Program-made: the position numbers and the translations under genes
The notes under the pieces: model-generated
Databases searched by the model: none
What the model saw: only the letters and a program-made list of their open reading frames with translations
Told to the model about the DNA's origin: nothing
From: Brevundimonas subvibrioides ATCC 15264
GTDB taxonomy: Bacteria; Pseudomonadota; Alphaproteobacteria; Caulobacterales; Caulobacteraceae
Assembly (NCBI RefSeq): GCF_000144605.1
Contig: NC_014375.1
Span: 2,604,001-2,668,000, forward strand
Direction of reading: 5' to 3'
Length of the DNA stretch: 64,000 nucleotides
Part shown: in pieces, positions 1 through 64,000 of the stretch
How positions within the stretch are numbered: position 1 is the stretch's first letter
Layout: each line of letters opens with the position of its first letter

Positions 1-267
1 GGCCGGATCGAACGCTCGCAGGTCGTCCTGAACACGGCGATCAAGACCCTGGGTGTCCACGAAGTGCTGGTTCGCCTGCACGCCGAGGTCACCGCCACGG
101 TCAAGATCAACATCGCCCGTTCGGCCGATGAAGCCGAGCGTCAGGCGAAGGGTGAGGACGTCATCAAGTCGGCCTACGACGAAGACCGCAATGCCGCCGC
201 CGAACAGGCACGCGACATGGTCGAAGGCGGGGCCGGCCAGCAGGACGGTCTCGGCTCCGAGGCCTGA
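1..267 (+). CDS. rplI: 50S ribosomal protein L9, C-terminal part
   Basis: The reading frame is open from the first base, so the start lies outside the window; 88 codons remain before TGA. The visible part runs from the connecting helix through the C-terminal domain, with [10 protein letters not shown] and [19 protein letters not shown] typical of bacterial L9. It is followed by an acidic, Gln/Gly-rich tail of the kind seen in alphaproteobacterial L9. L9 binds 23S rRNA near the L1 stalk. In many alphaproteobacteria rplI sits directly before dnaB; here two unrelated genes lie between them. Confidence 0.93.
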
Positions 268-578
268 TCGCCGACCCTATTTCCGTTCGTCGAACGGATT
301 AGAAATACTGAAGGGCGCGCCGCAAAGGCGCGCCCTTCTTCGTTTTCGGGCTGCGTCCGTTTCATGTCAAAAATACAACGACGCCCGATTTACGACATGA
401 TTGCATCTTGATCGGCCACAATTACACGCCCAACTGGTGAGCACAGAAGTCAGGTCGCTACGCATTACAGTGTTCTTGCGAGCGACAATTCACCTGACCG
501 AACGCGGTTCTTGCGAAAGCAGGAAGTCTACATAACGTCGGTATCCGCTGCTCCTTTATCCAGTCGTCAGGGCCCATC
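268..578 (+). promoter_or_regulatory. Intergenic region with leader of TonB receptor
   Basis: This 311-base gap holds the rplI terminator and then an AT-richer stretch (about 360-430) that is the likely promoter area of the TonB-dependent receptor. The 10-base direct repeat GTTCTTGCGA occurs at 472-481 and 507-516, and an inverted GTCAGGT/ACCTGAC pair lies at 449-455 and 492-498. No known riboswitch was recognised. Confidence 0.35.
311..345 (+). terminator. Rho-independent terminator after rplI
   Basis: A perfect 11-bp stem (AAGGGCGCGCC, 311-321, pairing with 327-337) closes on a GCAAA loop and is followed by a T-rich stretch. It lies 44 bases after the rplI stop and should end the ribosomal-protein transcript. 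Confidence 0.85.
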
Positions 579-3038
579 ATGCATATCCGGATTACTCGCT
601 CTCTGCTCCTCGGCTTCGCCTCGGCGGCGACCCTGCTGGCCTGCCCGCTGGCGGCGTCCGCCCAGTCCGCGCCCCCCCAGGATGACGCGAGCGAGGTCGA
701 CGAGATCGTGGTGACCGGCACGCGTGCCGTGGGCCGGTCGCGGCTCGACACCATTGCGCCCGTCGATGTCGTCTCGGGCGAAAGCCTGACGCGCCAGGGC
801 GCCGGCACAGAACTGGCCGCCGCCCTGTCGGCCCTGGCCCCGTCCATCAGCTTCCCGCGTCCGGCCATCACCGACGGATCCGACCACGTCCGCCCCGCGA
901 CCCTGCGAGGCCTCGCCCCGGACCAGACGCTGGTACTGATCAACGGCCAGCGCGGCCACATCGGCGCCCTGGTCAACGTCAACGGCAACATCGGTCGTGG
1001 CTCGACGGCGTTCGACCTGAATACGATCCCGACCGTGACCCTGGGGTCGGTGGAAGTGCTGCGCGACGGGGCCTCGGCCCAGTACGGCGCCGACGCCATT
1101 GCCGGCGTCATCAACCTGCGTCTGCGCGAAGCCAACTCCGGCGGCGCGGTGACGGCCAACTACGGCATCTACGACACCGATTTCCGCACCGCGCGCGGCA
1201 ACCGGAATGAAACCGACGGCGAACAGTCGTCGCTGTCCGGCTGGATCGGCCTGCCCCTGCTGGGTGACGGCTTCCTGACGCTGTCGGGCGAGATCCAGAA
1301 GCGCGACCCGACGAACCGCTCCGACTATGCCGCGCCGGGCTCGGTCGCCAACGGGTCGTCCACCACCGTGATCGGCCGCTTCGGCGACCCGGAAACCGAA
1401 GCGCAGACGGGGTACTTCAACGCCGGCAAGCCTCTGGCGGGCGGCTGGGATGCCTACGCGTTCGGCGGCTATCAGCACCGCGACTCGAATGCCGCCGCGA
1501 CCGCGCGGGCCTTCAACAACGCCAACAACGTCACCGCCATCTATCCGACCGGCTTCCTGCCGATCATCGCCACCGCGATCGACGACTACAACATCTACGG
1601 CGGGGTTCGCGGCCCGGCCCTGGGTTTCGACTGGGACATCAACGTCGGCTACGGCCGCAACGAGCTTGACTACCGGGTCGAGAACAGCCTGAACGCGTCC
1701 TATGGCGCGGCCTCGCAGACCTCGTTCGACGCGGGCGGCCTGGGCTACGACCAGCTGACCGTCGGCGCCGACGCCGTGCGCCAGCTGGACGTGGGACTGT
1801 ATGAGCCGCTCAATCTGGCCGTCGGCGTCGAGTTCCGCCGGGAATCCTTCGACGTGAATGCCGGCGAGCCGACATCCTACAACCGCGGGCCGGTTCTTAC
1901 CGGCGGACTTGGATCGCAGGGCTTCCCCGGCTTCGCCCCGGCCAACGAAGTGGACGAGGACCGCAACAACTACGGCGTCTACGTCGATCTGGAAGGCAAG
2001 CTGACCGAGGCGCTCAGCTTCGGCGTGGCAGGACGCTACGAAGACTATTCTGACTTCGGCGATCAGTTCACCGGAAAGGTCTCGGGCCGCTACGACTTCT
2101 CGCCGGAGTTCGCCCTGCGCGGTGCCGTCTCGACCGGCTTCAAGGCCCCCGCCCTGCAGCAGCAGTTCTTCAGCTACATCGCCACCAACCTGGTGGCGAC
2201 GCAGGCCGGTGTCGTCCTCCAGCAGAATGCTTCGCTCCGGGTGGATGATCCCGTCGCCCTGCTGCTGGGCGCCAAGCCGCTGGAGCCGGAAACCTCGGTC
2301 AACTATTCGCTGGGCGGCGTGCTGCGCTGGGGCGGGCTGGAACTGACCGTCGACGCCTACCGGATCGATGTGTCCGACCGGATCATCTACTCCGAGACCC
2401 TCGGCGTGGCCCGTCCGAGCCAGCCGGCAGCCTCGACCGCGGCGATCGCGGCCCTGCTGGCCCCGCTCAACGTGCAAGGCGCGCGCTTCTTCCTCAACGG
2501 GGTCGATACGGAAACCCAGGGCATCGACGTGGTCGCGCGCTACCGCATCTCGGGCGAACGCGGTCGCCTGGACCTGACCCTGGCGGGCAACTTCAATCAG
2601 ACCGACGTCACCAAGACCCCGCCCGTGCCGGCAAACCTGGCCATCGCGCCTGCCGACGACTTCCTGTTCGACCGGTCCAGCCGGTTGTCCTTCGAGCAGG
2701 GCACGCCGGAACAGAAGATCGTCGCCAGCGCGGACTGGACCTACAACCGGCTCGGTTTGACCGGCAAGATCACCAGCTACGACAGCGTCTTCGTCGCCAA
2801 CAACAACGCCACCCTGGACTATGAGACTGGTGCGGCCGTGCTGATGGACCTCGAGGCCCGCTATGAGTTCCCGCTCGGCATCACCGGCGCGATCGGGGCG
2901 AACAATCTGCTGGACGAATACCCCGACTTTACCCCGACCACGCTCAACGGCGCGACCGGCTCGGTGGGCTTCCCCAGCTACTCGCCTTACGGCTTCAACG
3001 GCCGCTTCTTCTACAGCCGGCTGAGCTACGCCTTCTAG
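579..3038 (+). CDS. TonB-dependent outer-membrane receptor
   Basis: An 819-residue outer-membrane barrel for energised uptake of a ligand that cannot be told from sequence. It has a signal peptide (cleavage probably after Ala28), a TonB-box-like start of the mature protein (VDEIVVTGTR, residues 40-49), a plug domain to about residue 170 (VEVLRDGASAQYGADAIAGVIN is the classical plug end), and a barrel ending in the terminal Phe of BamA substrates (SRLSYAF). Length and layout suit the Caulobacterales family of receptors for sugars, peptides or vitamins. It is monocistronic, with a terminator just after it. No siderophore genes are adjacent, so iron is not favoured. Confidence 0.93.
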   Translation: MHIRITRSLLLGFASAATLLACPLAASAQSAPPQDDASEVDEIVVTGTRAVGRSRLDTIAPVDVVSGESLTRQGAGTELAAALSALAPSISFPRPAITDGSDHVRPATLRGLAPDQTLVLINGQRGHIGALVNVNGNIGRGSTAFDLNTIPTVTLGSVEVLRDGASAQYGADAIAGVINLRLREANSGGAVTANYGIYDTDFRTARGNRNETDGEQSSLSGWIGLPLLGDGFLTLSGEIQKRDPTNRSDYAAPGSVANGSSTTVIGRFGDPETEAQTGYFNAGKPLAGGWDAYAFGGYQHRDSNAAATARAFNNANNVTAIYPTGFLPIIATAIDDYNIYGGVRGPALGFDWDINVGYGRNELDYRVENSLNASYGAASQTSFDAGGLGYDQLTVGADAVRQLDVGLYEPLNLAVGVEFRRESFDVNAGEPTSYNRGPVLTGGLGSQGFPGFAPANEVDEDRNNYGVYVDLEGKLTEALSFGVAGRYEDYSDFGDQFTGKVSGRYDFSPEFALRGAVSTGFKAPALQQQFFSYIATNLVATQAGVVLQQNASLRVDDPVALLLGAKPLEPETSVNYSLGGVLRWGGLELTVDAYRIDVSDRIIYSETLGVARPSQPAASTAAIAALLAPLNVQGARFFLNGVDTETQGIDVVARYRISGERGRLDLTLAGNFNQTDVTKTPPVPANLAIAPADDFLFDRSSRLSFEQGTPEQKIVASADWTYNRLGLTGKITSYDSVFVANNNATLDYETGAAVLMDLEARYEFPLGITGAIGANNLLDEYPDFTPTTLNGATGSVGFPSYSPYGFNGRFFYSRLSYAF

Positions 3039-3063
3039 GCACAGACCCACACGACAGCAGACG

Positions 3064-3096
3064 ACGGCGCGGAGAGCGATCTCCGCGCCGTTTTCG
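3064..3096 (+). terminator. Rho-independent terminator after the TonB receptor
   Basis: A 12-bp stem (3064-3075 with 3080-3091; ACGGCGCGGAGA and its complement) with a GCGA loop is followed by TTTT at 3091-3094. It begins 26 bases after the receptor stop. Confidence 0.85.
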
Positions 3097-3160
3097 CATC
3101 CGCCGCCCTTGATCTGGTCACAAAGAACAGCTCAGCTTGGTGTCTGTCGGGGAATCCAGA

Positions 3161-3535
3161 ATGAAGATCAGACCTTGGGGCGTTGCGCTGGCGCTCGTCG
3201 TCACCCTGGCCGCCACGGCCGCCCAGGCCATGAGCGTGCGTGAGTTCCTGTCGACGGCGGCGGGCATTCCACGCAACCCCACCGCCCTGCTGCGCTCGGA
3301 TGCGCGCCGTCTTATCGGCGAGGTTCGGGCGGCGGGGGCGACACTCCGATCCGAACACGACGCCGCCGTCGCGGCCGGTCGACGCCCGGCCTACTGTTCG
3401 CCCGAGGGGCGGATCAGCATCAGCTCCAACGCCCTTCTGGCCCGTTTCAACGCCATTCCCGAAAGCCGCCGGGACATCAGCGTGACCCAGGCCATGCGCG
3501 AATGGATGGCCGAACGGTATCCCTGCCCCGCCTGA
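3161..3535 (+). CDS. Small secreted protein, Rap1a/Tai-immunity-like
   Basis: A 124-residue protein with a clear signal peptide (cleavage after Ala23, ATAAQA). ATG 3161 is preferred over an upstream TTG because GGGGAATCC precedes it and the signal peptide then starts normally. The C-terminal half (YCSPEGRISISSNALLARFN, then a short helix and a final ERYPCPA) resembles the fold signature of Rap1a/Tai-type periplasmic proteins: a first Cys followed by Pro, a middle helix and a terminal PC. Two cysteines could form one disulfide. The similarity is by eye; the true role is unknown and no toxin gene is adjacent. It stands alone between the receptor terminator and dnaB. Confidence 0.6.
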   Translation: MKIRPWGVALALVVTLAATAAQAMSVREFLSTAAGIPRNPTALLRSDARRLIGEVRAAGATLRSEHDAAVAAGRRPAYCSPEGRISISSNALLARFNAIPESRRDISVTQAMREWMAERYPCPA

Positions 3536-3658
3536 TCCGGCCCTCCAACTGATCCGTCTGGGGATTTTCGAGGAGTCCACAGACGGGCCAATTCGATCCC
3601 CCGCCACGGGTACGTCCGGGCCTGTCGCAGGGGCGTGAGAGGGGTATGCGTTAACCCG

Positions 3659-5146
3659 ATGAACGCCTTCACCCCCTTCGCCGATTCCGTCGCCATCCCG
3701 TCGCTGCCGCACAACCTTGAGGCCGAGCAGGCCCTGCTGGGCGCGCTGATGTTCGACAACGCCATCTTCGAGCGTCTGTCCGAACGGCTGCGCGGGTCGC
3801 ACTTCTACGAGCCCTTCCACCAGCGGCTCTACGACGCGATCGAGGACCATATCCGCCAGGGCATGCTGGCCGAGCCGACGATCCTGATGGAGCGGTTCAA
3901 GCAGGATCCGGCCTTCGCCGAATTCGGCGGCCTGCGCTATCTCGCCGACCTGATGGACCGGGCCCCGCCGGGTGCGAACGCGCCCGACTATGCCCGGGTC
4001 GTCTACGACCTGGCCCTGCGGCGCGACCTGATTCGCATCGGCGGCGAGATCATCAAAGAGGCCCCGGACCCCGAGACCCCCGCGATCGACCAGATCGAAC
4101 AGGCCGAGCTGACGCTGTATTCCCTGGCCGAGACCGGCGCGCCGTCGTCCGGCTTCGTCAGTTTCTCGACCGCCCTGGCCGGTGCCGTGCAGATGGCCGG
4201 AGAGGCGTATCAGCGGGACGGCAAACTGGCCGGCCTGGCCACCCACCTCGACGATCTCGACTCCAAGCTGGGCGGGATGCACCCGTCCGACCTGCTGATC
4301 CTCGCCGGCCGCCCGTCGATGGGCAAGACGGCGCTGGCGACCAACATCGCCTTCAACGTCGCTCGCAACTACCGCTGGGAGCCCACGCCGGACGGCCGCA
4401 AGACGGTGTCTGGCGGGGTCGTCGCCTTCTTCTCGCTGGAAATGAGCGCCGAGCAGCTGGCCATGCGCATCCTGGCCGACGCGTCCGGCGTGTCGTCCGA
4501 CCGTCTCCGGAAGGGAGAGATCGACGCTTCGGACTTCGGCAAGGTGCGCGACGCCGCCATCGAGATCGGCGAGAGCCCGCTCTACATCGACGCCACGGGC
4601 GGCCTGGCCATCTCCAAGCTGGCGGCCCGGGCGCGGCGGCTGAAGCGGATGGAACAGGGTCTGGACCTGATCATCGTCGACTACCTCCAGCTGATCACCG
4701 TCGGCGAGGGCAATGGCAACAAGAACCGGGTGCAGGAGGTGTCGGAGATCACCGGCGGCCTGAAGGCCCTGGCCAAGGAGCTGAACGTCCCCATCATCGC
4801 CCTGTCGCAGCTGTCGCGTCAGGTCGAGAACCGCGAGGACAAGCGGCCCCAGCTGTCCGACCTGCGCGAATCCGGCTCGATCGAGCAGGACGCCGACTGC
4901 GTGATGTTCGTGTATCGCGAAAGCTACTACCTGGGCCGCACCGAGCCCCGCGAGGGCACGGAAGAGCATCTGAAGTGGCAGGAGGACATGGACATCCTGC
5001 AACACCAGGCCGAGGTCGTGATCGGCAAGCAGCGCCACGGCCCGATCGGCATCGTCAAGCTCAGCTTCGACGCCGACACCACACGCTTCGGCAACCTGGC
5101 CCGGGACGGCCGCTACGGCTCGAGCTTCGCCGATATTCCGGAGTGA
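3659..5146 (+). CDS. dnaB: Replicative DNA helicase DnaB
   Basis: A 495-residue hexameric 5'-3' helicase that unwinds the replication fork. The N-terminal domain (about residues 15-115) binds DnaG primase. The RecA-like C-terminal domain carries Walker A GRPSMGKT near residue 217, Walker B LDLIIVDYLQLI, the motif LSQLSRQVENR with the arginine finger region, and DLRESGSIEQDAD. Length fits the family (about 470-500). ATG 3659 gives the usual N-terminus before IPSLPHNLEAEQALLG; the upstream in-frame start adds only eight unlikely residues. It is followed by a palindromic intergenic element that probably serves as its 3' end. Confidence 0.97.
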   Translation: MNAFTPFADSVAIPSLPHNLEAEQALLGALMFDNAIFERLSERLRGSHFYEPFHQRLYDAIEDHIRQGMLAEPTILMERFKQDPAFAEFGGLRYLADLMDRAPPGANAPDYARVVYDLALRRDLIRIGGEIIKEAPDPETPAIDQIEQAELTLYSLAETGAPSSGFVSFSTALAGAVQMAGEAYQRDGKLAGLATHLDDLDSKLGGMHPSDLLILAGRPSMGKTALATNIAFNVARNYRWEPTPDGRKTVSGGVVAFFSLEMSAEQLAMRILADASGVSSDRLRKGEIDASDFGKVRDAAIEIGESPLYIDATGGLAISKLAARARRLKRMEQGLDLIIVDYLQLITVGEGNGNKNRVQEVSEITGGLKALAKELNVPIIALSQLSRQVENREDKRPQLSDLRESGSIEQDADCVMFVYRESYYLGRTEPREGTEEHLKWQEDMDILQHQAEVVIGKQRHGPIGIVKLSFDADTTRFGNLARDGRYGSSFADIPE

Positions 5147-5150
5147 GTTT

Positions 5151-5317
5151 CCCTCTCCCGGCGGGAGAGGGCTTGAGCGCACGACGGCGCAGCCGGAGTT
5201 CTGGCGCGAAAGGGTGAGGGGTCAGTGCCAACGGGTGAGCTGCAGCCCCTTACGCTTTCGGCTGAAGGCGCATCGCTTCGCTCTGCGAGCCTCAAGCCCT
5301 CTCCCGCCGGGAGAGGG
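5151..5317. repeat. Long palindromic intergenic element with 27-bp inverted ends
   Basis: A perfect 27-bp inverted repeat bounds this element: 5151-5177 is the exact reverse complement of 5291-5317. Each end is itself a hairpin (CCCTCTCCC, 3-base loop, GGGAGAGGG). Inside, GCGAAAGGGTGAGGGGT is roughly mirrored by AGCCCCTTACGCTTTCGG, so the whole 167 bp can fold as one long stem. A related single hairpin lies at 28390-28412. It sits between the convergent dnaB and dksA-like genes and may terminate both. It looks like a dispersed genomic palindrome or a MITE-like sequence. Confidence 0.75.
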
Positions 5318-5328
5318 ATAGGCTCGTA

Positions 5329-5763
5329 TCAGTCGTCGCGGTGGACGCGCTCGCGGCGTTCGTGGCGTTCCTGGGCCTCGACGGACAGGGTCGCGGTCGG
5401 ACGGGCTTCCAGGCGGCCAAGGCCGATCGGCTCACCGGTGTCTTCGCAGTAGCCGTAGGATCCGTCCTCGATCCGGCGCAGGGCGTCCTCGATCTTGGAG
5501 ATCAGCTTGCGCTGCCGGTCCCGCGTCCGCAGTTCCAGCGCCCGGTCGGAGGCCGAAGAGGCGCGGTCCAGCAGATCGGGATGGTTCTCGGTCTCGGCCT
5601 TCAGATTGACGACCGTACCCTTGGATTCACGCAGGATGTCGTCTCGCCAGGCCAGCAGCTTGTGCTTGAAATAGGCGAGCTGCCGTTCGTTCATGAACGG
5701 CTCGTCGTCAGAGGGCCGGTAACCGGCCGGTTCGTCCGACGGAACAGAGGCCAATGCGGTCAT
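5329..5763 (-). CDS. dksA: DksA/TraR-family RNA polymerase-binding regulator
   Basis: A 144-residue DksA-type protein that enters the RNA polymerase secondary channel and, with ppGpp, tunes rRNA and biosynthetic promoters. Residues 24-50 and 68-100 form the coiled coil, with the tip motif DLLDRAS (D63, D66, A68) that matches the functional DxxDxA. The globular end has YGYCEDTGEPIGLGRLEARPTATL, where only one of the four zinc-binding cysteines (C106) survives. ATG 5763 is chosen because it gives the usual family N-terminus; ATG 5793 and a further upstream start are possible. Convergent with dnaB across the palindromic element. Confidence 0.88.
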   Translation of the reverse strand: MTALASVPSDEPAGYRPSDDEPFMNERQLAYFKHKLLAWRDDILRESKGTVVNLKAETENHPDLLDRASSASDRALELRTRDRQRKLISKIEDALRRIEDGSYGYCEDTGEPIGLGRLEARPTATLSVEAQERHERRERVHRDD

Positions 5764-5944
5764 CGCACTCACACTCGAAGCAGCGCCCCCCATGGCGCAA
5801 GACGGCCTATAGGCAGGGTTGGCGACTCGCGGCAACTACCATCGCGCGTCCGTGATCGCGGCCAAGCTCGCTTGTAACGGGCAGCGTGACATTTCTTCAT
5901 CACCCGGATCGCCGCGTCGGGGATTGAGCCGGATTTTCCGGGGC
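5764..5944. promoter_or_regulatory. Gap between fliX end and dksA start
   Basis: 181 noncoding bases that must hold the promoter of the dksA-like gene (read leftwards) and the 3' end of fliX. A short palindrome CAAGCTCGCTTG lies near 5864. No convincing promoter boxes or RNA gene were recognised. Confidence 0.25.
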
Positions 5945-6370
5945 TTATGCTGCAGTGCGGCGAACTTCGGCCTTGGCCAGCTCGACGGCCGCTCGCAGGT
6001 CGATCTGCTGCAGCAGTCCGCTCAGGGTTTCGTCGGGATCCTCGGGACGTTCCTCGCGCAAACCGCGGGCCATGCGTTCCAGCGCGCCCTCCCCGGCCTC
6101 GCCCGACAGCAGGGCCAGTTTCAGCTCGTCCAGCCGATCCAGAAGGCCCGCGCCGCGCCGGACCGCGCGCCGCCGCCGTTCGGTCGCCGTCTCGACGCCC
6201 TGCAGCGCCATCAGGGCGGAGACGTCGCTGACGCTCGAGGCCGACGACACGGCCTGGCTGGTCGCAGCGGAGGCCGCTCCGGCCCCCTGGGGCACGGAAA
6301 AGCCGCCGCTCGCGCGGACTGGACGTTGCCCGGCAGCGGGGCTGGTGCCCGATGGGCCGGTGACCTTCAT
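5945..6370 (-). CDS. fliX: Flagellar assembly regulator FliX
   Basis: A 141-residue protein of the Caulobacter FliX family, which couples completion of the early basal body to activity of the sigma-54 activator FlbD. The start MKVTGPSGT, a Gly/Ala/Ser-rich N-terminal third and the conserved C-terminal helical block (GVETATERRRRAVRRG, then LLDRLDELKLALLSGE and a final LRAAVELAKAEVRRTAA) match the family. The gene diverges from flgI, as described for Caulobacter. Start ATG 6370 gives the family N-terminus; the upstream in-frame start adds ten poorly matching residues. A GTTAAC motif sits about 55 bases upstream. Confidence 0.88.
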   Translation of the reverse strand: MKVTGPSGTSPAAGQRPVRASGGFSVPQGAGAASAATSQAVSSASSVSDVSALMALQGVETATERRRRAVRRGAGLLDRLDELKLALLSGEAGEGALERMARGLREERPEDPDETLSGLLQQIDLRAAVELAKAEVRRTAA

Positions 6371-6423
6371 GGCAGGGCGCTCCGTCGCATTCCCCACCAT
6401 CGCCAGACGACCGTCACCGTTTG

Positions 6424-6447
6424 GTTAACGAGGCGGCAGGATTTGCC
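6424..6447. promoter_or_regulatory. GTTAAC half-site and GGCA-N5-TGCC palindrome in the fliX-flgI divergent region
   Basis: GTTAAC at 6424-6429 looks like a CtrA half-site, suited to the class II fliX promoter. GGCAGGATTTGCC at 6435-6447 is a GGCA-N5-TGCC palindrome, the same form that occurs three times upstream of the flagellin at 41912-42745. It lies 54 bases before the GG of the flgI sigma-54-like promoter, a usual enhancer distance. An FlbD-type activator is the expected ligand. Confidence 0.5.
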
Positions 6448-6500
6448 GGGAGGCGTCCGTCGGCGTCGGGGCCTCCGTTGAAATGGCTGGGTTTTTCAAG

Positions 6501-6516
6501 CGGCACGATCTTCGCA
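6501..6516 (+). promoter_or_regulatory. Sigma-54-type promoter of flgI
   Basis: CGGCACGATCTTCGCA carries GG (6502-6503) and GC (6514-6515) exactly ten bases apart, close to the sigma-54 consensus TGGCACG-N4-TTGC. The predicted transcript would start near 6527, 27 bases before the flgI ATG. P-ring genes in Caulobacter are known sigma-54/FlbD class III genes. Confidence 0.6.
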
Positions 6517-6553
6517 TCGGCCGTGCCCAGTACGTCCGCCGAAAGACCGCCCG

Positions 6554-7660
6554 ATGCAGAAACTGCTGACCGCCCTCCTCGCTCCGCTCGCCCTGGCCTT
6601 CGCCGTGGCCGGGACGGCGTCGGCGCAGTCGCGGATCAAGGACATCGCCTCAATCGAGGGTGTGCGCACCAACCAGCTGGTCGGGTACGGCCTGGTGGTC
6701 GGCCTGGCCGGCACCGGCGACAGCCTGCGCAACTGTCCCTTCACCCGCCAGTCGCTGGAAGGCATGACCGAGCGCCTCGGCGTCAACATCCGCGGGTCGA
6801 ACGCCAACTCCAAGAACCTGGCCGCGATCATGGTCACCGCCGATCTGCCGCCCTTCGCCACGCCGGGTGCCCGGGTCGACGTCTCCGTCTCGAGCCTGTG
6901 CGACGCCAAGAGCCTGCTGGGCGGCACGCTTCTGGTCACCAGCCTGCAGGGCGCGGACGGCAACGTCTATGCGGTGGCACAGGGGTCGGTTCAGACCGGC
7001 TCGGTGTCCGGCTCCGGGTCGTCCGGGTCGTCGGTCACGCGCGGCGTACCGACCGCGGGCCGCATCGCCTCGGGTGCCACGGTCGAGCGCGAGACCGGCT
7101 TCAACCTCGACAGCCTGCAGGAAGTCCGCCTCACTCTCCGCAACCCTGACTTCACGACGGCCCAGCGCGTCGCCGCAGCCATCAACGCGACCTATCCCTC
7201 GACGGCGCTGGCCGAAAACGGATCGGTCATCACCCTGCGCGCGCCGGCCCAGCTGGGCATGGCGGCCTTCATCAGCCGGGTCGAGAACATGCCCGTCGCC
7301 GTCGACACTCCCGCCCGCGTCATCATCGACGAGGTCAACGGCGTGATCGTGATGGGCGAGAACGTCCGCATCTCCACCGTCGCGATCGCCCAGGGCAACC
7401 TGACCATCTCGGTCCAGGAAACCCCGCAGGTCAGCCAGCCCGCCCCCTTCAGCCAGGGCCAGACCACCGTCGTCCCGCAGTCCGATGTGACGGTTGAGGA
7501 GGAACTGGGCCGCGAGATCCGGCTGGTGAACGGGGCCACGTCCCTGTCCACCCTGGTCAACGGCCTGAACGCCCTTGGCGTCTCGCCCCGCGACATGATC
7601 TCCATCCTCCAGGCCATCAAGGCGGCCGGGGCCCTCCAGGCCGAGATCGAGGTGCTGTGA
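6554..7660 (+). CDS. flgI: Flagellar P-ring protein FlgI
   Basis: A 368-residue periplasmic protein that forms the P ring around the flagellar rod in the peptidoglycan layer. It has a Sec signal peptide (cleavage near residue 24, TASAQ) and the family's opening SRIKDIASIEGVRTNQLVGYGLVVGL plus the closing RDMISILQAIKAAGALQAEIEVL. Length matches FlgI (about 365-375). It heads a three-gene unit with overlapping stops and starts; TGATG joins it to the next gene, implying translational coupling. The upstream region carries a sigma-54-like promoter. Confidence 0.97.
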   Translation: MQKLLTALLAPLALAFAVAGTASAQSRIKDIASIEGVRTNQLVGYGLVVGLAGTGDSLRNCPFTRQSLEGMTERLGVNIRGSNANSKNLAAIMVTADLPPFATPGARVDVSVSSLCDAKSLLGGTLLVTSLQGADGNVYAVAQGSVQTGSVSGSGSSGSSVTRGVPTAGRIASGATVERETGFNLDSLQEVRLTLRNPDFTTAQRVAAAINATYPSTALAENGSVITLRAPAQLGMAAFISRVENMPVAVDTPARVIIDEVNGVIVMGENVRISTVAIAQGNLTISVQETPQVSQPAPFSQGQTTVVPQSDVTVEEELGREIRLVNGATSLSTLVNGLNALGVSPRDMISILQAIKAAGALQAEIEVL

Positions 7661-7974
7661 TGAGCGACCTGACCGTCTCCGCCGACCTGCTCGCCCCCGC
7701 CCCGGCAGCGCCGAACGCGGCCTCCGCCCGGATGCGCGAAACCGCCGAGAATTTCGAGGCGTCGTTCCTGGCCCAGATGCTGAAGCCCATGTTCGAAGGC
7801 CTGTCGACCGACGGTCCGTTCGGTGGCGGAGAGGCCGAGGGCACATGGCGCAGCTTCATGATCGACGCCATGGCCAAACAGACGGTCAAGGCCGGCGGCA
7901 TCGGCCTGGCCGATACGGTCGTGGCCGAGATGGTCCGCATGCAGGCTCAACAGTCCACGGAGGTCGCTCCATGA
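7660..7974 (+). CDS. Rod-binding FlgJ N-domain protein (CheL type)
   Basis: A 104-residue protein corresponding only to the rod-binding domain of FlgJ, without the muramidase domain. The core ARMRETAENFEASFLAQML, then the MIDAMAKQTVKAGGIGLAD segment, is diagnostic of the family; the Caulobacter homologue is called CheL. It should cap the growing rod in the periplasm and recruit a separate muramidase. ATG 7660 overlaps the flgI stop by one base; its own stop overlaps the next start (ATGA), so the three genes are translated as a unit. Confidence 0.88.
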   Translation: MSDLTVSADLLAPAPAAPNAASARMRETAENFEASFLAQMLKPMFEGLSTDGPFGGGEAEGTWRSFMIDAMAKQTVKAGGIGLADTVVAEMVRMQAQQSTEVAP

Positions 7975-8411
7975 CCTACGATCCCATCACGGCCACCGCT
8001 CATCTGCGACGGCTGACAGACCTGACCGACCGGCTGACGGCGCGGCTGGAGGCCGAAACCGATGCCTTCGCTTCGCGCCGGCCCCAGGATGTGACGGCCA
8101 GCCTGGCCGAAACCCAGGATCTGGCGAACCTCTACCGTCGCGAGTCCGCCCAATTGAAGTCGAACCCCGGCCTGCTGGCCGCGGCACCTGTCAGCGAACG
8201 CATGGGTCTCATCAAGGCCACCGAAGCGTTCGAGGCCGTCCTGGCCGTCCATGCGCGCACCGTGGAAGCCGCCCGAACCATCTCCGAGGGTCTTGTGCGC
8301 ACGATCGCCCAGGAAGTCGCGGGCGCGCGGGCCATGGGCACGGGCTACGGCGCGTCCGGCCGAGCGGCCGCCGGTGATGGCCGTGCGGTGACCCTGAACC
8401 GCATGGCCTGA
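7971..8411 (+). CDS. Probable flagellar protein FlbY (FlgN-like helical protein)
   Basis: A 146-residue, almost wholly helical protein with no signal peptide or membrane segment. The pattern LTDLTDRLTARLEAETDAFA, then ETQDLANLYRRESAQLK, resembles FlgN-type export chaperones and the Caulobacter FlbY protein encoded after flgI-cheL. By position it should act in export or assembly of late flagellar parts. Start ATG 7971 overlaps the preceding stop by four bases and excludes a long upstream extension that merely reads out of frame through the FlgJ-like gene. The FlbY name rests on synteny and general similarity. Confidence 0.65.
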   Translation: MTYDPITATAHLRRLTDLTDRLTARLEAETDAFASRRPQDVTASLAETQDLANLYRRESAQLKSNPGLLAAAPVSERMGLIKATEAFEAVLAVHARTVEAARTISEGLVRTIAQEVAGARAMGTGYGASGRAAAGDGRAVTLNRMA

Positions 8412-8494
8412 TCGAGGCCTTCCGGCGCACCCGTTTCCGCGCGTTAACGACGTGTCTGAGGCGAGTTTTAAGGGCTGTATGGCACCGTGCGCGC

Positions 8495-10090
8495 ATGCAG
8501 AATCTCAAGCGCCTTCTGGGTTTCGCCTTCGCCGCCTCGGATCTGCTGATCGAGATTCATCCGCAGGGCAAGGTCGTCTTCGCCATGGGGTCCGGACCGT
8601 CGACGGACGTTCTGGCCGAGACGCTGGTCGGCTCATCGATTTTTGACGGCGTCGGAAAGGCCAGCGCCAAGGCGGTCGAGGCCGTCCTCGCGACGCTGAA
8701 ACCCGGCACGCGCTCGCCTGCGGTGGAAGTCCTGTTCGCCGCCGGCGACAGCCGCGTGCGGCGTGCGACGGTGCGTCTGTTCATGATGCCAGACCTGGCG
8801 CCGCACATCTCCGGGGCCGTGACCTGGGAAGGGCCCGCCTACCGCCTGCACGATCCGCAGTCGCGACCGGCCCTGACACCGGGGGCCTTCCTGGATCGGG
8901 CCCGCGACGTCCTCACCGCGCCCGGAGCCTCGGCGGATCTGGCCGTTTCGTTCGTCGACGTATCGGGGCTTCAGGCGGCGGAAGCCTTGGGCGAGGCCGG
9001 AGAGCGCCTGAACGCCCGTGTCCAGGCGGCGCTGCAGGCCGCGTCCGTCGACGGCAACAGCACGGGGCAGTTGGGCCCGGAACGGTTCGCCCTGCTGCGC
9101 GATCGTTCGGTGGACGTCGACCTGGCCGGAGAGGTTCGGGAACTGGGACTGAGCGAAGGTCTCGATCTGGGCGTGCGGGCGACCGAGGTCGGCATCGACG
9201 TCGGCGGCGACTCCCTGAACACGCTGCGCGCCCTGCGCTTCGCCGTGGAGGGCTGTCTGAAGGACGGGGGGCTGGACCGGCCCGAACTGACCTTCACCGC
9301 CTCGTTGTCGCGTACCCTCAGGAACGCCGATGCCTTCCGGGCCATGGTTCGCGATCGCGGGTTCGAGCTTCACTATCAGCCGATCGTCGATCTGAAGACC
9401 GGGGCGGTCCACCATTTCGAGGCGCTGGCGCGCTTCCGCGGCACCAATGGTCCGGCCGACACCATCCACATGGCCGAAGAACTGGCCCTGATCGAAAGCT
9501 TCGACGTCGCCGTGGCCGAAAAGGCGCTCGGCCGGCTCCGGCGTCCCGGATCGGGTCTGCTGAAGTTCGCCGTGAACGTCTCGGGTGCCTCTCTGGCGGA
9601 CGACCGTTACGTCCAGTCCCTGCTCAGGATGACCGCGGCGCGACCCGAAGAGCGCCGGCGGCTGATCGTCGAGATCACCGAGTCCGCCGCCCTCGCCGAC
9701 GTCGACGCCGCCAACCGTCGTCTGGGCGCGCTCCGGGCAGCCGGGATCAAGGTCTGCATCGACGACTTCGGCGCGGGGTCAGCCTCATACGATTACCTGC
9801 GCGGCCTGTCGGTCGATACGGTCAAGATCGACGGCAAGTTCGTCGAAGGCGTGGAAACCGATCCGCGCGCCCGGACCCTGATCGGGCATCTGGTCGAGCT
9901 TTGCGGCTCGCTGAAGGTCGCCACCATCGCCGAGATGATCGAGACGCAGGGCGCAGCCGATATCCTGCGCGACCTCGGTGTCGACCATGGCCAGGGCTGG
10001 CTGTTCGGCAAGGCCGAGGCCGAACCACGCACCCAGTTGCAGGCGCTCGATCCGGGCAGGCGCATGGGCGAGATCGTCGGCTGGGGCTGA
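8495..10090 (+). CDS. Cyclic-di-GMP phosphodiesterase, degenerate GGDEF plus EAL
   Basis: A 531-residue soluble protein. Residues 1-115 may be a PAS-like sensor, 145-255 look like a GGDEF domain whose signature has decayed to GPERF (residues 194-198), and 275-520 form an EAL domain. The catalytic set is complete: E309 of EAL, N361, E393, D423-D424 (DDFG), K444, E480 and Q500. It should hydrolyse c-di-GMP and favour motility. It follows the flgI unit on the same strand after 83 bases containing a GTTAAC at 8443-8448, which suggests cell-cycle or flagellar co-regulation without proving it. Confidence 0.85.
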   Translation: MQNLKRLLGFAFAASDLLIEIHPQGKVVFAMGSGPSTDVLAETLVGSSIFDGVGKASAKAVEAVLATLKPGTRSPAVEVLFAAGDSRVRRATVRLFMMPDLAPHISGAVTWEGPAYRLHDPQSRPALTPGAFLDRARDVLTAPGASADLAVSFVDVSGLQAAEALGEAGERLNARVQAALQAASVDGNSTGQLGPERFALLRDRSVDVDLAGEVRELGLSEGLDLGVRATEVGIDVGGDSLNTLRALRFAVEGCLKDGGLDRPELTFTASLSRTLRNADAFRAMVRDRGFELHYQPIVDLKTGAVHHFEALARFRGTNGPADTIHMAEELALIESFDVAVAEKALGRLRRPGSGLLKFAVNVSGASLADDRYVQSLLRMTAARPEERRRLIVEITESAALADVDAANRRLGALRAAGIKVCIDDFGAGSASYDYLRGLSVDTVKIDGKFVEGVETDPRARTLIGHLVELCGSLKVATIAEMIETQGAADILRDLGVDHGQGWLFGKAEAEPRTQLQALDPGRRMGEIVGWG

Positions 10091-10179
10091 CGCCGGCCGC
10101 CGGACACGGACCGGCCGGTAAACGTCAGCGTCACCCTGATGCTCTGCAGGAGTGGGGGCTGGCGGACAGCAGCCTCAAT

Positions 10180-10194
10180 GTTCCCACATTGTTC
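10180..10194. promoter_or_regulatory. LexA box of uvrA
   Basis: GTTCCCACATTGTTC is an exact GTTC-N7-GTTC, the LexA operator of alphaproteobacteria. It lies 80 bases before the uvrA ATG, where it can overlap the promoter. The same form occurs before ssb and recN in this window. Confidence 0.85.
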
Positions 10195-10274
10195 TTGCTG
10201 AATCACGGGGATCAATGCCCATATAGCGATGTTGCACCGGACACCTGTCCGGCCTTCCCGCGTTCCCGGACCAC

Positions 10275-13214
10275 ATGACCGAAAAGCACAACTTCATCCG
10301 CGTGCGCGGCGCGCGCGAGCACAACCTCAAGGGCGTGGATGTCGACATCCCGCGCGAGAAGCTGGTCGTGATGACCGGGCTGTCCGGCTCGGGCAAGTCC
10401 TCGCTCGCGTTCGACACAATCTATGCCGAGGGCCAGCGGCGCTATGTCGAAAGCCTCAGCGCCTATGCCCGCCAGTTCCTGGAACTGATGGGCAAGCCGG
10501 ACGTGGACCTGATCGAGGGCCTGTCGCCGGCCATCTCGATCGAACAGAAGACGACGTCCAAGAACCCGCGTTCCACCGTCGGCACGGTGACGGAGATCAA
10601 CGACTACATGCGCCTGCTCTGGGCGCGGGTCGGTGTGCCCTATTCTCCGGCGACGGGTCTGCCGATCGAGAGCCAGACGGTGTCCCAGATGGTCGACAAG
10701 CTGGTCGCCCTGCCCGAGGGCGAGCGGCTGCTGCTGCTGGCCCCCGTCATTCGGGGTCGCAAGGGCGAGTACCGGAAGGAGATCGCCGAGTGGCAGCGCT
10801 CGGGCTTCCAGCGCCTGAAGATCGACGGCGAATTCTACGCCATCGAGGACGCGCCCACGCTCGACAAGAAGTTCAAGCACGACATCGACATCGTTGTGGA
10901 CCGGATCGTCACCAAGGCGGGCCTGGAGGCGCGCTATGCCGACAGCATCCAGACCGCGCTCAATCTGGCCGACGGCATCGCTGTGGCCGAATGGGCGAAT
11001 GCGGCCGAGGGCGAGGAGCCGCGCCGGCTGCTCTTTTCCGAGAAGTTCGCCTGTCCGGTCTCCGGCTTCACGATCTCCGAGATCGAGCCCCGGCTGTTCA
11101 GCTTCAACAACCCGTTCGGGGCCTGTCCGGTCTGTGATGGCCTCGGTCTGAAGCTGACGTTCGACGCCGATCTGGTGATCCCCGACCGCGACAAGACCCT
11201 GCACAAGGGGGCCGTCGCCCCATGGTCGCGCGGGCCTTCGCCGCTCTACACCCAGACGCTGCAGGCCCTCGCCCGCCACTACGGCTTCTCGATGGATGTT
11301 GCCTGGCGCGAACTGCCGGACCAGGCCCGCAAGGTCATCCTGCAGGGCACGGGCAGCGAGAAGATCAAGTTCGTCTATGACGACAATGCCCGCAAATACG
11401 AGGTCTCCAAGCCGTTTGAGGGGGTCATTCCCAACCTCGACCGCCGCTGGCGCGAGACCGACAGCGCCTGGGTCCGCGAGGAACTGGGCCGATTCCAGTC
11501 CGAGACCCCCTGCGAGGCCTGCGGGGGCAAGCGGCTGAAGCCCGAGGCCCTGGCGGTCAAGATCGATGGCGAGGACATCGCCGAGATCAGCTGGCTGTCG
11601 ATCTCCAAGGCCTATCTGTGGTTCACCACCCTGTCGGATCGCCTGACGGACAAGCAGCTGGAGATCGGCCGCCGCATCCTGAAGGAGATCACCGACCGAC
11701 TGCGGTTCCTGAACAACGTCGGGCTGGACTATCTCAGCCTGTCGCGGTCGTCGGGCACCCTGTCCGGCGGCGAGAGCCAGCGCATCCGGCTGGCGTCGCA
11801 GATCGGTTCGGGCCTGACCGGCGTGCTGTATGTTCTGGACGAGCCGTCCATCGGCCTGCACCAGCGCGACAACACCCGGCTGCTGGAAAGCCTGCGCGGT
11901 CTGCGCGACCTCGGCAACTCGGTCCTCGTCGTCGAGCATGACGAGGAGGCGATCATGACCGCCGACTATGTCATCGACATGGGCCCGGCCGCCGGCGTCC
12001 ACGGCGGCCAGATCTGCGCCGAAGGCACCCCAGCCGAGGTCATGGCCAATCCGAAGTCGCTGACCGGCAAATACCTGACCGGCGAGCGCGAGATCGAACT
12101 GCCGCCCGAGGGCCGCCGCCCGATCAACCGCAAGAAGACGCTGAAGATCAGCGGGGCCACCGGCAACAATCTGAAGAACGTCACCGGCGAGATCCCCGTC
12201 GGCCTGTTCACCTGCGTCACCGGCGTGTCGGGCGGCGGCAAGTCGACCTTCACCATCGAGACCCTGTACAAGGCCGCCGCGCGTCGCCTGCACAATGCCT
12301 CGGACGCCCCCGCCGCCTTCGACCGGATCGAGGGGCTGGAGCATTTCGACAAGGTCATCGATATCGACCAGTCGCCGATCGGCCGGACGCCGCGCTCGAA
12401 CCCGGCGACCTACACCGGCGCCTTCGGCCCCATCCGCGACTGGTACGCGGGCCTGCCGGAATCAAAGGCCCGCGGCTACGGTCCCGGCCGCTTCAGCTTC
12501 AACGTCAAGGGCGGACGCTGCGAGGCCTGTCAGGGCGACGGCCTGATCAAGATCGAGATGCACTTCCTGCCAGACGTCTACGTCACCTGCGACGTCTGCA
12601 AGGGCAAACGCTACAACCGCGAGACGCTGGAAATTGTCTTCAAGGGCAAGAGCATCTCCGACGTTCTGGATATGACGGTCGAGGAGGCCGGCCACTTCTT
12701 CAAGGCCGTTCCGCCGATCCGGGACAAGATGCTGACCCTGACCCGCGTGGGTCTGGACTACGTCAAGGTCGGCCAGTCGGCGACGACCCTGTCGGGCGGC
12801 GAAGCCCAGCGGGTCAAACTGTCCAAGGAGCTGTCGAAACGCGCCACCGGCAAGACCCTCTACATCCTCGACGAGCCGACCACCGGCCTGCATTTCGAGG
12901 ATACGCGCAAGCTGCTGGAGGTGCTTCAGGAACTGGTCGACGCCGGCAACACCATCGTGGTGATCGAGCACAACCTCGATGTCATCAAGGTCGCCGACTA
13001 CCTGCTGGACTTCGGTCCGGAGGGCGGCGACGGCGGGGGCGAGATCGTCGCCGTGGGCACGCCCGAACAGGTCGCCGCCAATGACGCCAGCTGGACCGGC
13101 CGCTACCTCAAGGAGGTGCTGGACCGCCACGAGACGCGCCGCAAGGCGCGGGTCGCGGCTCTGACGGCGGAAACGGCCAAGGCCAAGCCGGAGCGCAAGA
13201 AGGCGCGCGCCTGA
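10275..13214 (+). CDS. uvrA: Excinuclease ABC subunit A
   Basis: A 979-residue dimeric ATPase that finds bulky DNA lesions and loads UvrB. It has two ABC modules: Walker [15 protein letters not shown] near residues 36-49 and [10 protein letters not shown] in the second half; signatures [16 protein letters not shown] and [15 protein letters not shown]; Walker B segments ending LDEPSIGL and LDEPTTGL. Zinc-finger cysteine pairs are CPVSGF...CPVC, CEAC and CEACQGDG...CDVC. The basic Lys/Arg/Ala-rich C-terminus is common in the family. A LexA box upstream places it in the SOS regulon. Confidence 0.98.
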
Positions 13215-13233
13215 TTTCGCCAATGGCGGCGCG

Positions 13234-14157
13234 TCAGGCCGGAGCCAGTCCGCCCTGGCGCGCAAAACCGCCCCGCAGCACCAGCACGACCGCGCTGATC
13301 AGCAGCACGGCCGTGACGACCACGCTGCCTTCCGGCCCGAAGGCTCCGCCGGTCAGCCACCAGGCCGCGCCGTCGACGGCCTGCAGGTCGACGATGGACG
13401 GCGTGACGTTGACGACCTCGCCCGACACCTCGAGGCCGAAGCCTGTGCCCAGCAGCCAGTTCCAGGCCGCGTGCCAGCCGCAGACGCCCCAGATCGAGCC
13501 CTCGCGCGCGGCGTACAGGCCGATGAACAGACCGAACAGGGCGATGTTGACCAGGGCCAGAGCCAGTTCGGGGGACGGGTCGATGTTGCCGGCGTGGGCC
13601 AGGCCGAACAGCAGACTCGAGACGGTCAGGGCGATCACCAGCCCGTGCCGCGAGGCGATGATCCCCATCAGCCAGCCGCGGAAAACGATCTCCTCGGTCG
13701 AGCCCTGAACGATGAAGCCGAACAGCAGCACCACCAGCGGGGTCAGCACCGCCGCCGAAAGGCCGGCCTGGAAGATGCCGGACGCCTCGACGCGATAGGC
13801 TCCGGTCGCCCAGATGATGCAGACCACGGTCGCCAGATAGGCCAGGCCCAGCCCGAACCCCCGCCCGAAACGGACCGCGAAGTCCCCGTTCAGGCCCACG
13901 TTCGCCAGCCGACGCCGCTCGAAGAAGACGACCCAGGCCAGGGTCAGGGCCGCGCCCAGCCCGAAGGCCACGAACAGGATGTAGCTGAGCGTCGGCCACT
14001 GCGTCTGGTCCGACGGCAGGGCACGGGTGATCTGCATCGGCACCACGGCGCCGATCTGTCCCACGATCACGAAGGCCAGGGCGAGGATCACGGCCGCGAC
14101 CGACCACGTCCTGCGTTGCCGGCCCGGTGCCGCCGCGTAGAGTTCCCGTCCAGCCAT
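13234..14157 (-). CDS. CPBP-family intramembrane protease
   Basis: A 307-residue polytopic membrane protein, about eight transmembrane helices, with all three motifs of the CPBP/Abi family: EExxxR (E155, E156, R160 in STEEIVFRG), FxxxH (H188 in LLFGLAHAGN) and HxxxN (H229, N233 in HAAWNW). Members are relatives of eukaryotic Rce1 and probably cleave within membranes; bacterial substrates are mostly unknown. ATG 14157 is preferred to the upstream GTG because AGGGG precedes it at good spacing. Convergent with uvrA, 19 bases apart. Confidence 0.88.
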   Translation of the reverse strand: MAGRELYAAAPGRQRRTWSVAAVILALAFVIVGQIGAVVPMQITRALPSDQTQWPTLSYILFVAFGLGAALTLAWVVFFERRRLANVGLNGDFAVRFGRGFGLGLAYLATVVCIIWATGAYRVEASGIFQAGLSAAVLTPLVVLLFGFIVQGSTEEIVFRGWLMGIIASRHGLVIALTVSSLLFGLAHAGNIDPSPELALALVNIALFGLFIGLYAAREGSIWGVCGWHAAWNWLLGTGFGLEVSGEVVNVTPSIVDLQAVDGAAWWLTGGAFGPEGSVVVTAVLLISAVVLVLRGGFARQGGLAPA

Positions 14158-14237
14158 GTCGCCCACCCCTGTTAAGGCGTCAGGCTAGTCGCACGCCGCG
14201 ATACGGCCAAGTTAAGCCTTGGACAGGTCGGGCCGGC

Positions 14238-15128
14238 TCACGCCTCCTGGGGCAGGCCCTTGAGCCCCAGATAGGCGGCGGAGAACGGCGCATATAGAAC
14301 CGCCAGCTGGAGCGCCGAGACGATTGCGTTCACGACGACGAACGCGGCGATCGCCGGCCAGGCCGCGCTGAGGACATCGATGTTCGACGATCCTTCCAGC
14401 GCCGCCAGCTGCTCGATCCCGCCCGTGGTCATGGTGAGCGGCAGGGCCACGACGCCCATCAGCATGCCGACGAGAATGCTCATGATGAAGGCGATCACGC
14501 CCATGCCCAGCAGGCTCAGGGCATGCCCCTTGGTCAGGCCGAAGGTGTCGAAGAGCGAGATGCGCCGCTCCGCAACGGTCGTCGGCACGGCCAGGCTCAG
14601 CCGCACCATGATCCACACCAGCGCTGCGGTCGCACCCAGACCCAGGACGATCCCCACGAGCCAGGCCAGGCCGACGTTCACGACGGCGGCCAGACCGGCG
14701 CAGATCCCGATCAGGGTGAACAGGATCATCGTTCCCACGCCGAAGATGACCGCCATCACCACGGTCACGGCGAGGACCCGCAGTTCGTCCATCCCCAGAC
14801 GCAGATAGCCGAAGGCCTTCTCCTGCGGCCGGACCACGGCCCGCGCCACGGCGGCGTTGAGCACCGCGCTCAGCACGAGGCCCAGGGGAGCCACGAGGGC
14901 GAACAGACCCAGATAGGTCGCGCTGAGGCCTTCAAGATCCGCCGGCGAAGGCTCTGTGCCCTGCATTGTCTCGGTGGAGGCCAGGATATTCGCCAGACTG
15001 GCACCGAACGCGCCGAAGAAGGCGGCGAACACCAGCAGGTACAATCCGGCCCAGAAGACCATCGCCAGAGGATGCCTGCGCACCATGCGGAAGCCCTCGA
15101 ACGCCGCGTCAGTGGCCGAAAACGTCAT
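14238..15128 (-). CDS. Polytopic membrane protein, tandem paralogue A
   Basis: A 296-residue protein with about six hydrophobic segments. After an amphipathic start (SATDAAFEGFRMVRRHPLAM) come a transmembrane helix, then the cytoplasmic-looking FGYLRLGMDELRVL, and a later loop VRLSLAVPTTVAERRISLFD followed by GLTKGHALSLLG. Both blocks recur in the next two genes, so the three arose by duplication. GGGAGGG stands just before ATG 15128. The family resembles glycerophosphoryl-diester-phosphodiesterase-type membrane domains of unknown function; no enzyme motif was found. Confidence 0.72.
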   Translation of the reverse strand: MTFSATDAAFEGFRMVRRHPLAMVFWAGLYLLVFAAFFGAFGASLANILASTETMQGTEPSPADLEGLSATYLGLFALVAPLGLVLSAVLNAAVARAVVRPQEKAFGYLRLGMDELRVLAVTVVMAVIFGVGTMILFTLIGICAGLAAVVNVGLAWLVGIVLGLGATAALVWIMVRLSLAVPTTVAERRISLFDTFGLTKGHALSLLGMGVIAFIMSILVGMLMGVVALPLTMTTGGIEQLAALEGSSNIDVLSAAWPAIAAFVVVNAIVSALQLAVLYAPFSAAYLGLKGLPQEA

Positions 15129-15151
15129 CGAATCCCTCCCGGGGGTCTGTG

Positions 15152-16105
15152 TCACGCCGGTTCTAGCCCATCCCCGGACGCAGCGTCAGCCACGATGGGC
15201 GCGGGCGGCACAGGCACACCATCCAGCAACTGCCGTGCCGCCACGATCGAGGGGGCGGCGCTGAACGCCAGATAGAACCCATAGAACCCTGCGACGGGGA
15301 TCAGGGCGACGGCCCCTGCCGGCAGCATGGTCCGGAAGAGGGGTTGCAGATCGGCGACCGTCTGGGCATCGGCGGGCCAGGTCAGGCCCTGGCCGAAGAA
15401 GGCGCCCGCGAGGATCGCCGCGACGAGGGCATAAAGACCCAACATCAGGGGGATCGATATCACCCATTTCAGCAGGTTCAGCCCCAGCAGCTTCCAGACC
15501 TGCCCACGGGTCAGGGCCCAGCCCTCCGCGAACGCGAAGGCCTTCAGGATCAGGGTCGCGGGCGCGATCAGGGACAGCCGGAGCCACAGCCAGGTGGCGA
15601 CGACGGCGACGCCCAGTCCGAACACCACCCCGACGACGATGGCGATCGTCTGGTCGATGAACCAGATCGTCAGGCCGAGGGCGAAGCCGATCATCACCAG
15701 CACGATCAGGCCGACGTACCAGAGAAGGAACCAGGCGACGTAGACGACGGCCACGCGGACCTCGTCCATGCCAACCCGCAGGAAGGCCAGCCGGTCGCCC
15801 TTGCCGGGGCTGAGGGTCGCGCGCGCCGCCGCGGTCCAGACGAGGAGCATGGCCAGATACATCAGGGGCGTCATGGCATTGAGCCACACCGCCGACATCT
15901 GCGACTGACGCATGTATTCTGCCACGGCCTCCTCGCCCCGGCCTTCGCCCAGGGGGACGTTCGCGAAGGCGGGCACCAGCAGGGCATAGAGGGCCACCAT
16001 GACCCCCGTCATGATCGCGCCCCAGAGGAACAGGGACACGGGCCGTCGGCGGGCCAGCCGGAACGGTGCCGCCAGCGCCTCGCCGATCGAGAAGGTCGGC
16101 TTCAT
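15152..16105 (-). CDS. Polytopic membrane protein, tandem paralogue B
   Basis: A 317-residue relative of its neighbours: the N-terminal GEALAAPFRLARRRPVSLFLW, the block LAFLRVGMDEVRVAV, and the loop LRLSLIAPATLILKAFAF with AEGWALTRGQVWKLLG match paralogue A position for position. About six transmembrane helices. Its ATG overlaps the stop of paralogue C by four bases (ATGA), so they are co-translated, and paralogue A follows 23 bases later. Function unknown; possibly a membrane scaffold or permease-like component. Confidence 0.72.
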   Translation of the reverse strand: MKPTFSIGEALAAPFRLARRRPVSLFLWGAIMTGVMVALYALLVPAFANVPLGEGRGEEAVAEYMRQSQMSAVWLNAMTPLMYLAMLLVWTAAARATLSPGKGDRLAFLRVGMDEVRVAVVYVAWFLLWYVGLIVLVMIGFALGLTIWFIDQTIAIVVGVVFGLGVAVVATWLWLRLSLIAPATLILKAFAFAEGWALTRGQVWKLLGLNLLKWVISIPLMLGLYALVAAILAGAFFGQGLTWPADAQTVADLQPLFRTMLPAGAVALIPVAGFYGFYLAFSAAPSIVAARQLLDGVPVPPAPIVADAASGDGLEPA

Positions 16106-16911
16106 GGCTGCGGCTGCTCCGGGCTCCAGTACTCGAGCTGTCGATAGGCCGCGCCGAGGAACCCGAGCATGAGGGGCAGTTGCAGGGCGAACAGCGCCGC
16201 GATCCGCACGATGGCCCCCGCAGGATGGCCCGGCGATATCGCGGTGGTCAGCACCGCCACGCCGACGAACGGCGCGCTCGTGACGATCAGCCCGCCGAGG
16301 ATTTGCCAGAAGCTGCCGTAGGCGATCCCCATGCTGTTCAGCGACACCATCTGTCGCCGCCCCAGGGTCGCGGGCACGAACAGCGACAGCCGCACGGCCA
16401 GCAGCAGCGGGATCAACAGGGCTCCGATCCCGACGGCGGCCAGGATCGCCAGCTTCCAGGTCGGGCCGACGGCCGCCCAGTTCCGGGTCTGGATCGCCGC
16501 CACGTCGAGCTCGGCCACGCCGAAGATCGCCAGGACGACGAGGCCCAGCAGAGCCACGATCATGCTCAGAAAGATCAGGCACAGCAGCGCCGCCCCGACC
16601 AGACGCAGTTCAGGCCCTCTGAACTGGAACCCCAGAGGCCCCAGGCCGAGCGCTCGCGCATCCCTGGGGGTGGCGCTGATCGACAGCCGGGCCAAAGCCC
16701 CGACGGCGACGAGCGTCAGGGTCGTGGCCACCCCGGCGCTCCAGCCCCCGACGTCGAGGCTTTCCGCCATGACCAGCGGCAGGGCCCAAACCACCGCCGC
16801 GGCGACCAGCGCGCCACCGGCCCCCAGCCAGAGGCGCGGCAGCCCACGCGCCGTCGCCTGCAGCGCGGCCTGAAGCTTCAGCCGACGGCCGTGTGCATCC
16901 TTGTAGCTCAT
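16102..16911 (-). CDS. Polytopic membrane protein, tandem paralogue C
   Basis: A 269-residue, six-helix membrane protein and the first gene of the paralogous trio. It keeps the spacing of the family: a GFQFRGPELRLVG segment where the others have YLRLGMDELRV, and VRLSLFVPATLGRRQMVSLN with YGSFWQILGG where they have the RLSL.P.T loop. It is the most diverged copy. ATG 16911 follows GAGGGGG. It diverges from trmFO over 135 bases that must contain both promoters. Confidence 0.68.
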   Translation of the reverse strand: MSYKDAHGRRLKLQAALQATARGLPRLWLGAGGALVAAAVVWALPLVMAESLDVGGWSAGVATTLTLVAVGALARLSISATPRDARALGLGPLGFQFRGPELRLVGAALLCLIFLSMIVALLGLVVLAIFGVAELDVAAIQTRNWAAVGPTWKLAILAAVGIGALLIPLLLAVRLSLFVPATLGRRQMVSLNSMGIAYGSFWQILGGLIVTSAPFVGVAVLTTAISPGHPAGAIVRIAALFALQLPLMLGFLGAAYRQLEYWSPEQPQP

Positions 16912-17046
16912 CAAGCCCCCTCGCCGAGCGTGTGCGGCTGACGCCCCGCCAGGACACCACCGGTCAGCGGCCCCCATGATAGCCCGCGACGACGACGCCC
17001 GACAGACGCCTGCTGACGAACTGGCCGGGCGTGGCTAAGAAGCCGC

Positions 17047-18444
17047 ATGACCACGCCCTCCCCCACCCTGTCCCCCATCCACGTCATCGGCGGCGGCCTC
17101 GCCGGCTCCGAGGCCGCCTGGCAGATCGCCCAGGCGGGCGTGCCGGTCGTGATCCACGAGATGCGCGGCGTGCCGGGGGTGAAGACCGACGCCCACCACA
17201 CCGACGGGCTGGCGGAACTGGTTTGCTCGAACTCCTTCCGCTCCGACGACTGGGAGCACAATGCCGTGGGCCTGCTCCACGCCGAGATGCGCGCCTTGGG
17301 CTCGATCATCATGGCCAGCGGCGATGTGAACCAGGTGCCGGCGGGCGGAGCCCTGGCCGTGGACCGCGAGGCCTTTTCCCGCACCGTGACGGACCGCCTG
17401 CACGCCCACCCCCTCGTCACGGTCGTGCGCGAGGAGATCGCGGGCCTGCCGCCCGAGGAATGGGACAGCGTGATCGTCGCCAGCGGCCCCCTGACCTCTC
17501 CCGCCCTGGCCGAGGCGATCCTGTCGCTGAGCGGCGAGGAGGCGCTGAGTTTCTTCGACGCCATCGCCCCCATCGTCCACGCCGACAGCATCGACTTCGA
17601 CATCGCCTGGCGTCAGTCTCGCTACGACAAGGAAGGCCCCGGCGGGGACGCCGCCGCCTACGTCAACTGCCCGATGGACAAGGCCCAGTACGAGGCCTTC
17701 ATCGACGCCCTGCTGGACGGGCCAAAGGCCGAGTTCAAGGAATGGGAGAATGTCCCCTATTTCGACGGCTGCCTGCCGATCGAGGTCATGGCCGAACGGG
17801 GGCGCGAGACCCTGCGCCACGGACCCATGAAGCCGGTCGGCCTGACCAACCCGCGCGACCCGCTGGTCAAGTCCTACGCCATCGTCCAGCTGCGTCAGGA
17901 CAATGCGCTGGGGACACTGTTCAACATGGTCGGCTTCCAGACCAAGCTGAAGCACGGGGCCCAGGCCGAGGTGTTCCGGATGATCCCCGGCCTGCAGAAC
18001 GCCCAGTTCGCCAGGCTCGGCGGCCTGCATCGCAACACCTATCTGAACAGCCCGCAGTTGCTGGACCGCCAGCTGCGGATGAAGGCCATGCCGCGCCTGC
18101 GCTTCGCCGGTCAGGTCACGGGCGTGGAGGGCTATGTTGAGAGCGCCGCTACCGGGCTGCTGGCGGGGCGGCTCGCCGCCGCCGAACGGCTGGGCAAGCC
18201 GCTGGATGCGCCCGCCGCCCATACCGCGATCGGCGCGCTGGTCGAGCACATCACCGGAGGGCACCTGACGGGGTCGAAGTTCCAGCCGATGAACATCAAC
18301 TATGGCCTTCTGCCACCCCTCGACGCCCCCAAGATCGACGAGGCGGGGGTCAAGATTCCGCTGAAGGAACGTGGCCGGGCCAAGAAGCGGTTGATGAGCC
18401 TGCGGGCGCTCCGCGAGCTCGAGGCGTGGCGGGGCGCCGCCTGA
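17047..18444 (+). CDS. trmFO: Methylenetetrahydrofolate-tRNA-(uracil-5-)-methyltransferase TrmFO
   Basis: A 465-residue flavoenzyme that makes ribothymidine at position 54 of tRNA using methylene-tetrahydrofolate and FADH2. The FAD-binding Rossmann motif [18 protein letters not shown] is at residues 12-29, and CSNSFRSDD holds the nucleophilic cysteine of the family. The C-terminal part has [22 protein letters not shown] and [14 protein letters not shown], both typical. Length fits (about 450-475). Confidence 0.96.
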
Positions 18445-18462
18445 CGGGAACCCGACCCGGCG

Positions 18463-18603
18463 ATGCGCATTTTTATCGCCATGTTGATGACCTTTGCCGT
18501 GATTGCCGCTGCCACCGCCCTGTCCCTGGCCTGGGGCGGCGTCCTGTATCTAAATCAGCAGCGCGTCAGACGCGCCCCGTCAGGATCGACCACAAAAGCC
18601 TGA
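18463..18603 (+). CDS. Possible 46-residue single-helix membrane protein
   Basis: ATG 18463 opens a 46-codon frame beginning MRIFIAMLMTFAVIAAATAL and continuing through one hydrophobic helix to YLNQQRVRR, so a positive-inside anchor is plausible. It starts 18 bases after trmFO and could be translated from its message. The last 38 bases overlap the convergent gene ending at 18566. There is no strong ribosome binding site (CCCGG only), so it is an unproven small gene. Confidence 0.35.
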   Translation: MRIFIAMLMTFAVIAAATALSLAWGGVLYLNQQRVRRAPSGSTTKA

Positions 18604-19195
18604 TCCGCCGCGCGGCGTCCGACCGGGGTCGGGCGGACAAGCAGGCGTGGGCCACGGCCGGAAACCCGGCCGCCGGAAGGGCGCGAAGCGCCTGGTTGGC
18701 AAGAGGTCTGAGCGGCGTGGCCTCAGTCGCGCGGCCGACCTGCTGCAGACCCCACAATCGTCCTGCCTCCACGACCGTCCCGGCATGACCGGCCCCTGCC
18801 AGCAGATGCACCGCGGCCTGCATCGGACCGACATAGAAGGCCTCCAGGTCGTGCGGGTCGCCATGGACCCGGCCGATATGCGCCTTGATCAGGGCGTAGA
18901 ACGGCGCGCGATCCAGTCCGTGCCGGCCGACCAGATCTGTCATGGCTTCCAGCACAGGATGGCCCTTGCGCGCGCTCCCGGCCCAGACCCCGTCCAGCTG
19001 CTCGCGCCACCAGGCATATCGCATCTCGGCCAGAAGGGGCTGGGTCACCCGCGTGGGAATGGCCATCAGTTCGGCCTCGAACGCATACAGCGCGATCAGG
19101 TCGGCACGGGCCTGCGGGTCGCTCACGAACCGGCTGGACAGCCAGCGATCTGGATCGGCGGCCCGGACCTGGGCATCGAGTCCGGCTTCGCTCAT
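18566..19195 (-). CDS. Squalene/phytoene-synthase-fold protein, probably non-catalytic
   Basis: A 209-residue member of the squalene/phytoene synthase superfamily, seen in ALYAFEAELMAIPTRVTQPL, EMRYAWWREQLDGVW and the helix around ALIKAHIGRVHGDPHDLEAFYVG. The two Asp-rich DxxxD motifs that bind diphosphate are missing (FEAEL replaces the first), and it is shorter than real synthases (about 280). Such short forms resemble NDUFAF6-type assembly factors rather than carotenoid enzymes. No other isoprenoid genes are near. ATG 19195 overlaps the stop of the DUF998 gene by four bases. Confidence 0.7.
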   Translation of the reverse strand: MSEAGLDAQVRAADPDRWLSSRFVSDPQARADLIALYAFEAELMAIPTRVTQPLLAEMRYAWWREQLDGVWAGSARKGHPVLEAMTDLVGRHGLDRAPFYALIKAHIGRVHGDPHDLEAFYVGPMQAAVHLLAGAGHAGTVVEAGRLWGLQQVGRATEATPLRPLANQALRALPAAGFPAVAHACLSARPRSDAARRIRLLWSILTGRV

Positions 19196-19821
19196 CCGGA
19201 CGCGGCCGGGTTGGATACCCCGCTCCTTCGCAGCGCCCAGCCGAACGCGATCAGGAATACGGCCATGGCGCTTTCGAGAAGGCGCTGGAACAGACCGCCC
19301 AGTTCCACGTCGGCGACGATCCCGCCAAACCCGAGCAGGGCCACGGCCGCACAGCCGAGGCCAAGCGGCGCCAGCCACGGAGCCGCGCCGGAACGGGCCG
19401 ACAGACCTGCCAGGGCGAGCCCGACCACGCCCGTGAGATAGCCGGTGCCCCCGATCAGGTCGTGCATCAGGGCGTCCAGGGTGGGCTCGGACCGGGCGCA
19501 CTCGAAGGCGCACGGATAGAGCCCTGCTCCGGCAAGGCTGAGCCCGTACCAACCGAGCAGCAGACAGGCGACGACGGCCAGGAGATTTCGGCGCAGAATC
19601 CAGCCGGCCAACCCGCAGAAGGCCGTGATCAACAGGCCACTGGGCACGAACCCGAGCCAGCTGACCGCAGGCCCGGTGACAGCCCCCGTGGCTCCGAGCT
19701 CGCTGATGTACTGACGCAGGTGGTCGTAACCGGGATAGAGCGCCCCGCCGATGACGATCGCCGCCAGCTGGATGCCCTCGCCCAGCAACAGAAGGACGAA
19801 GGCGAGGCGCGGCGCCGTCAT
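19192..19821 (-). CDS. DUF998 membrane protein
   Basis: A 209-residue integral membrane protein with about six helices and the DUF998 pattern: an early helix followed by ALYPGYDHLRQYISELGATG, then a proline-containing second helix. Family function is unknown. It lies six bases after the PuuD-like gene and overlaps the next gene by ATGA, so the three probably share a transcript. Confidence 0.8.
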   Translation of the reverse strand: MTAPRLAFVLLLLGEGIQLAAIVIGGALYPGYDHLRQYISELGATGAVTGPAVSWLGFVPSGLLITAFCGLAGWILRRNLLAVVACLLLGWYGLSLAGAGLYPCAFECARSEPTLDALMHDLIGGTGYLTGVVGLALAGLSARSGAAPWLAPLGLGCAAVALLGFGGIVADVELGGLFQRLLESAMAVFLIAFGWALRRSGVSNPAASG

Positions 19822-19827
19822 GGCCGA

Positions 19828-20445
19828 TCAGCCAAACAGGGTCTGGTACATCGCCATGGAGGTCAGCATCGGCAGGCTGAGCAGCAGGTTGGTGCGGCTG
19901 GCCAGCATGGCGACCCGGGCGGCCTTGGCCTTCTTGTCGTCGTCGACGACGACGATGCCCAGCGCCCGCTTCTGGTTCGGCCAGATGATGCCCCAGACGT
20001 TCAGAAACATCACGATGGCCAGCCAGACGCCCACGCCCATCAGCGCATAGCCCTGATCACCCTCGACCAGACCACCCGCGAAACCGAAGCTCATGACCTC
20101 GGCCGAATAGGCGTGACCCTTCAAGCCCATGACGGCCAGGCCGGCGATCACGGTGAACAGGGCCGCCCAGCGAAACCAGAACAGGGCCTCGGGCGCGATG
20201 TATTTCGAGATGGCCGGCTTCAGCTCGCCCGGGATCGACGGCATGACCCGGATCTGGACGAAGTTGAAGTAGTAGAGAAGCCCGATCCACAGGATGCCGA
20301 ACCCGACGTGGGCCCAGCGCGCCACGGCCTGTCCGAACGTCAGCGCATCGACGCCCGACACGCGCGCGAAGGCAAAGATCATGATCGCCGCCAGCGCCAG
20401 GCTGAGGATCAGCGTGGTGCGAAAGTTCGAAAGCAGATTGGCCAT
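19828..20445 (-). CDS. Urate-hydroxylase-PuuD-like membrane protein, short form
   Basis: A 205-residue protein with about five transmembrane segments. It matches the membrane part of PuuD-type urate oxidases: RWAHVGFGILWIGLLYYFNF near residue 43, a later MGVGVWLAIVMFLNVWGIIWPNQ and SRTNLLLSLPMLTSMA at the end. The cytochrome c domain that completes real PuuD is absent, and no purine-catabolism gene is nearby, so enzyme activity is doubtful. It starts 42 bases after secF on the same strand. Confidence 0.75.
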   Translation of the reverse strand: MANLLSNFRTTLILSLALAAIMIFAFARVSGVDALTFGQAVARWAHVGFGILWIGLLYYFNFVQIRVMPSIPGELKPAISKYIAPEALFWFRWAALFTVIAGLAVMGLKGHAYSAEVMSFGFAGGLVEGDQGYALMGVGVWLAIVMFLNVWGIIWPNQKRALGIVVVDDDKKAKAARVAMLASRTNLLLSLPMLTSMAMYQTLFG

Positions 20446-20487
20446 GGTGGTCGTTCCCCCTGAGTCGTCAGCGGCAAGCTAGGGCGA

Positions 20488-21471
20488 TCAGGGCCGGCTC
20501 GCCATCCCCAGCTTGACGGGTTTGGCATCCTCGGCGAGTTCGCCGCGCTTGACGCCCCACAGCAGGATAATCGGCGCGCCGACATAGATCGAAGAATAGG
20601 TGCCGATGATGATCCCGAACATCAGGGCGATCGAGAAGCCGAACAGGGCCTCGCCGCCGAAGAAGGCCAGGGCCGCCAGCACCATGACCGCCGTCACGCC
20701 GGTGATGATCGTCCGCGACAGGGTCTCGTTCAGCGACAGGTCGATGACCTCGCGCAGGGGCATCGTCTTGTACTTGCGCAGGTTCTCGCGAAGACGGTCG
20801 AAGACCACGACGGTGTCGTTCATCGAATAGCCGATGACGGTCAGGATGGCGGCCACCATGTTCAGGCTGAACTCCAGCTTGAACAGGACGATCAGGCCGA
20901 AGGTCAGGATGACGTCGTGCAGCAGGCCGGCGACGGCCCCGAAGCCGAACTGCGGTTCGAACCGGAACCAGATATAGGCGAACATCAGAAGGATCGCGAC
21001 GCCCAGGGCCAGCAGGCCCGAGGTGAACAGCTCGCCGGAGACCTTGGAACCGACCACCTCCACGCCCGAATAGCTGACCTGGCCCACGGCCTGGTTGATG
21101 GCGCTCTGGACGCTGTTGACCACCGCGGTCTGGTCGCGACCCTCGGGGACCTGGAAGCGCACGATGGCGGTCGAACCGTCCTCGACGTTGGTATCGCGAC
21201 GCGCGATGCCCTGCACGCCGACGTCACCGATCTCCAGCCCGGACACGGCCTCGCGGATGGCCTCGGCGTTGATGGACTGTCCGGCGGGCTTGTAGACCTC
21301 CATCGAGGCCCCGCCCCGGAAGTCGATGCCCATGTTCAGCCCCGGATAGAAGCAGCCGATGATGGAGGCCGTGCACAGCACGACCGACAGCACGGCGGCC
21401 AGCCGGGCGTATTTGACGAAGTGGAAGTTGGTCTTCTGCGGAAGGACCTTGATCAGGGGCCACCAGGTCAT
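20488..21471 (-). CDS. secF: Protein translocase subunit SecF
   Basis: A 327-residue, six-helix RND-type membrane protein that with SecD uses the proton gradient to pull secreted proteins through SecYEG. Seen: NMGIDFRGGASMEV after the first helix, the conserved VIGYSMNDTVVVFDRLREN in helices 4-5, and the ETLSRTIITGVTAVMVLAALAFFGGEAL end. Its start overlaps the secD stop by four bases (ATGA), so the pair is translationally coupled. Confidence 0.97.
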   Translation of the reverse strand: MTWWPLIKVLPQKTNFHFVKYARLAAVLSVVLCTASIIGCFYPGLNMGIDFRGGASMEVYKPAGQSINAEAIREAVSGLEIGDVGVQGIARRDTNVEDGSTAIVRFQVPEGRDQTAVVNSVQSAINQAVGQVSYSGVEVVGSKVSGELFTSGLLALGVAILLMFAYIWFRFEPQFGFGAVAGLLHDVILTFGLIVLFKLEFSLNMVAAILTVIGYSMNDTVVVFDRLRENLRKYKTMPLREVIDLSLNETLSRTIITGVTAVMVLAALAFFGGEALFGFSIALMFGIIIGTYSSIYVGAPIILLWGVKRGELAEDAKPVKLGMASRP

Positions 21472-23072
21472 CGCACGCTCTCCGCGATCGGCAGGGTCTT
21501 CGATTTGGTGGTCTTCAGCCAGTAGGCCAGCAGGACCTGCGCCACGAGGACCGACGAGAAGACGGACGTGAACACCCCGATGGACAGGGTCCAGGCGAAG
21601 CCGCGCACCGGTCCGGCCCCGAAGATGAACATGATCGCCGCCGCCACTAGGGTCGTCAGGTTGGCGTCGATGATGGTGCCCATAGCCTTGTTGAAGCCGG
21701 CGTCCAGACTGGCGATCACTGATCGACCGGCCCGCGCCTCGTCCCGGATCCGCTCATAGATCAGCACGTTGGCGTCCACGGCCACGGCGAACGTCAGGAC
21801 CAGACCGGCGATCCCGGGCAGGGTCAGCGTCGCCTGTGTCAGGGACATGGCCGCGATGATGAGCAGCCCGTTCAGCACCAGACCGATGACCGAGATGCCT
21901 CCGAACAGGAAGCCGTAGGCCAGGATCATGAAGGCGACGATGATGATGAAGCCGATGATCGTCGAGATCTTGCCGTTCTGGACGGCGTCGGCCCCCAGTT
22001 CGGCGGTCACGGTCCGGCGTTCCTCGACCTTCAGCGGAGCCGGCAGAGCCCCGCCATTCAGCAGATTTACCAGTTCCGACGCCTGGGCGATCGTGAATGT
22101 GCCCTCGATGATGCCCGAGCCGCCGAGGATCGCGCCGTTGATCGTCGGGGCCGAGATGACCTTGCCGTCCAGAATGATGGCGAAGGGCTTGCCGATGTTG
22201 GCCGCGGTCGCCTCGCCGAAGCGTCGTGCGCCCTGACCGTCGAAGCGGAAGCCGATGGCGGGCCGTCCGCTCTGGTCGGCGCTGACCTCGGCCTTGGTCA
22301 GGTTTTCACCCGACACCAGAATCCGCTTCTTCACCAGATAGGGCGTCTGTCCGTCGTCGCCGACGAGAAGCTGGGCATCCGGGGGCACCCGACCGGCGAG
22401 CGCGTCCTGGATCGAATTCTCCGTGTCCACCATCTGGAAGGTCAGCTGGGCCGTCTGGCCGATGACGCGTTCCAGCGCGGCGGGATCGCTCTCGCCGGGG
22501 GCCTGGACGACGATCCGCTCGGCACCCTGACGGGTGATCGAAGGTTCGCGGGTGCCGAGGCTGTCGATCCGGCGGCGCACGACCTCGATGGACTGGTCCA
22601 CGGCCGTGGCCCCCATCGTGTCGAGCGTCTGCTGGGTAAAGGCCAGGCGCACGCGGCCATCGGACAGGCGCGTCGCCGCCCGTTCGGCGGCGCCGTTGGC
22701 ACCCGGTGCGCCGATCAGCTTGCGCAGTTCCTGATAGGCTGCCTCGGCCTGCGACGGATCGGCCAGGGTGACCACCGCCCCGCCCGACTCGCGGGTGATC
22801 TGATTGGTGGCGATGCCGGCCTCGCGAAGCCCGACGCGGATGTCCTCGATCAGGTTGTCGATCCGCTTGGTGCGCATCGCGTCCACGTCGACTTCCAGCA
22901 GCAGATACGACCCGCCCTGCAGGTCCAGCCCCAGGTTCAGCGTGTTCTTGGGCATGAAACCCGGAAGTGCCGCGCGCTGGGACGGGCTCAGCACATTGGG
23001 CAGGGCCAGCAGCAGGCCGAACACCAGCGCAGCGATCAGAACGATGACTTTCCAGCGGGACAGCTGAATCAT
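21468..23072 (-). CDS. secD: Protein translocase subunit SecD
   Basis: A 534-residue partner of SecF. The N-terminal helix is followed by LNLGLDLQGGSYLLLEVD, the periplasmic P1 domain, and a C-terminal six-helix block with FAVAVDANVLIYERIRDE carrying the proton-path aspartate, and GFAWTLSIGVFTSVFSSVL near the end. Length and order are normal. It lies 30 bases after yajC in the usual yajC-secD-secF operon. Confidence 0.97.
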   Translation of the reverse strand: MIQLSRWKVIVLIAALVFGLLLALPNVLSPSQRAALPGFMPKNTLNLGLDLQGGSYLLLEVDVDAMRTKRIDNLIEDIRVGLREAGIATNQITRESGGAVVTLADPSQAEAAYQELRKLIGAPGANGAAERAATRLSDGRVRLAFTQQTLDTMGATAVDQSIEVVRRRIDSLGTREPSITRQGAERIVVQAPGESDPAALERVIGQTAQLTFQMVDTENSIQDALAGRVPPDAQLLVGDDGQTPYLVKKRILVSGENLTKAEVSADQSGRPAIGFRFDGQGARRFGEATAANIGKPFAIILDGKVISAPTINGAILGGSGIIEGTFTIAQASELVNLLNGGALPAPLKVEERRTVTAELGADAVQNGKISTIIGFIIIVAFMILAYGFLFGGISVIGLVLNGLLIIAAMSLTQATLTLPGIAGLVLTFAVAVDANVLIYERIRDEARAGRSVIASLDAGFNKAMGTIIDANLTTLVAAAIMFIFGAGPVRGFAWTLSIGVFTSVFSSVLVAQVLLAYWLKTTKSKTLPIAESVR

Positions 23073-23102
23073 GGACGCGACTTCCGGTTCAGCGGTCGGG
23101 GA

Positions 23103-23432
23103 TCAGGACTTGGAAATGGCCTTGGTGTCGTTCGCGGCGATCGCGGTGCGATTGCGCACCTCGGCGATCATGCCCTTGACCACGCGCACGTTGACGGAGG
23201 GCGCGATCTCGACGTTGACCTCGGCATCCTCGACCCGCGTGACCTTGCCGATCAGACCCGACGACAGGACGATGGTGTCGCCGCGCTTGACCGCCGCGAT
23301 CAGGGCCGCGTGTTCCTTGGCGCGCTTCTGCTGCGGACGGATCAGCAGGAAGTAGAACAGCACGAAGATCGCGACGAAGGGCAGAAACTGCACGATGAGG
23401 CCCATGGGGCCTGCGTCAGCGGTAGGTGTCAT
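23103..23432 (-). CDS. yajC: Sec translocon accessory protein YajC
   Basis: A 109-residue single-pass membrane protein with the helix IVQFLPFVAIFVLFYFLLIRP and the family motif PQQKRAKEHAALIAAVKRGD, followed by a small beta domain (TIVLSSGLIGKVTRVED). It associates with SecDF. It heads the secDF operon; 93 noncoding bases separate it from the upstream lipoprotein gene. Confidence 0.95.
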   Translation of the reverse strand: MTPTADAGPMGLIVQFLPFVAIFVLFYFLLIRPQQKRAKEHAALIAAVKRGDTIVLSSGLIGKVTRVEDAEVNVEIAPSVNVRVVKGMIAEVRNRTAIAANDTKAISKS

Positions 23433-23525
23433 AGGTCAATCCCCACGCGGGCAGGCCACACGTCGGGGCGCCCTTTGAAAACAAGGCGCGATACCTAGGG
23501 CCGAGCCTTCAACAATGCAACGCCG

Positions 23526-24626
23526 CTACCTCGGCAACACCGTCAGCGGATCGATCGCCACCGGCTCGTCGCCCTGCATCCGCCGGGTCTCGTAGTGGAT
23601 CGAGGGTCGGCCGTCGCCGGCGGTCAGGCCCACGGTGCCGATCTGCTGGCCCGCGCGAACGTCCGCCCCGTCGTCCACGGTCGCCGAGCCCAGATGGCCG
23701 TAGACCGTGCGCCAGCCGTCGCGGTGCACGATAAGGACCGTCAGCCCCTGCCCCACCAGGTCGTCGCCGACATAGGCCACGCGTCCGTCCGCCGACGCGA
23801 CCACCGAGGCCCCCGCGGAGGCACCGATATTGATGCCGTTGTTGCGTTCTCCCATCCCCACCGGGCCGAACCGGCGCACGATCTCGCCGCGCACGGGCCA
23901 CTGCAGGGCGACCGACGAGCTGATCGGAGCCGTCCCGACCTGTCCGCTGCTGGCCGGCTGGCGTGACGGCGGCGGGGCCGCGGGGTTGCCGGAAGGCGGG
24001 GGAGGCGGCGGCGGGGCCATCCCGTTTTCGGGGACCATGACGCCGCGCGGGGCCGGGCCCGTGGCATAGGGATCGGGGCCGGTGTCGACCGCGCTGTCGG
24101 GAAGGATGATGTCCTGTCCGACCGTGATCGCGCCGCGCGGGCCGAGGCCGTTCAGGTCGATCAGGGTCTGGACCGGCGTCTGGAAGCGTCGACCGACGCC
24201 CGAGATCGTGTCACCGCTCCGGATCGTATAGGCGGCCCCGGCGCTGGTGGAGACCGGCCCGCCGGGCGGCTGATAGGCAGGCGGCGGCACATAGGCCGGC
24301 TCGGCCGCAGGCGGGGTATAGGCCGGCGGCTGGTAGGCCGGGGGCGGCGAATAGGTTCCGCCGTTCAGGTTTCCGGTCGTCGCGCCGGACGACGGCGGCG
24401 GCAGGGCCCCGCCCTCGATGCTCTCGTAGGGCACGGTCGAAGGCGGCGGCGCTTCATAGGGTGGCGGTTCGATCGCCGGCGACTGCGGCTGGTTCGCCAC
24501 GCCCGACCCGTATCCGGTCATCGGCCGCGTCGAATAGCGCGGCTCGGTCGGATAGCTGGCGCACGCCGTCGTCGCCAGCGCCCCGCCCACAAGCAGCACC
24601 GCCGTCAGCCAGTTCGAAAGCCGCAT
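23526..24626 (-). CDS. NlpD-like LysM/LytM lipoprotein, degenerate peptidase
   Basis: A 366-residue envelope protein. The signal peptide ends in LATTAC, a weak lipobox. A long Pro/Tyr/Ala-rich linker precedes one LysM domain (about residues 133-178, YTIRSGDTISGVGRRF) and a second linker, then an M23/LytM domain (about 240-360). The metal-binding H-x3-D of active M23 enzymes is replaced by NNGIN, while VYGHL is kept, so it probably activates amidases as NlpD and EnvC do. The locus surE-pcm-(OmpA-like)-this gene parallels the surE-pcm-nlpD order of other proteobacteria. ATG 24626 follows GGGAGGGG. Confidence 0.82.
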   Translation of the reverse strand: MRLSNWLTAVLLVGGALATTACASYPTEPRYSTRPMTGYGSGVANQPQSPAIEPPPYEAPPPSTVPYESIEGGALPPPSSGATTGNLNGGTYSPPPAYQPPAYTPPAAEPAYVPPPAYQPPGGPVSTSAGAAYTIRSGDTISGVGRRFQTPVQTLIDLNGLGPRGAITVGQDIILPDSAVDTGPDPYATGPAPRGVMVPENGMAPPPPPPPSGNPAAPPPSRQPASSGQVGTAPISSSVALQWPVRGEIVRRFGPVGMGERNNGINIGASAGASVVASADGRVAYVGDDLVGQGLTVLIVHRDGWRTVYGHLGSATVDDGADVRAGQQIGTVGLTAGDGRPSIHYETRRMQGDEPVAIDPLTVLPR

Positions 24627-24712
24627 AGAACCCCTCCCAGGAAGCATCACACCGTGCCCCGCACCGCTGCCTCTACCAACCCGGCAAACAGCACGAAAGT
24701 TGGGCGGGAAGG

Positions 24713-25444
24713 TTAACGGGGCGAGGCGGCAGGCCGGCTTCTGACATCCACCACAACCCTTCGGTTCAACGGTTCCCCTGTGCCATCTGGCGTTGGGCGG
24801 GCGAGCCGGGTCTCTCCAAAGGCCTCGACCACGATGTCGTCCCAGCGGACGCCCTGGCGGATCAGTTCGCTGGCGACGTTGTCGGCGCGGCGTCGGCTGA
24901 CGGCCATGCTGGCGGCCGCGCTGCCGGCCGTGTCCGCGTAACCCTGCACGCGATAGACGGTTTGCCCGGGCTGGTAGTCGGCCACGATGAAGCGCATGCG
25001 GCGCGCCCCGTCCGACGCGACCTCGGTGCCGCCTTCAGGGAAGAAGAGCGGCCAGAAATGCCAGAGCGCATAATAGGGCGGGTCGTCCTGACCGACGTCC
25101 AGGGGCACACAGTGCGCGGAAGGGGATGGGATCGGCTCGATCTTCACGCGACCCACGCCCACCCCGACCCGGACAAGCTCGAGCAGGACCTGGTCGACGC
25201 GCTCACGATCCAGCGCCGATCCGTCGTCGGCGACGCTGCCCCCGAGCACGGCGTGCGGCCATCTCCCCGGGCCCGTCTGCATCTCCAGACCCACCTCGCG
25301 CACGGCGGCATAGGCGTCTGCGGTCAGCTGGGCCGTCCCGGGCTCGAAGCACACCGACCGCGTCTGCGCCGCGGCGGGCCAGCCGATAACGATGACAGAA
25401 AGTCCGAACGCCAGGGCAGGAAAAACACGCATAGGACGCATCAT
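24713..25444 (-). CDS. Periplasmic protein with two OmpA-like domains
   Basis: A 243-residue secreted protein with a signal peptide (GWPAAAQ). The C-terminal half is a clear OmpA-like peptidoglycan-binding domain: VYRVQGYADTAGSAAASMAV, RRRADNVASELIRQGV and a closing PLNRRVVVDV. The N-terminal half repeats the pattern weakly (VCFEPGTAQLTADAYAAVRE, then DRERVDQVLLELVRVGV), so it may be a diverged duplicate. Three clustered in-frame ATGs occur at 25444, 25441 and 25432; the first is used. It starts 20 bases after pcm. Confidence 0.7.
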   Translation of the reverse strand: MMRPMRVFPALAFGLSVIVIGWPAAAQTRSVCFEPGTAQLTADAYAAVREVGLEMQTGPGRWPHAVLGGSVADDGSALDRERVDQVLLELVRVGVGVGRVKIEPIPSPSAHCVPLDVGQDDPPYYALWHFWPLFFPEGGTEVASDGARRMRFIVADYQPGQTVYRVQGYADTAGSAAASMAVSRRRADNVASELIRQGVRWDDIVVEAFGETRLARPTPDGTGEPLNRRVVVDVRSRPAASPR

Positions 25445-25464
25445 GCCTGCCCGCGCGGGGGCGG

Positions 25465-26109
25465 TCACCCCTCCTTCGCCGTTCCCTCGACCAGAGGCAC
25501 GAACCGCACCTCGCACAGGCTCTCGCGCCGGAACGAGCCGTCGTCCTGGCCGGTGTAGCGATGCAGCATCTGCACCGAGGTCCGCCCGACCGGGCACACC
25601 AGCACACCGCCGGGCTTCAGCTGTTTCAGCAGCTCGGTCGGCTCGGTCGGCGAGGCGGCCGTGACCATGATCCGGTCGAACGGCGCCTGTTCGGGCCAGC
25701 CCAGGCCGCCGTCGGAATGTTTGGTGATGACGTTGTCGATGCCCAGGGTCCGCAGCTTGCCCTCGGCCTCGACCATAAGGCTGCGATAGCGTTCGACGGA
25801 ATAGACATAGCGCGCCAGCCGGCTCAGGACCGCGCACTGGTAGCCGCTGCCGGTGCCGATCTCGAGCACGCGGTGGCGCGCCTGGACGTCCAGCGCCTGG
25901 GTCATCAGGCCGACGATATAGGGCTGGCTGATCGTCTGGGCGCAGTCGATCGGCAGGGCCTGATCCTCCCACGCCTGATCCAGGAATTTCTCGTGCACGA
26001 ACACGGCGCGGTCGATGGATTCCATCGCCCCCAGCACGCGGGGGTCGGTCACCCCCTGCTGGCGCAGCGACAGGATCAGCCGCCCGGCCCGGTCGTCCTT
26101 CAGGTTCAT
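25465..26109 (-). CDS. pcm: Protein-L-isoaspartate O-methyltransferase
   Basis: A 214-residue SAM-dependent enzyme that repairs isoaspartyl residues in aged proteins. Motif I VLEIGTGSGYQCAVL, the substrate-side ISQPYIVGLMTQAL and LKPGGVLVCPVG are all typical. ATG 26109 overlaps the surE stop by four bases, the classical coupling of the two stationary-phase genes. Confidence 0.96.
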   Translation of the reverse strand: MNLKDDRAGRLILSLRQQGVTDPRVLGAMESIDRAVFVHEKFLDQAWEDQALPIDCAQTISQPYIVGLMTQALDVQARHRVLEIGTGSGYQCAVLSRLARYVYSVERYRSLMVEAEGKLRTLGIDNVITKHSDGGLGWPEQAPFDRIMVTAASPTEPTELLKQLKPGGVLVCPVGRTSVQMLHRYTGQDDGSFRRESLCEVRFVPLVEGTAKEG

Positions 26110-26893
26110 TCCGCCAGCGCCTTGGGCGGGGCCCCGCCCAGCACGCCCTTCAGGTCATGCACGCTGGGCCTGTGCGTCAGGTCGATGTGCAGGGGCGTGA
26201 CGCTGATCTTCCCGTCGTCCATGGCGCGCAGGTCGGTGCCCGGCGTGTGGTCCTGTTTCGTGCCGCGAAAGCTCATCCAGTAGTAGTCGCGGCCGCGCAG
26301 GTCGGTGCGTTTCACCGCATGCATCTCACCGGCCTGACGGAAGCCCTGCACCGTCACCTCGACCTCGGTCACGTCCTCGGGCGCGCGGGCCGGGAAGTTC
26401 AGGTTCATGACCACGCCGGGCTCCCAGGTCTGGGCCAGCAGGCGGCTGATGATGGCGGGGGCGAAGGTCTCGGAGGTTTCCCAATGGGCGGTCACCTCGT
26501 CGTGGAACCGCTCCAGCGACTGGCTCAGGGCGATCGAGCGTATGCCGAAGGCCATGCCCTGCAGCGCGCCGGCGACCGTGCCGGAATAGGAACAGTCCTC
26601 GCCGACGTTGTGCCCCCGGTTGACCCCCGACAGCACCAGATCGGGCCGCTCCGGCATCAGGTCGTTGACGGCCAGGACGACGCAGTCGGTCGGCGTCCCC
26701 GTGACCGAGAACCGCTTGTCGCCGAACCGGTTGACCCGCAGGGGCTCGGTCAGGGTGATCCCCCGCCCCTTGCCGGACTGTTCCTCATGCGGGGCCACGA
26801 TCCAGACGTCGTCGCTCAGCGTCCGCGCGATCCGCTCGAGACACGCCAGCCCCTCGGCCTCGATCCCGTCGTCGTTGGTGAGGAGGATTCTCA

Positions 26894-26894
<1 letters not shown>
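26106..26894 (-). CDS. surE: 5'/3'-nucleotidase SurE
   Basis: A 262-residue metal-dependent phosphatase acting on nucleoside monophosphates. It begins MRILLTNDDGIEAEG with the metal-binding Asp pair, and has APHEEQSGKG, SGTPTDCVVLA-type core (TGTPTDC) and SGVNRGHNVGEDCSYSGTV, all signatures of the family. Its ATG shares one base with the serS stop (TGATG), placing serS-surE-pcm in one operon. Confidence 0.97.
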
Positions 26895-28321
<1,427 letters not shown>

Positions 28322-28389
28322 TCATGGGGCGGGCGGGATGAGCCGCTGTCCTAGCGGGCGTCGCGAGTCCTCGCAAACATCCAGAGAGC

Positions 28390-28412
28390 CCTTCTCCCCT
28401 TGCGGGAGAAGG
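28390..28412. repeat. CCTTCTCCC hairpin, relative of the 5.2 kb element
   Basis: CCTTCTCCC (28390-28398), a 5-base loop, then its perfect complement (28404-28412). It lies in the divergent serS/M61 gap and is one half of the palindromic ends found at 5151-5317, suggesting a dispersed repeat family. Confidence 0.6.
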
Positions 28413-28487
28413 AAAACAGCGCCGCTTGACGCCCCACCCGCTGCGGCGCGATGTGCGCCCCTGTTCATCCCCCGGATATCCCTGCCC

Positions 28488-30425
28488 ATGAAGCGTCTCG
28501 CCCTCTCCGCGTGCCTCGCGACCCTGCTGCTCGCTTCGACCTCGGCTCTGGCGCAGGTCGACGGCTATGCCGGTCACCCGCAGACGCCCCAGCCGATCCC
28601 CGCCGTAGTCGATCAGGCCTGGTCAGGCGTGGTGCGGCTGGAGGTCGACGCCACGGACCTGAACCGTCGCATCTATCAGGTGCGCGAGACGATTCCGGTC
28701 GAGCGTGCCGGGCCGATGACCCTGTTCTTCCCGCAATGGCTGCCCGGCAATCACGGACCGGTCGGGCCGATCGTCCAGCTGGGCGGCCTGATCATCACCG
28801 CCAATGGCCAGCGGGTAGAATGGATACGCGATACGCTGAGCCCCTGGGCCTATCACATCGAGGTTCCGGCGGGCGCGACCGAGATCGTCGCCACCTTCCA
28901 GCACCTGTCGCCGACGACGGGAAGCCAGGGTCGCATCACCATGACGGCCGAGATGCTGAACGTGCAGTGGGAGAAGATGCTGCTGTATCCGGCCGGGCGC
29001 TTCCACCGGAACATCACCACCCAGGCCAGCATCACCCTGCCCACCGGATGGCAGTTCGGCACGGCGCTGGAGCCCGAGACGACGGCCGGCAACACCACCA
29101 CCTTCAAGCCGGTGACGCTGGACGTCCTGGTCGACAGCCCGATGTTCGCGGGTGAGCACTATCGCCAGATCGACCTGGATCCAGGCGGCCGCTCGCCCGT
29201 CCGCCTGAACATCGTCGCCGACGAGGCCTCGAACATCGCCCCCACCGATGAGCAGATCGGCATCCTGCGGAACCTGGTGGACCAGGCCGACTATCTGTTC
29301 GGAGCCCGGCACTACGACCACTACGATTTCCTGATGGCCATGACCGACCGCCTGGGCGGGATCGGGCTGGAGCATCACCGGTCGTCCGAGAACAGCGTCG
29401 ACCCGGAGTTCTTCACCAGCTGGGAGTCGAAGCTGGGCGACCGCGACCTGCTGGCCCACGAATACACCCACTCCTGGGACGGCAAGTACCGGCGCCCGGC
29501 CGGTCAGGACGTCGCCAACTTCAACATCCCGATGCAGAACACCCTGCTGTGGGTCTATGAGGGCCAGACCCAGTTCTGGGGCAAGGTGCTGGCCGCACGG
29601 TCCGGCCTGCACAACCGCCAGCAGGCGCTGGACGCCTTGGCCATGGACGCCGCAACCTATGACAACACCGTCGGCCGCGAATGGCGGGCGATGCAGGACA
29701 CCGTCAACGATCCGATCATCCAGCAGCGCGCGCCCATCGGCTGGCGCGCCTGGCAGCGCAGTGAGGACTACTATGTCGAGGGCCAGCTGATCTGGCTGGA
29801 TGCCGATACCCTGATCCGCGAGAAGACCAACGGCCGCCGCTCGCTGGACGACTTCGCCAAGGCCTTCTTCGGCATGAACGACGGCGACTACAGCGCCAAC
29901 CCCTATACGTTCGAAGAGGTGGTCGCGACGCTGAACGGGGTGGTCGAGCACGACTGGGCCACCTTCCTGCGCACCCGTCTGGACGGTCACGGCCCGGGCG
30001 CGCCGCTGGACGGCCTGACGCGCGGCGGCTACCGGCTGGTCTATACCGACACGCCCAGCGACTATCAGAAGACGCTGTACGGCGAATACGGCCGCAACGA
30101 CTTCACCTATTCGCTCGGCTTCCAGACCAGCGCGACGAACCAGATCGGCAGCGTGATGTGGAACGGCCCGGCCTTCCAGCTGGGCCTGGCCCCCGGCATG
30201 CAGATCATCGCCGTCAACGGCGAGGAGGCCTCGGCCTCGCGTCTGTCGAACGCCGTGACCGCGGCCAAAGGCACGGACGAGAAGATCGAGCTGATCGTCA
30301 AGGACGGCACCCGTTTCCGTACCGTGACCTTCGACTATCACGACGGCCTGAAGTATCCGCATCTGGAGCGGATCGAGGGCACGCCGGATCGTCTGGGCGA
30401 CCTGTTCACGGCCCGCCGGCGCTAG
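28488..30425 (+). CDS. M61-family metallopeptidase with PDZ domain
   Basis: A 645-residue exported protein with a signal peptide (STSALAQ). Residues 50-215 are the beta-rich N-domain of M61 glycyl aminopeptidases, followed by the thermolysin-like catalytic part with zinc motif HEYTH at 324-328 and a downstream glutamate in VYEGQTQFWG. A PDZ-like domain occupies roughly 540-630 (LGLAPGMQIIAVNGEEASAS). It should trim peptides in the periplasm. ATG 28488 gives a proper signal peptide; the longer frame upstream runs through serS antisense and is not coding. Confidence 0.92.
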   Translation: MKRLALSACLATLLLASTSALAQVDGYAGHPQTPQPIPAVVDQAWSGVVRLEVDATDLNRRIYQVRETIPVERAGPMTLFFPQWLPGNHGPVGPIVQLGGLIITANGQRVEWIRDTLSPWAYHIEVPAGATEIVATFQHLSPTTGSQGRITMTAEMLNVQWEKMLLYPAGRFHRNITTQASITLPTGWQFGTALEPETTAGNTTTFKPVTLDVLVDSPMFAGEHYRQIDLDPGGRSPVRLNIVADEASNIAPTDEQIGILRNLVDQADYLFGARHYDHYDFLMAMTDRLGGIGLEHHRSSENSVDPEFFTSWESKLGDRDLLAHEYTHSWDGKYRRPAGQDVANFNIPMQNTLLWVYEGQTQFWGKVLAARSGLHNRQQALDALAMDAATYDNTVGREWRAMQDTVNDPIIQQRAPIGWRAWQRSEDYYVEGQLIWLDADTLIREKTNGRRSLDDFAKAFFGMNDGDYSANPYTFEEVVATLNGVVEHDWATFLRTRLDGHGPGAPLDGLTRGGYRLVYTDTPSDYQKTLYGEYGRNDFTYSLGFQTSATNQIGSVMWNGPAFQLGLAPGMQIIAVNGEEASASRLSNAVTAAKGTDEKIELIVKDGTRFRTVTFDYHDGLKYPHLERIEGTPDRLGDLFTARRR

Positions 30426-30449
30426 ACCGACGCAGGACCGGTCGGGCCG

Positions 30450-31244
30450 TCAGATCGGCTCGACCGGGTTCGCCGCCCAGGCGGCCCGGATGCGCGCAAT
30501 CAGGTCCGGGCGCGGGTCAAGGGCCGTCTTGCCGATGGCTATCACCGGACAGGCCGGGGTCGCGCTGTTGCAGATGAAGGCGGCGTCGAAGGCTGAAAGC
30601 TCCGCGACGGGCACGGGCGCGGCGCGCTGATCCAGACCGACCGCGGACAGGCCTTGCGCGATCAGGGCCTGGGCCACGCCCGCCAGCATCGGGGCCTGCG
30701 GCCAGACGACGGTGTCGCCCGTGACGAAGCCGATGTTCCAGCTGCTGCCTTCGGAGATCACGCCGTCCGGGTCCGCGAACAGGGCGTCGTCGAACCCTTC
30801 CGTGCGGGCGGATCGACGGGCCCGGATCAGGCCCATACTGGCCGTGTGCTTGATGTGCGGCTCTTCGCGTCCATAGGTCTGGACCTGCAGGCGCAGACTG
30901 TCGGCCAGCGGAGGGGGTGGCGGCGACACGGACGTCATGACCTTCGGCGCACCGACCCCTGACGGCATCCGGGGCCAGATGTCCGGCGAGAACAGGCTGA
31001 TCCGGACCCAGGCCTCGCGCCGGTCGCCCAGCGCGGTCCGCAGCAGGTCACGCAGGTGCCCCTGCCCCACCGCCGCGCCGAACAGCTCGACCGAAGACGC
31101 CTCCAGCCGCGCCAGATGCAGGGCCAGCCCCCGCACGCCGCCGTCCTCCACCCGAAACGAGGTGTAGGCCCCGTAGTTGACCAGGGCGAGGTAGTGGAGG
31201 TCGGCCTCGGTGGGCGCGAGCCCGTCGATCAGGATATCGCTCAC
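30450..31244 (-). CDS. Class IV PLP-dependent aminotransferase
   Basis: A 264-residue fold-type IV enzyme related to branched-chain aminotransferase, D-amino-acid aminotransferase and aminodeoxychorismate lyase. The PLP lysine is K132 in PHIKHTASMGLI, and DALFADPDGVISEGSSWNIGFV is the family's cofactor-phosphate region. Substrate cannot be assigned. Nine bases separate its start from the gyrA stop, so it may ride on the gyrA transcript. Confidence 0.85.
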   Translation of the reverse strand: MSDILIDGLAPTEADLHYLALVNYGAYTSFRVEDGGVRGLALHLARLEASSVELFGAAVGQGHLRDLLRTALGDRREAWVRISLFSPDIWPRMPSGVGAPKVMTSVSPPPPPLADSLRLQVQTYGREEPHIKHTASMGLIRARRSARTEGFDDALFADPDGVISEGSSWNIGFVTGDTVVWPQAPMLAGVAQALIAQGLSAVGLDQRAAPVPVAELSAFDAAFICNSATPACPVIAIGKTALDPRPDLIARIRAAWAANPVEPI

Positions 31245-31252
31245 CGATCCCC

Positions 31253-34054
<2,802 letters not shown>

Positions 34055-34176
34055 GGATTTGTGGCTTTAGTTGGCCGGAATCGGAACGTGATTCACTGCG
34101 ACGTTTTCTAGCACCCGTGGGCCCGCGAGGCAAAGTTTCGCGCCGCCCCGTACCGCTCGACCAAAAGGACGAAACC

Positions 34177-34746
34177 ATGCGCGCCGCCACCCTCGCCGCC
34201 CTGCTCCTGATCGCACCCTTGGGTGCCTGTGTCAGCGTCACTGCCAACGACTACGGTGACCACACGGGGGCCCGTGCGACGCCCGGCGACTTCGGTGAAG
34301 CCACGCTGATGAACACCTCGGGCGCGCGCGTCGGACGCGCTGTCGTGACCCAGGGCGCGACCGGCCTTCTGATCCGCATCGAGGCGACGGGCCTGACGCC
34401 CGGCTGGCACGGTGTTCACATCCATTCGGTCGGCCAGTGCGCTGCGCCGTTCACCTCGGCGGGCGCGCATGTGAACCACGGCATGCCCGCCAAGCCGCAC
34501 GGTCTGCTGAACGCAGACGGTCCCGACGACGGCGACCTGCCCAACATCTTCGCCGCCGCCGATGGTTCCGTCTCGGCCGAGCTGTTCACCAGCCGCGCCC
34601 GGATCGCAGACGAGGGCCCCGGCGAATGGCTGTGGGATGCCGACGGATCGGCCATCGTGATCCACGCCAACATCGACGATCACACCTCACAGCCGATCGG
34701 CGGCGCGGGCGACCGCGTGATCTGCGGGGTTATGGCGGCCGGCTGA
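34177..34746 (+). CDS. sodC: Cu/Zn superoxide dismutase, lipoprotein form
   Basis: A 189-residue periplasmic enzyme that dismutates superoxide. The signal peptide ends in a lipobox-like PLGAC. Metal and disulfide features are present: HGVHIHSVGQC, AHVNHGMPAKPHG, the zinc-loop aspartate in LPNIFAAADG, and IVIHANIDDH near the end with the last cysteine in VICGV. ATG 34177 follows AAAAGGAC; the upstream in-frame start would spoil the signal peptide. Divergent from gyrA. Confidence 0.94.
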   Translation: MRAATLAALLLIAPLGACVSVTANDYGDHTGARATPGDFGEATLMNTSGARVGRAVVTQGATGLLIRIEATGLTPGWHGVHIHSVGQCAAPFTSAGAHVNHGMPAKPHGLLNADGPDDGDLPNIFAAADGSVSAELFTSRARIADEGPGEWLWDADGSAIVIHANIDDHTSQPIGGAGDRVICGVMAAG

Positions 34747-34754
34747 CCCGAACG

Positions 34755-35663
34755 TCAGGCCTTGGCGGCACCCGCGCGCAAGCCGCGTTCCGCCAGGGCC
34801 ACGACCGCCACGCCCCCCATGGTCAGGGCCGCTCCGGTCAGGATCTGCGGCGTTAAAACATCGCCCAGAAATCCCCAGCCGATGGCGATCGAGACAACCG
34901 GGGTCGCGAGGAAATAGGGCGTCACCCGTCCGGCCTCGCGCTTCTGGACCAGCCAGAACACCATGCTGGTCGCGAACACCGACGACACGATCCCCGCCCA
35001 CAGCAGGCACACCCAGATCAGCGGCGTCGCGGCGCGGATGGCTTCGACCTGTCCCTGCTCGGTGAAGGCCGACCCCATGGCCAGCGTCGGCAGGGCGAAC
35101 ATGGCCAGCAGTCCCTGCATCTTGAGCGGCGGGATCGAGGTGGTGCGCCGCGCGATGACCGTGGTGATGGCCCAGCAGGCGCTCGCGACGCCGACGATCA
35201 GGATGGCGGGCCAGTCATGCAGCGCATGGGGGTCCGCCGTCATCCAGACGATACCGGCGAAGGCCACGACCAGCCCCGCCAGGGCCGCCATCGACAGGCG
35301 CTCCCCGAGCAGCACGAAGGCGAACACCGCCGTAAACGGAATCCAGAGCTGCGACGCCACCGAGACCGGACTGACATCCTCGGCCAGCGAAAAGCCGAGG
35401 TACAACAGACCGTAGTGGAGCGGACCACCGATCACCACGATCAGCAGCAGGCTCTTCCAGTTCGGAAACGGCGGCCGGACGAAGGGAATCAGGCACACCG
35501 ACGCGATGGCGAACCGCAACGCTCCGGTGAGGAGGGGTGGCAGGACGTCGGTCGCGACCTTGGCCGCCGCGTTGTTCGCCCCCCAGATCACCACGATGGC
35601 GACGATCGCGCCGATCTCCATCAGGGTCAGCGGGCTGTGAGGCTTGTCGGGAGTTACGGGCAC
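34755..35663 (-). CDS. EamA/DMT-family transporter
   Basis: A 302-residue inner-membrane protein with ten predicted helices in two EamA repeats (IVVIWGANNAAAKVA opens the first; AAGLVVAFAGIVWM closes it). DMT permeases usually export amino acids or other metabolites; the substrate here is unknown. It follows ssb on the same strand after 62 bases that contain the hairpin GCACGA-TCTG-TCGTGC. Confidence 0.88.
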   Translation of the reverse strand: MPVTPDKPHSPLTLMEIGAIVAIVVIWGANNAAAKVATDVLPPLLTGALRFAIASVCLIPFVRPPFPNWKSLLLIVVIGGPLHYGLLYLGFSLAEDVSPVSVASQLWIPFTAVFAFVLLGERLSMAALAGLVVAFAGIVWMTADPHALHDWPAILIVGVASACWAITTVIARRTTSIPPLKMQGLLAMFALPTLAMGSAFTEQGQVEAIRAATPLIWVCLLWAGIVSSVFATSMVFWLVQKREAGRVTPYFLATPVVSIAIGWGFLGDVLTPQILTGAALTMGGVAVVALAERGLRAGAAKA

Positions 35664-35725
35664 GGGCGGCTCATTGCACGATCTGTCGTGCGATGCGCCT
35701 CACAGTCGGTGACAGGCCGTTTCGA

Positions 35726-36214
35726 TCAGAACGGGATGTCGTCGTTCAGGTCGTAGCTTTCGCGCGGACCGGACGGCTTGTTGGCCCCGCCGGTCGAGAA
35801 GCCCGAGGAATAGTCGTCGTCGTTGGAACGCCCGCCGCCGCCCTGCGACGCGCCGCCGCCGTCACGGCCGCCCAGCATGGTCAGTTCACCCTTGAACTTG
35901 CCCACGACGATCTCCGTCGAATACTTTTCGACGCCGTCCTTGTCGGTCCACTTGCGGGTCTGCAGCGCGCCTTCGATGTAGACCGTCGAACCTTTTTTCA
36001 CATAGTTTTCAACGACCTTGACGATGTTGTCGTTGAAGATCACCACCCGGTGCCACTCGGTCTTTTCCTTGCGCTCGCCCGAGGACTTGTCGCGCCAGGT
36101 CTCGGACGTGGCGATCGACAGATTGGCGATCCGGTCGCCGTTCGGCATCGACCGGATTTCGGGATCGCGGCCCAGATTGCCGACCAGGATGACCTTGTTG
36201 ACGCTTCCCGCCAT
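35726..36214 (-). CDS. ssb: Single-stranded DNA-binding protein
   Basis: A 162-residue tetrameric protein. The OB fold covers residues 1-110 ([51 protein letters not shown]), then a Gly/Ser/Asn-rich linker and the acidic tail DLNDDIPF that docks repair and replication partners. A LexA box upstream makes it SOS-inducible. Confidence 0.97.
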
Positions 36215-36278
36215 GAGTTTCGTTCTCTTTCTGAAATCTCGACCGCTCGGGTCCTGCCCGCGCCGATCGTTAACACGT

Positions 36279-36293
36279 GTTCCGGTTTCGTTC
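36279..36293. promoter_or_regulatory. LexA box of ssb
   Basis: GTTCCGGTTTCGTTC is an exact GTTC-N7-GTTC operator located 65 bases before the ssb ATG and just past the stop of the upstream gene. A GTTAAC also lies at 36268-36273. Confidence 0.82.
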
Positions 36294-36724
36294 TAGCCCG
36301 CCGGCGGGGTCGGCGGTGCCGCTTCCTCGATGATGCTGAGCCCATTGGCCTCGCGCTCGATGGCCTGGGGCACGGCCAGTCGGCCGTCACCCGTACGCGC
36401 CAGCGCAAAGAAGCGGATCCCGTCGAGCGACTTGCCGTAAGACACGCCGCGTCCGTCGACGAAGATGAAGCGGCCCTGATAGGAGCCGATCATCTCGCGG
36501 GTATTGCCTCCCATGCCCAGGAACCGGGCCCGCACCTCTTCCAGACGCGCGGCGCAGTATTCGATCGCCGGCTGGTCGCGCGCTACGACGTTGAACTGCG
36601 GTGCCTCGCCCTCCGGCGTGCCCAGGGCATAGCAGACGCCCTTGTCGTAGGGAGGCGTAAGCTTTTCGGCGCATCCAGCCGCAGCGAGGGCAGACAGCAG
36701 TAGAACGGGAACGATCGCGCGCAT
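36293..36724 (-). CDS. Small lipoprotein of unknown function
   Basis: A 143-residue protein with a signal peptide ending in a good lipobox (AAAGC, Cys18) and a mature part that includes VCYALGTPEGEAPQFNVV and FLGMGGNTREMIGSYQGRFIF. No family was recognised. Its ATG shares one base with the stop of the upstream gene (TGATG), so the pair forms an operon. The stop falls at the edge of the ssb LexA box. Confidence 0.7.
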   Translation of the reverse strand: MRAIVPVLLLSALAAAGCAEKLTPPYDKGVCYALGTPEGEAPQFNVVARDQPAIEYCAARLEEVRARFLGMGGNTREMIGSYQGRFIFVDGRGVSYGKSLDGIRFFALARTGDGRLAVPQAIEREANGLSIIEEAAPPTPPAG

Positions 36725-37425
36725 CAGTTCAGGCTCGGGAACTGGCAGTTCCGGTCCTGGTCGGCCAGGATACGGAACCGGCTGTTGTCGGTGGACTGCT
36801 CGACCCGGCGCGGCACGAGACGAAGGGTCAGGCCGCCGTGCTGCCCGTACTGTGCGTCACCCGGGCGGACACAGGTCCCGGCGTAAAGCGCCTGGACGCA
36901 CTGACCCAGGCTCATGTCGGTCGAGATCTGGCGCCATTCCGAACCGGTGTAACGCAGGCAGGGCGCACCGGACGCGCGCTGCACCTGGGGTTCCCGTTGC
37001 GGCTGGCTGCCGGGCTTCTCAGGCAGGGGTGCGCCGGGATTGCCGAAATCGTCGTTCAGGTCTGCCACCGGGGACGTCGGCAGTTCAGGCGGCGGGGCGA
37101 AGGACGCCGTCGGCGCGGCCGACAGGTTGCCGCTTGCGTCCAGGCCGACATCGAGGCCGTCGGTCGCCAGTCCGTTGCGCTGGGCACAGTCGGCCAGCGT
37201 TGCCATGCCGACGAACTGACCGTCGACGAAACAGCGCAGCTCGCGCGTCGGCTCCAGAGAAGGCGCGTCAGCCAGATCGACCTGCAGACCGGCGGGCCGG
37301 TCGACGGGCGGGGCCTCGGTCTGATCCCGTTTGCCACCGAACATCAGGGCCAGCACGATCGCCGCCAGGATCGCCACAGCAGCGCCGATGGCCAGGATCA
37401 CCCGATTGTCGTTGGGAAGCTGCAT
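36724..37425 (-). CDS. Membrane-anchored periplasmic protein of unknown function
   Basis: A 233-residue protein with an N-terminal anchor helix (VILAIGAAVAILAAIVLALMFGG), a Pro-rich linker (about residues 115-150) and five cysteines in the exported part, including CFVDGQFVGMATLADCAQ and CLRYTGSEW...CVQALYAGTC. The start could also be the GTG at 37437. It is coupled to the small lipoprotein gene downstream, so the two may form one envelope unit; no function is evident. Confidence 0.7.
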   Translation of the reverse strand: MQLPNDNRVILAIGAAVAILAAIVLALMFGGKRDQTEAPPVDRPAGLQVDLADAPSLEPTRELRCFVDGQFVGMATLADCAQRNGLATDGLDVGLDASGNLSAAPTASFAPPPELPTSPVADLNDDFGNPGAPLPEKPGSQPQREPQVQRASGAPCLRYTGSEWRQISTDMSLGQCVQALYAGTCVRPGDAQYGQHGGLTLRLVPRRVEQSTDNSRFRILADQDRNCQFPSLN

Positions 37426-37512
37426 TGTGCGGGGCACTCGGGGGCGGCGAAAGCGTAAGGGCTCAATAACCCCGCGCGCCCCCCATGCGTCAACCGGGAA
37501 CGGACGCCCGCG

Positions 37513-40332
37513 TCAGGAACCGGTGAGACGTGAAAGCGCGGCCTGGTAGTTGGAAATCTGATTGGTCAGATAGGCGGGAACGGTCCCGCCGGTCGTCGCG
37601 GACGTGTCCTGTGGGGCCAGACCGCGATAGGCGTCGCGGACGGCCTTCAGCGCGCCCTGGATCTTCTCCCCGGCCGCCTTGATGGCGTCGGCATTGGACA
37701 GGGTCAGGTTCGAAGGCAGGCCGAGGCCAAAGGTCTTCGTCCTGGTGTCGGCTGCCGCCAGCCCGATGTAGCCCGGCGAAAGCCCGAGACCCAGCAGGGC
37801 GTCGCGGCCCGTTTCGCCGGAGGTCAGCACCGCCCCGGTCTTGCCGTCCTTGGCGGTGATCGACAGCCGCTGCAGCCCGCCCGTCGTAGTGGTGGTCTCG
37901 CCGTCCTTGCCGGTGACCGCCCCGCCTTCGGATGCGACCGTGACCTTCAGCTTGCCGCCCGAGGCCACGCTGATCTTGCGGGCCAGCGTCGCCAGCGTGT
38001 CCTTGGCGTCGATGGTCACGGCCGTGGCGCGGCCTCCGTCCGCCGGGCTGATGTAGAACCGGTCGCCGACGCGCAGCGACGTCGCCGCGGTCAGCAGCTT
38101 GGAATCCGACTGGTCGATCTCGCCCTGCGGCAGGCCCAGGCGATCCAGGACGCTGGCCCCGTTTTTCGCCACAGCCAGGGTCATCGGCTTGGCCTGGTCG
38201 CCGTCGCCGGACCAGGTGCGGGTGTATTCGACGGCGCCGGTCAGCGGATCGAGCCGCGTCAGATAGGCGTTGGTCGGGTCGGTGTCCTTGGCATCCGCCG
38301 CGCGGTTGGCGATGCCGGTGATCCAGACCTTGCCGTCCACCACCTTCACGTCGGCCGCCGAATCCTCGCCCGCGCTGCCATACCAGTTCAGCCGATCGGT
38401 GCCGGCCGCGACCAGATCGATCGACAGGGCGGCGACAAAGACATCCTTGCCGCCGGAATTGGCCGTCGTGGTAGTCCCGGCCGCCAGCCCGCTGTCTCGA
38501 CTGGTGCCGGTCAGGATGACCTTGCCGTTCGACACGGCCAGCCCTGCGATCTCGCCCGAGATGACCCCGAGGTCCCGAGTCGAGGCCAGGGTGGGGACCC
38601 CCGATGCATCGAGGGTGAAGCGGCGCACCACGGCGCGGCCGTTCTCGACGCCGGCTGTATAGAGGTTGGAACCGTCGACGGTGACCGCGTCCACACCGTC
38701 GTCGGCACTGGTGCCGAACTGGGCCTGCCCCACGACTTTGGCGACGATCCCGGCCGTCGGATAGGGCTCGCCCGCCTTGAACGCCTGGACATAGCCGTCC
38801 CAGCCCCCGACGGCGGTCGAGCCGGTCATCGCCGACTTCGACCGCCCGCCGATATAGACCGTGCCACCGGCCCCGAAGGCGACGCTGGTGGCCTCGTCGG
38901 CGGCACGCGCGCCGCGACGCTGGGTCCACTGTTCCTGACCGTCCTTGTCGAAGACGGTGACGAAGCTGTCGGCCACGGTCGCGACCTCGCCGGCCTTGCC
39001 CGCGTCGGTGCTGGAGGTGTTCAGCGACCCCGTGATCGACCCGGCCACCGCGACATTGCCGTCGGCGTCCACCGCGAGGGCGAACCCGCTCGCGCTCGAG
39101 GCCGCGCCCAGGGTGCGGGTCGCCACCAGCCGTCCGGCCGTGTCGTACTTCAGCAGCGCCACATCCTGGGAGCCCTTGATCGGCTGATTACCCGGCCCGG
39201 CCTCGACGTCGGCCACCAACCAGAGCGAGCCGTCGGGCCCCACGGCGCTGGCGCGCACGGTCTTCACGCCATCGGGCAGCTTTTCCTGGGACAGGCGACC
39301 GTCGACCCATTGGGTTTCGCCGACATTGCCGGCCGTCGGGGCGGCGGCAGACCCGCCGTCGCTCTGAAACTTGAGGATCTGATTGACGGTGCTGGCCGGC
39401 ACGGTGGTCTTGGTGGTCGTGACACCGTTGACCGTCGTGGTCGCGGTCTGGGCAGCCGCCCCCGCCGACTGCACGACATAGACGGCATCGGACGTGTCCG
39501 GCGCGGTGAAGCCGACGGTCTCGGTCGAGGTGCCCCGAATGGCGAGGGCCCATTTGTCCGGTCCCGCCGGCAGGGTGACCGGCTTGCCGTTGACCGTCAC
39601 CGTCTTGGGTTCGGCCTTGATCTGGTCACGCCCGATCCGGGTCTGGAAGCCGGCATCGGCCAGCTTGCCGTTGATGAAGCCCGTCACCGCGTCGAGCGTG
39701 CGCGGCGTCGATCCCAGTTGTGAAAGGTCGATGGCGATACTGGTCGTGGTCGTCGACAGGCCCGCGGGCACCTTGATCGTGATGTTGAACCGGGTGTCCC
39801 CGGCGAAGGCGGCGACGGGCGTATCGAGCGCGCCTTCGTGGATCGGGCCGGTGATGGAGTTGGCGCTGTCGCGGGGCACGGCGGCGGTCGTCTTGGACAC
39901 GCTGGTCGAGGTGCCCTGCACCAGCCGCAACGCCTCGAACTCGGCCTTGGGCAGATAGGCGCCGATCTCTTCCAGCCCGGCGGCGAAGCGCTTCTGGACC
40001 AGCGCGAGTTCGCTCGAAGACAGACCCTTGGTCGACGCCCGGTTGGCAAGGGCGTTCAGCGTATCCAGTCCCTGATACAGGGCGAACAGCTTCTTGTAGT
40101 CTGCGGAGGCCCCCTTCACGTCGAGCTGGGCCGCGTCCTCGTTGACGAACTTGCGTCCCCCCAGAGCCTGCCGGACCAGCGCGTCGGGCTTGGGGGCGGT
40201 CGCCTGCGCGGCCGTGCTCCACGGCGCCGTCGGCTGGGCCTTCCTGGTGACCAGATTCGTCAGCGCAGCCGAAGACGCGGGGTCGTAGGTTCCCCCATAC
40301 AGTCCAAGCAGATAGCTGTTGTTGACGGCCAC
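37513..40332 (-). CDS. FlaEY-like flagellar regulatory/secreted protein
   Basis: A 939-residue protein without a signal peptide, beginning MAVNNSYLLGLYGG. The middle (about residues 330-680) shows repeated beta-propeller-like strands of the SBBP type (GSLWLVADVEAG, SGFALAVDADGNVAVAGSI, TSVAFGAGGTVYIGGRSKS, GKVWITGIANRAADA). The ends are rich in helix and Ser/Thr/Ala like hook-associated proteins, finishing YLTNQISNYQAALSRLTGS. Position after two flagellins matches flaEY of the Caulobacter flagellin locus, where mutants mis-assemble filaments. The name is by synteny and size, and the propeller reading is by eye. Confidence 0.6.
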   Translation of the reverse strand: MAVNNSYLLGLYGGTYDPASSAALTNLVTRKAQPTAPWSTAAQATAPKPDALVRQALGGRKFVNEDAAQLDVKGASADYKKLFALYQGLDTLNALANRASTKGLSSSELALVQKRFAAGLEEIGAYLPKAEFEALRLVQGTSTSVSKTTAAVPRDSANSITGPIHEGALDTPVAAFAGDTRFNITIKVPAGLSTTTTSIAIDLSQLGSTPRTLDAVTGFINGKLADAGFQTRIGRDQIKAEPKTVTVNGKPVTLPAGPDKWALAIRGTSTETVGFTAPDTSDAVYVVQSAGAAAQTATTTVNGVTTTKTTVPASTVNQILKFQSDGGSAAAPTAGNVGETQWVDGRLSQEKLPDGVKTVRASAVGPDGSLWLVADVEAGPGNQPIKGSQDVALLKYDTAGRLVATRTLGAASSASGFALAVDADGNVAVAGSITGSLNTSSTDAGKAGEVATVADSFVTVFDKDGQEQWTQRRGARAADEATSVAFGAGGTVYIGGRSKSAMTGSTAVGGWDGYVQAFKAGEPYPTAGIVAKVVGQAQFGTSADDGVDAVTVDGSNLYTAGVENGRAVVRRFTLDASGVPTLASTRDLGVISGEIAGLAVSNGKVILTGTSRDSGLAAGTTTTANSGGKDVFVAALSIDLVAAGTDRLNWYGSAGEDSAADVKVVDGKVWITGIANRAADAKDTDPTNAYLTRLDPLTGAVEYTRTWSGDGDQAKPMTLAVAKNGASVLDRLGLPQGEIDQSDSKLLTAATSLRVGDRFYISPADGGRATAVTIDAKDTLATLARKISVASGGKLKVTVASEGGAVTGKDGETTTTTGGLQRLSITAKDGKTGAVLTSGETGRDALLGLGLSPGYIGLAAADTRTKTFGLGLPSNLTLSNADAIKAAGEKIQGALKAVRDAYRGLAPQDTSATTGGTVPAYLTNQISNYQAALSRLTGS

Positions 40333-40444
40333 GCGGAGCTCCTGGCGTCATTCTGACAGAGCAGACTCAACGCGGCATTAACGTCCGGGTCAGGAACGAA
40401 GGTCCGCGAATCGTGTTGTGATCCCGTCAGACCGGAGCAAGACG

Positions 40445-40570
40445 ATGATCTTTCCCAAGTCGCTTATTCAGTCCCTGCTCGCGCTCTACGGGTTCGGCGA
40501 CAGGGCCCATATGCCCCGCCAGCGCCCTGCCCCCGTGATCATCGGCCACTCTGTGCGCCGTTTCGGCTGA
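40445..40570 (+). CDS. Possible 41-residue protein in the flagellin locus
   Basis: ATG 40445 opens a frame of 41 codons (MIFPKSLIQSLLALYGFGDR at the start, ending HSVRRFG) with GGAGC at a good distance upstream. It is encoded opposite to the flagellar genes in the gap between flagellin 1 and the FlaEY-like gene, ending four bases before the flagellin stop. The peptide is basic with a short hydrophobic N-terminal helix. No homologue is recognised and expression is unproven. Confidence 0.4.
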   Translation: MIFPKSLIQSLLALYGFGDRAHMPRQRPAPVIIGHSVRRFG

Positions 40571-40573
40571 GGC

Positions 40574-41404
40574 CTACTGGAAGAGTGACAGGATGATCTG
40601 CGGCGCCTGGTTGGCGATCGACAGAGCCTGGGCACCAAGCTGCTGCTGAACCTGCAAGGCCTGAAGCCGCGCGCTTTCCTTGGCCAGATCGGCGTCGACC
40701 AGATTGCCGATCCCGCTTTCCAGCGTATCGCTGAGCTTGGTGACGAACGTGCTGTGGGCCGAGATTTGTTTGGCCTGGGCACCGATATCGCCCAGCGCCG
40801 AGTTCAGCGCTGTGATGGAGTTGTCGAGCTTGGTCAGGGCCGTCGTGGCCCCCGTGACCGTCAACAGGCTGTCCGCCAGGCCCAGCGAGATGATGGAGCC
40901 GGACAGGGTCAGGTTCTTGCCCGACAGGGTCACGAAGGACGTGGCGTCGGCGTTGGCGAGGAACTTGAGGCCGTTGGTCAGCGAGCCGTTCAGGATGTTG
41001 CCGCCGTCGAACGAGGCGTTCTCGACCGCCGACTTGATGGCGCGAAGCAGGGCCTTGAAGTCGGAATTCAGCAGGGCGCGCGACTGGGTGCCCAGCGAGA
41101 CGTCCTTGGCGGCGACGACCTTTTCCTTGAGCTGGTTCAGCAGATCCGAGACCGATTCGCCGGCGGACAGGGCGACGTCGGCGATCGAGGTGGCGCGGTC
41201 GAGGCTCTGCTTCACCGCCGAGAGTGCGCCGATATCGGCCCGCTGGCCCTGGGCGATGGCCCAGATCGCGGCATTGTCCTTGGCCCCCTGGACCTTCAGG
41301 CCCGTGGAGACGCGGTTCTGGACGCCGGTCAGATTGTCGTTGGTGCGGGACAGGTTCTGCAGCGCGACGGCGGCTGCGGCATTGGTGTGAACGCTGTTGC
41401 TCAT
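40574..41404 (-). CDS. Flagellin 1
   Basis: A 276-residue short flagellin. D0/D1 ends are intact: MSNSVHTNAAAAVALQNLSRT with NRVSTGLKVQGAKDNAAIWA at the start and IGNLVDADLAKESARLQALQ with ALSIANQAPQIILSLFQ at the end; the variable middle is only about 60 residues, as in Caulobacter flagellins. Compared with flagellin 2 it differs throughout the middle and ends in Gln rather than Arg. No sigma-54-like promoter or enhancer palindrome is seen upstream; a GTTAAC inverted repeat is there instead. Confidence 0.93.
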   Translation of the reverse strand: MSNSVHTNAAAAVALQNLSRTNDNLTGVQNRVSTGLKVQGAKDNAAIWAIAQGQRADIGALSAVKQSLDRATSIADVALSAGESVSDLLNQLKEKVVAAKDVSLGTQSRALLNSDFKALLRAIKSAVENASFDGGNILNGSLTNGLKFLANADATSFVTLSGKNLTLSGSIISLGLADSLLTVTGATTALTKLDNSITALNSALGDIGAQAKQISAHSTFVTKLSDTLESGIGNLVDADLAKESARLQALQVQQQLGAQALSIANQAPQIILSLFQ

Positions 41405-41461
41405 AGGTCTTCTTGCCCCGGGATGTTGGCCGCGAGGCTAGAGCGAGAACAGTGAGCGTAT

Positions 41462-41492
41462 GGTTAACGGCGATTCACCACGCCGATTAACC
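41462..41492. promoter_or_regulatory. GTTAAC-bearing inverted repeat upstream of flagellin 1
   Basis: GGTTAACGGCG (41462-41472) is mirrored by CGCCGATTAACC (41481-41492) around ATTCACCA. Both arms carry TTAACC-type half-sites, the core recognised by CtrA. It lies about 60-90 bases upstream of the flagellin 1 ATG. Confidence 0.45.
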
Positions 41493-41542
41493 GCGTCGGG
41501 CCTGCCCGCGCGGTCTGGAAGTCCTTTTGGAACGCCGGGGAA

Positions 41543-41830
41543 TCAGGCGCTGGTGTCGATCAGGCCCCCGGCGGAATAGCCCCCGCTCTCCGACATCTTC
41601 AGGACCTCTTCGCGCGGGAACTGGCGAACGACCTTCCCGGTCTCGCTGTCGAGGGTCTTGTAGACGAAGGTGCCCCTGGTGGGGCCTTCCTCGATGACCA
41701 GCCGGTATTGCGCGGCTCGGACGGCCTCTTCCGCAGCGCGTCCCTGCTGAAAATCTCCGCCCGGCGTCGCGGGCGACGAGGCGGCGACGGCGATGGGGAC
41801 GACTACCCGGTTACTGACATTTCTATCCAT
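41543..41830 (-). CDS. flaG: Flagellar protein FlaG
   Basis: A 95-residue FlaG-family protein. The conserved C-terminal half LVIEEGPTRGTFVYKTLDSE, then TGKVVRQFPREEVLKM, is diagnostic; the N-terminal part is variable. FlaG proteins affect filament length in other bacteria. It lies between the two flagellins on the same strand, with a hairpin terminator before it. Confidence 0.88.
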   Translation of the reverse strand: MDRNVSNRVVVPIAVAASSPATPGGDFQQGRAAEEAVRAAQYRLVIEEGPTRGTFVYKTLDSETGKVVRQFPREEVLKMSESGGYSAGGLIDTSA

Positions 41831-41865
41831 GGCTCCTCACGCCGGTGAAGGCCGGCGGCTCCTGG

Positions 41866-41898
41866 AAAAGCGGTCGGGCGGGGCACGATGCCCCGCCC
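41866..41898 (-). terminator. Terminator after flagellin 2
   Basis: On the minus strand a perfect 10-bp stem (GGGCGGGGCA, 3-base loop, complement; 41876-41898) is followed after GACCGC by TTTT (41869-41866). It lies 14 bases past the flagellin 2 stop and should limit read-through into flaG. Confidence 0.75.
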
Positions 41899-41911
41899 TT
41901 CCGTCGTTTGC

Positions 41912-42745
41912 TTATCGGAACAGGCCGAGCAGGATCGAGGACGACTGGTTGGCGATCGACAGAGCCTGCACACCCAGCTGTTGCTTGGTTTGCAGCGACT
42001 GCAGTCGAGCGCTTTCCTTCGCCAGATCCGCATCGACCAGGTTGCCAATGCCGTTCTCGAGCGCGTCCGACAGCTTGCCGACGAACGTCGAGTGGGTGTC
42101 GAGCGCCTTGGCACCGGTACCCAGGCGAGCCAGGGAAGCGGAAACCTTGTCGATCGAGGCATTGACCAGACCCAGAGCCGTGGTGGCCAGGGTCGAGGTG
42201 CCGATGGTGGTCGTGGTGGCCACGGTCACGTTGGTGCCGCCCAGCGACAGGTTTTCACCCGCCACCTTGATGGTCGAACCCGCCGTGTTGGACAGGGCCT
42301 TGTAGCCGCCGGTGCCGGTCGAGTTGTCCAGCAGGTTCACGCCGTTGAACTTGGCGTTGGTGACCACCGTGGTGATCTGGTCGCGGATCGCCTTGAAGTC
42401 TTCGTTCAGGGCGGTGCGAGCCGCCGTCGTCAGAGACTTGTCGGTGGCCGACAGGGCCTTTTCCTTCAGCTGCAGGAGCAGATCGGAAACCGATTCACCC
42501 GCCGCGATGCTGACGTCCACGGCCGAAGAGCCGCGCGCCAGGCTGTCCTTGACGGCGCCCAGGGCGTTGACTTCCGAGCGTTGGCCTTGGGCGATAGCCC
42601 AGACAGCGCCGTTGTCTTTTGCGGAGTTGACCTTCTTGCCCGTGTTGATGCGGCTCTGGACAGTGGCCAGCTCCGAATTCGTGGACTGAAGATTTTGCAG
42701 GGCGACGAGGGCGCCCGAGTTCGTGTTCACGCTGTTCAGCGCCAT
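41912..42745 (-). CDS. Flagellin 2
   Basis: A 277-residue flagellin with standard ends (MALNSVNTNSGALVALQNLQ, RINTGKKVNSAKDNGAVWAI; LSIANQSSSILLGLFR) and a short Thr/Ala/Gly-rich middle. It is the promoter-proximal flagellin of the locus, read from a sigma-54-like promoter with enhancer palindromes and a leader of about 60 bases, and it ends at a strong terminator. It is probably the major subunit. Longer upstream frames lack flagellin features. Confidence 0.95.
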   Translation of the reverse strand: MALNSVNTNSGALVALQNLQSTNSELATVQSRINTGKKVNSAKDNGAVWAIAQGQRSEVNALGAVKDSLARGSSAVDVSIAAGESVSDLLLQLKEKALSATDKSLTTAARTALNEDFKAIRDQITTVVTNAKFNGVNLLDNSTGTGGYKALSNTAGSTIKVAGENLSLGGTNVTVATTTTIGTSTLATTALGLVNASIDKVSASLARLGTGAKALDTHSTFVGKLSDALENGIGNLVDADLAKESARLQSLQTKQQLGVQALSIANQSSSILLGLFR

Positions 42746-42817
42746 GACGAAAGTCCTTGTTTCAAGGTGTCCGACCGTCATTTTGACCGTCGGGAGCATT
42801 TTGCTCACGTCGACAGA

Positions 42818-42833
42818 AGCAATCGCCGGGCCA
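42818..42833 (-). promoter_or_regulatory. Sigma-54-type promoter of flagellin 2
   Basis: Read on the minus strand, TGGCCCGGCGATTGCT has GG and GC exactly ten bases apart and matches TGGCACG-N4-TTGC in nearly every position. Transcription would start near 42807, giving a 62-base leader; such leaders are the target of FlbT-type control in Caulobacter. Confidence 0.72.
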
Positions 42834-42907
42834 CGCGTCACGATTTCGACGCACGGCCAATATGCTGATTTCCCTACGGTACTTTGCCTTAACCACGCCC
42901 CTCACCC

Positions 42908-42970
42908 GGCAGAATGTGCCCGATACGACCGCTATCGGCAGAAAATGCCCGGCGGTCGGCAGTTCCTGCC
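42908..42970. promoter_or_regulatory. Three GGCA-N5-TGCC enhancer-like palindromes
   Basis: Copies lie at 42908-42920, 42937-42949 and 42958-42970, their centres 29 and 21 bases apart, close to whole helical turns. The first two also share flanks (CGGCAGAATGTGCCCG, CGGCAGAAAATGCCCG). They sit about 75-140 bases upstream of the sigma-54 promoter, as enhancers for an NtrC-type activator such as FlbD would. Confidence 0.6.
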
Positions 42971-43046
42971 GGGTCAGGTGGCCCGAGGCGAACTGGCAGG
43001 GTGCCAAAAAAAGCGGGTGCCAGACCTGCCACCTGCCAGATTTTCG

Positions 43047-43367
43047 TCAGAACCCGCGGAAAAGCGGTCGAACCGGACGTCTCCCCGGCTGGATCGCCTC
43101 CCGCTCGGCCACCAGGGTGTCGACCGCCATTTGCCGGGCCAGGTCGCAGTCGGCGATCTGGCGCCCCCGCGTCATGTAGCCGGTCTCCAGATCGGACAGG
43201 GTGGGGTCAGCGGGCAGCCGGTAGACGTCGCACGGTCGGCTCGCCAGCGCCGGCAGGGTCAGGCGCGGCGGCGCAACCGGCGAGGTCGGGAGCGATCCGG
43301 CACAGCTCGCGGTCATGGTCGCGCAGGCGATCAGCGCGGTCGGTCGCCAGGGGAAGGTCGGCGTCAT
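43047..43367 (-). CDS. Rz1-like outer-membrane spanin lipoprotein
   Basis: A 106-residue lipoprotein whose signal peptide ends MTASCAG. The mature part is Pro-rich at first (PTSPVAPPRLTLPALASRP) and then carries CDVYRLPADPTLSDLETGYM with RGRQIADCDLARQ, resembling LysC/Rz1-type outer spanins. It starts inside the Rz-like gene in another frame and extends 160 bases beyond it, the overlapping arrangement known for Rz/Rz1 pairs. It would link outer to inner membrane for the last step of phage-type lysis. Confidence 0.72.
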   Translation of the reverse strand: MTPTFPWRPTALIACATMTASCAGSLPTSPVAPPRLTLPALASRPCDVYRLPADPTLSDLETGYMTRGRQIADCDLARQMAVDTLVAEREAIQPGRRPVRPLFRGF

Positions 43368-43683
43368 CGGCGGTTCGGGCCTCCTGAATGGAAAGGGTGG
43401 TGGCGCGGTCCAAGGACCGCAGGGTGTGAAGGGCCGCATCGAGTCGGGTGACCTGATCGGCCTGGGCTTGCGCCTCGGCCGAGCGCGCCGCCGCTTCGGC
43501 CTCGGCCCTGGCCATCGACAGCTCGGCCGCCTCGAGCCGGCGGCGGGCCAGGTCGAAAGGATCCCAGCGGAAACCGAGCCCGCCCAGCACCAGGCCGGTC
43601 GCGGCGAGCACGACGACGATCCCGGCGATCCAGCCCAGCGGCGTCAACGTCCTGATCACCGCCGGCAGGGTCAGGGCCCTCAT
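43207..43683 (-). CDS. Rz-like inner-membrane spanin
   Basis: A 158-residue protein with one N-terminal transmembrane helix (WIAGIVVVLAATGLVLGGLGF) and a long periplasmic coiled coil (about residues 50-110: RRRLEAAELSMARAEAEAAA and onward), the layout of i-spanins. Its ATG overlaps the endolysin stop (ATGA). An Rz1-like lipoprotein is encoded within and past its 3' end in another frame, which supports the spanin reading more than sequence similarity does. Confidence 0.72.
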   Translation of the reverse strand: MRALTLPAVIRTLTPLGWIAGIVVVLAATGLVLGGLGFRWDPFDLARRRLEAAELSMARAEAEAAARSAEAQAQADQVTRLDAALHTLRSLDRATTLSIQEARTADDADLPLATDRADRLRDHDRELCRIAPDLAGCAAAPDPAGAGEPTVRRLPAAR

Positions 43684-44063
43684 GGGTGCACCCTGCGATC
43701 CAGCTCGAAGTGCGGCCCGTCCCGGAGCCGGGGCCAGTCGCCACCCCAGACCAAGGCCACGCCCCTGGCCGCCGCGGTCGCCTTGATGTGGGCGGCGATC
43801 CGGGGATACAGCGGCCAGTCCCATCGGATCCTGCCGTCGACGAGCGCCGCGAGATCGACCGCGTGGCCGGTGAGGTGGCGCGAGTTCAGGGTGCGGCTGG
43901 CCCCGGCCTTGACCAGGGCGGCCTGACGGGCGGGACTGCGCAATCCCTCCGTCACCATGAAATCGACCGGGCTGGTCAGGATCGCCGCCTCGATGACGCC
44001 GGCGAGCGCGGGGTGGACCCCCTTCAGATGGTCGCGTGACCGGCTCGACAGCCGGCGGCTCAT
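43680..44063 (-). CDS. M15-family peptidoglycan endopeptidase (endolysin)
   Basis: A 127-residue protein of the M15 D-Ala-D-Ala carboxypeptidase/L-Ala-D-Glu endopeptidase family. The zinc site is visible: SRHLTGHAVDLAAL (the H-x6-D type) and, near the end, GPHFELDRR (final His). It has no signal peptide, so it needs a holin to reach the wall, as phage endolysins do. Start and stop overlap both neighbours by ATGA. Confidence 0.85.
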   Translation of the reverse strand: MSRRLSSRSRDHLKGVHPALAGVIEAAILTSPVDFMVTEGLRSPARQAALVKAGASRTLNSRHLTGHAVDLAALVDGRIRWDWPLYPRIAAHIKATAAARGVALVWGGDWPRLRDGPHFELDRRVHP

Positions 44064-44326
44064 CGCGCGCCTCCGCGGACCCGGTGGCTGCGCAGATCGG
44101 CCACCAGAACCATCAGTTGCTGGGCGGTGGGGGCGACGAGATAGAGGATGACGGTCAGAGCCAGCAGGCCCATCAGCCCCGACGCAATCGGGGGGAGATC
44201 CTCCGGCTCGATCCGGTCGATCGCATTGGCGAGCAGCCAAAGCAGCGCACAGCTGGCCAGGAAGGCATAGAGCCTGCGCCAGAGCCACCGGCCTTCGGCC
44301 AGGGGCGAAGATGTGGGTTCAGTCAT
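44060..44326 (-). CDS. Holin-like two-helix membrane protein
   Basis: An 88-residue protein with two hydrophobic segments (LYAFLASCALLWLLANAI and ASGLMGLLALTVILYLVAPT) and a basic C-terminus (RSHRVRGGAR). Size, topology and place directly before the endolysin suit a class II holin. It overlaps the preceding small gene by eight bases and the endolysin by ATGA. Holins are not conserved enough for certainty. Confidence 0.65.
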   Translation of the reverse strand: MTEPTSSPLAEGRWLWRRLYAFLASCALLWLLANAIDRIEPEDLPPIASGLMGLLALTVILYLVAPTAQQLMVLVADLRSHRVRGGAR

Positions 44327-44492
44327 CGCGGTCGTCCTCCACGAAATGCGGTTGGATCCAGATCCAGTCGGACCCGGCGGACAGGGTCCCCTCGCGGCGC
44401 GTCAGGCGGCGCGGCTGGTCCCAGATGTCGGCGTCGAGCAACGGATGCTCATCGGGATCGAGGGTTTCGGCGGGGCGGGCCATGGCGCTCAT
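44319..44492 (-). CDS. 57-residue cassette protein of unknown function
   Basis: This acidic protein (MSAMARPAETLDPDEHPLLD at the start, ending HFVEDDRDD) has no membrane segment. It contains a Trp-rich stretch (SDWIWIQPHF). Its ATG at 44492 overlaps the tail-fibre stop in ATGA, and its end overlaps the holin start, so it is certainly placed within the translational chain. ATG 44483 is an alternative. Possibly a small chaperone or lysis regulator; nothing was recognised. Confidence 0.62.
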   Translation of the reverse strand: MSAMARPAETLDPDEHPLLDADIWDQPRRLTRREGTLSAGSDWIWIQPHFVEDDRDD

Positions 44493-45946
44493 CCCTCGGC
44501 GAGGATCAGAACGGCGCCGGCCCCGCCCGTGCCGCCAAGGCCCGCGGCCGTGATCCCGGCACCACCGCCTCCGCCGCCACCCCCGAAGCCACCACCGTCC
44601 CCACCGGCGAAACCGCCTGCGGACGTCGACGCCGCACCGCCCGCACCCCCGCCCCCGGCCAGGACCAGACGGGGCGTCGCGGCATCTCCGCCGACCGCGC
44701 CCATGCCGCTTCCTGCGGCTCCGCCAGGGGCGGGTCTGATCAGGGGCGCACCGTCGCCGCCCGCGCCTGCCGTCTGGAGGGTTCCGGTCGCCGCGAGACC
44801 GCCCCCCGCGCCCCCGCCGCCCGGGGCTGCCGGACCGGACAGGCTGGACCCCGCCGGGGCCGGACCGCCGGGGACGGACGCCCCGCCCGCGTTCGCCGGG
44901 ATCAGCCCGACGCCGGGCTGACCGCCCGCGCCGCCCGAGGGACCGCTTCCGCCGGCACTCCCGCCCCGAGCGGCCAGAAGGATGTCTCCGGCCCCCGACA
45001 CCGTGCTGGCCTGACCCGGAACACCCGAAGCCCCGCCGGCGCCGACGACGACGGTCAGGCTGGACGGCAGGTCCGCCGTGCTCCAGCGGGCCGTGCTCAC
45101 ACCTCCGCTTCCGCCACCCCCGCCGCCGGGTCGTTCGCCCGAAGCGGCGAAGGCGCCCGCCCCGCCGCCTCCCCCGCCGCCGACGGCCGTGATCGTCAGC
45201 ATCCGGGCCCAGGCGGGCGGGACATAGGTCGTCGTGCTGTCGAGCAGCACAGACTCGGTCCGCAGCGCGCCGGCCGCGAACGTCACGCGTCCCTCGTCCG
45301 GATCGACCCTGAAGGCCTCACGCCAGCTGGAACCGTCCGCGCTGACCTTCAGGCTCAGGTCATCGTCGCCGATCAGGCCCAGCTCGGCCCGGCCTGCGTA
45401 GGCCGTCTGGAACAGCACCGACATGACGTCCGTGGCCGCGTCCTTGTTCATGACCAGCCTGAGGGCTCCGGTCCCGCCCTCCGCCAGCGGACGCGCCGTC
45501 AGCAGAGCGCTGTTCAGACGCGCCGTCAGGGGGTTTCCGGCGTCGGCCGTGGCGTTCACTCCGAGCCGGGTCAGGCTCTGGACCGCACCGCCGGCAATCG
45601 TCGGTGCCGACCAGCCCGTGCTGTCGCGAACGACCAGCTCGCCCTCGTCCAACACCATGGCGATCATGCCCGACGGGACAGGGACGCGGGTCCAGCCCCC
45701 GAACTCAGCGCGGACCAGGTCACCCGCACTCCAGGTCGACCAGACGGCACCGCCGGGCGACGGCGGCAGGATGTAGAGCGCGCCGTCGTCGGCATCGGCC
45801 GGCTGGACCGCGACCGTCCGGCTGACGACGGCCGCCTGGATCAGACCATCCAGCCGGGTCAGGGCCTCGTTGACGGTCACATGTTTCTGAAGCTGGCCCG
45901 CTGCCACATAGGGCAGGCTCAGGCGGGCACTCTGGCTGGAAGGCAT
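44489..45946 (-). CDS. DUF2793 tail-fibre-like protein with Gly-rich tip
   Basis: A 485-residue phage-type structural protein. The N-terminal DUF2793 domain is clear (LSLPYVAAGQLQKHVTVNEA, LTRLDGLIQAAV, then a WSAGDLVRAEFGGWTRVPV segment). A middle fibre-like region (GGTGALRLVMNKDAATDVMS) follows, then from about residue 250 a Gly-rich domain (GGGGGGGAGAF, VVVGAGGASGVPGQ) like those on the tips of phage fibres. DUF2793 proteins occur in prophages and gene transfer agents. ATG 45946 follows GGAG. It leads the lysis cassette. Confidence 0.85.
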   Translation of the reverse strand: MPSSQSARLSLPYVAAGQLQKHVTVNEALTRLDGLIQAAVVSRTVAVQPADADDGALYILPPSPGGAVWSTWSAGDLVRAEFGGWTRVPVPSGMIAMVLDEGELVVRDSTGWSAPTIAGGAVQSLTRLGVNATADAGNPLTARLNSALLTARPLAEGGTGALRLVMNKDAATDVMSVLFQTAYAGRAELGLIGDDDLSLKVSADGSSWREAFRVDPDEGRVTFAAGALRTESVLLDSTTTYVPPAWARMLTITAVGGGGGGGAGAFAASGERPGGGGGGSGGVSTARWSTADLPSSLTVVVGAGGASGVPGQASTVSGAGDILLAARGGSAGGSGPSGGAGGQPGVGLIPANAGGASVPGGPAPAGSSLSGPAAPGGGGAGGGLAATGTLQTAGAGGDGAPLIRPAPGGAAGSGMGAVGGDAATPRLVLAGGGGAGGAASTSAGGFAGGDGGGFGGGGGGGGAGITAAGLGGTGGAGAVLILAEG

Positions 45947-46239
45947 CGAAATCTCCGTTGAAGGACGGAGATCAGTGTCGTTCAGCCTCGAACCCGGGCG
46001 CGTTCAGACGCTCGCTAAACGGTACGCCCTTTGATCGTAATGGGTTTTTCGAGGCCAACGCGGACAACTCGGCACGGCGTCGCGGACACATGGCAGCGGG
46101 ATGCGGGGAGACCAATGGAAGGGCTGGGAGGCCTCCCCGCTGACCGGATCGCGGCTGTCAGGACCCTCGACGTCGCACAAGGCGTCGCCGAAACGATCCG
46201 GTCAGATTGAGCTACGAAGCGACCGCGGGAATGGATGCG
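45947..46239. other. Noncoding gap before the tail-fibre/lysis cassette
   Basis: 293 bases between the anti-sigma gene and the tail-fibre gene, both read leftwards. It must carry the cassette promoter. Seen: a GTTC-N6-GAAC palindrome at 45980-45993, and a 12-bp inverted repeat at 46140-46151 and 46194-46205. No promoter boxes were identified. Confidence 0.4.
46140..46205. repeat. 12-bp inverted repeat, possible structured RNA
   Basis: CTGACCGGATCG (46140-46151) is the exact complement of 46194-46205. The 42 bases between can form an inner GACG/CGTC stem. Lying just after the anti-sigma stop, it may be its transcript end, though no T run follows. Confidence 0.4.
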
Positions 46240-46980
46240 TCAGAGCGGAAGCAATTCGCCGGTGGCGACGACGGGTCCATCCGGGGTGTCGGGCGCCGGG
46301 GTATGACCCGGGGCCTCCAGCGAGATCGCCACGGCGCTGGCCTGACCGGCCTGGTCGGCCAGCAGGGCCGTCAGGGTGCGGCGGCTGGTCGCGGAGCCGT
46401 CAATGGCACCGATCAGCTGAACCCCGCCCTCGGGCTTGACCAGCCACAGGTGGGGCACTCCGGTCTCGCGGCTGAGCGCCGTCGTCGGCGCGATGAACAT
46501 CTTGCCGGTGGCGGTGTCATAGGCCAGGGCCACGACGGGCGCGCCGCCCTCGGTCAGGGACACAGTCGCGACCCGCGTCACGCCGCCTTCGGGCGCGGAC
46601 TGCACGATCGGAGCGGGCTCGGGCCGGGCCAGCAGGATGGCCACGCCGGCGACGCTGGCGGCCAGCAGGGCGGTGGAGGCCACGGCCCAGGTGCGCCAGA
46701 AGGCGACACGGCCGTTGTCGTTGGCGGCCAATCCAGACGCGCCCGATCCGATGGCGGACTCGACGCGCGGCCAGACGCCCGGCGACGGTGCCACCGGTGC
46801 GATCCCGGCGGCAAAGGCGGCCAGATGCTCGTTCCAGGCCTCGACCTCGCGGGCGAAGGCGGGATCGGACTGTTCGCGGGCCCGGGCGGCCCGTTCCTCG
46901 TCCGCCGGCAGGACGCGCAGCGCCAGTTCCCCGGCCAGGGCGCGATCCTCGTCAGCGGGTTCGATCGGTGTGTCGGTCAT
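46240..46980 (-). CDS. RskA-type anti-sigma factor
   Basis: A 246-residue membrane protein. The N-terminal cytoplasmic part (LAGELALRVLPADEERAARA, EVEAWNEHLAAF) is the sigma-binding domain without the zinc HCC motif; a transmembrane helix lies near residue 95-115 (WAVASTALLAASVAGVAILL), and the periplasmic RskA domain follows (VVALAYDTATGKMFIAP, PHLWLVKPEGG). Its ATG overlaps the sigma stop by four bases, so the pair is co-translated. Confidence 0.9.
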   Translation of the reverse strand: MTDTPIEPADEDRALAGELALRVLPADEERAARAREQSDPAFAREVEAWNEHLAAFAAGIAPVAPSPGVWPRVESAIGSGASGLAANDNGRVAFWRTWAVASTALLAASVAGVAILLARPEPAPIVQSAPEGGVTRVATVSLTEGGAPVVALAYDTATGKMFIAPTTALSRETGVPHLWLVKPEGGVQLIGAIDGSATSRRTLTALLADQAGQASAVAISLEAPGHTPAPDTPDGPVVATGELLPL

Positions 46981-47534
46981 GTCTCGAGGCAGCTCCTCAG
47001 CCTCAACAGCCCCCGGCGGATCCAGCTCTTCATCGTGCCCAGCGGCACGTTTTCCTTGCTGGCCAGGGCATCATAGGTGACGCCTTCGAGGAAGGCCGTG
47101 CGGATCGCCGTGCGGACCTTGTCCTCCAGGGTCTCCAGGCAGACGTTCAGCCGGCCGACGTCGTCGGTGGTCTCGATCACGTCCGACGCAAGGGGTGCCG
47201 CGTCCGCCAGATCGTGGGCATCCTCGACCGGCACCGAGCGGCGCATCGGCGAGGCCGAGCGCAGGCGATCGATCGAGCGGTTGCGCGCGATGGTCACCAG
47301 CCAGGTGATCGGGCTGGCGCGCGTCGCGTCGAAGGTCGAGGCCTTCCTCCAGACTGTCAGATAGGTGTCCTGCAAGACGTCCTCGGCCAATTGGCGGTCA
47401 GCCAATATACGGAGGCACACGCCCAATAGCTTCGCGGAGGTCGCCTCATAGACGATTTTGAAGGCGCTGCGATCGCCCTCCCCCGCCCGACCAAGCGCCA
47501 GGGCCAGCTCGTCCCGCGTCAGCATCGCACCCAT
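46977..47534 (-). CDS. ECF RNA polymerase sigma factor (SigK-like)
   Basis: A 185-residue sigma-70-family protein with only regions 2 and 4. Region 2 has LAEDVLQDTYLTVWRKASTF and PITWLVTIARNRSIDRLR; region 4 has AFLEGVTYDALASKENVPLG and TMKSWIRRGLLRLR. Pairing with an RskA-type anti-sigma marks it as an ECF/SigK-type regulator, usually answering envelope or oxidative stress. ATG 47534 is used; ATG 47525 is also possible. Confidence 0.93.
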   Translation of the reverse strand: MGAMLTRDELALALGRAGEGDRSAFKIVYEATSAKLLGVCLRILADRQLAEDVLQDTYLTVWRKASTFDATRASPITWLVTIARNRSIDRLRSASPMRRSVPVEDAHDLADAAPLASDVIETTDDVGRLNVCLETLEDKVRTAIRTAFLEGVTYDALASKENVPLGTMKSWIRRGLLRLRSCLET

Positions 47535-47606
47535 GAAACCGTCCGAAAACCACAACTTGATGGACTAGGGCCGCTCCGGGCGCGGGCGTCAAGCGCGGCG
47601 GCCGGC

Positions 47607-48080
47607 CTAATCGTGCAGATAGACGATCCGCCGCTTCTTCGGATCGGCCCGCATGGCCGCGACGTGGCGGTCGTGCTCGCCCGACGCCCTGGCCTCGCGC
47701 TCGTTGGCCTCGACCCAGTGGGTGGTCTCGATGTCCTTCTGCAGCGCATTGGCCGCCAGGAGGTGGCCGCGGAAAAAGAAGTCGATCACGTCCGGGCCGA
47801 ACGGAATGACCTCGCCGACCGCCGTGGCGGTGCTGTCGGCCCCCAGATAGGCGGCCATGCGCAGCAGGGCTCCGGGCGAGGCCTTGGCCCGGGTGGCCTG
47901 CAGCAGCAGCCAGCCGCTGGTGCCGACGCTGTAGACCGTGCCCACGACGGGAATCCAGGTCAGCAGGCCGTCGAGACCCACGCCGAAAGGCCCGAAGCCG
48001 ACCGCGCGGTCAGACAGCTTCTTGACGCCCTCGACATTGGACCAGATCTTCTCGATATCCCCGATCGACCGTTTCGCCAT
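47607..48080 (-). CDS. DUF4112 protein
   Basis: A 157-residue protein whose core GFGPFGVGLDGLLTWIPVVG and IPFGPDVIDFFFRGHLLAAN match DUF4112, a family of small membrane-associated proteins of unknown function. One or two hydrophobic stretches are present. It is read towards the sigma gene and diverges from the next gene. Confidence 0.85.
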   Translation of the reverse strand: MAKRSIGDIEKIWSNVEGVKKLSDRAVGFGPFGVGLDGLLTWIPVVGTVYSVGTSGWLLLQATRAKASPGALLRMAAYLGADSTATAVGEVIPFGPDVIDFFFRGHLLAANALQKDIETTHWVEANEREARASGEHDRHVAAMRADPKKRRIVYLHD

Positions 48081-48165
48081 TCCGCCCTCCCAAAAGCGAG
48101 TGGTCAACGCACCACATCGAGCCGCGTTCAGCCCGGAACGCAAGCGTCTTCGCGAAAGGCCGCCC

Positions 48166-49125
48166 GTGTCCCGCGCCCGACTGATCCTGACCGGCGCAGC
48201 CCTGGTCCTGCTGGGACCCCCGCTGGCGATCGGGGCCGCGGCGTTGAGCGGGGTCGGGCATCGCTGGGTCGATATCCTGGCCCAGTTCGTCGGGCCGGCC
48301 CTGTTCACCGTCGGACTGATCGCGATCGCGGTGGTTGGATTCCGTCTCTGGGTCGCCGCGGCGGCGACGGGCCTGACCCTGCTGGTGCTGGCCGTCGCCG
48401 GCTGGCCACAGTGGTTTCCCCCGACCGGAACGGCGGCGGTCGGGGCACCGGAGTTCAGCCTGTATTCGGCCAATGTCTGGGTCGGGAACACCGACGTCGG
48501 AGGCATGGCCCGGTCGATCGAGGCGGCCGGTGCCGACATCGTCGTCCTGGTCGAGGTCGGCGACACGCCCGCCGGACAGATGGACCGGATCGTGGGGGCC
48601 TACCCCTATCGGGTGACCGGAAACCGCAACCCCGGCAAGAAGGGGCCGTCGCGCTATGTTTTCGCCTCGCGCTGGCCACTGCGCACCGTTCAGGTGCATG
48701 CCGAGGAGCTCGACGCCCACGGCCTTGTGGCCGAAACCCCGCTGGGGCCCGTCACGCTCGTGGGCGTCCACCTGACCCGGCCGTGGCCCTATCAGTACCA
48801 GTGGGGCCAGATCATCCAGGCTCGCGGACTGGCCAACTGGCGCAAGGCCTACAGCGGTCCGATGATCTTCGCCGGCGATTTCAACAGCGTGTCCAGCGCC
48901 CGCATCGGCCGCCAGATCCAGGCCGAGACGGGCCTGATCCCCGCTCCCGGCTGGCCGGGCACCTGGCACAGCGCGATGCCCTCGCCCGCCGCCATGACGA
49001 TCGACCAGGTCTATCGCTCGCCGGACCTGGCCCTGCTGGACCGCCGCCTCGGTCGCGGCAACGGATCGGATCACCGGCCGGTGATCACCCGCTTCACCCG
49101 CGCCGCGCCGCCACCAGCCGGCTGA
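48166..49125 (+). CDS. Membrane-anchored endonuclease/exonuclease/phosphatase-family protein
   Basis: A 319-residue protein with three N-terminal transmembrane helices (about residues 5-80) and an EEP catalytic domain from about 90: SLYSANVWVGN, DIVVLVEVGD (metal Glu), MIFAGDFNSV (GDFN) and NGSDHRPVITRF (SDH). Substrate is unknown; relatives act on DNA, sphingomyelin or phosphoinositides. GTG 48166 is the start, with AAAGG upstream. Its last 32 bases overlap the convergent tRNA nucleotidyltransferase gene. Confidence 0.88.
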   Translation: MSRARLILTGAALVLLGPPLAIGAAALSGVGHRWVDILAQFVGPALFTVGLIAIAVVGFRLWVAAAATGLTLLVLAVAGWPQWFPPTGTAAVGAPEFSLYSANVWVGNTDVGGMARSIEAAGADIVVLVEVGDTPAGQMDRIVGAYPYRVTGNRNPGKKGPSRYVFASRWPLRTVQVHAEELDAHGLVAETPLGPVTLVGVHLTRPWPYQYQWGQIIQARGLANWRKAYSGPMIFAGDFNSVSSARIGRQIQAETGLIPAPGWPGTWHSAMPSPAAMTIDQVYRSPDLALLDRRLGRGNGSDHRPVITRFTRAAPPPAG

Positions 49126-50302
49126 GCCGTTCCACATGGCCGGTCGCGGGGAAATCCGCCGCGACCCACTCGTCCTCGAAGGCCTTGAGGATCCGGCCCG
49201 TATCCGGCCCCGGCTCGACGCCCAGCTTCGCCAGGTCGCGACCGCCGACGGGCATCCGGGGCACGGGCCAGTCCGCCACGGTCGTCAGGACAGAGCGGTC
49301 GCCCTGCCCGTCCGCCTCGGCCAGCCCCCGAATCAGCCGGTCCAGCACGGCCTGTCGCCCGAGGCGATAGGTCAGGGCCCGCAGCGTCGCGACGGGCGTC
49401 GCCGGATCGAGTGGACTTGCGGCCGCGGCCCCCAGACGTGCTTCCATGACGCGGGGAAGGCGCAGGGCCTGCGCGGCCGCCGTCACGACGACGGCGTCAT
49501 CCGGCAGCAGGGCCGACAGCCGCAGCACGGGGTCGTCGCTGAGGGCGACCATGGCCTCGAAGGCGCGGGCTGACGGCACCGTGGGCACCAGTCGCTCCAG
49601 CACCCCGGCCGTCCGCATCGCCGCCACCGCCGCGCGCGGATCGGGCGCGGCCAGAAGTTTCAGCAGCTCCTTGGACACCCGCTCGGCCGACAGCCGCGCC
49701 AGCCCGTCCGCATGGGCCGCGCAGGCCGCCAGGCCCTCGGCATCCGGCGCGGCCCGGCCGTACCAGGCGAAGAAACGGAAGAAGCGCAGGATGCGCAGAT
49801 AGTCTTCCTCGATCCGGCGGTCCGGGTCGCCGACGAACACGACCCGGCCGGCCAGGGCATCCTCGACCCCCTGCCCCGTCGGATCGAAGATCGCGCCGGT
49901 CCGGTCGGCGTAGAGGGCGTTCAGGCGGAAGTCCCGGCGCGCCGCGTCCTCGGCCCAGTCGTCGGTGAAGGCGACCACGGCGCGGCGCCCGTCGGTCTCG
50001 ACGTCCCGGCGCAGGGTGGTGATCTCATAGGGCCGACGCTCCGACACCGCCGTGACGGTGCCGTGCGCCAGGCCGGTCGGCACCACTTTCAGCCCCGCGG
50101 CCTTCAGGGCGGCCATGGCGTCCTCGGGCTTCAGCCGCGTGGCGATGTCGATGTCGTCGACCGGGCGTCCGACCAGGGCGTTGCGAATGCAGCCGCCGAC
50201 GAAGCGGGCGCAGTCCGGACCGCCGGCGGCTTCCAGCGCGTCCATGACGGCGATGGTGGCCGACGACGTCAGCCAGTCGTGCCTCTCCAGCCGGGTCGTC
50301 AC
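49094..50302 (-). CDS. CCA tRNA nucleotidyltransferase/poly(A) polymerase-family protein
   Basis: A 402-residue class II nucleotidyltransferase that adds or repairs the tRNA 3' CCA. RFVGGCIRNALVGRPVDDID contains the nucleotide-binding GG and the DxD metal pair; RRDFRLNALYAD and DPDRRIEEDYLRILRFFRFF are the next family motifs. GTG 50302 overlaps the NUDIX stop (GTGA), so the two are coupled. Confidence 0.93.
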   Translation of the reverse strand: MTTRLERHDWLTSSATIAVMDALEAAGGPDCARFVGGCIRNALVGRPVDDIDIATRLKPEDAMAALKAAGLKVVPTGLAHGTVTAVSERRPYEITTLRRDVETDGRRAVVAFTDDWAEDAARRDFRLNALYADRTGAIFDPTGQGVEDALAGRVVFVGDPDRRIEEDYLRILRFFRFFAWYGRAAPDAEGLAACAAHADGLARLSAERVSKELLKLLAAPDPRAAVAAMRTAGVLERLVPTVPSARAFEAMVALSDDPVLRLSALLPDDAVVVTAAAQALRLPRVMEARLGAAAASPLDPATPVATLRALTYRLGRQAVLDRLIRGLAEADGQGDRSVLTTVADWPVPRMPVGGRDLAKLGVEPGPDTGRILKAFEDEWVAADFPATGHVERLSRLVAARRG

Positions 50303-50964
50303 GCCGCGTCCTCGGCCACGGCCGCCGGCAGGTCGTCTTCCTCGCCATACAGACGGTGGCGCAGGCCCCGGATGATGCCGGCCGTGGCCCCCCAGATGTA
50401 GCGCTCCTGCCAGGTCATCGACCAGTACCAGCGCCGCGCGCCGTCGGGGGCCTCCAGATGGTCGCGGCTGTGGTTGGACGGGTCCATCAGGAAGTCCCAC
50501 GGCGTCCGGAAGATCTCGGCCACCTCGTCCGGAGAGGCCACCAGGGCGGGCTCGGCCTCGATCCAGCCGACGACGGGCGTGACCAGATAGCCGGTGCCGG
50601 TCTCATAGGGGTCCGACAGGCCCAGCACCTGGACCAGCCCAGGGTCGAGATCGACCTCCTCGCGCGCCTCGCGCAGAGCGGCCTCCACGGCCGTCTCGCC
50701 CGCATCGAGCCGACCACCGGGAAAGGCGATCTGGCCCGTGTGCCGGGCCAGGCTGTCGGCACGGCGCGTCAGGATCACGGAAGGGCCGTCGCGGGTGACC
50801 AGCACGGGGATCAGGACGGCCGCCGGCTTCAGCGGCCCTTCGACCCAGCGCGACGCCCCCGGATTCAGGTCGAAGTCCGAGCGGGTGGCTGCTCCATCGG
50901 CCCGCCACTGGTCCGCCGGCGCAAGGCCCTCGATCAGCCGCGCTTTGAGGGAGGTCAGACTCAT
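50299..50964 (-). CDS. NUDIX hydrolase, CoA-pyrophosphatase type
   Basis: A 221-residue hydrolase of the NUDT7/YeaB type. The Nudix box is GGRLDAGETAVEAALREARE followed by EVDLD; before it, ILTRRADSLARHTGQIAFPG is the UPF0035 signature of CoA pyrophosphatases. It would cleave CoA derivatives. It lies ten bases downstream of the DUF1285 gene and is coupled to the tRNA nucleotidyltransferase gene. Confidence 0.92.
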   Translation of the reverse strand: MSLTSLKARLIEGLAPADQWRADGAATRSDFDLNPGASRWVEGPLKPAAVLIPVLVTRDGPSVILTRRADSLARHTGQIAFPGGRLDAGETAVEAALREAREEVDLDPGLVQVLGLSDPYETGTGYLVTPVVGWIEAEPALVASPDEVAEIFRTPWDFLMDPSNHSRDHLEAPDGARRWYWSMTWQERYIWGATAGIIRGLRHRLYGEEDDLPAAVAEDAA

Positions 50965-50974
50965 ACGGCGCGCC

Positions 50975-51538
50975 TCATGCCACGCCCGCGCCTGGCGGCC
51001 CGAGCGCAAACCAGGCACCGCCCGACGACACCATCAACTGCCCATCGCGAACCTCGGCCGCCTCGACCAGATCGTAGAAGACGGTCCGCGCGATCCGCGC
51101 CTCCAGCCCGCGCCGGACCAGCACGCGGGGTGCTGGCTCGCCGGTCACGGGATCGGTCTCGACCGTCACGGGATGGTCCGGCCCGGCCCGCACGACGTCG
51201 CCGACATCGGTGGTGAAGACCAGATCCTCGCCGTCCCGCTCCATGGTCACCGCCCGGAACGGCAGGTCCTCGACCGTGATCTTCAGCTTCTCGCCGGGCG
51301 TGACCAGATGATAGCCGTCCGGGTCCAGTCTCAGGATGGTGGAGAACAGCCGCACCAGCTCGGCCCGCCCGATCGGCGATCCCTCGTGCATCCAGGTGCC
51401 GTCCGCGCGGATGACGATGTCGATGTCGCCGCAATGGTCCGGATGCCACAGGTGGACGGGCGGCAGGCCCCGACCGGGGGCCTGTTTCGCCGCCTGGGTC
51501 AGGCCCGCAAGGCCCGTTGCTGTCTCCGATCCGCTCAT
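50975..51538 (-). CDS. DUF1285 protein
   Basis: A 187-residue soluble protein of the DUF1285 family: PPVHLWHPDHCGDIDIVIRA near the start, the WMHEGSPIGRAELVRLFSTI core and LDPDGYHLVTPGEKLKI. Function unknown. ATG 51538 is the start; the frame extends to a TTG two codons earlier. Confidence 0.85.
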   Translation of the reverse strand: MSGSETATGLAGLTQAAKQAPGRGLPPVHLWHPDHCGDIDIVIRADGTWMHEGSPIGRAELVRLFSTILRLDPDGYHLVTPGEKLKITVEDLPFRAVTMERDGEDLVFTTDVGDVVRAGPDHPVTVETDPVTGEPAPRVLVRRGLEARIARTVFYDLVEAAEVRDGQLMVSSGGAWFALGPPGAGVA

Positions 51539-51577
51539 GCCCAAGACTTAGGCCGCGTCGCCGTCCGGCGAAAGGCG

Positions 51578-52069
51578 TCAGGCCGGAAGCGCGAGACCCT
51601 GCGGTGCGGCCGAGGTGATCCCCAGCCACAGGACGCGTCGCCGATCGGCCGGTCCGGGCATTCTGACGTCGGAAGCGACCGCGAACCCGAACCGCGAGAA
51701 GTACGGAAGATCCCCGACCAGCAGCACGCCCGCGACGCCGAGCGCTTGCGCCTGGCCGAGACAGGCCCCGACCAGATCCGCGCCCAGACCCCGGTCCCGC
51801 GCCTCGGCGGCCACTGCGATCGGTCCCAGAAAGACGGCATCCACGCCGCCGATGGTGATGGACCACAGACGCACGGACCCCACCAGGCGTCCGTCCTCGC
51901 GCGCAACATATCCTGCCGCCAGCCGGGCGGTCTCGCGGATGCGCTCCGCCGTCTTGGCGAACCGGCCCGGCCCGAAGGCGTCGAGCACCAGCCGGTCGAC
52001 CTCGGCCGCGTCGGCGGGGGTTTCCGGAACGATCCGGAGCACGGGTACGGGAACGGGGGACGCGGACAT
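51578..52069 (-). CDS. GNAT-family N-acetyltransferase
   Basis: A 163-residue acetyltransferase of the YhbS type. LGPIAVAAEARDRGLGADLV is the acetyl-CoA loop (R/Q-x2-G-x-G/A), followed by the LLVGDLPYFSRFGF segment. Substrate unknown; relatives act on small amines or proteins. Alone between two operons. Confidence 0.88.
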   Translation of the reverse strand: MSASPVPVPVLRIVPETPADAAEVDRLVLDAFGPGRFAKTAERIRETARLAAGYVAREDGRLVGSVRLWSITIGGVDAVFLGPIAVAAEARDRGLGADLVGACLGQAQALGVAGVLLVGDLPYFSRFGFAVASDVRMPGPADRRRVLWLGITSAAPQGLALPA

Positions 52070-52131
52070 GGCGCGGGCACCTAGGCCCTATGGCCCGCCG
52101 GTTCAACCTTGGACCCGTGACAGGCCGCGGT

Positions 52132-52908
52132 TCAGCCGGCCTTCGAAAAGTCGGGCGCGCGCTTCTGGCTGAAGGCCATGAAGGCCTCCATCGCCTCGGG
52201 GCTCGACATCTGGGACCCGAACGCCTCGCCTTCGCGCAGCATCAGCGACCACAGCGCCCCGGCGTCGCGCATCAATTGCTTGGACTTGCGCATCGAGTTG
52301 GGAGCCCGCGTCGCCAGCTTGGCGGCCAGGCCGGCGGCGACCGCATCCACCTCGGCGGCAGGCACGGCGCGGCTGGCGATGCCCCAGGCGAGGGCCGTGC
52401 GTCCGTCGATCGGCTCGCCGAGGGCGAACATCTCGAACGCCCGCTGATGACCGATGACCATCGGCAGGAGCAGCGACGAGGCCGCTTCCGGGGCCAGGGC
52501 CAGGTTGATGAAGGGCACCGACAGCAACGCATCTTCAGCCACGACGACCATGTCGCAATGCAGCAGCAGCGTCAGCCCGATACCCACGGCCCGGCCCCGC
52601 ACCGCCGCGACCGCCGGCTTGTCCAGCTCGGCCAGGGCCTTGAGGAAATGGAAGACCGGCGCATCGACCACCTGACCGCCGCCGGACGATCCGATGGCGA
52701 TGAAGTCGGCGATGTCGTTGCCGGCCGAGAAGCTGTCGCCCTCGGCCCGGAACAGAAGCACGCGCACGGTGTCGTCGGTGCGGGCCCGCTGCGTCGCCGC
52801 GGCCAGCGAGGCGTACATCGCCTGGGTGATGGCGTTCTTCTTTTCCGGCCGGTTCAGGGTGACGGTCAGGACGCCGTCAGCGAAGGCGGTCTGGATCAGG
52901 TCGCTCAT
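52132..52908 (-). CDS. Enoyl-CoA hydratase/isomerase-family protein
   Basis: A 258-residue crotonase. LNRPEKKNAITQAMYASL opens it; the oxyanion hole is formed by SAGNDIADF and GRAVGIGLTLLLHCDMVVVA. The catalytic glutamates of strict hydratases are not evident in LLSVPFINLALAPEAASS (Pro-Glu-Ala occurs), so an isomerase-type role is possible. It is coupled by ATGA to the MBL hydrolase upstream, suggesting a shared acyl-CoA degradation step. Confidence 0.88.
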   Translation of the reverse strand: MSDLIQTAFADGVLTVTLNRPEKKNAITQAMYASLAAATQRARTDDTVRVLLFRAEGDSFSAGNDIADFIAIGSSGGGQVVDAPVFHFLKALAELDKPAVAAVRGRAVGIGLTLLLHCDMVVVAEDALLSVPFINLALAPEAASSLLLPMVIGHQRAFEMFALGEPIDGRTALAWGIASRAVPAAEVDAVAAGLAAKLATRAPNSMRKSKQLMRDAGALWSLMLREGEAFGSQMSSPEAMEAFMAFSQKRAPDFSKAG

Positions 52909-54026
52909 TGGGCAGGCTCCGTTTCGAGAGTGGTCCACCAGTCGACGCCGTCGGCATCGCGCTCGCGCCGGGCCTTGGCCTGCGCCTCCAGGTGGTTCAG
53001 GTGCGCGATCGCCTCCCCGGTCGCCATGCCGAGAAGGCCGTCGCCGACGGGACGCGCGAACAGGGCGGGAAAGACGTCGATGGCGCGGCTGGGGGTCCGC
53101 AGCGTCCGGGCCAGCCGTTTCAGCGAGACGGCATGGCCCCGCTTCAGCGCCTCGATACGGGGCAGGACGCCGGTGAAGGGTTCGCCGTGACCGGGCAGGA
53201 CGAACGTGTCGGCCGGCAGCACTTCGCCCAGCCGCTCCAGCGACGTCAGCCAGTCGGCCAGGGGATCGGCCATCGGCTCCGTCGGCCAGACCGAGATATT
53301 GGATGAGATCCGCGGCAGGATCTGATCGCCCGCGATGAAGACGCCATCCGACCCACGCCATAGACAGACGTGCTCGGGGCTGTGGCCATTGCCGACCACG
53401 ATCGACCAGTCCTGCCCGCCGATAGACAGCGTTCCACCGGCGGCCAGCCGCTGATACCCGGCCGGCAGGGGCGCGACCCCCTTGGCGAACCGGCCGTAGG
53501 TCTCGCGATAGCGTTGCAGCTGGTCGTCGGACCAGCCTGCGGCCCGGAAGAAGCGGACGCCGTCTTCGGGGGCCGGGCCGATGTCCGCGGTCAGCATCCG
53601 CCCGGTGACGTACTCCAGCTGCGACATCAGAAGCGGCGCGTCGAAACGCTCGCACAGCCAGCCCGCCAGCCCGATGTGGTCGGGATGCATGTGGGTGCAG
53701 ATGACGCGGGTGACCGGCCGGCCGCCCAGCGGCCCGGCCAGGGCCGCTTCCCAGGCCTCGATGCTGTCCGGGGTGCGGATGCCGGTGTCGACCAAGACCC
53801 AGCCGTCGCCGTCCTCGATCGCATAGACATTGATATGGTTCAAAGCCATCGGCAGGGGCAGACGCATCCACAGCACGCCGGGTGCCGCCTCGATCGCCTC
53901 GCCCGGCGCGGGCGGTGTCCCCAGGGGATAGGCCAGGCCCCGCAGGCCGCTCCCGGTGGTCCCGGTCTCGCCTTCGCTCGTGATGACGCCGTCGGCCAAG
54001 TCCGTCTCCAATCGCAACGGGCCCAT
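52905..54026 (-). CDS. MBL-fold metallo-hydrolase
   Basis: A 373-residue metallo-beta-lactamase-fold protein with the two-metal site: THMHPDHIGLAGW (HxHxDH), VGNGHSPEHVCLW, AGDQILPRIS (Asp) and LPGHGEPF (His). A C-terminal helical winged part ends it, typical of LACTB2-like thioesterase or ribonuclease relatives. Paired with an enoyl-CoA hydratase, a thioesterase-like role fits. ATG 54026 is chosen at MGPLRLETD; longer frames overlap the divergent gene. Confidence 0.88.
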   Translation of the reverse strand: MGPLRLETDLADGVITSEGETGTTGSGLRGLAYPLGTPPAPGEAIEAAPGVLWMRLPLPMALNHINVYAIEDGDGWVLVDTGIRTPDSIEAWEAALAGPLGGRPVTRVICTHMHPDHIGLAGWLCERFDAPLLMSQLEYVTGRMLTADIGPAPEDGVRFFRAAGWSDDQLQRYRETYGRFAKGVAPLPAGYQRLAAGGTLSIGGQDWSIVVGNGHSPEHVCLWRGSDGVFIAGDQILPRISSNISVWPTEPMADPLADWLTSLERLGEVLPADTFVLPGHGEPFTGVLPRIEALKRGHAVSLKRLARTLRTPSRAIDVFPALFARPVGDGLLGMATGEAIAHLNHLEAQAKARRERDADGVDWWTTLETEPAQ

Positions 54027-54159
54027 TCTTGCCAGAGCCGGCCCTGTCCGTCCAGCGCGCCGGACGTTCGCCGCACCCGCGCCGCAACTCGGTCTTGACC
54101 TTGTCCCGGCACCCCGCCAAGGCTCTGCCCACAGGGAAATGCGGTCCAGGAGCCAGTTC

Positions 54160-55137
54160 GTGTTCAAATCCTCCATCCTCGCGGCCTTCGGGGCCGCGAT
54201 CATGCTCACCGGGCTCGCGCCCCTGACCGCCAGCGCGCAGTCGACCGGCAGCAACATCCCCGGCAACACCACAGGCGCGCAATCCCAGTCGCCGGTCGAC
54301 GGTCAGGCCATCGAGACCGAGCAGAACGCGCGCCAGCGTCGCGAAGCCCGCAACCGGGCTGCGCCGCCGCCGCCCACGCCCGCCGAGAACATGGCCGCGG
54401 CCCAGGCCCTGGCGACCGCCACCAGCACGCCCTGCCAGGTGACGTCGGCCGAGCTGCGCGGCGTGACCCCCGCCCAGGAAAAACTCTACGAGGCGGTCTG
54501 CGCCACCGGGCCCGGTTTCGTCTTCATCTCGTCCACGCCGCCGGTCGCCGCCGACTGCATCCTGCTGGCCGGTCAGGCCGAGATCGAGCGCGCCCGTGAC
54601 CCCGCGGCCGACGTCGGCACCCAGTGCGTCAACCCCGTGAACCTGGACGTCCTGCGCGTCGTCAGCGCCTATGCCGTCGAGGCCGGCGTGACCTGCACGC
54701 CGGATCAGGGCAGCTCGATCGGTCGCTCCAGCGCCGGCAACCTGATCTATGAAATCGGCTGCAACGGCACCGACGGCTACTGGCTGGAACGCCTGCCCAC
54801 GGGCTGGAAGAAGACCGAATGCCTTGAGGTCGTCGGTCAGAACGGCAAGTGCCGCTTCTCCACCACCGCCGAACAGGTCGCCACGCTGAAGGGCCGCTTC
54901 GCCGGCAACGCCGAAGCCGCCGCCTGCGACCCGACCGAGGCCCGCTACATGGGTGCCAACGCCAACGGCAGCTTCTACGAAGCCAAATGCGCCGACGGCA
55001 AAGGCTTCATCGTCCGCTTCGACACCGCCTATGCCGTGCAGCAGGTCTACCCCTGCGAAACCGCACAGCGCATCGGCGGCGGCTGCCGCCTGACGGTGGT
55101 TCCGGAAGCCGCCGCCCCGGCCTCGGCCGCGCAGTAA
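54160..55137 (+). CDS. Secreted three-repeat 12-cysteine protein of unknown function
   Basis: A 325-residue exported protein with a signal peptide (PLTASAQ, cleavage near residue 27), a charged Pro-rich linker, then three repeats of about 75 residues, each with four cysteines: 92/114/133/156, 179/201/221/231 and 256/277/299/309. Each repeat contains [YF]E-x2-C-x2-G-x-G-[FY]. Disulfides within repeats are likely. GTG 54160 is preferred to ATG 54139 because AGGAG lies seven bases upstream. No family was recognised. Confidence 0.78.
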   Translation: MFKSSILAAFGAAIMLTGLAPLTASAQSTGSNIPGNTTGAQSQSPVDGQAIETEQNARQRREARNRAAPPPPTPAENMAAAQALATATSTPCQVTSAELRGVTPAQEKLYEAVCATGPGFVFISSTPPVAADCILLAGQAEIERARDPAADVGTQCVNPVNLDVLRVVSAYAVEAGVTCTPDQGSSIGRSSAGNLIYEIGCNGTDGYWLERLPTGWKKTECLEVVGQNGKCRFSTTAEQVATLKGRFAGNAEAAACDPTEARYMGANANGSFYEAKCADGKGFIVRFDTAYAVQQVYPCETAQRIGGGCRLTVVPEAAAPASAAQ

Positions 55138-55142
55138 TCAAA

Positions 55143-55172
55143 CGCCCCCCCGGGCGCTTGCTCGGGGGGGCG
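55143..55172. terminator. Strong hairpin after the three-repeat gene
   Basis: A perfect 10-bp GC stem (55143-55152 with 55163-55172) and a 10-base loop, six bases past the stop. No T run follows, so its ability to terminate is unsure. Confidence 0.55.
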
Positions 55173-55193
55173 ACGCTGCCTAGGCTCCCGGCG

Positions 55194-55988
55194 ATGCGTA
55201 TCGCCACCTGGAATGTGAACTCCGTCAACGCCCGCCTGCCGACGGTCCTGCAATGGCTCGAAGCGGCCGTGCCCGACGTCGTCTGCTTCCAGGAGATCAA
55301 GACCGTCGACGACAAGTTCCCGCGCGAGGCCTTCGAAAGCCTGGGCTACAACGTCGAGGTTCACGGCCAGAAGTCCTACAACGGCGTGGCCCTGCTTTCG
55401 AAATATCCGGTCTCGGACGTGCGGCGCGGCCTGCCCGGTTCGGACCTGCTCGCCGAGGGCGAGGACGACCAGGCCCGCTACATCGAAGCCCTCATCGAGG
55501 CCCCCCGCCCCATCCGAGTCGGGGGCCTCTACCTGCCCAACGGCAATCCGATCGGCACAGGCAAGTTCGACTACAAGCTGCGCTGGATGGGCCGGCTGAA
55601 CGCCCACGCCCGTGACCTGCTGGCCAATGAAGAGGCTTTCACCCTGTGCGGCGACTACAACGTCATCCCCACGCCGGACGACGCGAAGACCCCTTCGGCC
55701 TGGGTGACCGACGCCCTGTTCCAGCCGGAGAGCCGCGCCGCCTTCCGCGCGCTGAAGGGGCTGGGCCTCTATGAGGCGGGCGAGCTCGGGAACCAGCCGC
55801 CCGGCACCTATACCTTCTGGGACTATCAGGCGGGGGCCTGGCAGCGGGATCACGGCATACGCATCGACTTCCACCTGCTGTCGCCGCAGGCCGCCGACCG
55901 GTTCGTCGGCGTCGAGACGCACCGCGACGCCCGCGACATGGACAAGCCGTCGGACCACGTCCCGGTCGTGATCGAACTGGCCGAGTGA
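55194..55988 (+). CDS. xth: Exodeoxyribonuclease III
   Basis: A 264-residue AP endonuclease/3'-5' exonuclease of base-excision repair. MRIATWNVNSVNARLPTVLQ, VVCFQEIKTVDDKFP (metal Glu), LCGDYNVIPTPDD (GDxN) and KPSDHVPVVIEL (SDH) are all present, as are the NGNPIGTGKFDYKLRW family residues. ATG 55194 starts exactly at the conserved MRIATWN. Confidence 0.96.
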   Translation: MRIATWNVNSVNARLPTVLQWLEAAVPDVVCFQEIKTVDDKFPREAFESLGYNVEVHGQKSYNGVALLSKYPVSDVRRGLPGSDLLAEGEDDQARYIEALIEAPRPIRVGGLYLPNGNPIGTGKFDYKLRWMGRLNAHARDLLANEEAFTLCGDYNVIPTPDDAKTPSAWVTDALFQPESRAAFRALKGLGLYEAGELGNQPPGTYTFWDYQAGAWQRDHGIRIDFHLLSPQAADRFVGVETHRDARDMDKPSDHVPVVIELAE

Positions 55989-56003
55989 TGGGCGAGGCCC
56001 GAG

Positions 56004-56519
56004 ATGGCTGAGGCCCTGCGCGTCATCCTGCTGGTCGCGCTCGCCGCGGCCGCCCTGACCACCGCCGCCCTGACGTTGAACTGGTGGATGGAGCCCGAGC
56101 GTCGCCTGCGCCGGGCCATGCTGAAATCCCTGGGTGCCCTGCCCGAGGCGGAAGCGATCTCGGCCGCCGAGGGCCGCGCCGCGGGCCTGGACTTCGACGG
56201 CGGCCAGGTCGCCGTCCTGTGGGATCGCGGGGCCCACGGTCTGGTCTATGCCTTCGACGAGGTCGAGGGCGGCGAACTGATCGTCGATGGCCACGTCGTC
56301 GCCCGCGTCCGGCGCGGCGAGGCCCGAAAGGCGCTCGACGTCATGGCCCCGGACGCCGAGCAGGTGACGCTGCGGCTGCTTTTCGCCGACGCCCGCTATC
56401 CCGAGTTCGAACTGGCCCTGTGGAACGCCATGTCGCCCGGCCATACCGGATCGCCGCCCGAGGCCATGCGGCTGGGCCGCCGCTGGCTGTCGCATCTGGA
56501 AGCGCTGCTGAAGGGCTGA
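56004..56519 (+). CDS. Single-pass membrane protein of unknown function
   Basis: A 171-residue protein with an N-terminal helix (VILLVALAAAALTTAALTL) and a soluble domain beginning WWMEPERRLRRAMLKSLGAL that contains FDGGQVAVLWDRGAHGLVYA. Such proteins are conserved in Caulobacterales but not characterised. It starts 15 bases after xth and may be co-transcribed. Confidence 0.72.
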   Translation: MAEALRVILLVALAAAALTTAALTLNWWMEPERRLRRAMLKSLGALPEAEAISAAEGRAAGLDFDGGQVAVLWDRGAHGLVYAFDEVEGGELIVDGHVVARVRRGEARKALDVMAPDAEQVTLRLLFADARYPEFELALWNAMSPGHTGSPPEAMRLGRRWLSHLEALLKG

Positions 56520-56532
56520 TCTGTCGCGCCCG

Positions 56533-56560
56533 GCTCTTCCCGGCTTTCGCCGGGATGAGC
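56533..56560. repeat. GCTCTTCCCGGC hairpin repeat
   Basis: CCCGGC-TTTC-GCCGGG (56539-56554) with GCTC/GAGC outer arms (56533-56536, 56557-56560). This kind of short intergenic palindrome is common in GC-rich proteobacterial genomes. Confidence 0.55.
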
Positions 56561-56612
56561 GGAAGGGTAGAAGCCCCCTTCCAACGATTTCCGCCTTTCC
56601 AAGGAGCCCGCC

Positions 56613-57521
56613 GTGGCCCGCCTGTTCGACGCCTATGTCATTGCCGACTGGACCGCTGCCGAGGGCAAGAAGCTGGGCGAGAACTCCGTCTGGATCGGCG
56701 TGGCCAAGCGCGACGTCCGCTTCCGCCTCTATACCGAGACCCACAACGTCGCGACGCGGGCCGAGGGCGAGGCGATGATCCGCTCGATCCTGGCCGACCA
56801 TGCCAAACGCGGCGACCGCGTGCTGCTGGGCTTCGACTTCTCGTTCGGCTACCCGGCAGGCACCGCCGCGCGGCTTGGCCTGAAGGATACCCCGGCTTGG
56901 TCCGCGCTGTGGAAGTTCGTCGCCTCGAACATCGTCGACAAGGTCGACAACACCAACAACCGCTACCAGATCGCCGCCAAGATGAACCGGCTGATGACGG
57001 ATGAGGCCTGGCCCTTCTGGGGCGCGCCGGCCAAGCAGGCCCAGCGCTGGCTGACCACGACCAAGCCGCCCGCAGGCTCCGGCGCGGACATTCCCGAGTA
57101 CCGGGCGACCGAACTGGCCATCAAGGGCGGCAAGCTGCAGCCCAAGTCGAACTGGCAGATGCATGGCGCAGGCGCTGTCGGCGGCCAGACCCTGGTCGGG
57201 ATTCCGATGGTGCGTCGCCTGCTGGAAAGCCTCGGCGCGTCCGCGGCCGTCTGGCCCTTCGGCACCGGCTGGCGTGCGCTGGATACGGCCGACGTCGAAC
57301 CCCTGTCGGTCGTCGTCGCCGAGGTCTGGCCCTCGATGTGGCCCACGACCGTGGCGGCCGGCGAGTTCAAGGACCAGGCCCAGGTCCGCACCACCGCCGA
57401 GGCCCTGGCCCTGATGGACGAGCGTGGCGACCTGTCGAAGGCGTTCGGTCCCAAGAAGGGCACCGACGACGCCGTGATCGCCCTGGTCCAGGACGAGGAA
57501 GGCTGGATCCTGGGGGTCTGA
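56613..57521 (+). CDS. Conserved protein, possibly RNase-H-fold (DUF429-like)
   Basis: A 302-residue soluble protein starting VARLFDAYVIADWTAAEGKK. The opening Asp, Ala-Asp-Trp and a later GFDFSFGYPAG, then VVAEVWPSMW, recall the RNase-H-like fold of DUF429 proteins; some databases label relatives as molybdopterin-guanine-dinucleotide-synthesis proteins, without evidence seen here. GTG 56613 follows AAGGAG. Function not assigned. Confidence 0.7.
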   Translation: MARLFDAYVIADWTAAEGKKLGENSVWIGVAKRDVRFRLYTETHNVATRAEGEAMIRSILADHAKRGDRVLLGFDFSFGYPAGTAARLGLKDTPAWSALWKFVASNIVDKVDNTNNRYQIAAKMNRLMTDEAWPFWGAPAKQAQRWLTTTKPPAGSGADIPEYRATELAIKGGKLQPKSNWQMHGAGAVGGQTLVGIPMVRRLLESLGASAAVWPFGTGWRALDTADVEPLSVVVAEVWPSMWPTTVAAGEFKDQAQVRTTAEALALMDERGDLSKAFGPKKGTDDAVIALVQDEEGWILGV

Positions 57522-57534
57522 GCCGGCACCGTCG

Positions 57535-59061
57535 TCAGCGCACGACGGGCTCCCATCCCCCCAGGACGAAGGCCGGGCGGCGGTAGTCGTCGAGGATCGC
57601 GGCATCCCGCGGCAGGGTCAGGACCCGGGCCGCCGGGTGACGCCGCGACGTGTCGACCGGACGCCCGTCCAGATCCATGGTGTTGAACTCCCATAGCCGG
57701 ATGTTCGACCAGCCGAAGGCCGGTTCGGGCTCGACCGGGCCCCAGCCCTCGGGCGGGATTCCGTCGGTCCGGGTGTCGATCAGCACCATCTCCGCGAAGG
57801 GAAAGTTGATCTGGGACGAGGTCGGGCCGTTTCGCGGCAGACGGGCGAAGACCCCGGGGCCGCTGCGGCCGGGCACGTCCGCCGGGGTGATCTCCCACGG
57901 CAGGGGCCGGTCCACATGGATGAAGGTCGAGTCGACGAAGACATTGCCGTGGCTGCCCTGCGGCGTCCGGGTCCAGCTGAACGGCCCGGCCGATCTCAGC
58001 TCGCAGCGCAGACAGTACAGCGCCGCATAGCCCAGGATGGTGTCGCCATCGCCGGTCAGCAGGCTGTCGACCATATAGAGCGTGCCGTGGGTGGTCAGGG
58101 CATCGCCCGATCCGTTCAGGGTCATCCGGTCGATGATGTTGCGCTCGCCCCGCATCAGCAGGGCCTCGGCCTGGCCGAAGAAATAGTTGTTGATCGTGAA
58201 GCTCGACAGCTGGATGTCGCGGGACGCCGTCACGGTGAAGGCGGGCCGGATCCGGTTGAAGGCGCTGTTGTTGGCGTATCCGACCACCACGCCGTCCCGG
58301 CTCTCGCCGCGCAGGATCAGGTTGGACTTGCCGTTCAGATAGACGATCTCCTCGTAGCGCCCGTTGCGGATGAAGATCGTGACCGGCTCCACCGGCGCGG
58401 CGGGCACGAAGTCGATCGCCCCCTGGACCGTATTGAAGTCGCCGCTGCCGTCTGCGGCCACGACCACCCGCGCCGTGTCGGCGGCGGGGGGGCCGGCCCG
58501 GGTCGTGAAGCGCCAGGATCGACCGGTGTCGTCGTCCCCGACCGTCAGCACCCCGGGGTCGATCTCGACCCGATAGGTTCGGCCATAGGTCAGCGCGCCA
58601 TGATGTGGATACAGCGTCGCCGTGTTGCCGTGGACGATGACCGGAAAGAAGTGAAACCAGGCCCCCCCGATCTGCGTCGCCTGGAAGCCGGGATTGTCCG
58701 GACCGGCGGGCTGGGGCGGCGTGGGCGGTCGCGTCGTCCCGTCCGGGTTCGTCGCGCGCCCGGTTGGAACGGGCGACACCGGCAGGGCCAGGTCCAGCGT
58801 GTCCACCAGGCGTCCGTCCGCGGCGTCGAGGATGCGGATCTGACCGGCCGCGCCGATCGCGGGCGGACGGTCGAAGGTCAGAACCAGACGCGTGTCCGGA
58901 TTGACCCCGGTAGCGCCATCGGCCGGAAACAGGGTCGGCAGCACCGCCTGCGGACGGCCTTCGGCACGGGCCGGCGGCGCTGACATCGCCAGCACCAGAC
59001 AGGCCAGCCATATCGCCGGAGCGAGGCGACGCCGGGCTTCGGACAGATCGATCCATGGCAT
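57535..59061 (-). CDS. Secreted pectinesterase-like protein with Ig-like N-domain
   Basis: A 508-residue exported protein. After a signal peptide (SAPPARA) a Big_5-type Ig domain spans about residues 35-195 (LFPADGATGVNPDTRLVLTF, ALTYGRTYRVEIDPGVL). A right-handed beta-helix of the pectin methylesterase family follows (DGSGDFNTVQGAIDFVPA, VYLNGKSNLILRGE, NNYFFGQAEALLM, TGDGDTILGYAALY). Asp in GDTILG equals one catalytic Asp. It would demethylate pectin or a similar polymer. ATG 59061 gives the signal peptide. Confidence 0.82.
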   Translation of the reverse strand: MPWIDLSEARRRLAPAIWLACLVLAMSAPPARAEGRPQAVLPTLFPADGATGVNPDTRLVLTFDRPPAIGAAGQIRILDAADGRLVDTLDLALPVSPVPTGRATNPDGTTRPPTPPQPAGPDNPGFQATQIGGAWFHFFPVIVHGNTATLYPHHGALTYGRTYRVEIDPGVLTVGDDDTGRSWRFTTRAGPPAADTARVVVAADGSGDFNTVQGAIDFVPAAPVEPVTIFIRNGRYEEIVYLNGKSNLILRGESRDGVVVGYANNSAFNRIRPAFTVTASRDIQLSSFTINNYFFGQAEALLMRGERNIIDRMTLNGSGDALTTHGTLYMVDSLLTGDGDTILGYAALYCLRCELRSAGPFSWTRTPQGSHGNVFVDSTFIHVDRPLPWEITPADVPGRSGPGVFARLPRNGPTSSQINFPFAEMVLIDTRTDGIPPEGWGPVEPEPAFGWSNIRLWEFNTMDLDGRPVDTSRRHPAARVLTLPRDAAILDDYRRPAFVLGGWEPVVR

Positions 59062-59238
59062 GAAGGGGCGCGCCTCATCGGTAAAACCACAGCCTAGCCG
59101 CACACGGCCGTGACGCCAGCGAGATCCCCTGGACCGGCGGACTGACGAAACCGGTCGCGTCCCGTACCGAGACTGGACCCATGGCCACGCTTGGGGGACA
59201 GTCGCCGTCAGCATATCGACGATCTGGGAGGGAAGACG

Positions 59239-59757
59239 ATGCGATCGATCATCATGGCGGCAGCCTGCGTGGCCAGCCTGGCACTGACGGCCTGCAGCCA
59301 GGCCAAGGGCTCCGTGGACGCCCCGACCGCCGACGAGGCCACGACCCCGGCACCGGCCGAGGACACGGGCGCGACCGCGGCCAAACCCGGCACCCCCGCG
59401 CCGCCCGTCCCCACGGCCCCGACCGCCGCCAAGCCCCAGGCCGCCGCCTACACGCCGGTTCCGATCAGCCGTGACGACCAGCCGGGCCGGGCCCGCCAGA
59501 TCCGCTGCCAGGTCGGCTCGGCCCCGGAGACCGACTGCACCTTCACCCCCCTGTTCGGCGACGGCAGCTTCCAGCTGGACGGGCCGGACATCGCCCTGCG
59601 CATGGTGATCTCCGACGGCGAAGGCGGCCTGTTCGAAGTGATCGGTCCCGAGGAACGCGTCGCCATCGGCGGGACCTATCGTCGGGATTCGCGCGATCGG
59701 GCCTGCTGGATCGCCAACGAGGAAACGCCGGCTCCGTCCCGGGTCTGCGCGCGCTAG
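59239..59757 (+). CDS. Lipoprotein of unknown function
   Basis: A 172-residue lipoprotein (lipobox LTAC) with a Pro/Ala/Thr-rich linker (about residues 20-75) and a compact C-terminal domain starting CQVGSAPETDCTFTPLFGDG with VGSAPETDC and a final CWIANEETPAPSRVC; four cysteines could form two disulfides. ATG 59239 follows GGGAGGGAAG. No family was recognised. Confidence 0.68.
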   Translation: MRSIIMAAACVASLALTACSQAKGSVDAPTADEATTPAPAEDTGATAAKPGTPAPPVPTAPTAAKPQAAAYTPVPISRDDQPGRARQIRCQVGSAPETDCTFTPLFGDGSFQLDGPDIALRMVISDGEGGLFEVIGPEERVAIGGTYRRDSRDRACWIANEETPAPSRVCAR

Positions 59758-59784
59758 GGCGCGCCCCCGCGCCGGTGCCCGTCC

Positions 59785-60192
59785 TTAGTGGAAGACGGTC
59801 AGGGATCGCGGCGCGACCGTCGAGGCACCCCCACGCCGCGACTGCATGGCGAAGGCGACGGCCGTGCGCACGCAATCGTCGTCCGTCGGCTTGCTCATCA
59901 CACCGAAGGTCCCCGGCACGCCGTTGCGGACCATCTCGGGATTGGAGGTCAGGTAGAGGACGGTGATCCCGGACCCCTGCCCTATCTCCCGGCCCAGATC
60001 GACGCCGGTCGGGCCGTCCGACAGGTGGATGTCGACGAGCGCCAGATCGACGCGGCCATCCTCCACCAGAAGTCGGGCCGCCGGGGCGTTTCCCGCCATG
60101 CCGACCACGGTGTAGTTCAGATCCTCGAGCACGTCGCGCAGCTGCCAGGCGATCAGGACCTCGTCCTCGATGATCAGAATCCGGCCGCTCAT
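59785..60192 (-). CDS. Stand-alone response-regulator receiver protein
   Basis: A 135-residue single receiver domain: IIEDEVLIAW (acidic pocket), phospho-Asp in LALVDIHLSDG, the switch Thr in LYLTSNPEM and the conserved Lys in VMSKPTDDD. No output domain, so it probably acts through protein contacts or in a phosphorelay. No histidine kinase is near. ATG 60192 begins at MSGRILIIEDE. Confidence 0.87.
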   Translation of the reverse strand: MSGRILIIEDEVLIAWQLRDVLEDLNYTVVGMAGNAPAARLLVEDGRVDLALVDIHLSDGPTGVDLGREIGQGSGITVLYLTSNPEMVRNGVPGTFGVMSKPTDDDCVRTAVAFAMQSRRGGASTVAPRSLTVFH

Positions 60193-60252
60193 GACGGCGT
60201 CACGCGCGGGCGAACCGCTACGTCCGGTTCGCTGGCATAGGGTTTGATTGGC

Positions 60253-60290
60253 AAAACAGCATCCTCTGACGCCCACGGCGTCGGAGGATG
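60253..60290 (-). terminator. Rho-independent terminator after recN
   Basis: A 14-bp stem with one T-G wobble (60260-60273 with 60277-60290), 3-base loop, followed on the minus strand by CTGTTTTG. It lies 63 bases past the recN stop; a second small hairpin is at 60303-60316. Confidence 0.72.
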
Positions 60291-60352
60291 GATCATCCCC
60301 GCCGGGCAAACGCCCGACGTCCTTAACCGTTCCGGCCCATGCGGCCGGACCT

Positions 60353-62053
60353 CTAGCCGATCAGCGCCCTTGCCGCGGCCCGGGCTTCCTCGGTGATGAC
60401 CGCCCCGGCCAGCATGCGCGCGATCTCCTCGCGCCGAGCCTCGTCGTTCAGCGCGTCCACCGTCGTGGTGGTCGCGCCGTTTGCGTCGGCCTTGCGCACC
60501 TTCCAGTGCGCATGCCCGCGCGCGGCGACCTGCGGACTGTGCGTGACGACCAGCACCTGGGCCCCGGTCGACAGGCGCTTCAGCCGCTGGCCCACCGCCT
60601 CGGCCACCGCCCCGCCGACGCCCTGGTCGACCTCGTCGAAGATCATCACCGGCTGGCGCTGGTCCTCGCGCCCCGCCAGGGCCGCCTTCATGGCCAGGGC
60701 GAAGCGTGCCAGTTCCCCGCCCGAGGCGATCGCGTCCAGCGGACCGAACGGCGTGCCGGCATTGGTGGCGATCTCGAACCGGGCGGTCTCGACGCCGAGA
60801 GGCCCGCGACGGCCCTCGGCCACCGGCTCCAGCGCGACGCGGAAACGGGCGCGGTCCAGCTTCAACGGGCCCAGTTCCTCCATCACCGCCTTGGCCAGGC
60901 GCTCTGCCGCGGCCTCGCGACCCGAACTCAGCAGAGACGCAGCCACATCATAGTGCTCGCGCGCGACCGCTGCCTCGCGGGCCGCGGCGGTCATGGCCTC
61001 CGCCCCGTCCTCGATCAGACGCAGCTGTTCGCGAAGGGACAGGCGCAAGGCCGGAAGCGCATGGACGGTGGTGTTCAGCTTTCGGGCGGCCGCGCGCAGG
61101 GCGAACAGCCGCTCCTCCGCCTTGTCCAGCCGGCCCGGCTCAAAATCGAAGGCATTGGCGGCAGCGTCGACCTCGGCAATGGCTTCCGCCGCCTCGACCA
61201 TGGTGCGGTCGATGGCCTCCGCCGCGGCGGTCAGCCGGACCAGAACGGGGTGATCGGCTTCAACACCGGCCTGGCTCGCGCGCTGGCGGGCGTGTTCGAC
61301 GGCCCGCAAGGCGGCCGACAGCTTCTGGCTCAGCTTGTCGCCACCGAGATTCGTGCGGGCGTCGGCCAGATCGGCGACGGCCTTTTCCGCCGCGCCCAGC
61401 ACCGCCCGCTCGCCCGCCAGCTCGGTTTCCTCGTCCTCGCGAGGATCCAGTTCATCGAGATCGGCCAGGTTCAGGGTGATCTCTTCGGCCCGGGCCGCCG
61501 CATCGGCGGCGGCGGCGCGCAGGCCCTCCAGCCGCGTTTCGGCGGCCTTCAGCCGATCGGCGGCGGCGGCGACCCCGCCCAATTGTGGGGCCAGGCCCCC
61601 ATAGGCGTCGAGCAGGCCGCGATGGGTCTTCCAGTCCAGAAGGCCCACGGTCTCGTGCTGGCCGTGCACCTCCACCAGCAGCGCCCCGATCTCGCGCAGG
61701 GCCGCGACCCCGGCCGGCTGGTCGTTGACCCAGGCCCGGCTGCGACCGTCGGCGGACAGGACGCGGCGCAGAATCAGGTCCTCGCCCGGGGTGACGTCGA
61801 ACCCCTTGTCCTGGATGAGTTCGATGAGGCCGGCATCGTCGGGGGCGGTGAAGACGGCGGTGGCCACGGCCTGTTTCGCGCCCGCCCGCACCAGCCCGGC
61901 CTCGCCGCGTCCGCCGAGCGCCAGGCCGAGGGCGTCGAGGATGATCGACTTGCCGGCTCCGGTCTCACCGGTCAGCACGGTCAGGCCGGCGTCGACCTCA
62001 AGGTCGAGGACGTCGACCAGCACCACGTCGCGGATCGACAGGCTGGTCAGCAT
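60353..62053 (-). CDS. recN: DNA repair protein RecN
   Basis: A 566-residue SMC-like ATPase for double-strand-break repair. Walker A is TGETGAGKSIILDALGLALG near residues 29-48, the coiled coils occupy about 170-370, and the C-terminal head has ASGGELARFALAMKAALAG (signature) and MIFDEVDQGVGGAVAEAVGQ (Walker B) with VVTHSPQVAARG. A LexA box lies 38 bases upstream. A terminator follows. Confidence 0.97.
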   Translation of the reverse strand: MLTSLSIRDVVLVDVLDLEVDAGLTVLTGETGAGKSIILDALGLALGGRGEAGLVRAGAKQAVATAVFTAPDDAGLIELIQDKGFDVTPGEDLILRRVLSADGRSRAWVNDQPAGVAALREIGALLVEVHGQHETVGLLDWKTHRGLLDAYGGLAPQLGGVAAAADRLKAAETRLEGLRAAAADAAARAEEITLNLADLDELDPREDEETELAGERAVLGAAEKAVADLADARTNLGGDKLSQKLSAALRAVEHARQRASQAGVEADHPVLVRLTAAAEAIDRTMVEAAEAIAEVDAAANAFDFEPGRLDKAEERLFALRAAARKLNTTVHALPALRLSLREQLRLIEDGAEAMTAAAREAAVAREHYDVAASLLSSGREAAAERLAKAVMEELGPLKLDRARFRVALEPVAEGRRGPLGVETARFEIATNAGTPFGPLDAIASGGELARFALAMKAALAGREDQRQPVMIFDEVDQGVGGAVAEAVGQRLKRLSTGAQVLVVTHSPQVAARGHAHWKVRKADANGATTTTVDALNDEARREEIARMLAGAVITEEARAAARALIG

Positions 62054-62091
62054 GGGGCGAAACGATTCGGCATCGGCGACAGTCTAGCCCG

Positions 62092-62106
62092 GAACGAGGC
62101 GAGAAC
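62092..62106. promoter_or_regulatory. LexA box of recN
   Basis: GAACGAGGCGAGAAC is the complement form of GTTC-N7-GTTC. It fills the 55-base gap between bamD and recN, just upstream of the recN ATG, showing that recN has its own SOS promoter. Confidence 0.88.
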
Positions 62107-62108
62107 AG

Positions 62109-62981
62109 TCAGCCCGGAATGATCCGTTGCAGCCAGCTTTCGCGCGGTCCCGTGGGGGCGGTCCCGGGCTGCTCGCCCTGTTCGGTCAGAAGGGCATAGG
62201 CCTGGGAGTACCAGGGGCTGCCGGGATAGTTGAAGCCCAGGACCGACCCGTTGCGCTCCGCCTCGTCCTTCAGGCCCAGGCTCAGATAGACCTCGACCAG
62301 ACGATACAGGGCTTCGGGCGTGTGCGACGTGCGCTGGTAGGCCTCGTTGTCGATCACGGCCTTGTACCGGCCGATGGCGGCCAGCGGAAGGTTGGCGCGC
62401 TGGTAATAGCGGCCGATGGACATTTCCTTGCCCGCCAGCTGGTCGTTGACCATGTCGATCTTGACGGTCGCGTCGGTGGCATAGGACGAGCCCGGATAAC
62501 GGCGGGCCACATCCCTCAGTCCGTCCAGGGCCTGCTGGGCCTGGTTCTGGTCGCGGCCCACATCGACGATCTGCTCGAAGTGGCAGGTGGCGCGCATGTA
62601 GAAGGCATAGGCGGCCGACGGGCTGCCGGGGAACAGCGAGATGAACCGGTCCGCCGCCGCGATCGACTCCTCGTAGCTGCCGTTCTGGTAGTGGGCGTAG
62701 ACCTGCATCAGGATCGCCCGGCGCGACCATTCCGAATACGGATGCTGGCGCTCGACCTCCTGGAAATAGTCGACGGCGTCCGACCAGCGGTTCGACTGGA
62801 GGCGCGTGTAACCGGTGTTGTAGAGCAGCTCGACCGGCCGCTCCTCATAGGCCAGGCGCGGCCGACCGGCACCGCCGCCACAGGCGGGCAGCGTCAGGGT
62901 GACGGCCGCGGCCATCAGGATCAGGCCGCCGCGTCGCAGGGCGGACGAAGACCGGGAGAAAGTCGGCAAGACAAACCTCAT
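62109..62981 (-). CDS. bamD: Outer-membrane assembly lipoprotein BamD
   Basis: A 290-residue lipoprotein (lipobox LPAC) of the BAM complex. TPR-type helices are seen in VELLYNTGYTRLQSNRWSDA, VDYFQEVERQHPYSEWSRRA, SYEESIAAADRFISLFPGSP and YYQRANLPLAAIGRYKAV. It helps insert barrels such as the TonB receptor here. ATG 62981 is preceded by an in-frame GTG. Confidence 0.95.
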   Translation of the reverse strand: MRFVLPTFSRSSSALRRGGLILMAAAVTLTLPACGGGAGRPRLAYEERPVELLYNTGYTRLQSNRWSDAVDYFQEVERQHPYSEWSRRAILMQVYAHYQNGSYEESIAAADRFISLFPGSPSAAYAFYMRATCHFEQIVDVGRDQNQAQQALDGLRDVARRYPGSSYATDATVKIDMVNDQLAGKEMSIGRYYQRANLPLAAIGRYKAVIDNEAYQRTSHTPEALYRLVEVYLSLGLKDEAERNGSVLGFNYPGSPWYSQAYALLTEQGEQPGTAPTGPRESWLQRIIPG

Positions 62982-63171
62982 CACACGACACCCGAGCGAC
63001 CGATCTGGCCAGCCGGAATCCAAGACCGCGTTCCCTATCACCCCCCGGCCAGCCGCGCCATGCATCCAGAAGGGCACGATGACGGCTTGCTACGGCCCGG
63101 TGCGCTGCTAAAGAGCGCGCGAGACGGAACGCGCTTCAATGGCGGTCCGATGACGGCGAAAGGATGACCGG

Positions 63172-64000
63172 ATGAAGCTGCTCGCAGGCAACTCGAATCG
63201 GTCCCTTGCCCAGGCCATTGCCGATCACCTCGACATGCCCCTGACCAAGGCCCAGGTGAAACGGTTCGCCGACAACGAGGTCTTCGCCGTCATCGAGGAG
63301 AACGTGCGCGGCGAGGATGTCTTCGTCATCCAGTCGACCTCCTACCCCGCCAACGACAACCTGATGGAGTTGCTGATCTGCATCGACGCCCTCGTGCGGG
63401 CCTCGGCGCGGCGGATCACGGCCGTCATGCCCTATTTCGGCTATGCCCGGCAGGACCGGAAGACCGGTGGTCGCACGCCGATCTCGGCCAAGCTGGTCGC
63501 CAACATGATCACCCGCGCCGGCGCGGACCGGGTCCTGACCATGGACCTGCACGCGGGCCAGATTCAGGGGTTCTTCGACATCCCGACAGACAATCTGGTG
63601 GCGACGCCCGTCCTGGCCCAGGACATCCGCGACCATTACCAGCGCGGCAATCTGATGATCGTGTCGCCCGACGTCGGCGGCGTGGTGCGCGCCCGGTCCC
63701 TGGCGGAGCGTCTGAACGTCGACCTGGCCATCGTCGACAAACGCCGTCCGCGCGCGGGCGAGAGCGAGGTCATGAACATCATCGGCGACGTGTCGGGCCG
63801 CGAATGCATCCTGTTCGACGACATCGTCGATTCGGGCGGCACCCTGGTGAACGCCGCCAAGGCGCTGATGGACGCGGGCGCGACCAGCGTCTCGGCCTAC
63901 ATCAGCCACGGCGTCCTGTCCGGCCCGGCGGTCCAGCGCGTCACCGACGGCCCGTTGAAGGAACTGGTCATCACCGATTCGATCGAACAGCCGTTCGAGG
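63172..64000 (+). CDS. prs: Ribose-phosphate pyrophosphokinase, N-terminal part
   Basis: The first 276 codons run off the right edge. The enzyme makes PRPP from ribose 5-phosphate and ATP for purine, pyrimidine, His and Trp synthesis. Seen: [19 protein letters not shown], the ATP-binding [39 protein letters not shown], the flexible loop DKRRP, and the PRPP motif [25 protein letters not shown] precedes ATG 63172. Confidence 0.96.

Follow-up and report, generated by a model that had tools for sequence, protein, structure and literature searches.

A probable divergent early and late flagellar control region of the Caulobacter type between fliX and flgI in Brevundimonas

The fliX-flgI region and its proposed mechanism

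In Brevundimonas subvibrioides ATCC 15264 the region between fliX and flgI very probably controls an early and a late flagellar gene divergently, as in Caulobacter: CtrA would drive fliX, and FlbD together with sigma-54 would drive flgI. It lies within the 64,000-nucleotide stretch of DNA that was analysed (the window, Table 1) and combines a CtrA-type half-site, a palindrome and a sigma-54 promoter; judged by the comparative data, this three-part layout is far beyond chance. The initial annotation took one short region to hold both an early promoter, served by CtrA, and a late one, served by sigma-54, with a shared activator palindrome, a view supported here by conservation, by the genome-wide distribution of the palindrome and by the presence of genes for FlbD and sigma-54. 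The sequence data establish which parts are present, how they are conserved and spaced, that they cluster at flagellar promoters, and that these two genes exist; the binding proteins, the transcription starts and the timing we infer from Caulobacter.

It is proposed that CtrA would act on the half-site TTAACC (6424-6429, minus strand) to give early transcription of fliX. FlbD, whose gene closes the fliF operon, would later occupy the palindrome (6434-6448), which would serve as an ftr element. Bound there, some 61 bp upstream of the -24 box, it would activate the sigma-54 polymerase at 6501-6516 for the transcription of flgI. The review PMC3930126 counts the genes of FlbD and FliX among the early genes that CtrA activates; it describes FliX as controlling FlbD, and FlbD as binding ftr motifs, repressing early genes and activating middle and late genes. 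PMC12421884 places Caulobacter fliX among the genes that fall upon loss of cckA function. The hierarchy of CtrA, FlbD and FliX is already known, and the region represents it in another genus. The present analysis adds the breadth of conservation and a spacing rule, and these make the question of feedback on fliX, taken up below, testable. The Caulobacter flagellar hierarchy would accordingly extend to Brevundimonas, and its fliX-flgI part also to distant Alphaproteobacteria. A literature search, which was not exhaustive, found no account of the fliX-flgI region in Brevundimonas, and one may exist in print.

Table 1. Coordinates of the window, the fliX-flgI control region and related features (window positions unless stated otherwise)
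Feature	Position	Strand	Basis
Window	2604001-2668000 of the 3.45 Mb genome		
fliX, flagellar assembly regulator, FlbD partner, 141 aa	5945-6370	-	Pfam PF10768, 140.4 bits
GGAG, ribosome-binding-like, for fliX (CTCC on the plus strand)	6380-6383	-	conserved CTCC alignment block
Predicted CtrA half-site GTTAACCAAA in fliX sense, likely fliX -35 region	6420-6429	-	conserved offset
GTTAAC	6424-6429	+	read directly from sequence
13-mer palindrome GGCAGGATTTGCC	6435-6447 (6434-6448 with the longer arms CGGCA/TGCCG)		
Palindrome CGGCAGGATTTGCCG, probable FlbD-binding ftr element	6434-6448	strand-neutral	conservation and recurrence at flagellar promoters
Predicted sigma-54 promoter CGGCACGATCTTCGCA for flgI	6501-6516	+	-24 GG 6502-6503, -12 GC 6514-6515
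flgI, P-ring protein	6554-7660	+	Pfam FlgI, 452.5 bits
Rod-binding (FlgJ-like) gene, 3' of flgI	7657-7974		Pfam Rod-binding, 48.7 bits
Flagellin gene	41912-42841		Pfam
Sigma-54-like site TGGCCCGGCGATTGCT near the flagellin palindromes	42833-42818	-	pattern search
Three GGCA-N5-TGCC palindromes upstream of the flagellin gene	42908-42920, 42937-42949, 42958-42970	strand-neutral	pattern search
flbD	L116:2383-3780	same strand as fliF and fliG, downstream of both	NCBI FlbD model NF050807, 807.6 bits (cut-off 750)

The sequence itself bears out the three elements that had been annotated, namely the 13-mer palindrome, the GTTAAC beside it and a GG-N10-GC pattern (6502-6515) with ten bases between its two halves. 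Pfam matches on both sides show that fliX and flgI diverge around these elements. The start of fliX is most likely at 6370, because the family models begin there and a conserved GGAG precedes it: position 1 of the Pfam FliX profile falls on the methionine at 6370, the NCBIfam FliX models likewise align from residue 1, with scores under their curated cut-offs (133.6 vs 175 bits), and the GGAG lies nine bases 5' of this start, 67 of the 80 regions compared having CTCC 5-20 nt away from the start of fliX. A start at 6400 was considered and rejected, since the family models begin at 6370 and the GGAG stands at ribosome-site distance from that position.

The putative sigma-54 promoter of flgI has two mismatches to the consensus TGGCACGN4TTGCW, a deviation that counts against the preferred reading. 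A site within two mismatches of this consensus is found in 49 of 62 Brevundimonas-like regions, 17 of 18 from other Caulobacteraceae and 24 of 26 class-wide, and the GG and GC at -24 and -12, ten bases apart, are conserved. The genome encodes one rpoN (TIGR02395, 407 bits). Inspection by eye, without scoring, revealed no convincing IHF site between the palindrome and the sigma-54 promoter.

Conservation of the layout

One scan of named genomes gave 80 FlgI loci, the closest FlgI relatives being mostly from Brevundimonas (91-93% identity). Seventy-nine of them were kept, L040 being left out as a stretch without fliX, and together with the window they form 80 regions, of which 62 are Brevundimonas-like and 18 come from other Caulobacteraceae (Caulobacter, Phenylobacterium, Asticcacaulis and unclassified). 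In all 79 loci and in the window fliX is divergent upstream of flgI. A class-wide search detected FliX in 132 of 240 genomes, and the 30 best-scoring loci of these 132, a sample that leans to typical FliX for that reason, were compared; fliX is divergent from and close to flgI in 27 of these best 30 of 132 with the window's own locus included. For the class-wide counts 26 of the 30 were kept, L193, L199, L205 and the window's own L190 having been dropped.

The arms of the palindrome are exact in 58 of the 62 Brevundimonas-like regions (0.31 in shuffles, largest 2), in 12 of the 18 other Caulobacteraceae regions (0.16 in shuffles) and in 21 of the 26 other alphaproteobacterial regions from the best 30 of 132 (0.36 in shuffles); the rows compared are related by descent, and the shuffles therefore overstate their independence. 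The layout was defined as a palindrome with at most one mismatch followed, 50-130 bp away, by a sigma-54 site with at most three mismatches. It is present in 60/62, 18/18 and 25/26 regions of the three sets, against 0.44, 0.17 and 0.33 in the respective shuffles. The distance from the centre of the palindrome to the -24 GG is 61 bp in the window and 60-62 bp in 58 of the 62 Brevundimonas-like rows, and in the alignment the palindrome, the sigma-54 site and the CTCC stand out as conserved blocks amid poorly conserved sequence. Three loci weigh against the preferred reading: L006 and L055 depart from the usual spacing, and L203 is divergent yet has neither palindrome nor sigma-54 site. As a contrast, 20 of the 108 FliX-less genomes among the 240 were checked and FlgI was found in four; the 480 bases that precede the FlgI domain match in each of these four, a small control, contain neither an exact palindrome (0/4) nor a sigma-54 site within two mismatches (0/4).

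The proposal that the three parts came together by accident draws on the window, in which the palindrome and the sigma-54 pattern, taken alone, are within chance. The 13-mer with up to two mismatches occurs three times there (2.17 expected), GGCA-N5-TGCC four times (2.09 expected, a number reached by 15 of 100 shuffles), and the sigma-54 consensus with up to two mismatches seven times against 8.93 expected, which makes this pattern, taken alone, uninformative there. The sole part beyond chance in the window is GTTAAC, with 6 copies vs 1.64 expected; for the palindrome and the sigma-54 pattern, significance from the window alone was rejected. Chance is nevertheless refuted by the shuffle-controlled conservation across the 80 regions and 26 distant ones, and its probability is negligible.

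The palindrome had been described as a repeat of one at the flagellin gene, which holds for the GGCA-N5-TGCC arms; the whole 13-mer is absent there, its nearest copies having two mismatches, and an exact repeat was rejected as the arms alone, not the spacer, are common to both. Each of the four window copies of GGCA-N5-TGCC stands beside a flagellar gene: fliX/flgI has one, and the three before flagellin follow each other in a row with starts 29 and 21 bp apart. The five further GTTAAC sites of the window are at 3650, 8443, 24712, 36269 and 41463, the last of them just upstream of a second flagellin gene.

FlbD and related palindromes in the genome

A motif search, suggested in the initial annotation, was run genome-wide. 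The bare GGCA-N5-TGCC was rejected as a marker on this scale (60 sites vs 161 for the reversed pattern). The refined palindrome GGCADNWNHTGCC, with an A/T centre, has 14 sites in the genome. Seven of the 14 lie upstream of flagellar genes (fliX/flgI, flagellin twice, fliF, fliL/flgF, flgB and fliQ), a proportion that is descriptive and not a blind test because the pattern was chosen after the sites had been viewed. Six of the remaining sites are inside other predicted genes and one is at a gene edge. Of the flagellar genes named here and below, Pfam confirmed fliF, fliG and fliQ and placed the flgB product no more closely than in the rod family, while fliL, flgF and flgK were identified by eye from their translations.

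A palindromic GGC...GCC element lies near a predicted sigma-54 flagellar promoter, palindromes of its class recur at other presumed FlbD target operons (flagellin, fliF, fliL/flgF, flgK and others), and FlbD is encoded in the same genome. The palindrome is very probably an ftr element and its activator FlbD, as judged from these sequence features. The shared palindrome had been put forward as defining a testable activator motif; its recurrence at flagellar promoters agrees with that role, and the motif is very probably the FlbD/ftr element known from Caulobacter. The palindromes at the CtrA-type early promoters of fliF, flgB and fliQ had been overlooked. A site for another enhancer-binding protein of the NtrC, NtrX or TacA type could be considered in place of FlbD, as the sigma-54 activator domain has eight matches in the genome, of which four are strong, FlbD included. 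The refined motif is, however, concentrated at flagellar promoters, the palindrome is absent before FlgI in the four FliX-negative genomes, and FliX is a known FlbD partner, so that such a site is very unlikely.

Two further regions of the genome carry related elements. The fliL/flgF region is a second divergent early/late region (L111 1440-1600, G000:C1 about 2865870-2866030), in which TTGGTTAAC, the palindrome CGGCAAGTTTTGCCG and then TGGCACGGACGTTGCG follow each other in the fliX/flgI order with a longer gap between CtrA site and palindrome. At flgK (L211 1381-1534, G000:C1 about 1428915-1429068) the palindrome is about 125 bp downstream of a sigma-54-like site, beside the start codon, and resembles the reported downstream ftr sites of Caulobacter flaN/flbG.

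The putative CtrA half-site and its fixed spacing

A TTAACC-type half-site is conserved before fliX. GTTAA precedes GGCA by 11 bases in 59 of the 62 Brevundimonas-like regions and by 10 bases in 15 of the 18 regions from other Caulobacteraceae. The full site TTAA-N7-TTAA, which is present at the fliF promoter of the same genome, was found near the palindrome in none of the 80 regions, and this counts against the preferred reading.

Read in the sense of fliX, the order is palindrome, N6, TTAACC. Of 101 Brevundimonas genomes, 84 carry this combination, almost without exception as a single copy, against one match across the 101 genomes for the reversed-pattern control and 0/101 for a spacing of N9. 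Its sole copy in the genome studied here is that of fliX/flgI, and all 30 copies fetched from the 84 genomes with a match lie between fliX and flgI. The opposite order, TTAACC-N8-palindrome, is present in 98 of the 101 genomes; 30 copies fetched from these 98 belong to fliQ (15), flgB (14) and flgK (1), and the genome studied here has four, before fliF, flgB, fliQ and flgK. The TTAACC at flgK points away from the gene and adjoins its ribosome site, and for these reasons is probably no CtrA promoter. The fixed spacing in relatives is the newer and less expected point, the parts being known Caulobacter logic. Palindrome-N6-TTAACC at fliX and TTAACC-N8-palindrome at early operons would form a searchable grammar from which FlbD targets could be predicted from sequence.

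A second GGTTAA is seen just after the flgI -12 box in 14 of the 80 regions, 84-85 bases from the start of the palindrome, a placement that might allow CtrA to act over the start of flgI as well. These regions include L033, L034, L035, L038, L047 and L048 and the Brevundimonas diminuta group.

The spacing bears on an extension of the preferred reading, which it does not exclude, in which the FlbD site would also shut off fliX. A second CtrA half-site (N7 away) would fall where the palindrome lies. For this reason FlbD may exclude CtrA and lower fliX, so that the protein which turns on flgI may also be the one that shuts off fliX. That the FlbD site has this dual role is possible and somewhat doubtful. 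It is favoured by the five bases that separate the palindrome from GTTAAC, by the fixed N6 in 84 of 101 genomes, by the early promoters at which a palindrome stands 8 bp away from TTAACC and by the precedent of fliF, which FlbD represses through ftr4 as described in PMC3930126. Against it, the geometry differs, since the palindrome is downstream of TTAACC at fliF, flgB and fliQ and upstream of it at fliX; a 6-bp gap seldom gains insertions or deletions, and the fixed spacing may in part reflect the short distance; and the adjacency of palindrome and CtrA site is mostly absent outside Caulobacteraceae. We hold it equally tentatively that a handover takes place, in which FlbD at the palindrome would exclude CtrA from the half-site and a single binding event would start flgI and stop fliX. 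If true, the handover would be a negative feedback on the gene of FlbD's own partner FliX, and the switch would be common to all of Brevundimonas and would recur, one base shorter, in Caulobacter and Phenylobacterium.

Comparison with known systems

The preferred reading, with CtrA at fliX and FlbD and sigma-54 at flgI, is closest to the FlbD/ftr system of Caulobacter crescentus, with which the region shares a palindrome about 60-130 bp from a -24/-12 promoter, an encoded FliX and middle or late flagellar targets. In Caulobacter, too, the FlbD gene stands last in the fliF operon. The present system differs in belonging to another genus, and it is likened to that of Caulobacter by layout and gene context. 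With ftr4 at fliF it may be compared through the sites that lie 8 bp downstream of TTAACC in this genome, GGCAGTTTCTGCC at fliF and fliQ and GGCATTTTCTGCC at flgB; unlike ftr4, the fliX palindrome is upstream of the CtrA half-site, and repression there is a proposal. As in CtrA class II promoters, TTAACC stands at the expected -35 position before the fliX start, whereas fliX has the half-site only (full site 0/80). Mohr et al. reportedly described in 1998 that Caulobacter fliX is divergent from flgI, with separate promoters. The same divergence is found here, and the arrangement extends to 26 of the 29 other alphaproteobacterial FliX loci among the best 30 of 132.

Follow-up and report, generated by a model that had tools for sequence, protein, structure and literature searches.

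A conserved fibre and lysis operon of Brevundimonas as a probable satellite of an RcGTA-like gene transfer agent

The chromosome of Brevundimonas subvibrioides ATCC 15264 carries a tail-fibre gene and a set of phage-type lysis genes in the midst of host genes. What purpose do they serve there? We analysed a window of 64,000 nucleotides (positions 2,604,001 to 2,668,000 of contig NC_014375.1) together with the rest of the genome and its relatives; positions given below without Mb refer to this window unless otherwise stated. An earlier note had read the locus as the release and host-binding arm of a gene transfer agent (GTA) or of a domesticated phage. The GTA side of this reading gained support from a GTA cluster in the same genome, from a conserved and isolated chromosomal site and from a shared promoter architecture. 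It is highly probable, in our judgement, that the cassette is a satellite operon of a type-I (RcGTA-like) GTA for host binding and release, although these functions are inferred.

The cassette consists of six minus-strand genes forming one tight operon (45946-43047). All six open reading frames (ORFs), with the ATGA or overlapping junctions attributed to them, were found at this place. The first gene (44489..45946) encodes a tail-fibre protein of 485 aa with an N-terminal DUF2793 domain (Pfam, E = 3e-22) and a glycine-rich C-terminal repeat, and this is the sole DUF2793 protein of the genome. It overlaps by 4 bp an ORF for a protein of 57 aa (44319..44492), to which no role was assigned. An apparent likeness of this small protein to a Caulobacter sequence was discarded because the match lay in the wrong frame inside another gene. 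An 8-bp overlap joins the small gene to that of a holin-like protein of 88 aa with two hydrophobic segments (44060..44326). Two successive ATGA junctions lead from there to an M15 L-Ala-D-Glu-type endopeptidase of 127 aa, the endolysin (43680..44063; M15_4 and phrog_465, the latter with E = 1.7e-52 in PHROGs), and to an Rz-like inner-membrane spanin (43207..43683; phrog_89, E = 1.7e-4). The Rz-like protein has an N-terminal anchor followed by an Ala/Glu-rich region that is probably a coiled-coil. The last gene (43047..43367) encodes an Rz1-like outer-membrane lipoprotein spanin with a lipobox-like start and overlaps the Rz gene by 161 bp in another frame; the start at 43367 was preferred to that of the longer ORF at 43439, because the relatives begin at 43367. 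A transmembrane holin, an endolysin and an Rz with an overlapping lipoprotein Rz1 are what define a canonical holin-endolysin-spanin cassette, and all are present by sequence. The cassette is a complete holin/M15 endolysin/Rz/Rz1 lysis set, its lytic activity being inferred.

Within about 10 kb, the neighbours are genes for flagellins, FlaG, an RskA anti-sigma factor, an ECF sigma factor, a DUF4112 protein and PolyA polymerase. In the Brevundimonas loci that we read, the cassette has flagellins on one side and the sigma/anti-sigma pair with PolyA polymerase on the other, and between these host genes, the named Brevundimonas loci have the fibre gene and the full lysis set or most of it. The position next to the flagellin locus, to which the earlier note had drawn attention, is thus confirmed for these loci, without any sign of a functional link. 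The cassette-type M15 endolysin is present in 78 of 88 Brevundimonas genomes and DUF2793 in 85 of the 88. The succession hol-M15-Rz-Rz1 recurs with much the same overlaps in 24 of 24 loci measured, so that the operon arrangement cannot be ascribed to chance; in the same number of loci (24/24) the gap between fibre and holin is 148-201 nt, with room for the 57-aa protein. The locus belongs to the Brevundimonas core. That it is inherited vertically with the host is indicated by the same neighbours and site in the loci read and by the endolysin count (78/88), without data on tree congruence. A recent prophage remnant, which a complete prophage around the cassette in close relatives would have revealed, is ruled out, since in the relatives read the cassette stands just as isolated, at the same place in the chromosome and outside any prophage.

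The lack of a GTA head-tail cluster in this genome would have refuted the GTA reading. Such a cluster is present at 1.236-1.273 Mb, 1.4 Mb away from the fibre-lysis operon (2.65 Mb), and comprises genes for terminase, portal, S78 protease, HK97 capsid, connectors, tail tube, DUF2460 protein, hub and GTA_TIM. Portal, capsid and GTA_TIM each occur once in the genome, at 1.24-1.27 Mb, which bears out the absence of phage portal, capsid and GTA_TIM genes near the cassette. The activator genes gafYZ lie at 1.224 Mb, 12 kb from the cluster; gafY (Bac_DnaA_C) and gafZ (DUF6456) overlap by 4 bp and adjoin a divergent response regulator resembling CtrA. A caudovirus-derived structural cluster with a GTA_TIM hub protein is the mark of a type-I (RcGTA-like) GTA, and the multilocus genome of such GTAs is likewise recognised, with the cluster at 1.24 Mb, gafYZ at 1.224 Mb, the fibre-lysis operon at 2.65 Mb and a shared promoter. 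The cluster is not uninterrupted in this strain. A 16.6-kb element with a large serine recombinase (approximately 1,243,202 to 1,259,759 on the contig of the genome), flanked by the repeat GTGACSTTTCCG, splits it inside the protease gene, at a point where relatives have no insert. About 2.6 kb more sequence unlike the relative lies between this integrase element and the capsid gene. Excision of the element could restore the cluster. The GTA of this strain may be inactive, and its activity remains uncertain. With the cluster split, it is the genus and the promoter that carry the GTA reading.

The upstream regions of the fibre gene and of the GTA terminase gene align without gaps over 100 bp with 77% identity, with a score of 54 against 13.1 ± 2.1 (maximum 20) in dinucleotide shuffles. 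Common to both promoters are GAGTTGTCCGCG, GATCAA within an IHF-like site, GAACGCGCC (the GCGCC block) and, after 17 bp, a -10-like hexamer. Upstream of the fibre gene, on the minus strand, lie the GTA-type promoter module (45997..46069; profile R1, E = 9e-17, the site belonging to the training set), the GAGTTGTCCGCG box with TTGTCCG (46059..46070) and GATCAA, the core of the IHF-like site (46031..46036), and the -10-like hexamer GACACT (45974..45979) stands 17 bp downstream of the GAACGCGCC block. The same order of elements was found in thirteen promoters (seven of cassettes and six of GTA clusters), and the 17-bp spacing holds in each of the 29 upstream regions of cassettes in which a hexamer could be recognised. 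We propose the TTGTCCG box as the site of GafY; the binder is inferred and no binding data are available, and the DnaA-type domain of GafY and the resemblance of the box to a DnaA box are no more than suggestive. In Caulobacter crescentus, the gtaT promoter is ordered as upstream activator box, IHF site and core promoter, like the Brevundimonas promoters, whereas the sequence of its activator box differs (PMC11150451). The operon promoter has the activator architecture of the GTA cluster, as expected of a member of a GafYZ regulon. This promoter evidence suggests, in the absence of expression data, that the cassette and the GTA cluster are co-regulated.

The two promoters served to train profile R1, which deprives their own E-values of independence. 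Outside the training set, the genome-wide search gave matches with E = 3e-8 to 5e-3. They precede a second terminase gene, whose product has an HTH-like N-terminus, and two small HTH-like genes, of which one has weak Pfam support (E = 0.02) and the other none; three more matches stand at the start of the three copies of a 475-bp repeat in which no gene was recognised and on which Rfam gave no match. The genome-wide profile did not find the module at the gafYZ promoter. In C. crescentus, the genes that GafYZ induces include a homeodomain-related one (PMC9632790). The profile provides a means to find further GTA satellite genes. A comparison of promoter similarity within and across genomes was significant by permutation. 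We gave it little weight, however: it takes no account of phylogeny, and the two promoters of one genome are often less similar to each other than orthologous promoters are.

As a satellite operon, the cassette would act as follows. GafY with IHF would switch on both promoters in a subset of cells; head and tail proteins would come from the 1.24-Mb cluster and the receptor-binding fibre from the operon. By opening the inner membrane, the holin would then give passage to the endopeptidase, and disruption of the outer membrane by Rz/Rz1 would release the particles. A hairpin, GATCTCCGTCCTTCAACGGAGATT (45950..45973, minus strand), covers the ribosome-binding site of the fibre gene, with TCTCC pairing with GGAGA. 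It immediately precedes the start of the fibre gene in almost every member of the genus, and a hairpin of at least 6 bp was found in 36 of 42 upstream regions of the genus as against about 10% of shuffles. We infer that it may delay or limit translation of the operon.

The distribution of these genes differs with the scale of comparison. In other Caulobacteraceae genera, DUF2793 is present in 72 of 73 genomes with GTA_TIM and in 8 of 137 without it (Fisher's exact test: p = 8e-46, phylogeny not controlled), which speaks for the GTA reading. Among the 88 Brevundimonas genomes, 67 have both the endolysin and GTA_TIM, nine have GTA_TIM only, 11 the cassette endolysin only and one neither, and no association was detected between loss of the cassette and loss of the GTA (p = 1). 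Conversely, parts of the cassette are gone from some genomes that bear a GTA, and partial cassettes with only fibre and holin, or only fibre and Rz/Rz1, occur in some genomes. The independence of the cassette from GTA integrity in the genus, together with the split cluster of this strain, the difference of the proposed GafY box from the published C. crescentus one and the lack of expression data, is a caveat on the GTA reading.

A domesticated lysis cassette could also serve protein export in the manner of a type 10 secretion system (T10SS), releasing the fibre or other proteins and not GTA particles. Among solved structures, the endolysin comes closest to ChiX (E = 1.5e-37) of such a system, T10SSs derive from phage lysis cassettes (PMC13284979), and the cassette persists in genomes in which the GTA capsid has been lost. 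Nevertheless, the operon shares its promoter with the GTA cluster, its first gene encodes a GTA-type fibre domain instead of an exoenzyme, and no gene for a secreted enzyme is found in the operon. We regard export as an unlikely function of the cassette.

Hardly any credit is left for an ancient prophage remnant, that is, fibre and lysis genes without a current GTA function under neutral decay. Partial decay is seen in some genomes, and a second hol-M15-Rz-Rz1 copy was found in one Brevundimonas (G189) inside a P2-like prophage. This module has the same gene order and an M15 about 68% identical, but it lies among P2-type capsid and tail genes, outside the conserved site, and has no DUF2793 fibre. 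Against a remnant, the endolysin is kept in most genomes of the genus, at the same site in those read, its residues H63, D70 and H118 are invariant among eight aligned sequences, dN/dS is 0.12-0.17 between GTA-bearing members of one clade, and the promoter is strictly spaced. The dN/dS of M15 is slightly raised in GTA-less species, a rise driven by one damaged copy. The prophage copy bears on origin as well: because a homologous module exists in a P2-like prophage of one Brevundimonas, we infer that the lysis part, which is nearly genus-specific within Caulobacteraceae, probably came from a prophage.

The least credible explanation is that GafYZ drives a programmed lysis for DNA or nutrient release that no longer requires particles, at least in lineages lacking structural genes. 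In its favour, none of the nine Brevundimonas genomes in which the capsid is missing or truncated has lost gafZ or the M15 gene. Against it, several of the capsid losses look recent by their remains (the portal is left in G137, G165, G186 and G262), M15 has a changed N-terminus in G137 and no spanins were found in G264 or G277, as slow decay would predict, and most Brevundimonas keep GTA_TIM. Follow-up of capsid, portal and gafZ shows GTA decay at several stages within the genus.

Lysis enzymes of different kinds also stand downstream of DUF2793 fibres outside Brevundimonas. These are GH24 lysozymes in three Parvularculaceae-type loci (L023, L024 and L025), one of which overlaps the fibre gene by ATGA, an M15 of the Brevundimonas cassette type in SO-S41 (L051), M15_3 in L038 and L060, GH108 in a Pseudolabrys (L046), and PG-binding and CHAP domains in Hansschlegelia (L041). 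Two of the loci, L024 and L051, are flanked by host-like genes. Inspection by eye had also suggested a GTA-holin-like protein in L016 and a protein resembling lysozymes in L070, for neither of which Pfam gave a match. The loci outside the genus were selected by inspection without a matched background, and prophage status was checked for some of them only. The occurrence of different enzymes at the same kind of locus in other orders suggests repeated recruitment. Whether the DUF2793 locus is a general alphaproteobacterial GTA "release slot", into which unrelated phage lysis genes were recruited several times (M15 in Brevundimonas, GH24 in Parvularculaceae, GH108/CHAP in Hyphomicrobiales and M15_3 elsewhere), is in our estimation evenly balanced. 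If so, host recognition and cell lysis would be made as one module in different lineages.

Among known systems, the GTA of Rhodobacter capsulatus (RcGTA; Rhodogtaviriformidae) also has a DUF2793 fibre (rcc00171) as one of its parts (PMC10883770; PMC7296036). The Brevundimonas locus resembles it in this fibre, in a phage-type holin-endolysin release encoded outside the head-tail cluster and in a common activator family (GafA corresponding to GafY plus GafZ). In Brevundimonas, however, the fibre and lysis genes form one operon with spanins and an M15 endolysin, whereas R. capsulatus has separate holin and endolysin genes, apart from the fibre gene and with another type of endolysin.

The cassette can also be compared with the type 10 system chiWXYZ of Serratia, which likewise comprises a holin, an M15 endopeptidase (ChiX) and two spanins. 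We take the gene types and order of the two to match. The chiWXYZ genes, however, are not known to include a fibre gene and differ in regulation and cargo, whereas in Brevundimonas the partner of the lysis genes is a fibre and the promoter is of GTA type.

The GTA of C. crescentus (CcGTA) belongs to the same family and shares gafYZ, a DUF2793 fibre away from the cluster and the promoter order activator box-IHF-(-35)-(-10). C. crescentus has no holin or endolysin genes and lyses through LypABC, and lypABC is complete in only four of 11 GTA-bearing Caulobacter species (PMC13236601). No lysis genes were found beside the DUF2793 fibre in the Caulobacter loci that we read. The release by holin, endolysin and spanins that we infer for Brevundimonas differs from this route, although we have no data on LypABC in Brevundimonas. 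The parts of the cassette are of known kinds. Their arrangement with spanins in one operon, of which we found no description in the literature searched, is a new form of a known type, in a family of which the model species has no such genes. The exit route of GTA particles is an open point, with a holin-endolysin system in R. capsulatus and the immunity-like and CARD-NLR-like LypABC in C. crescentus; the full lysis cassette of Brevundimonas, joined to a fibre in one operon under a GTA-type promoter, offers a testable third arrangement.

The type-I (RcGTA-like) gene transfer agent (GTA) cluster of the chromosome under study (G000:C1), which lies outside the window, is interrupted by a 16.6-kb element that encodes a large serine recombinase (about 1,243,202-1,259,759; L082:13203 to L084:10759). 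The element is inserted at the final codons of the GTA protease gene and is flanked by GTGACSTTTCCG, and relatives show no interruption at this position. The GTA cluster might be restorable through excision of the element. The proposed activator genes, gafYZ, lie 12 kb from the cluster, and their divergent neighbour is a CtrA-like response regulator gene (L222:3500-5621; 1222.5-1224.6 kb).

The GTA-type promoter module, the architecture common to the cassette and the GTA cluster, was also found at other sites, all on the minus strand. Three copies of a repeat of about 475 bp, 98% identical, each start with this module (254820-254892, 2767597-2767669 and 3064832-3064872; L213, L214 and L215); they contain no recognised gene and gave no match in Rfam. 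Such a promoter also lies upstream of a lone terminase large-subunit gene (L218, about 225 kb), whose 570-aa product has an HTH-like N-terminus. Because of this gene, the genome encodes at least two terminases.

Within the cassette operon, the fibre ribosome-binding site is covered by a hairpin (window 45950-45973, minus strand) that is conserved across nearly all Brevundimonas. The genome under study (G000:C1) has another M15 gene at 1,391,370 (L185), a more diverged one with 46% identity, and small Rz/Rz1-like genes follow it. In Brevundimonas genomes where the GTA capsid is missing or truncated (G125, G137, G165, G186, G262, G264, G275, G277 and G294), gafZ and the cassette endolysin are retained.
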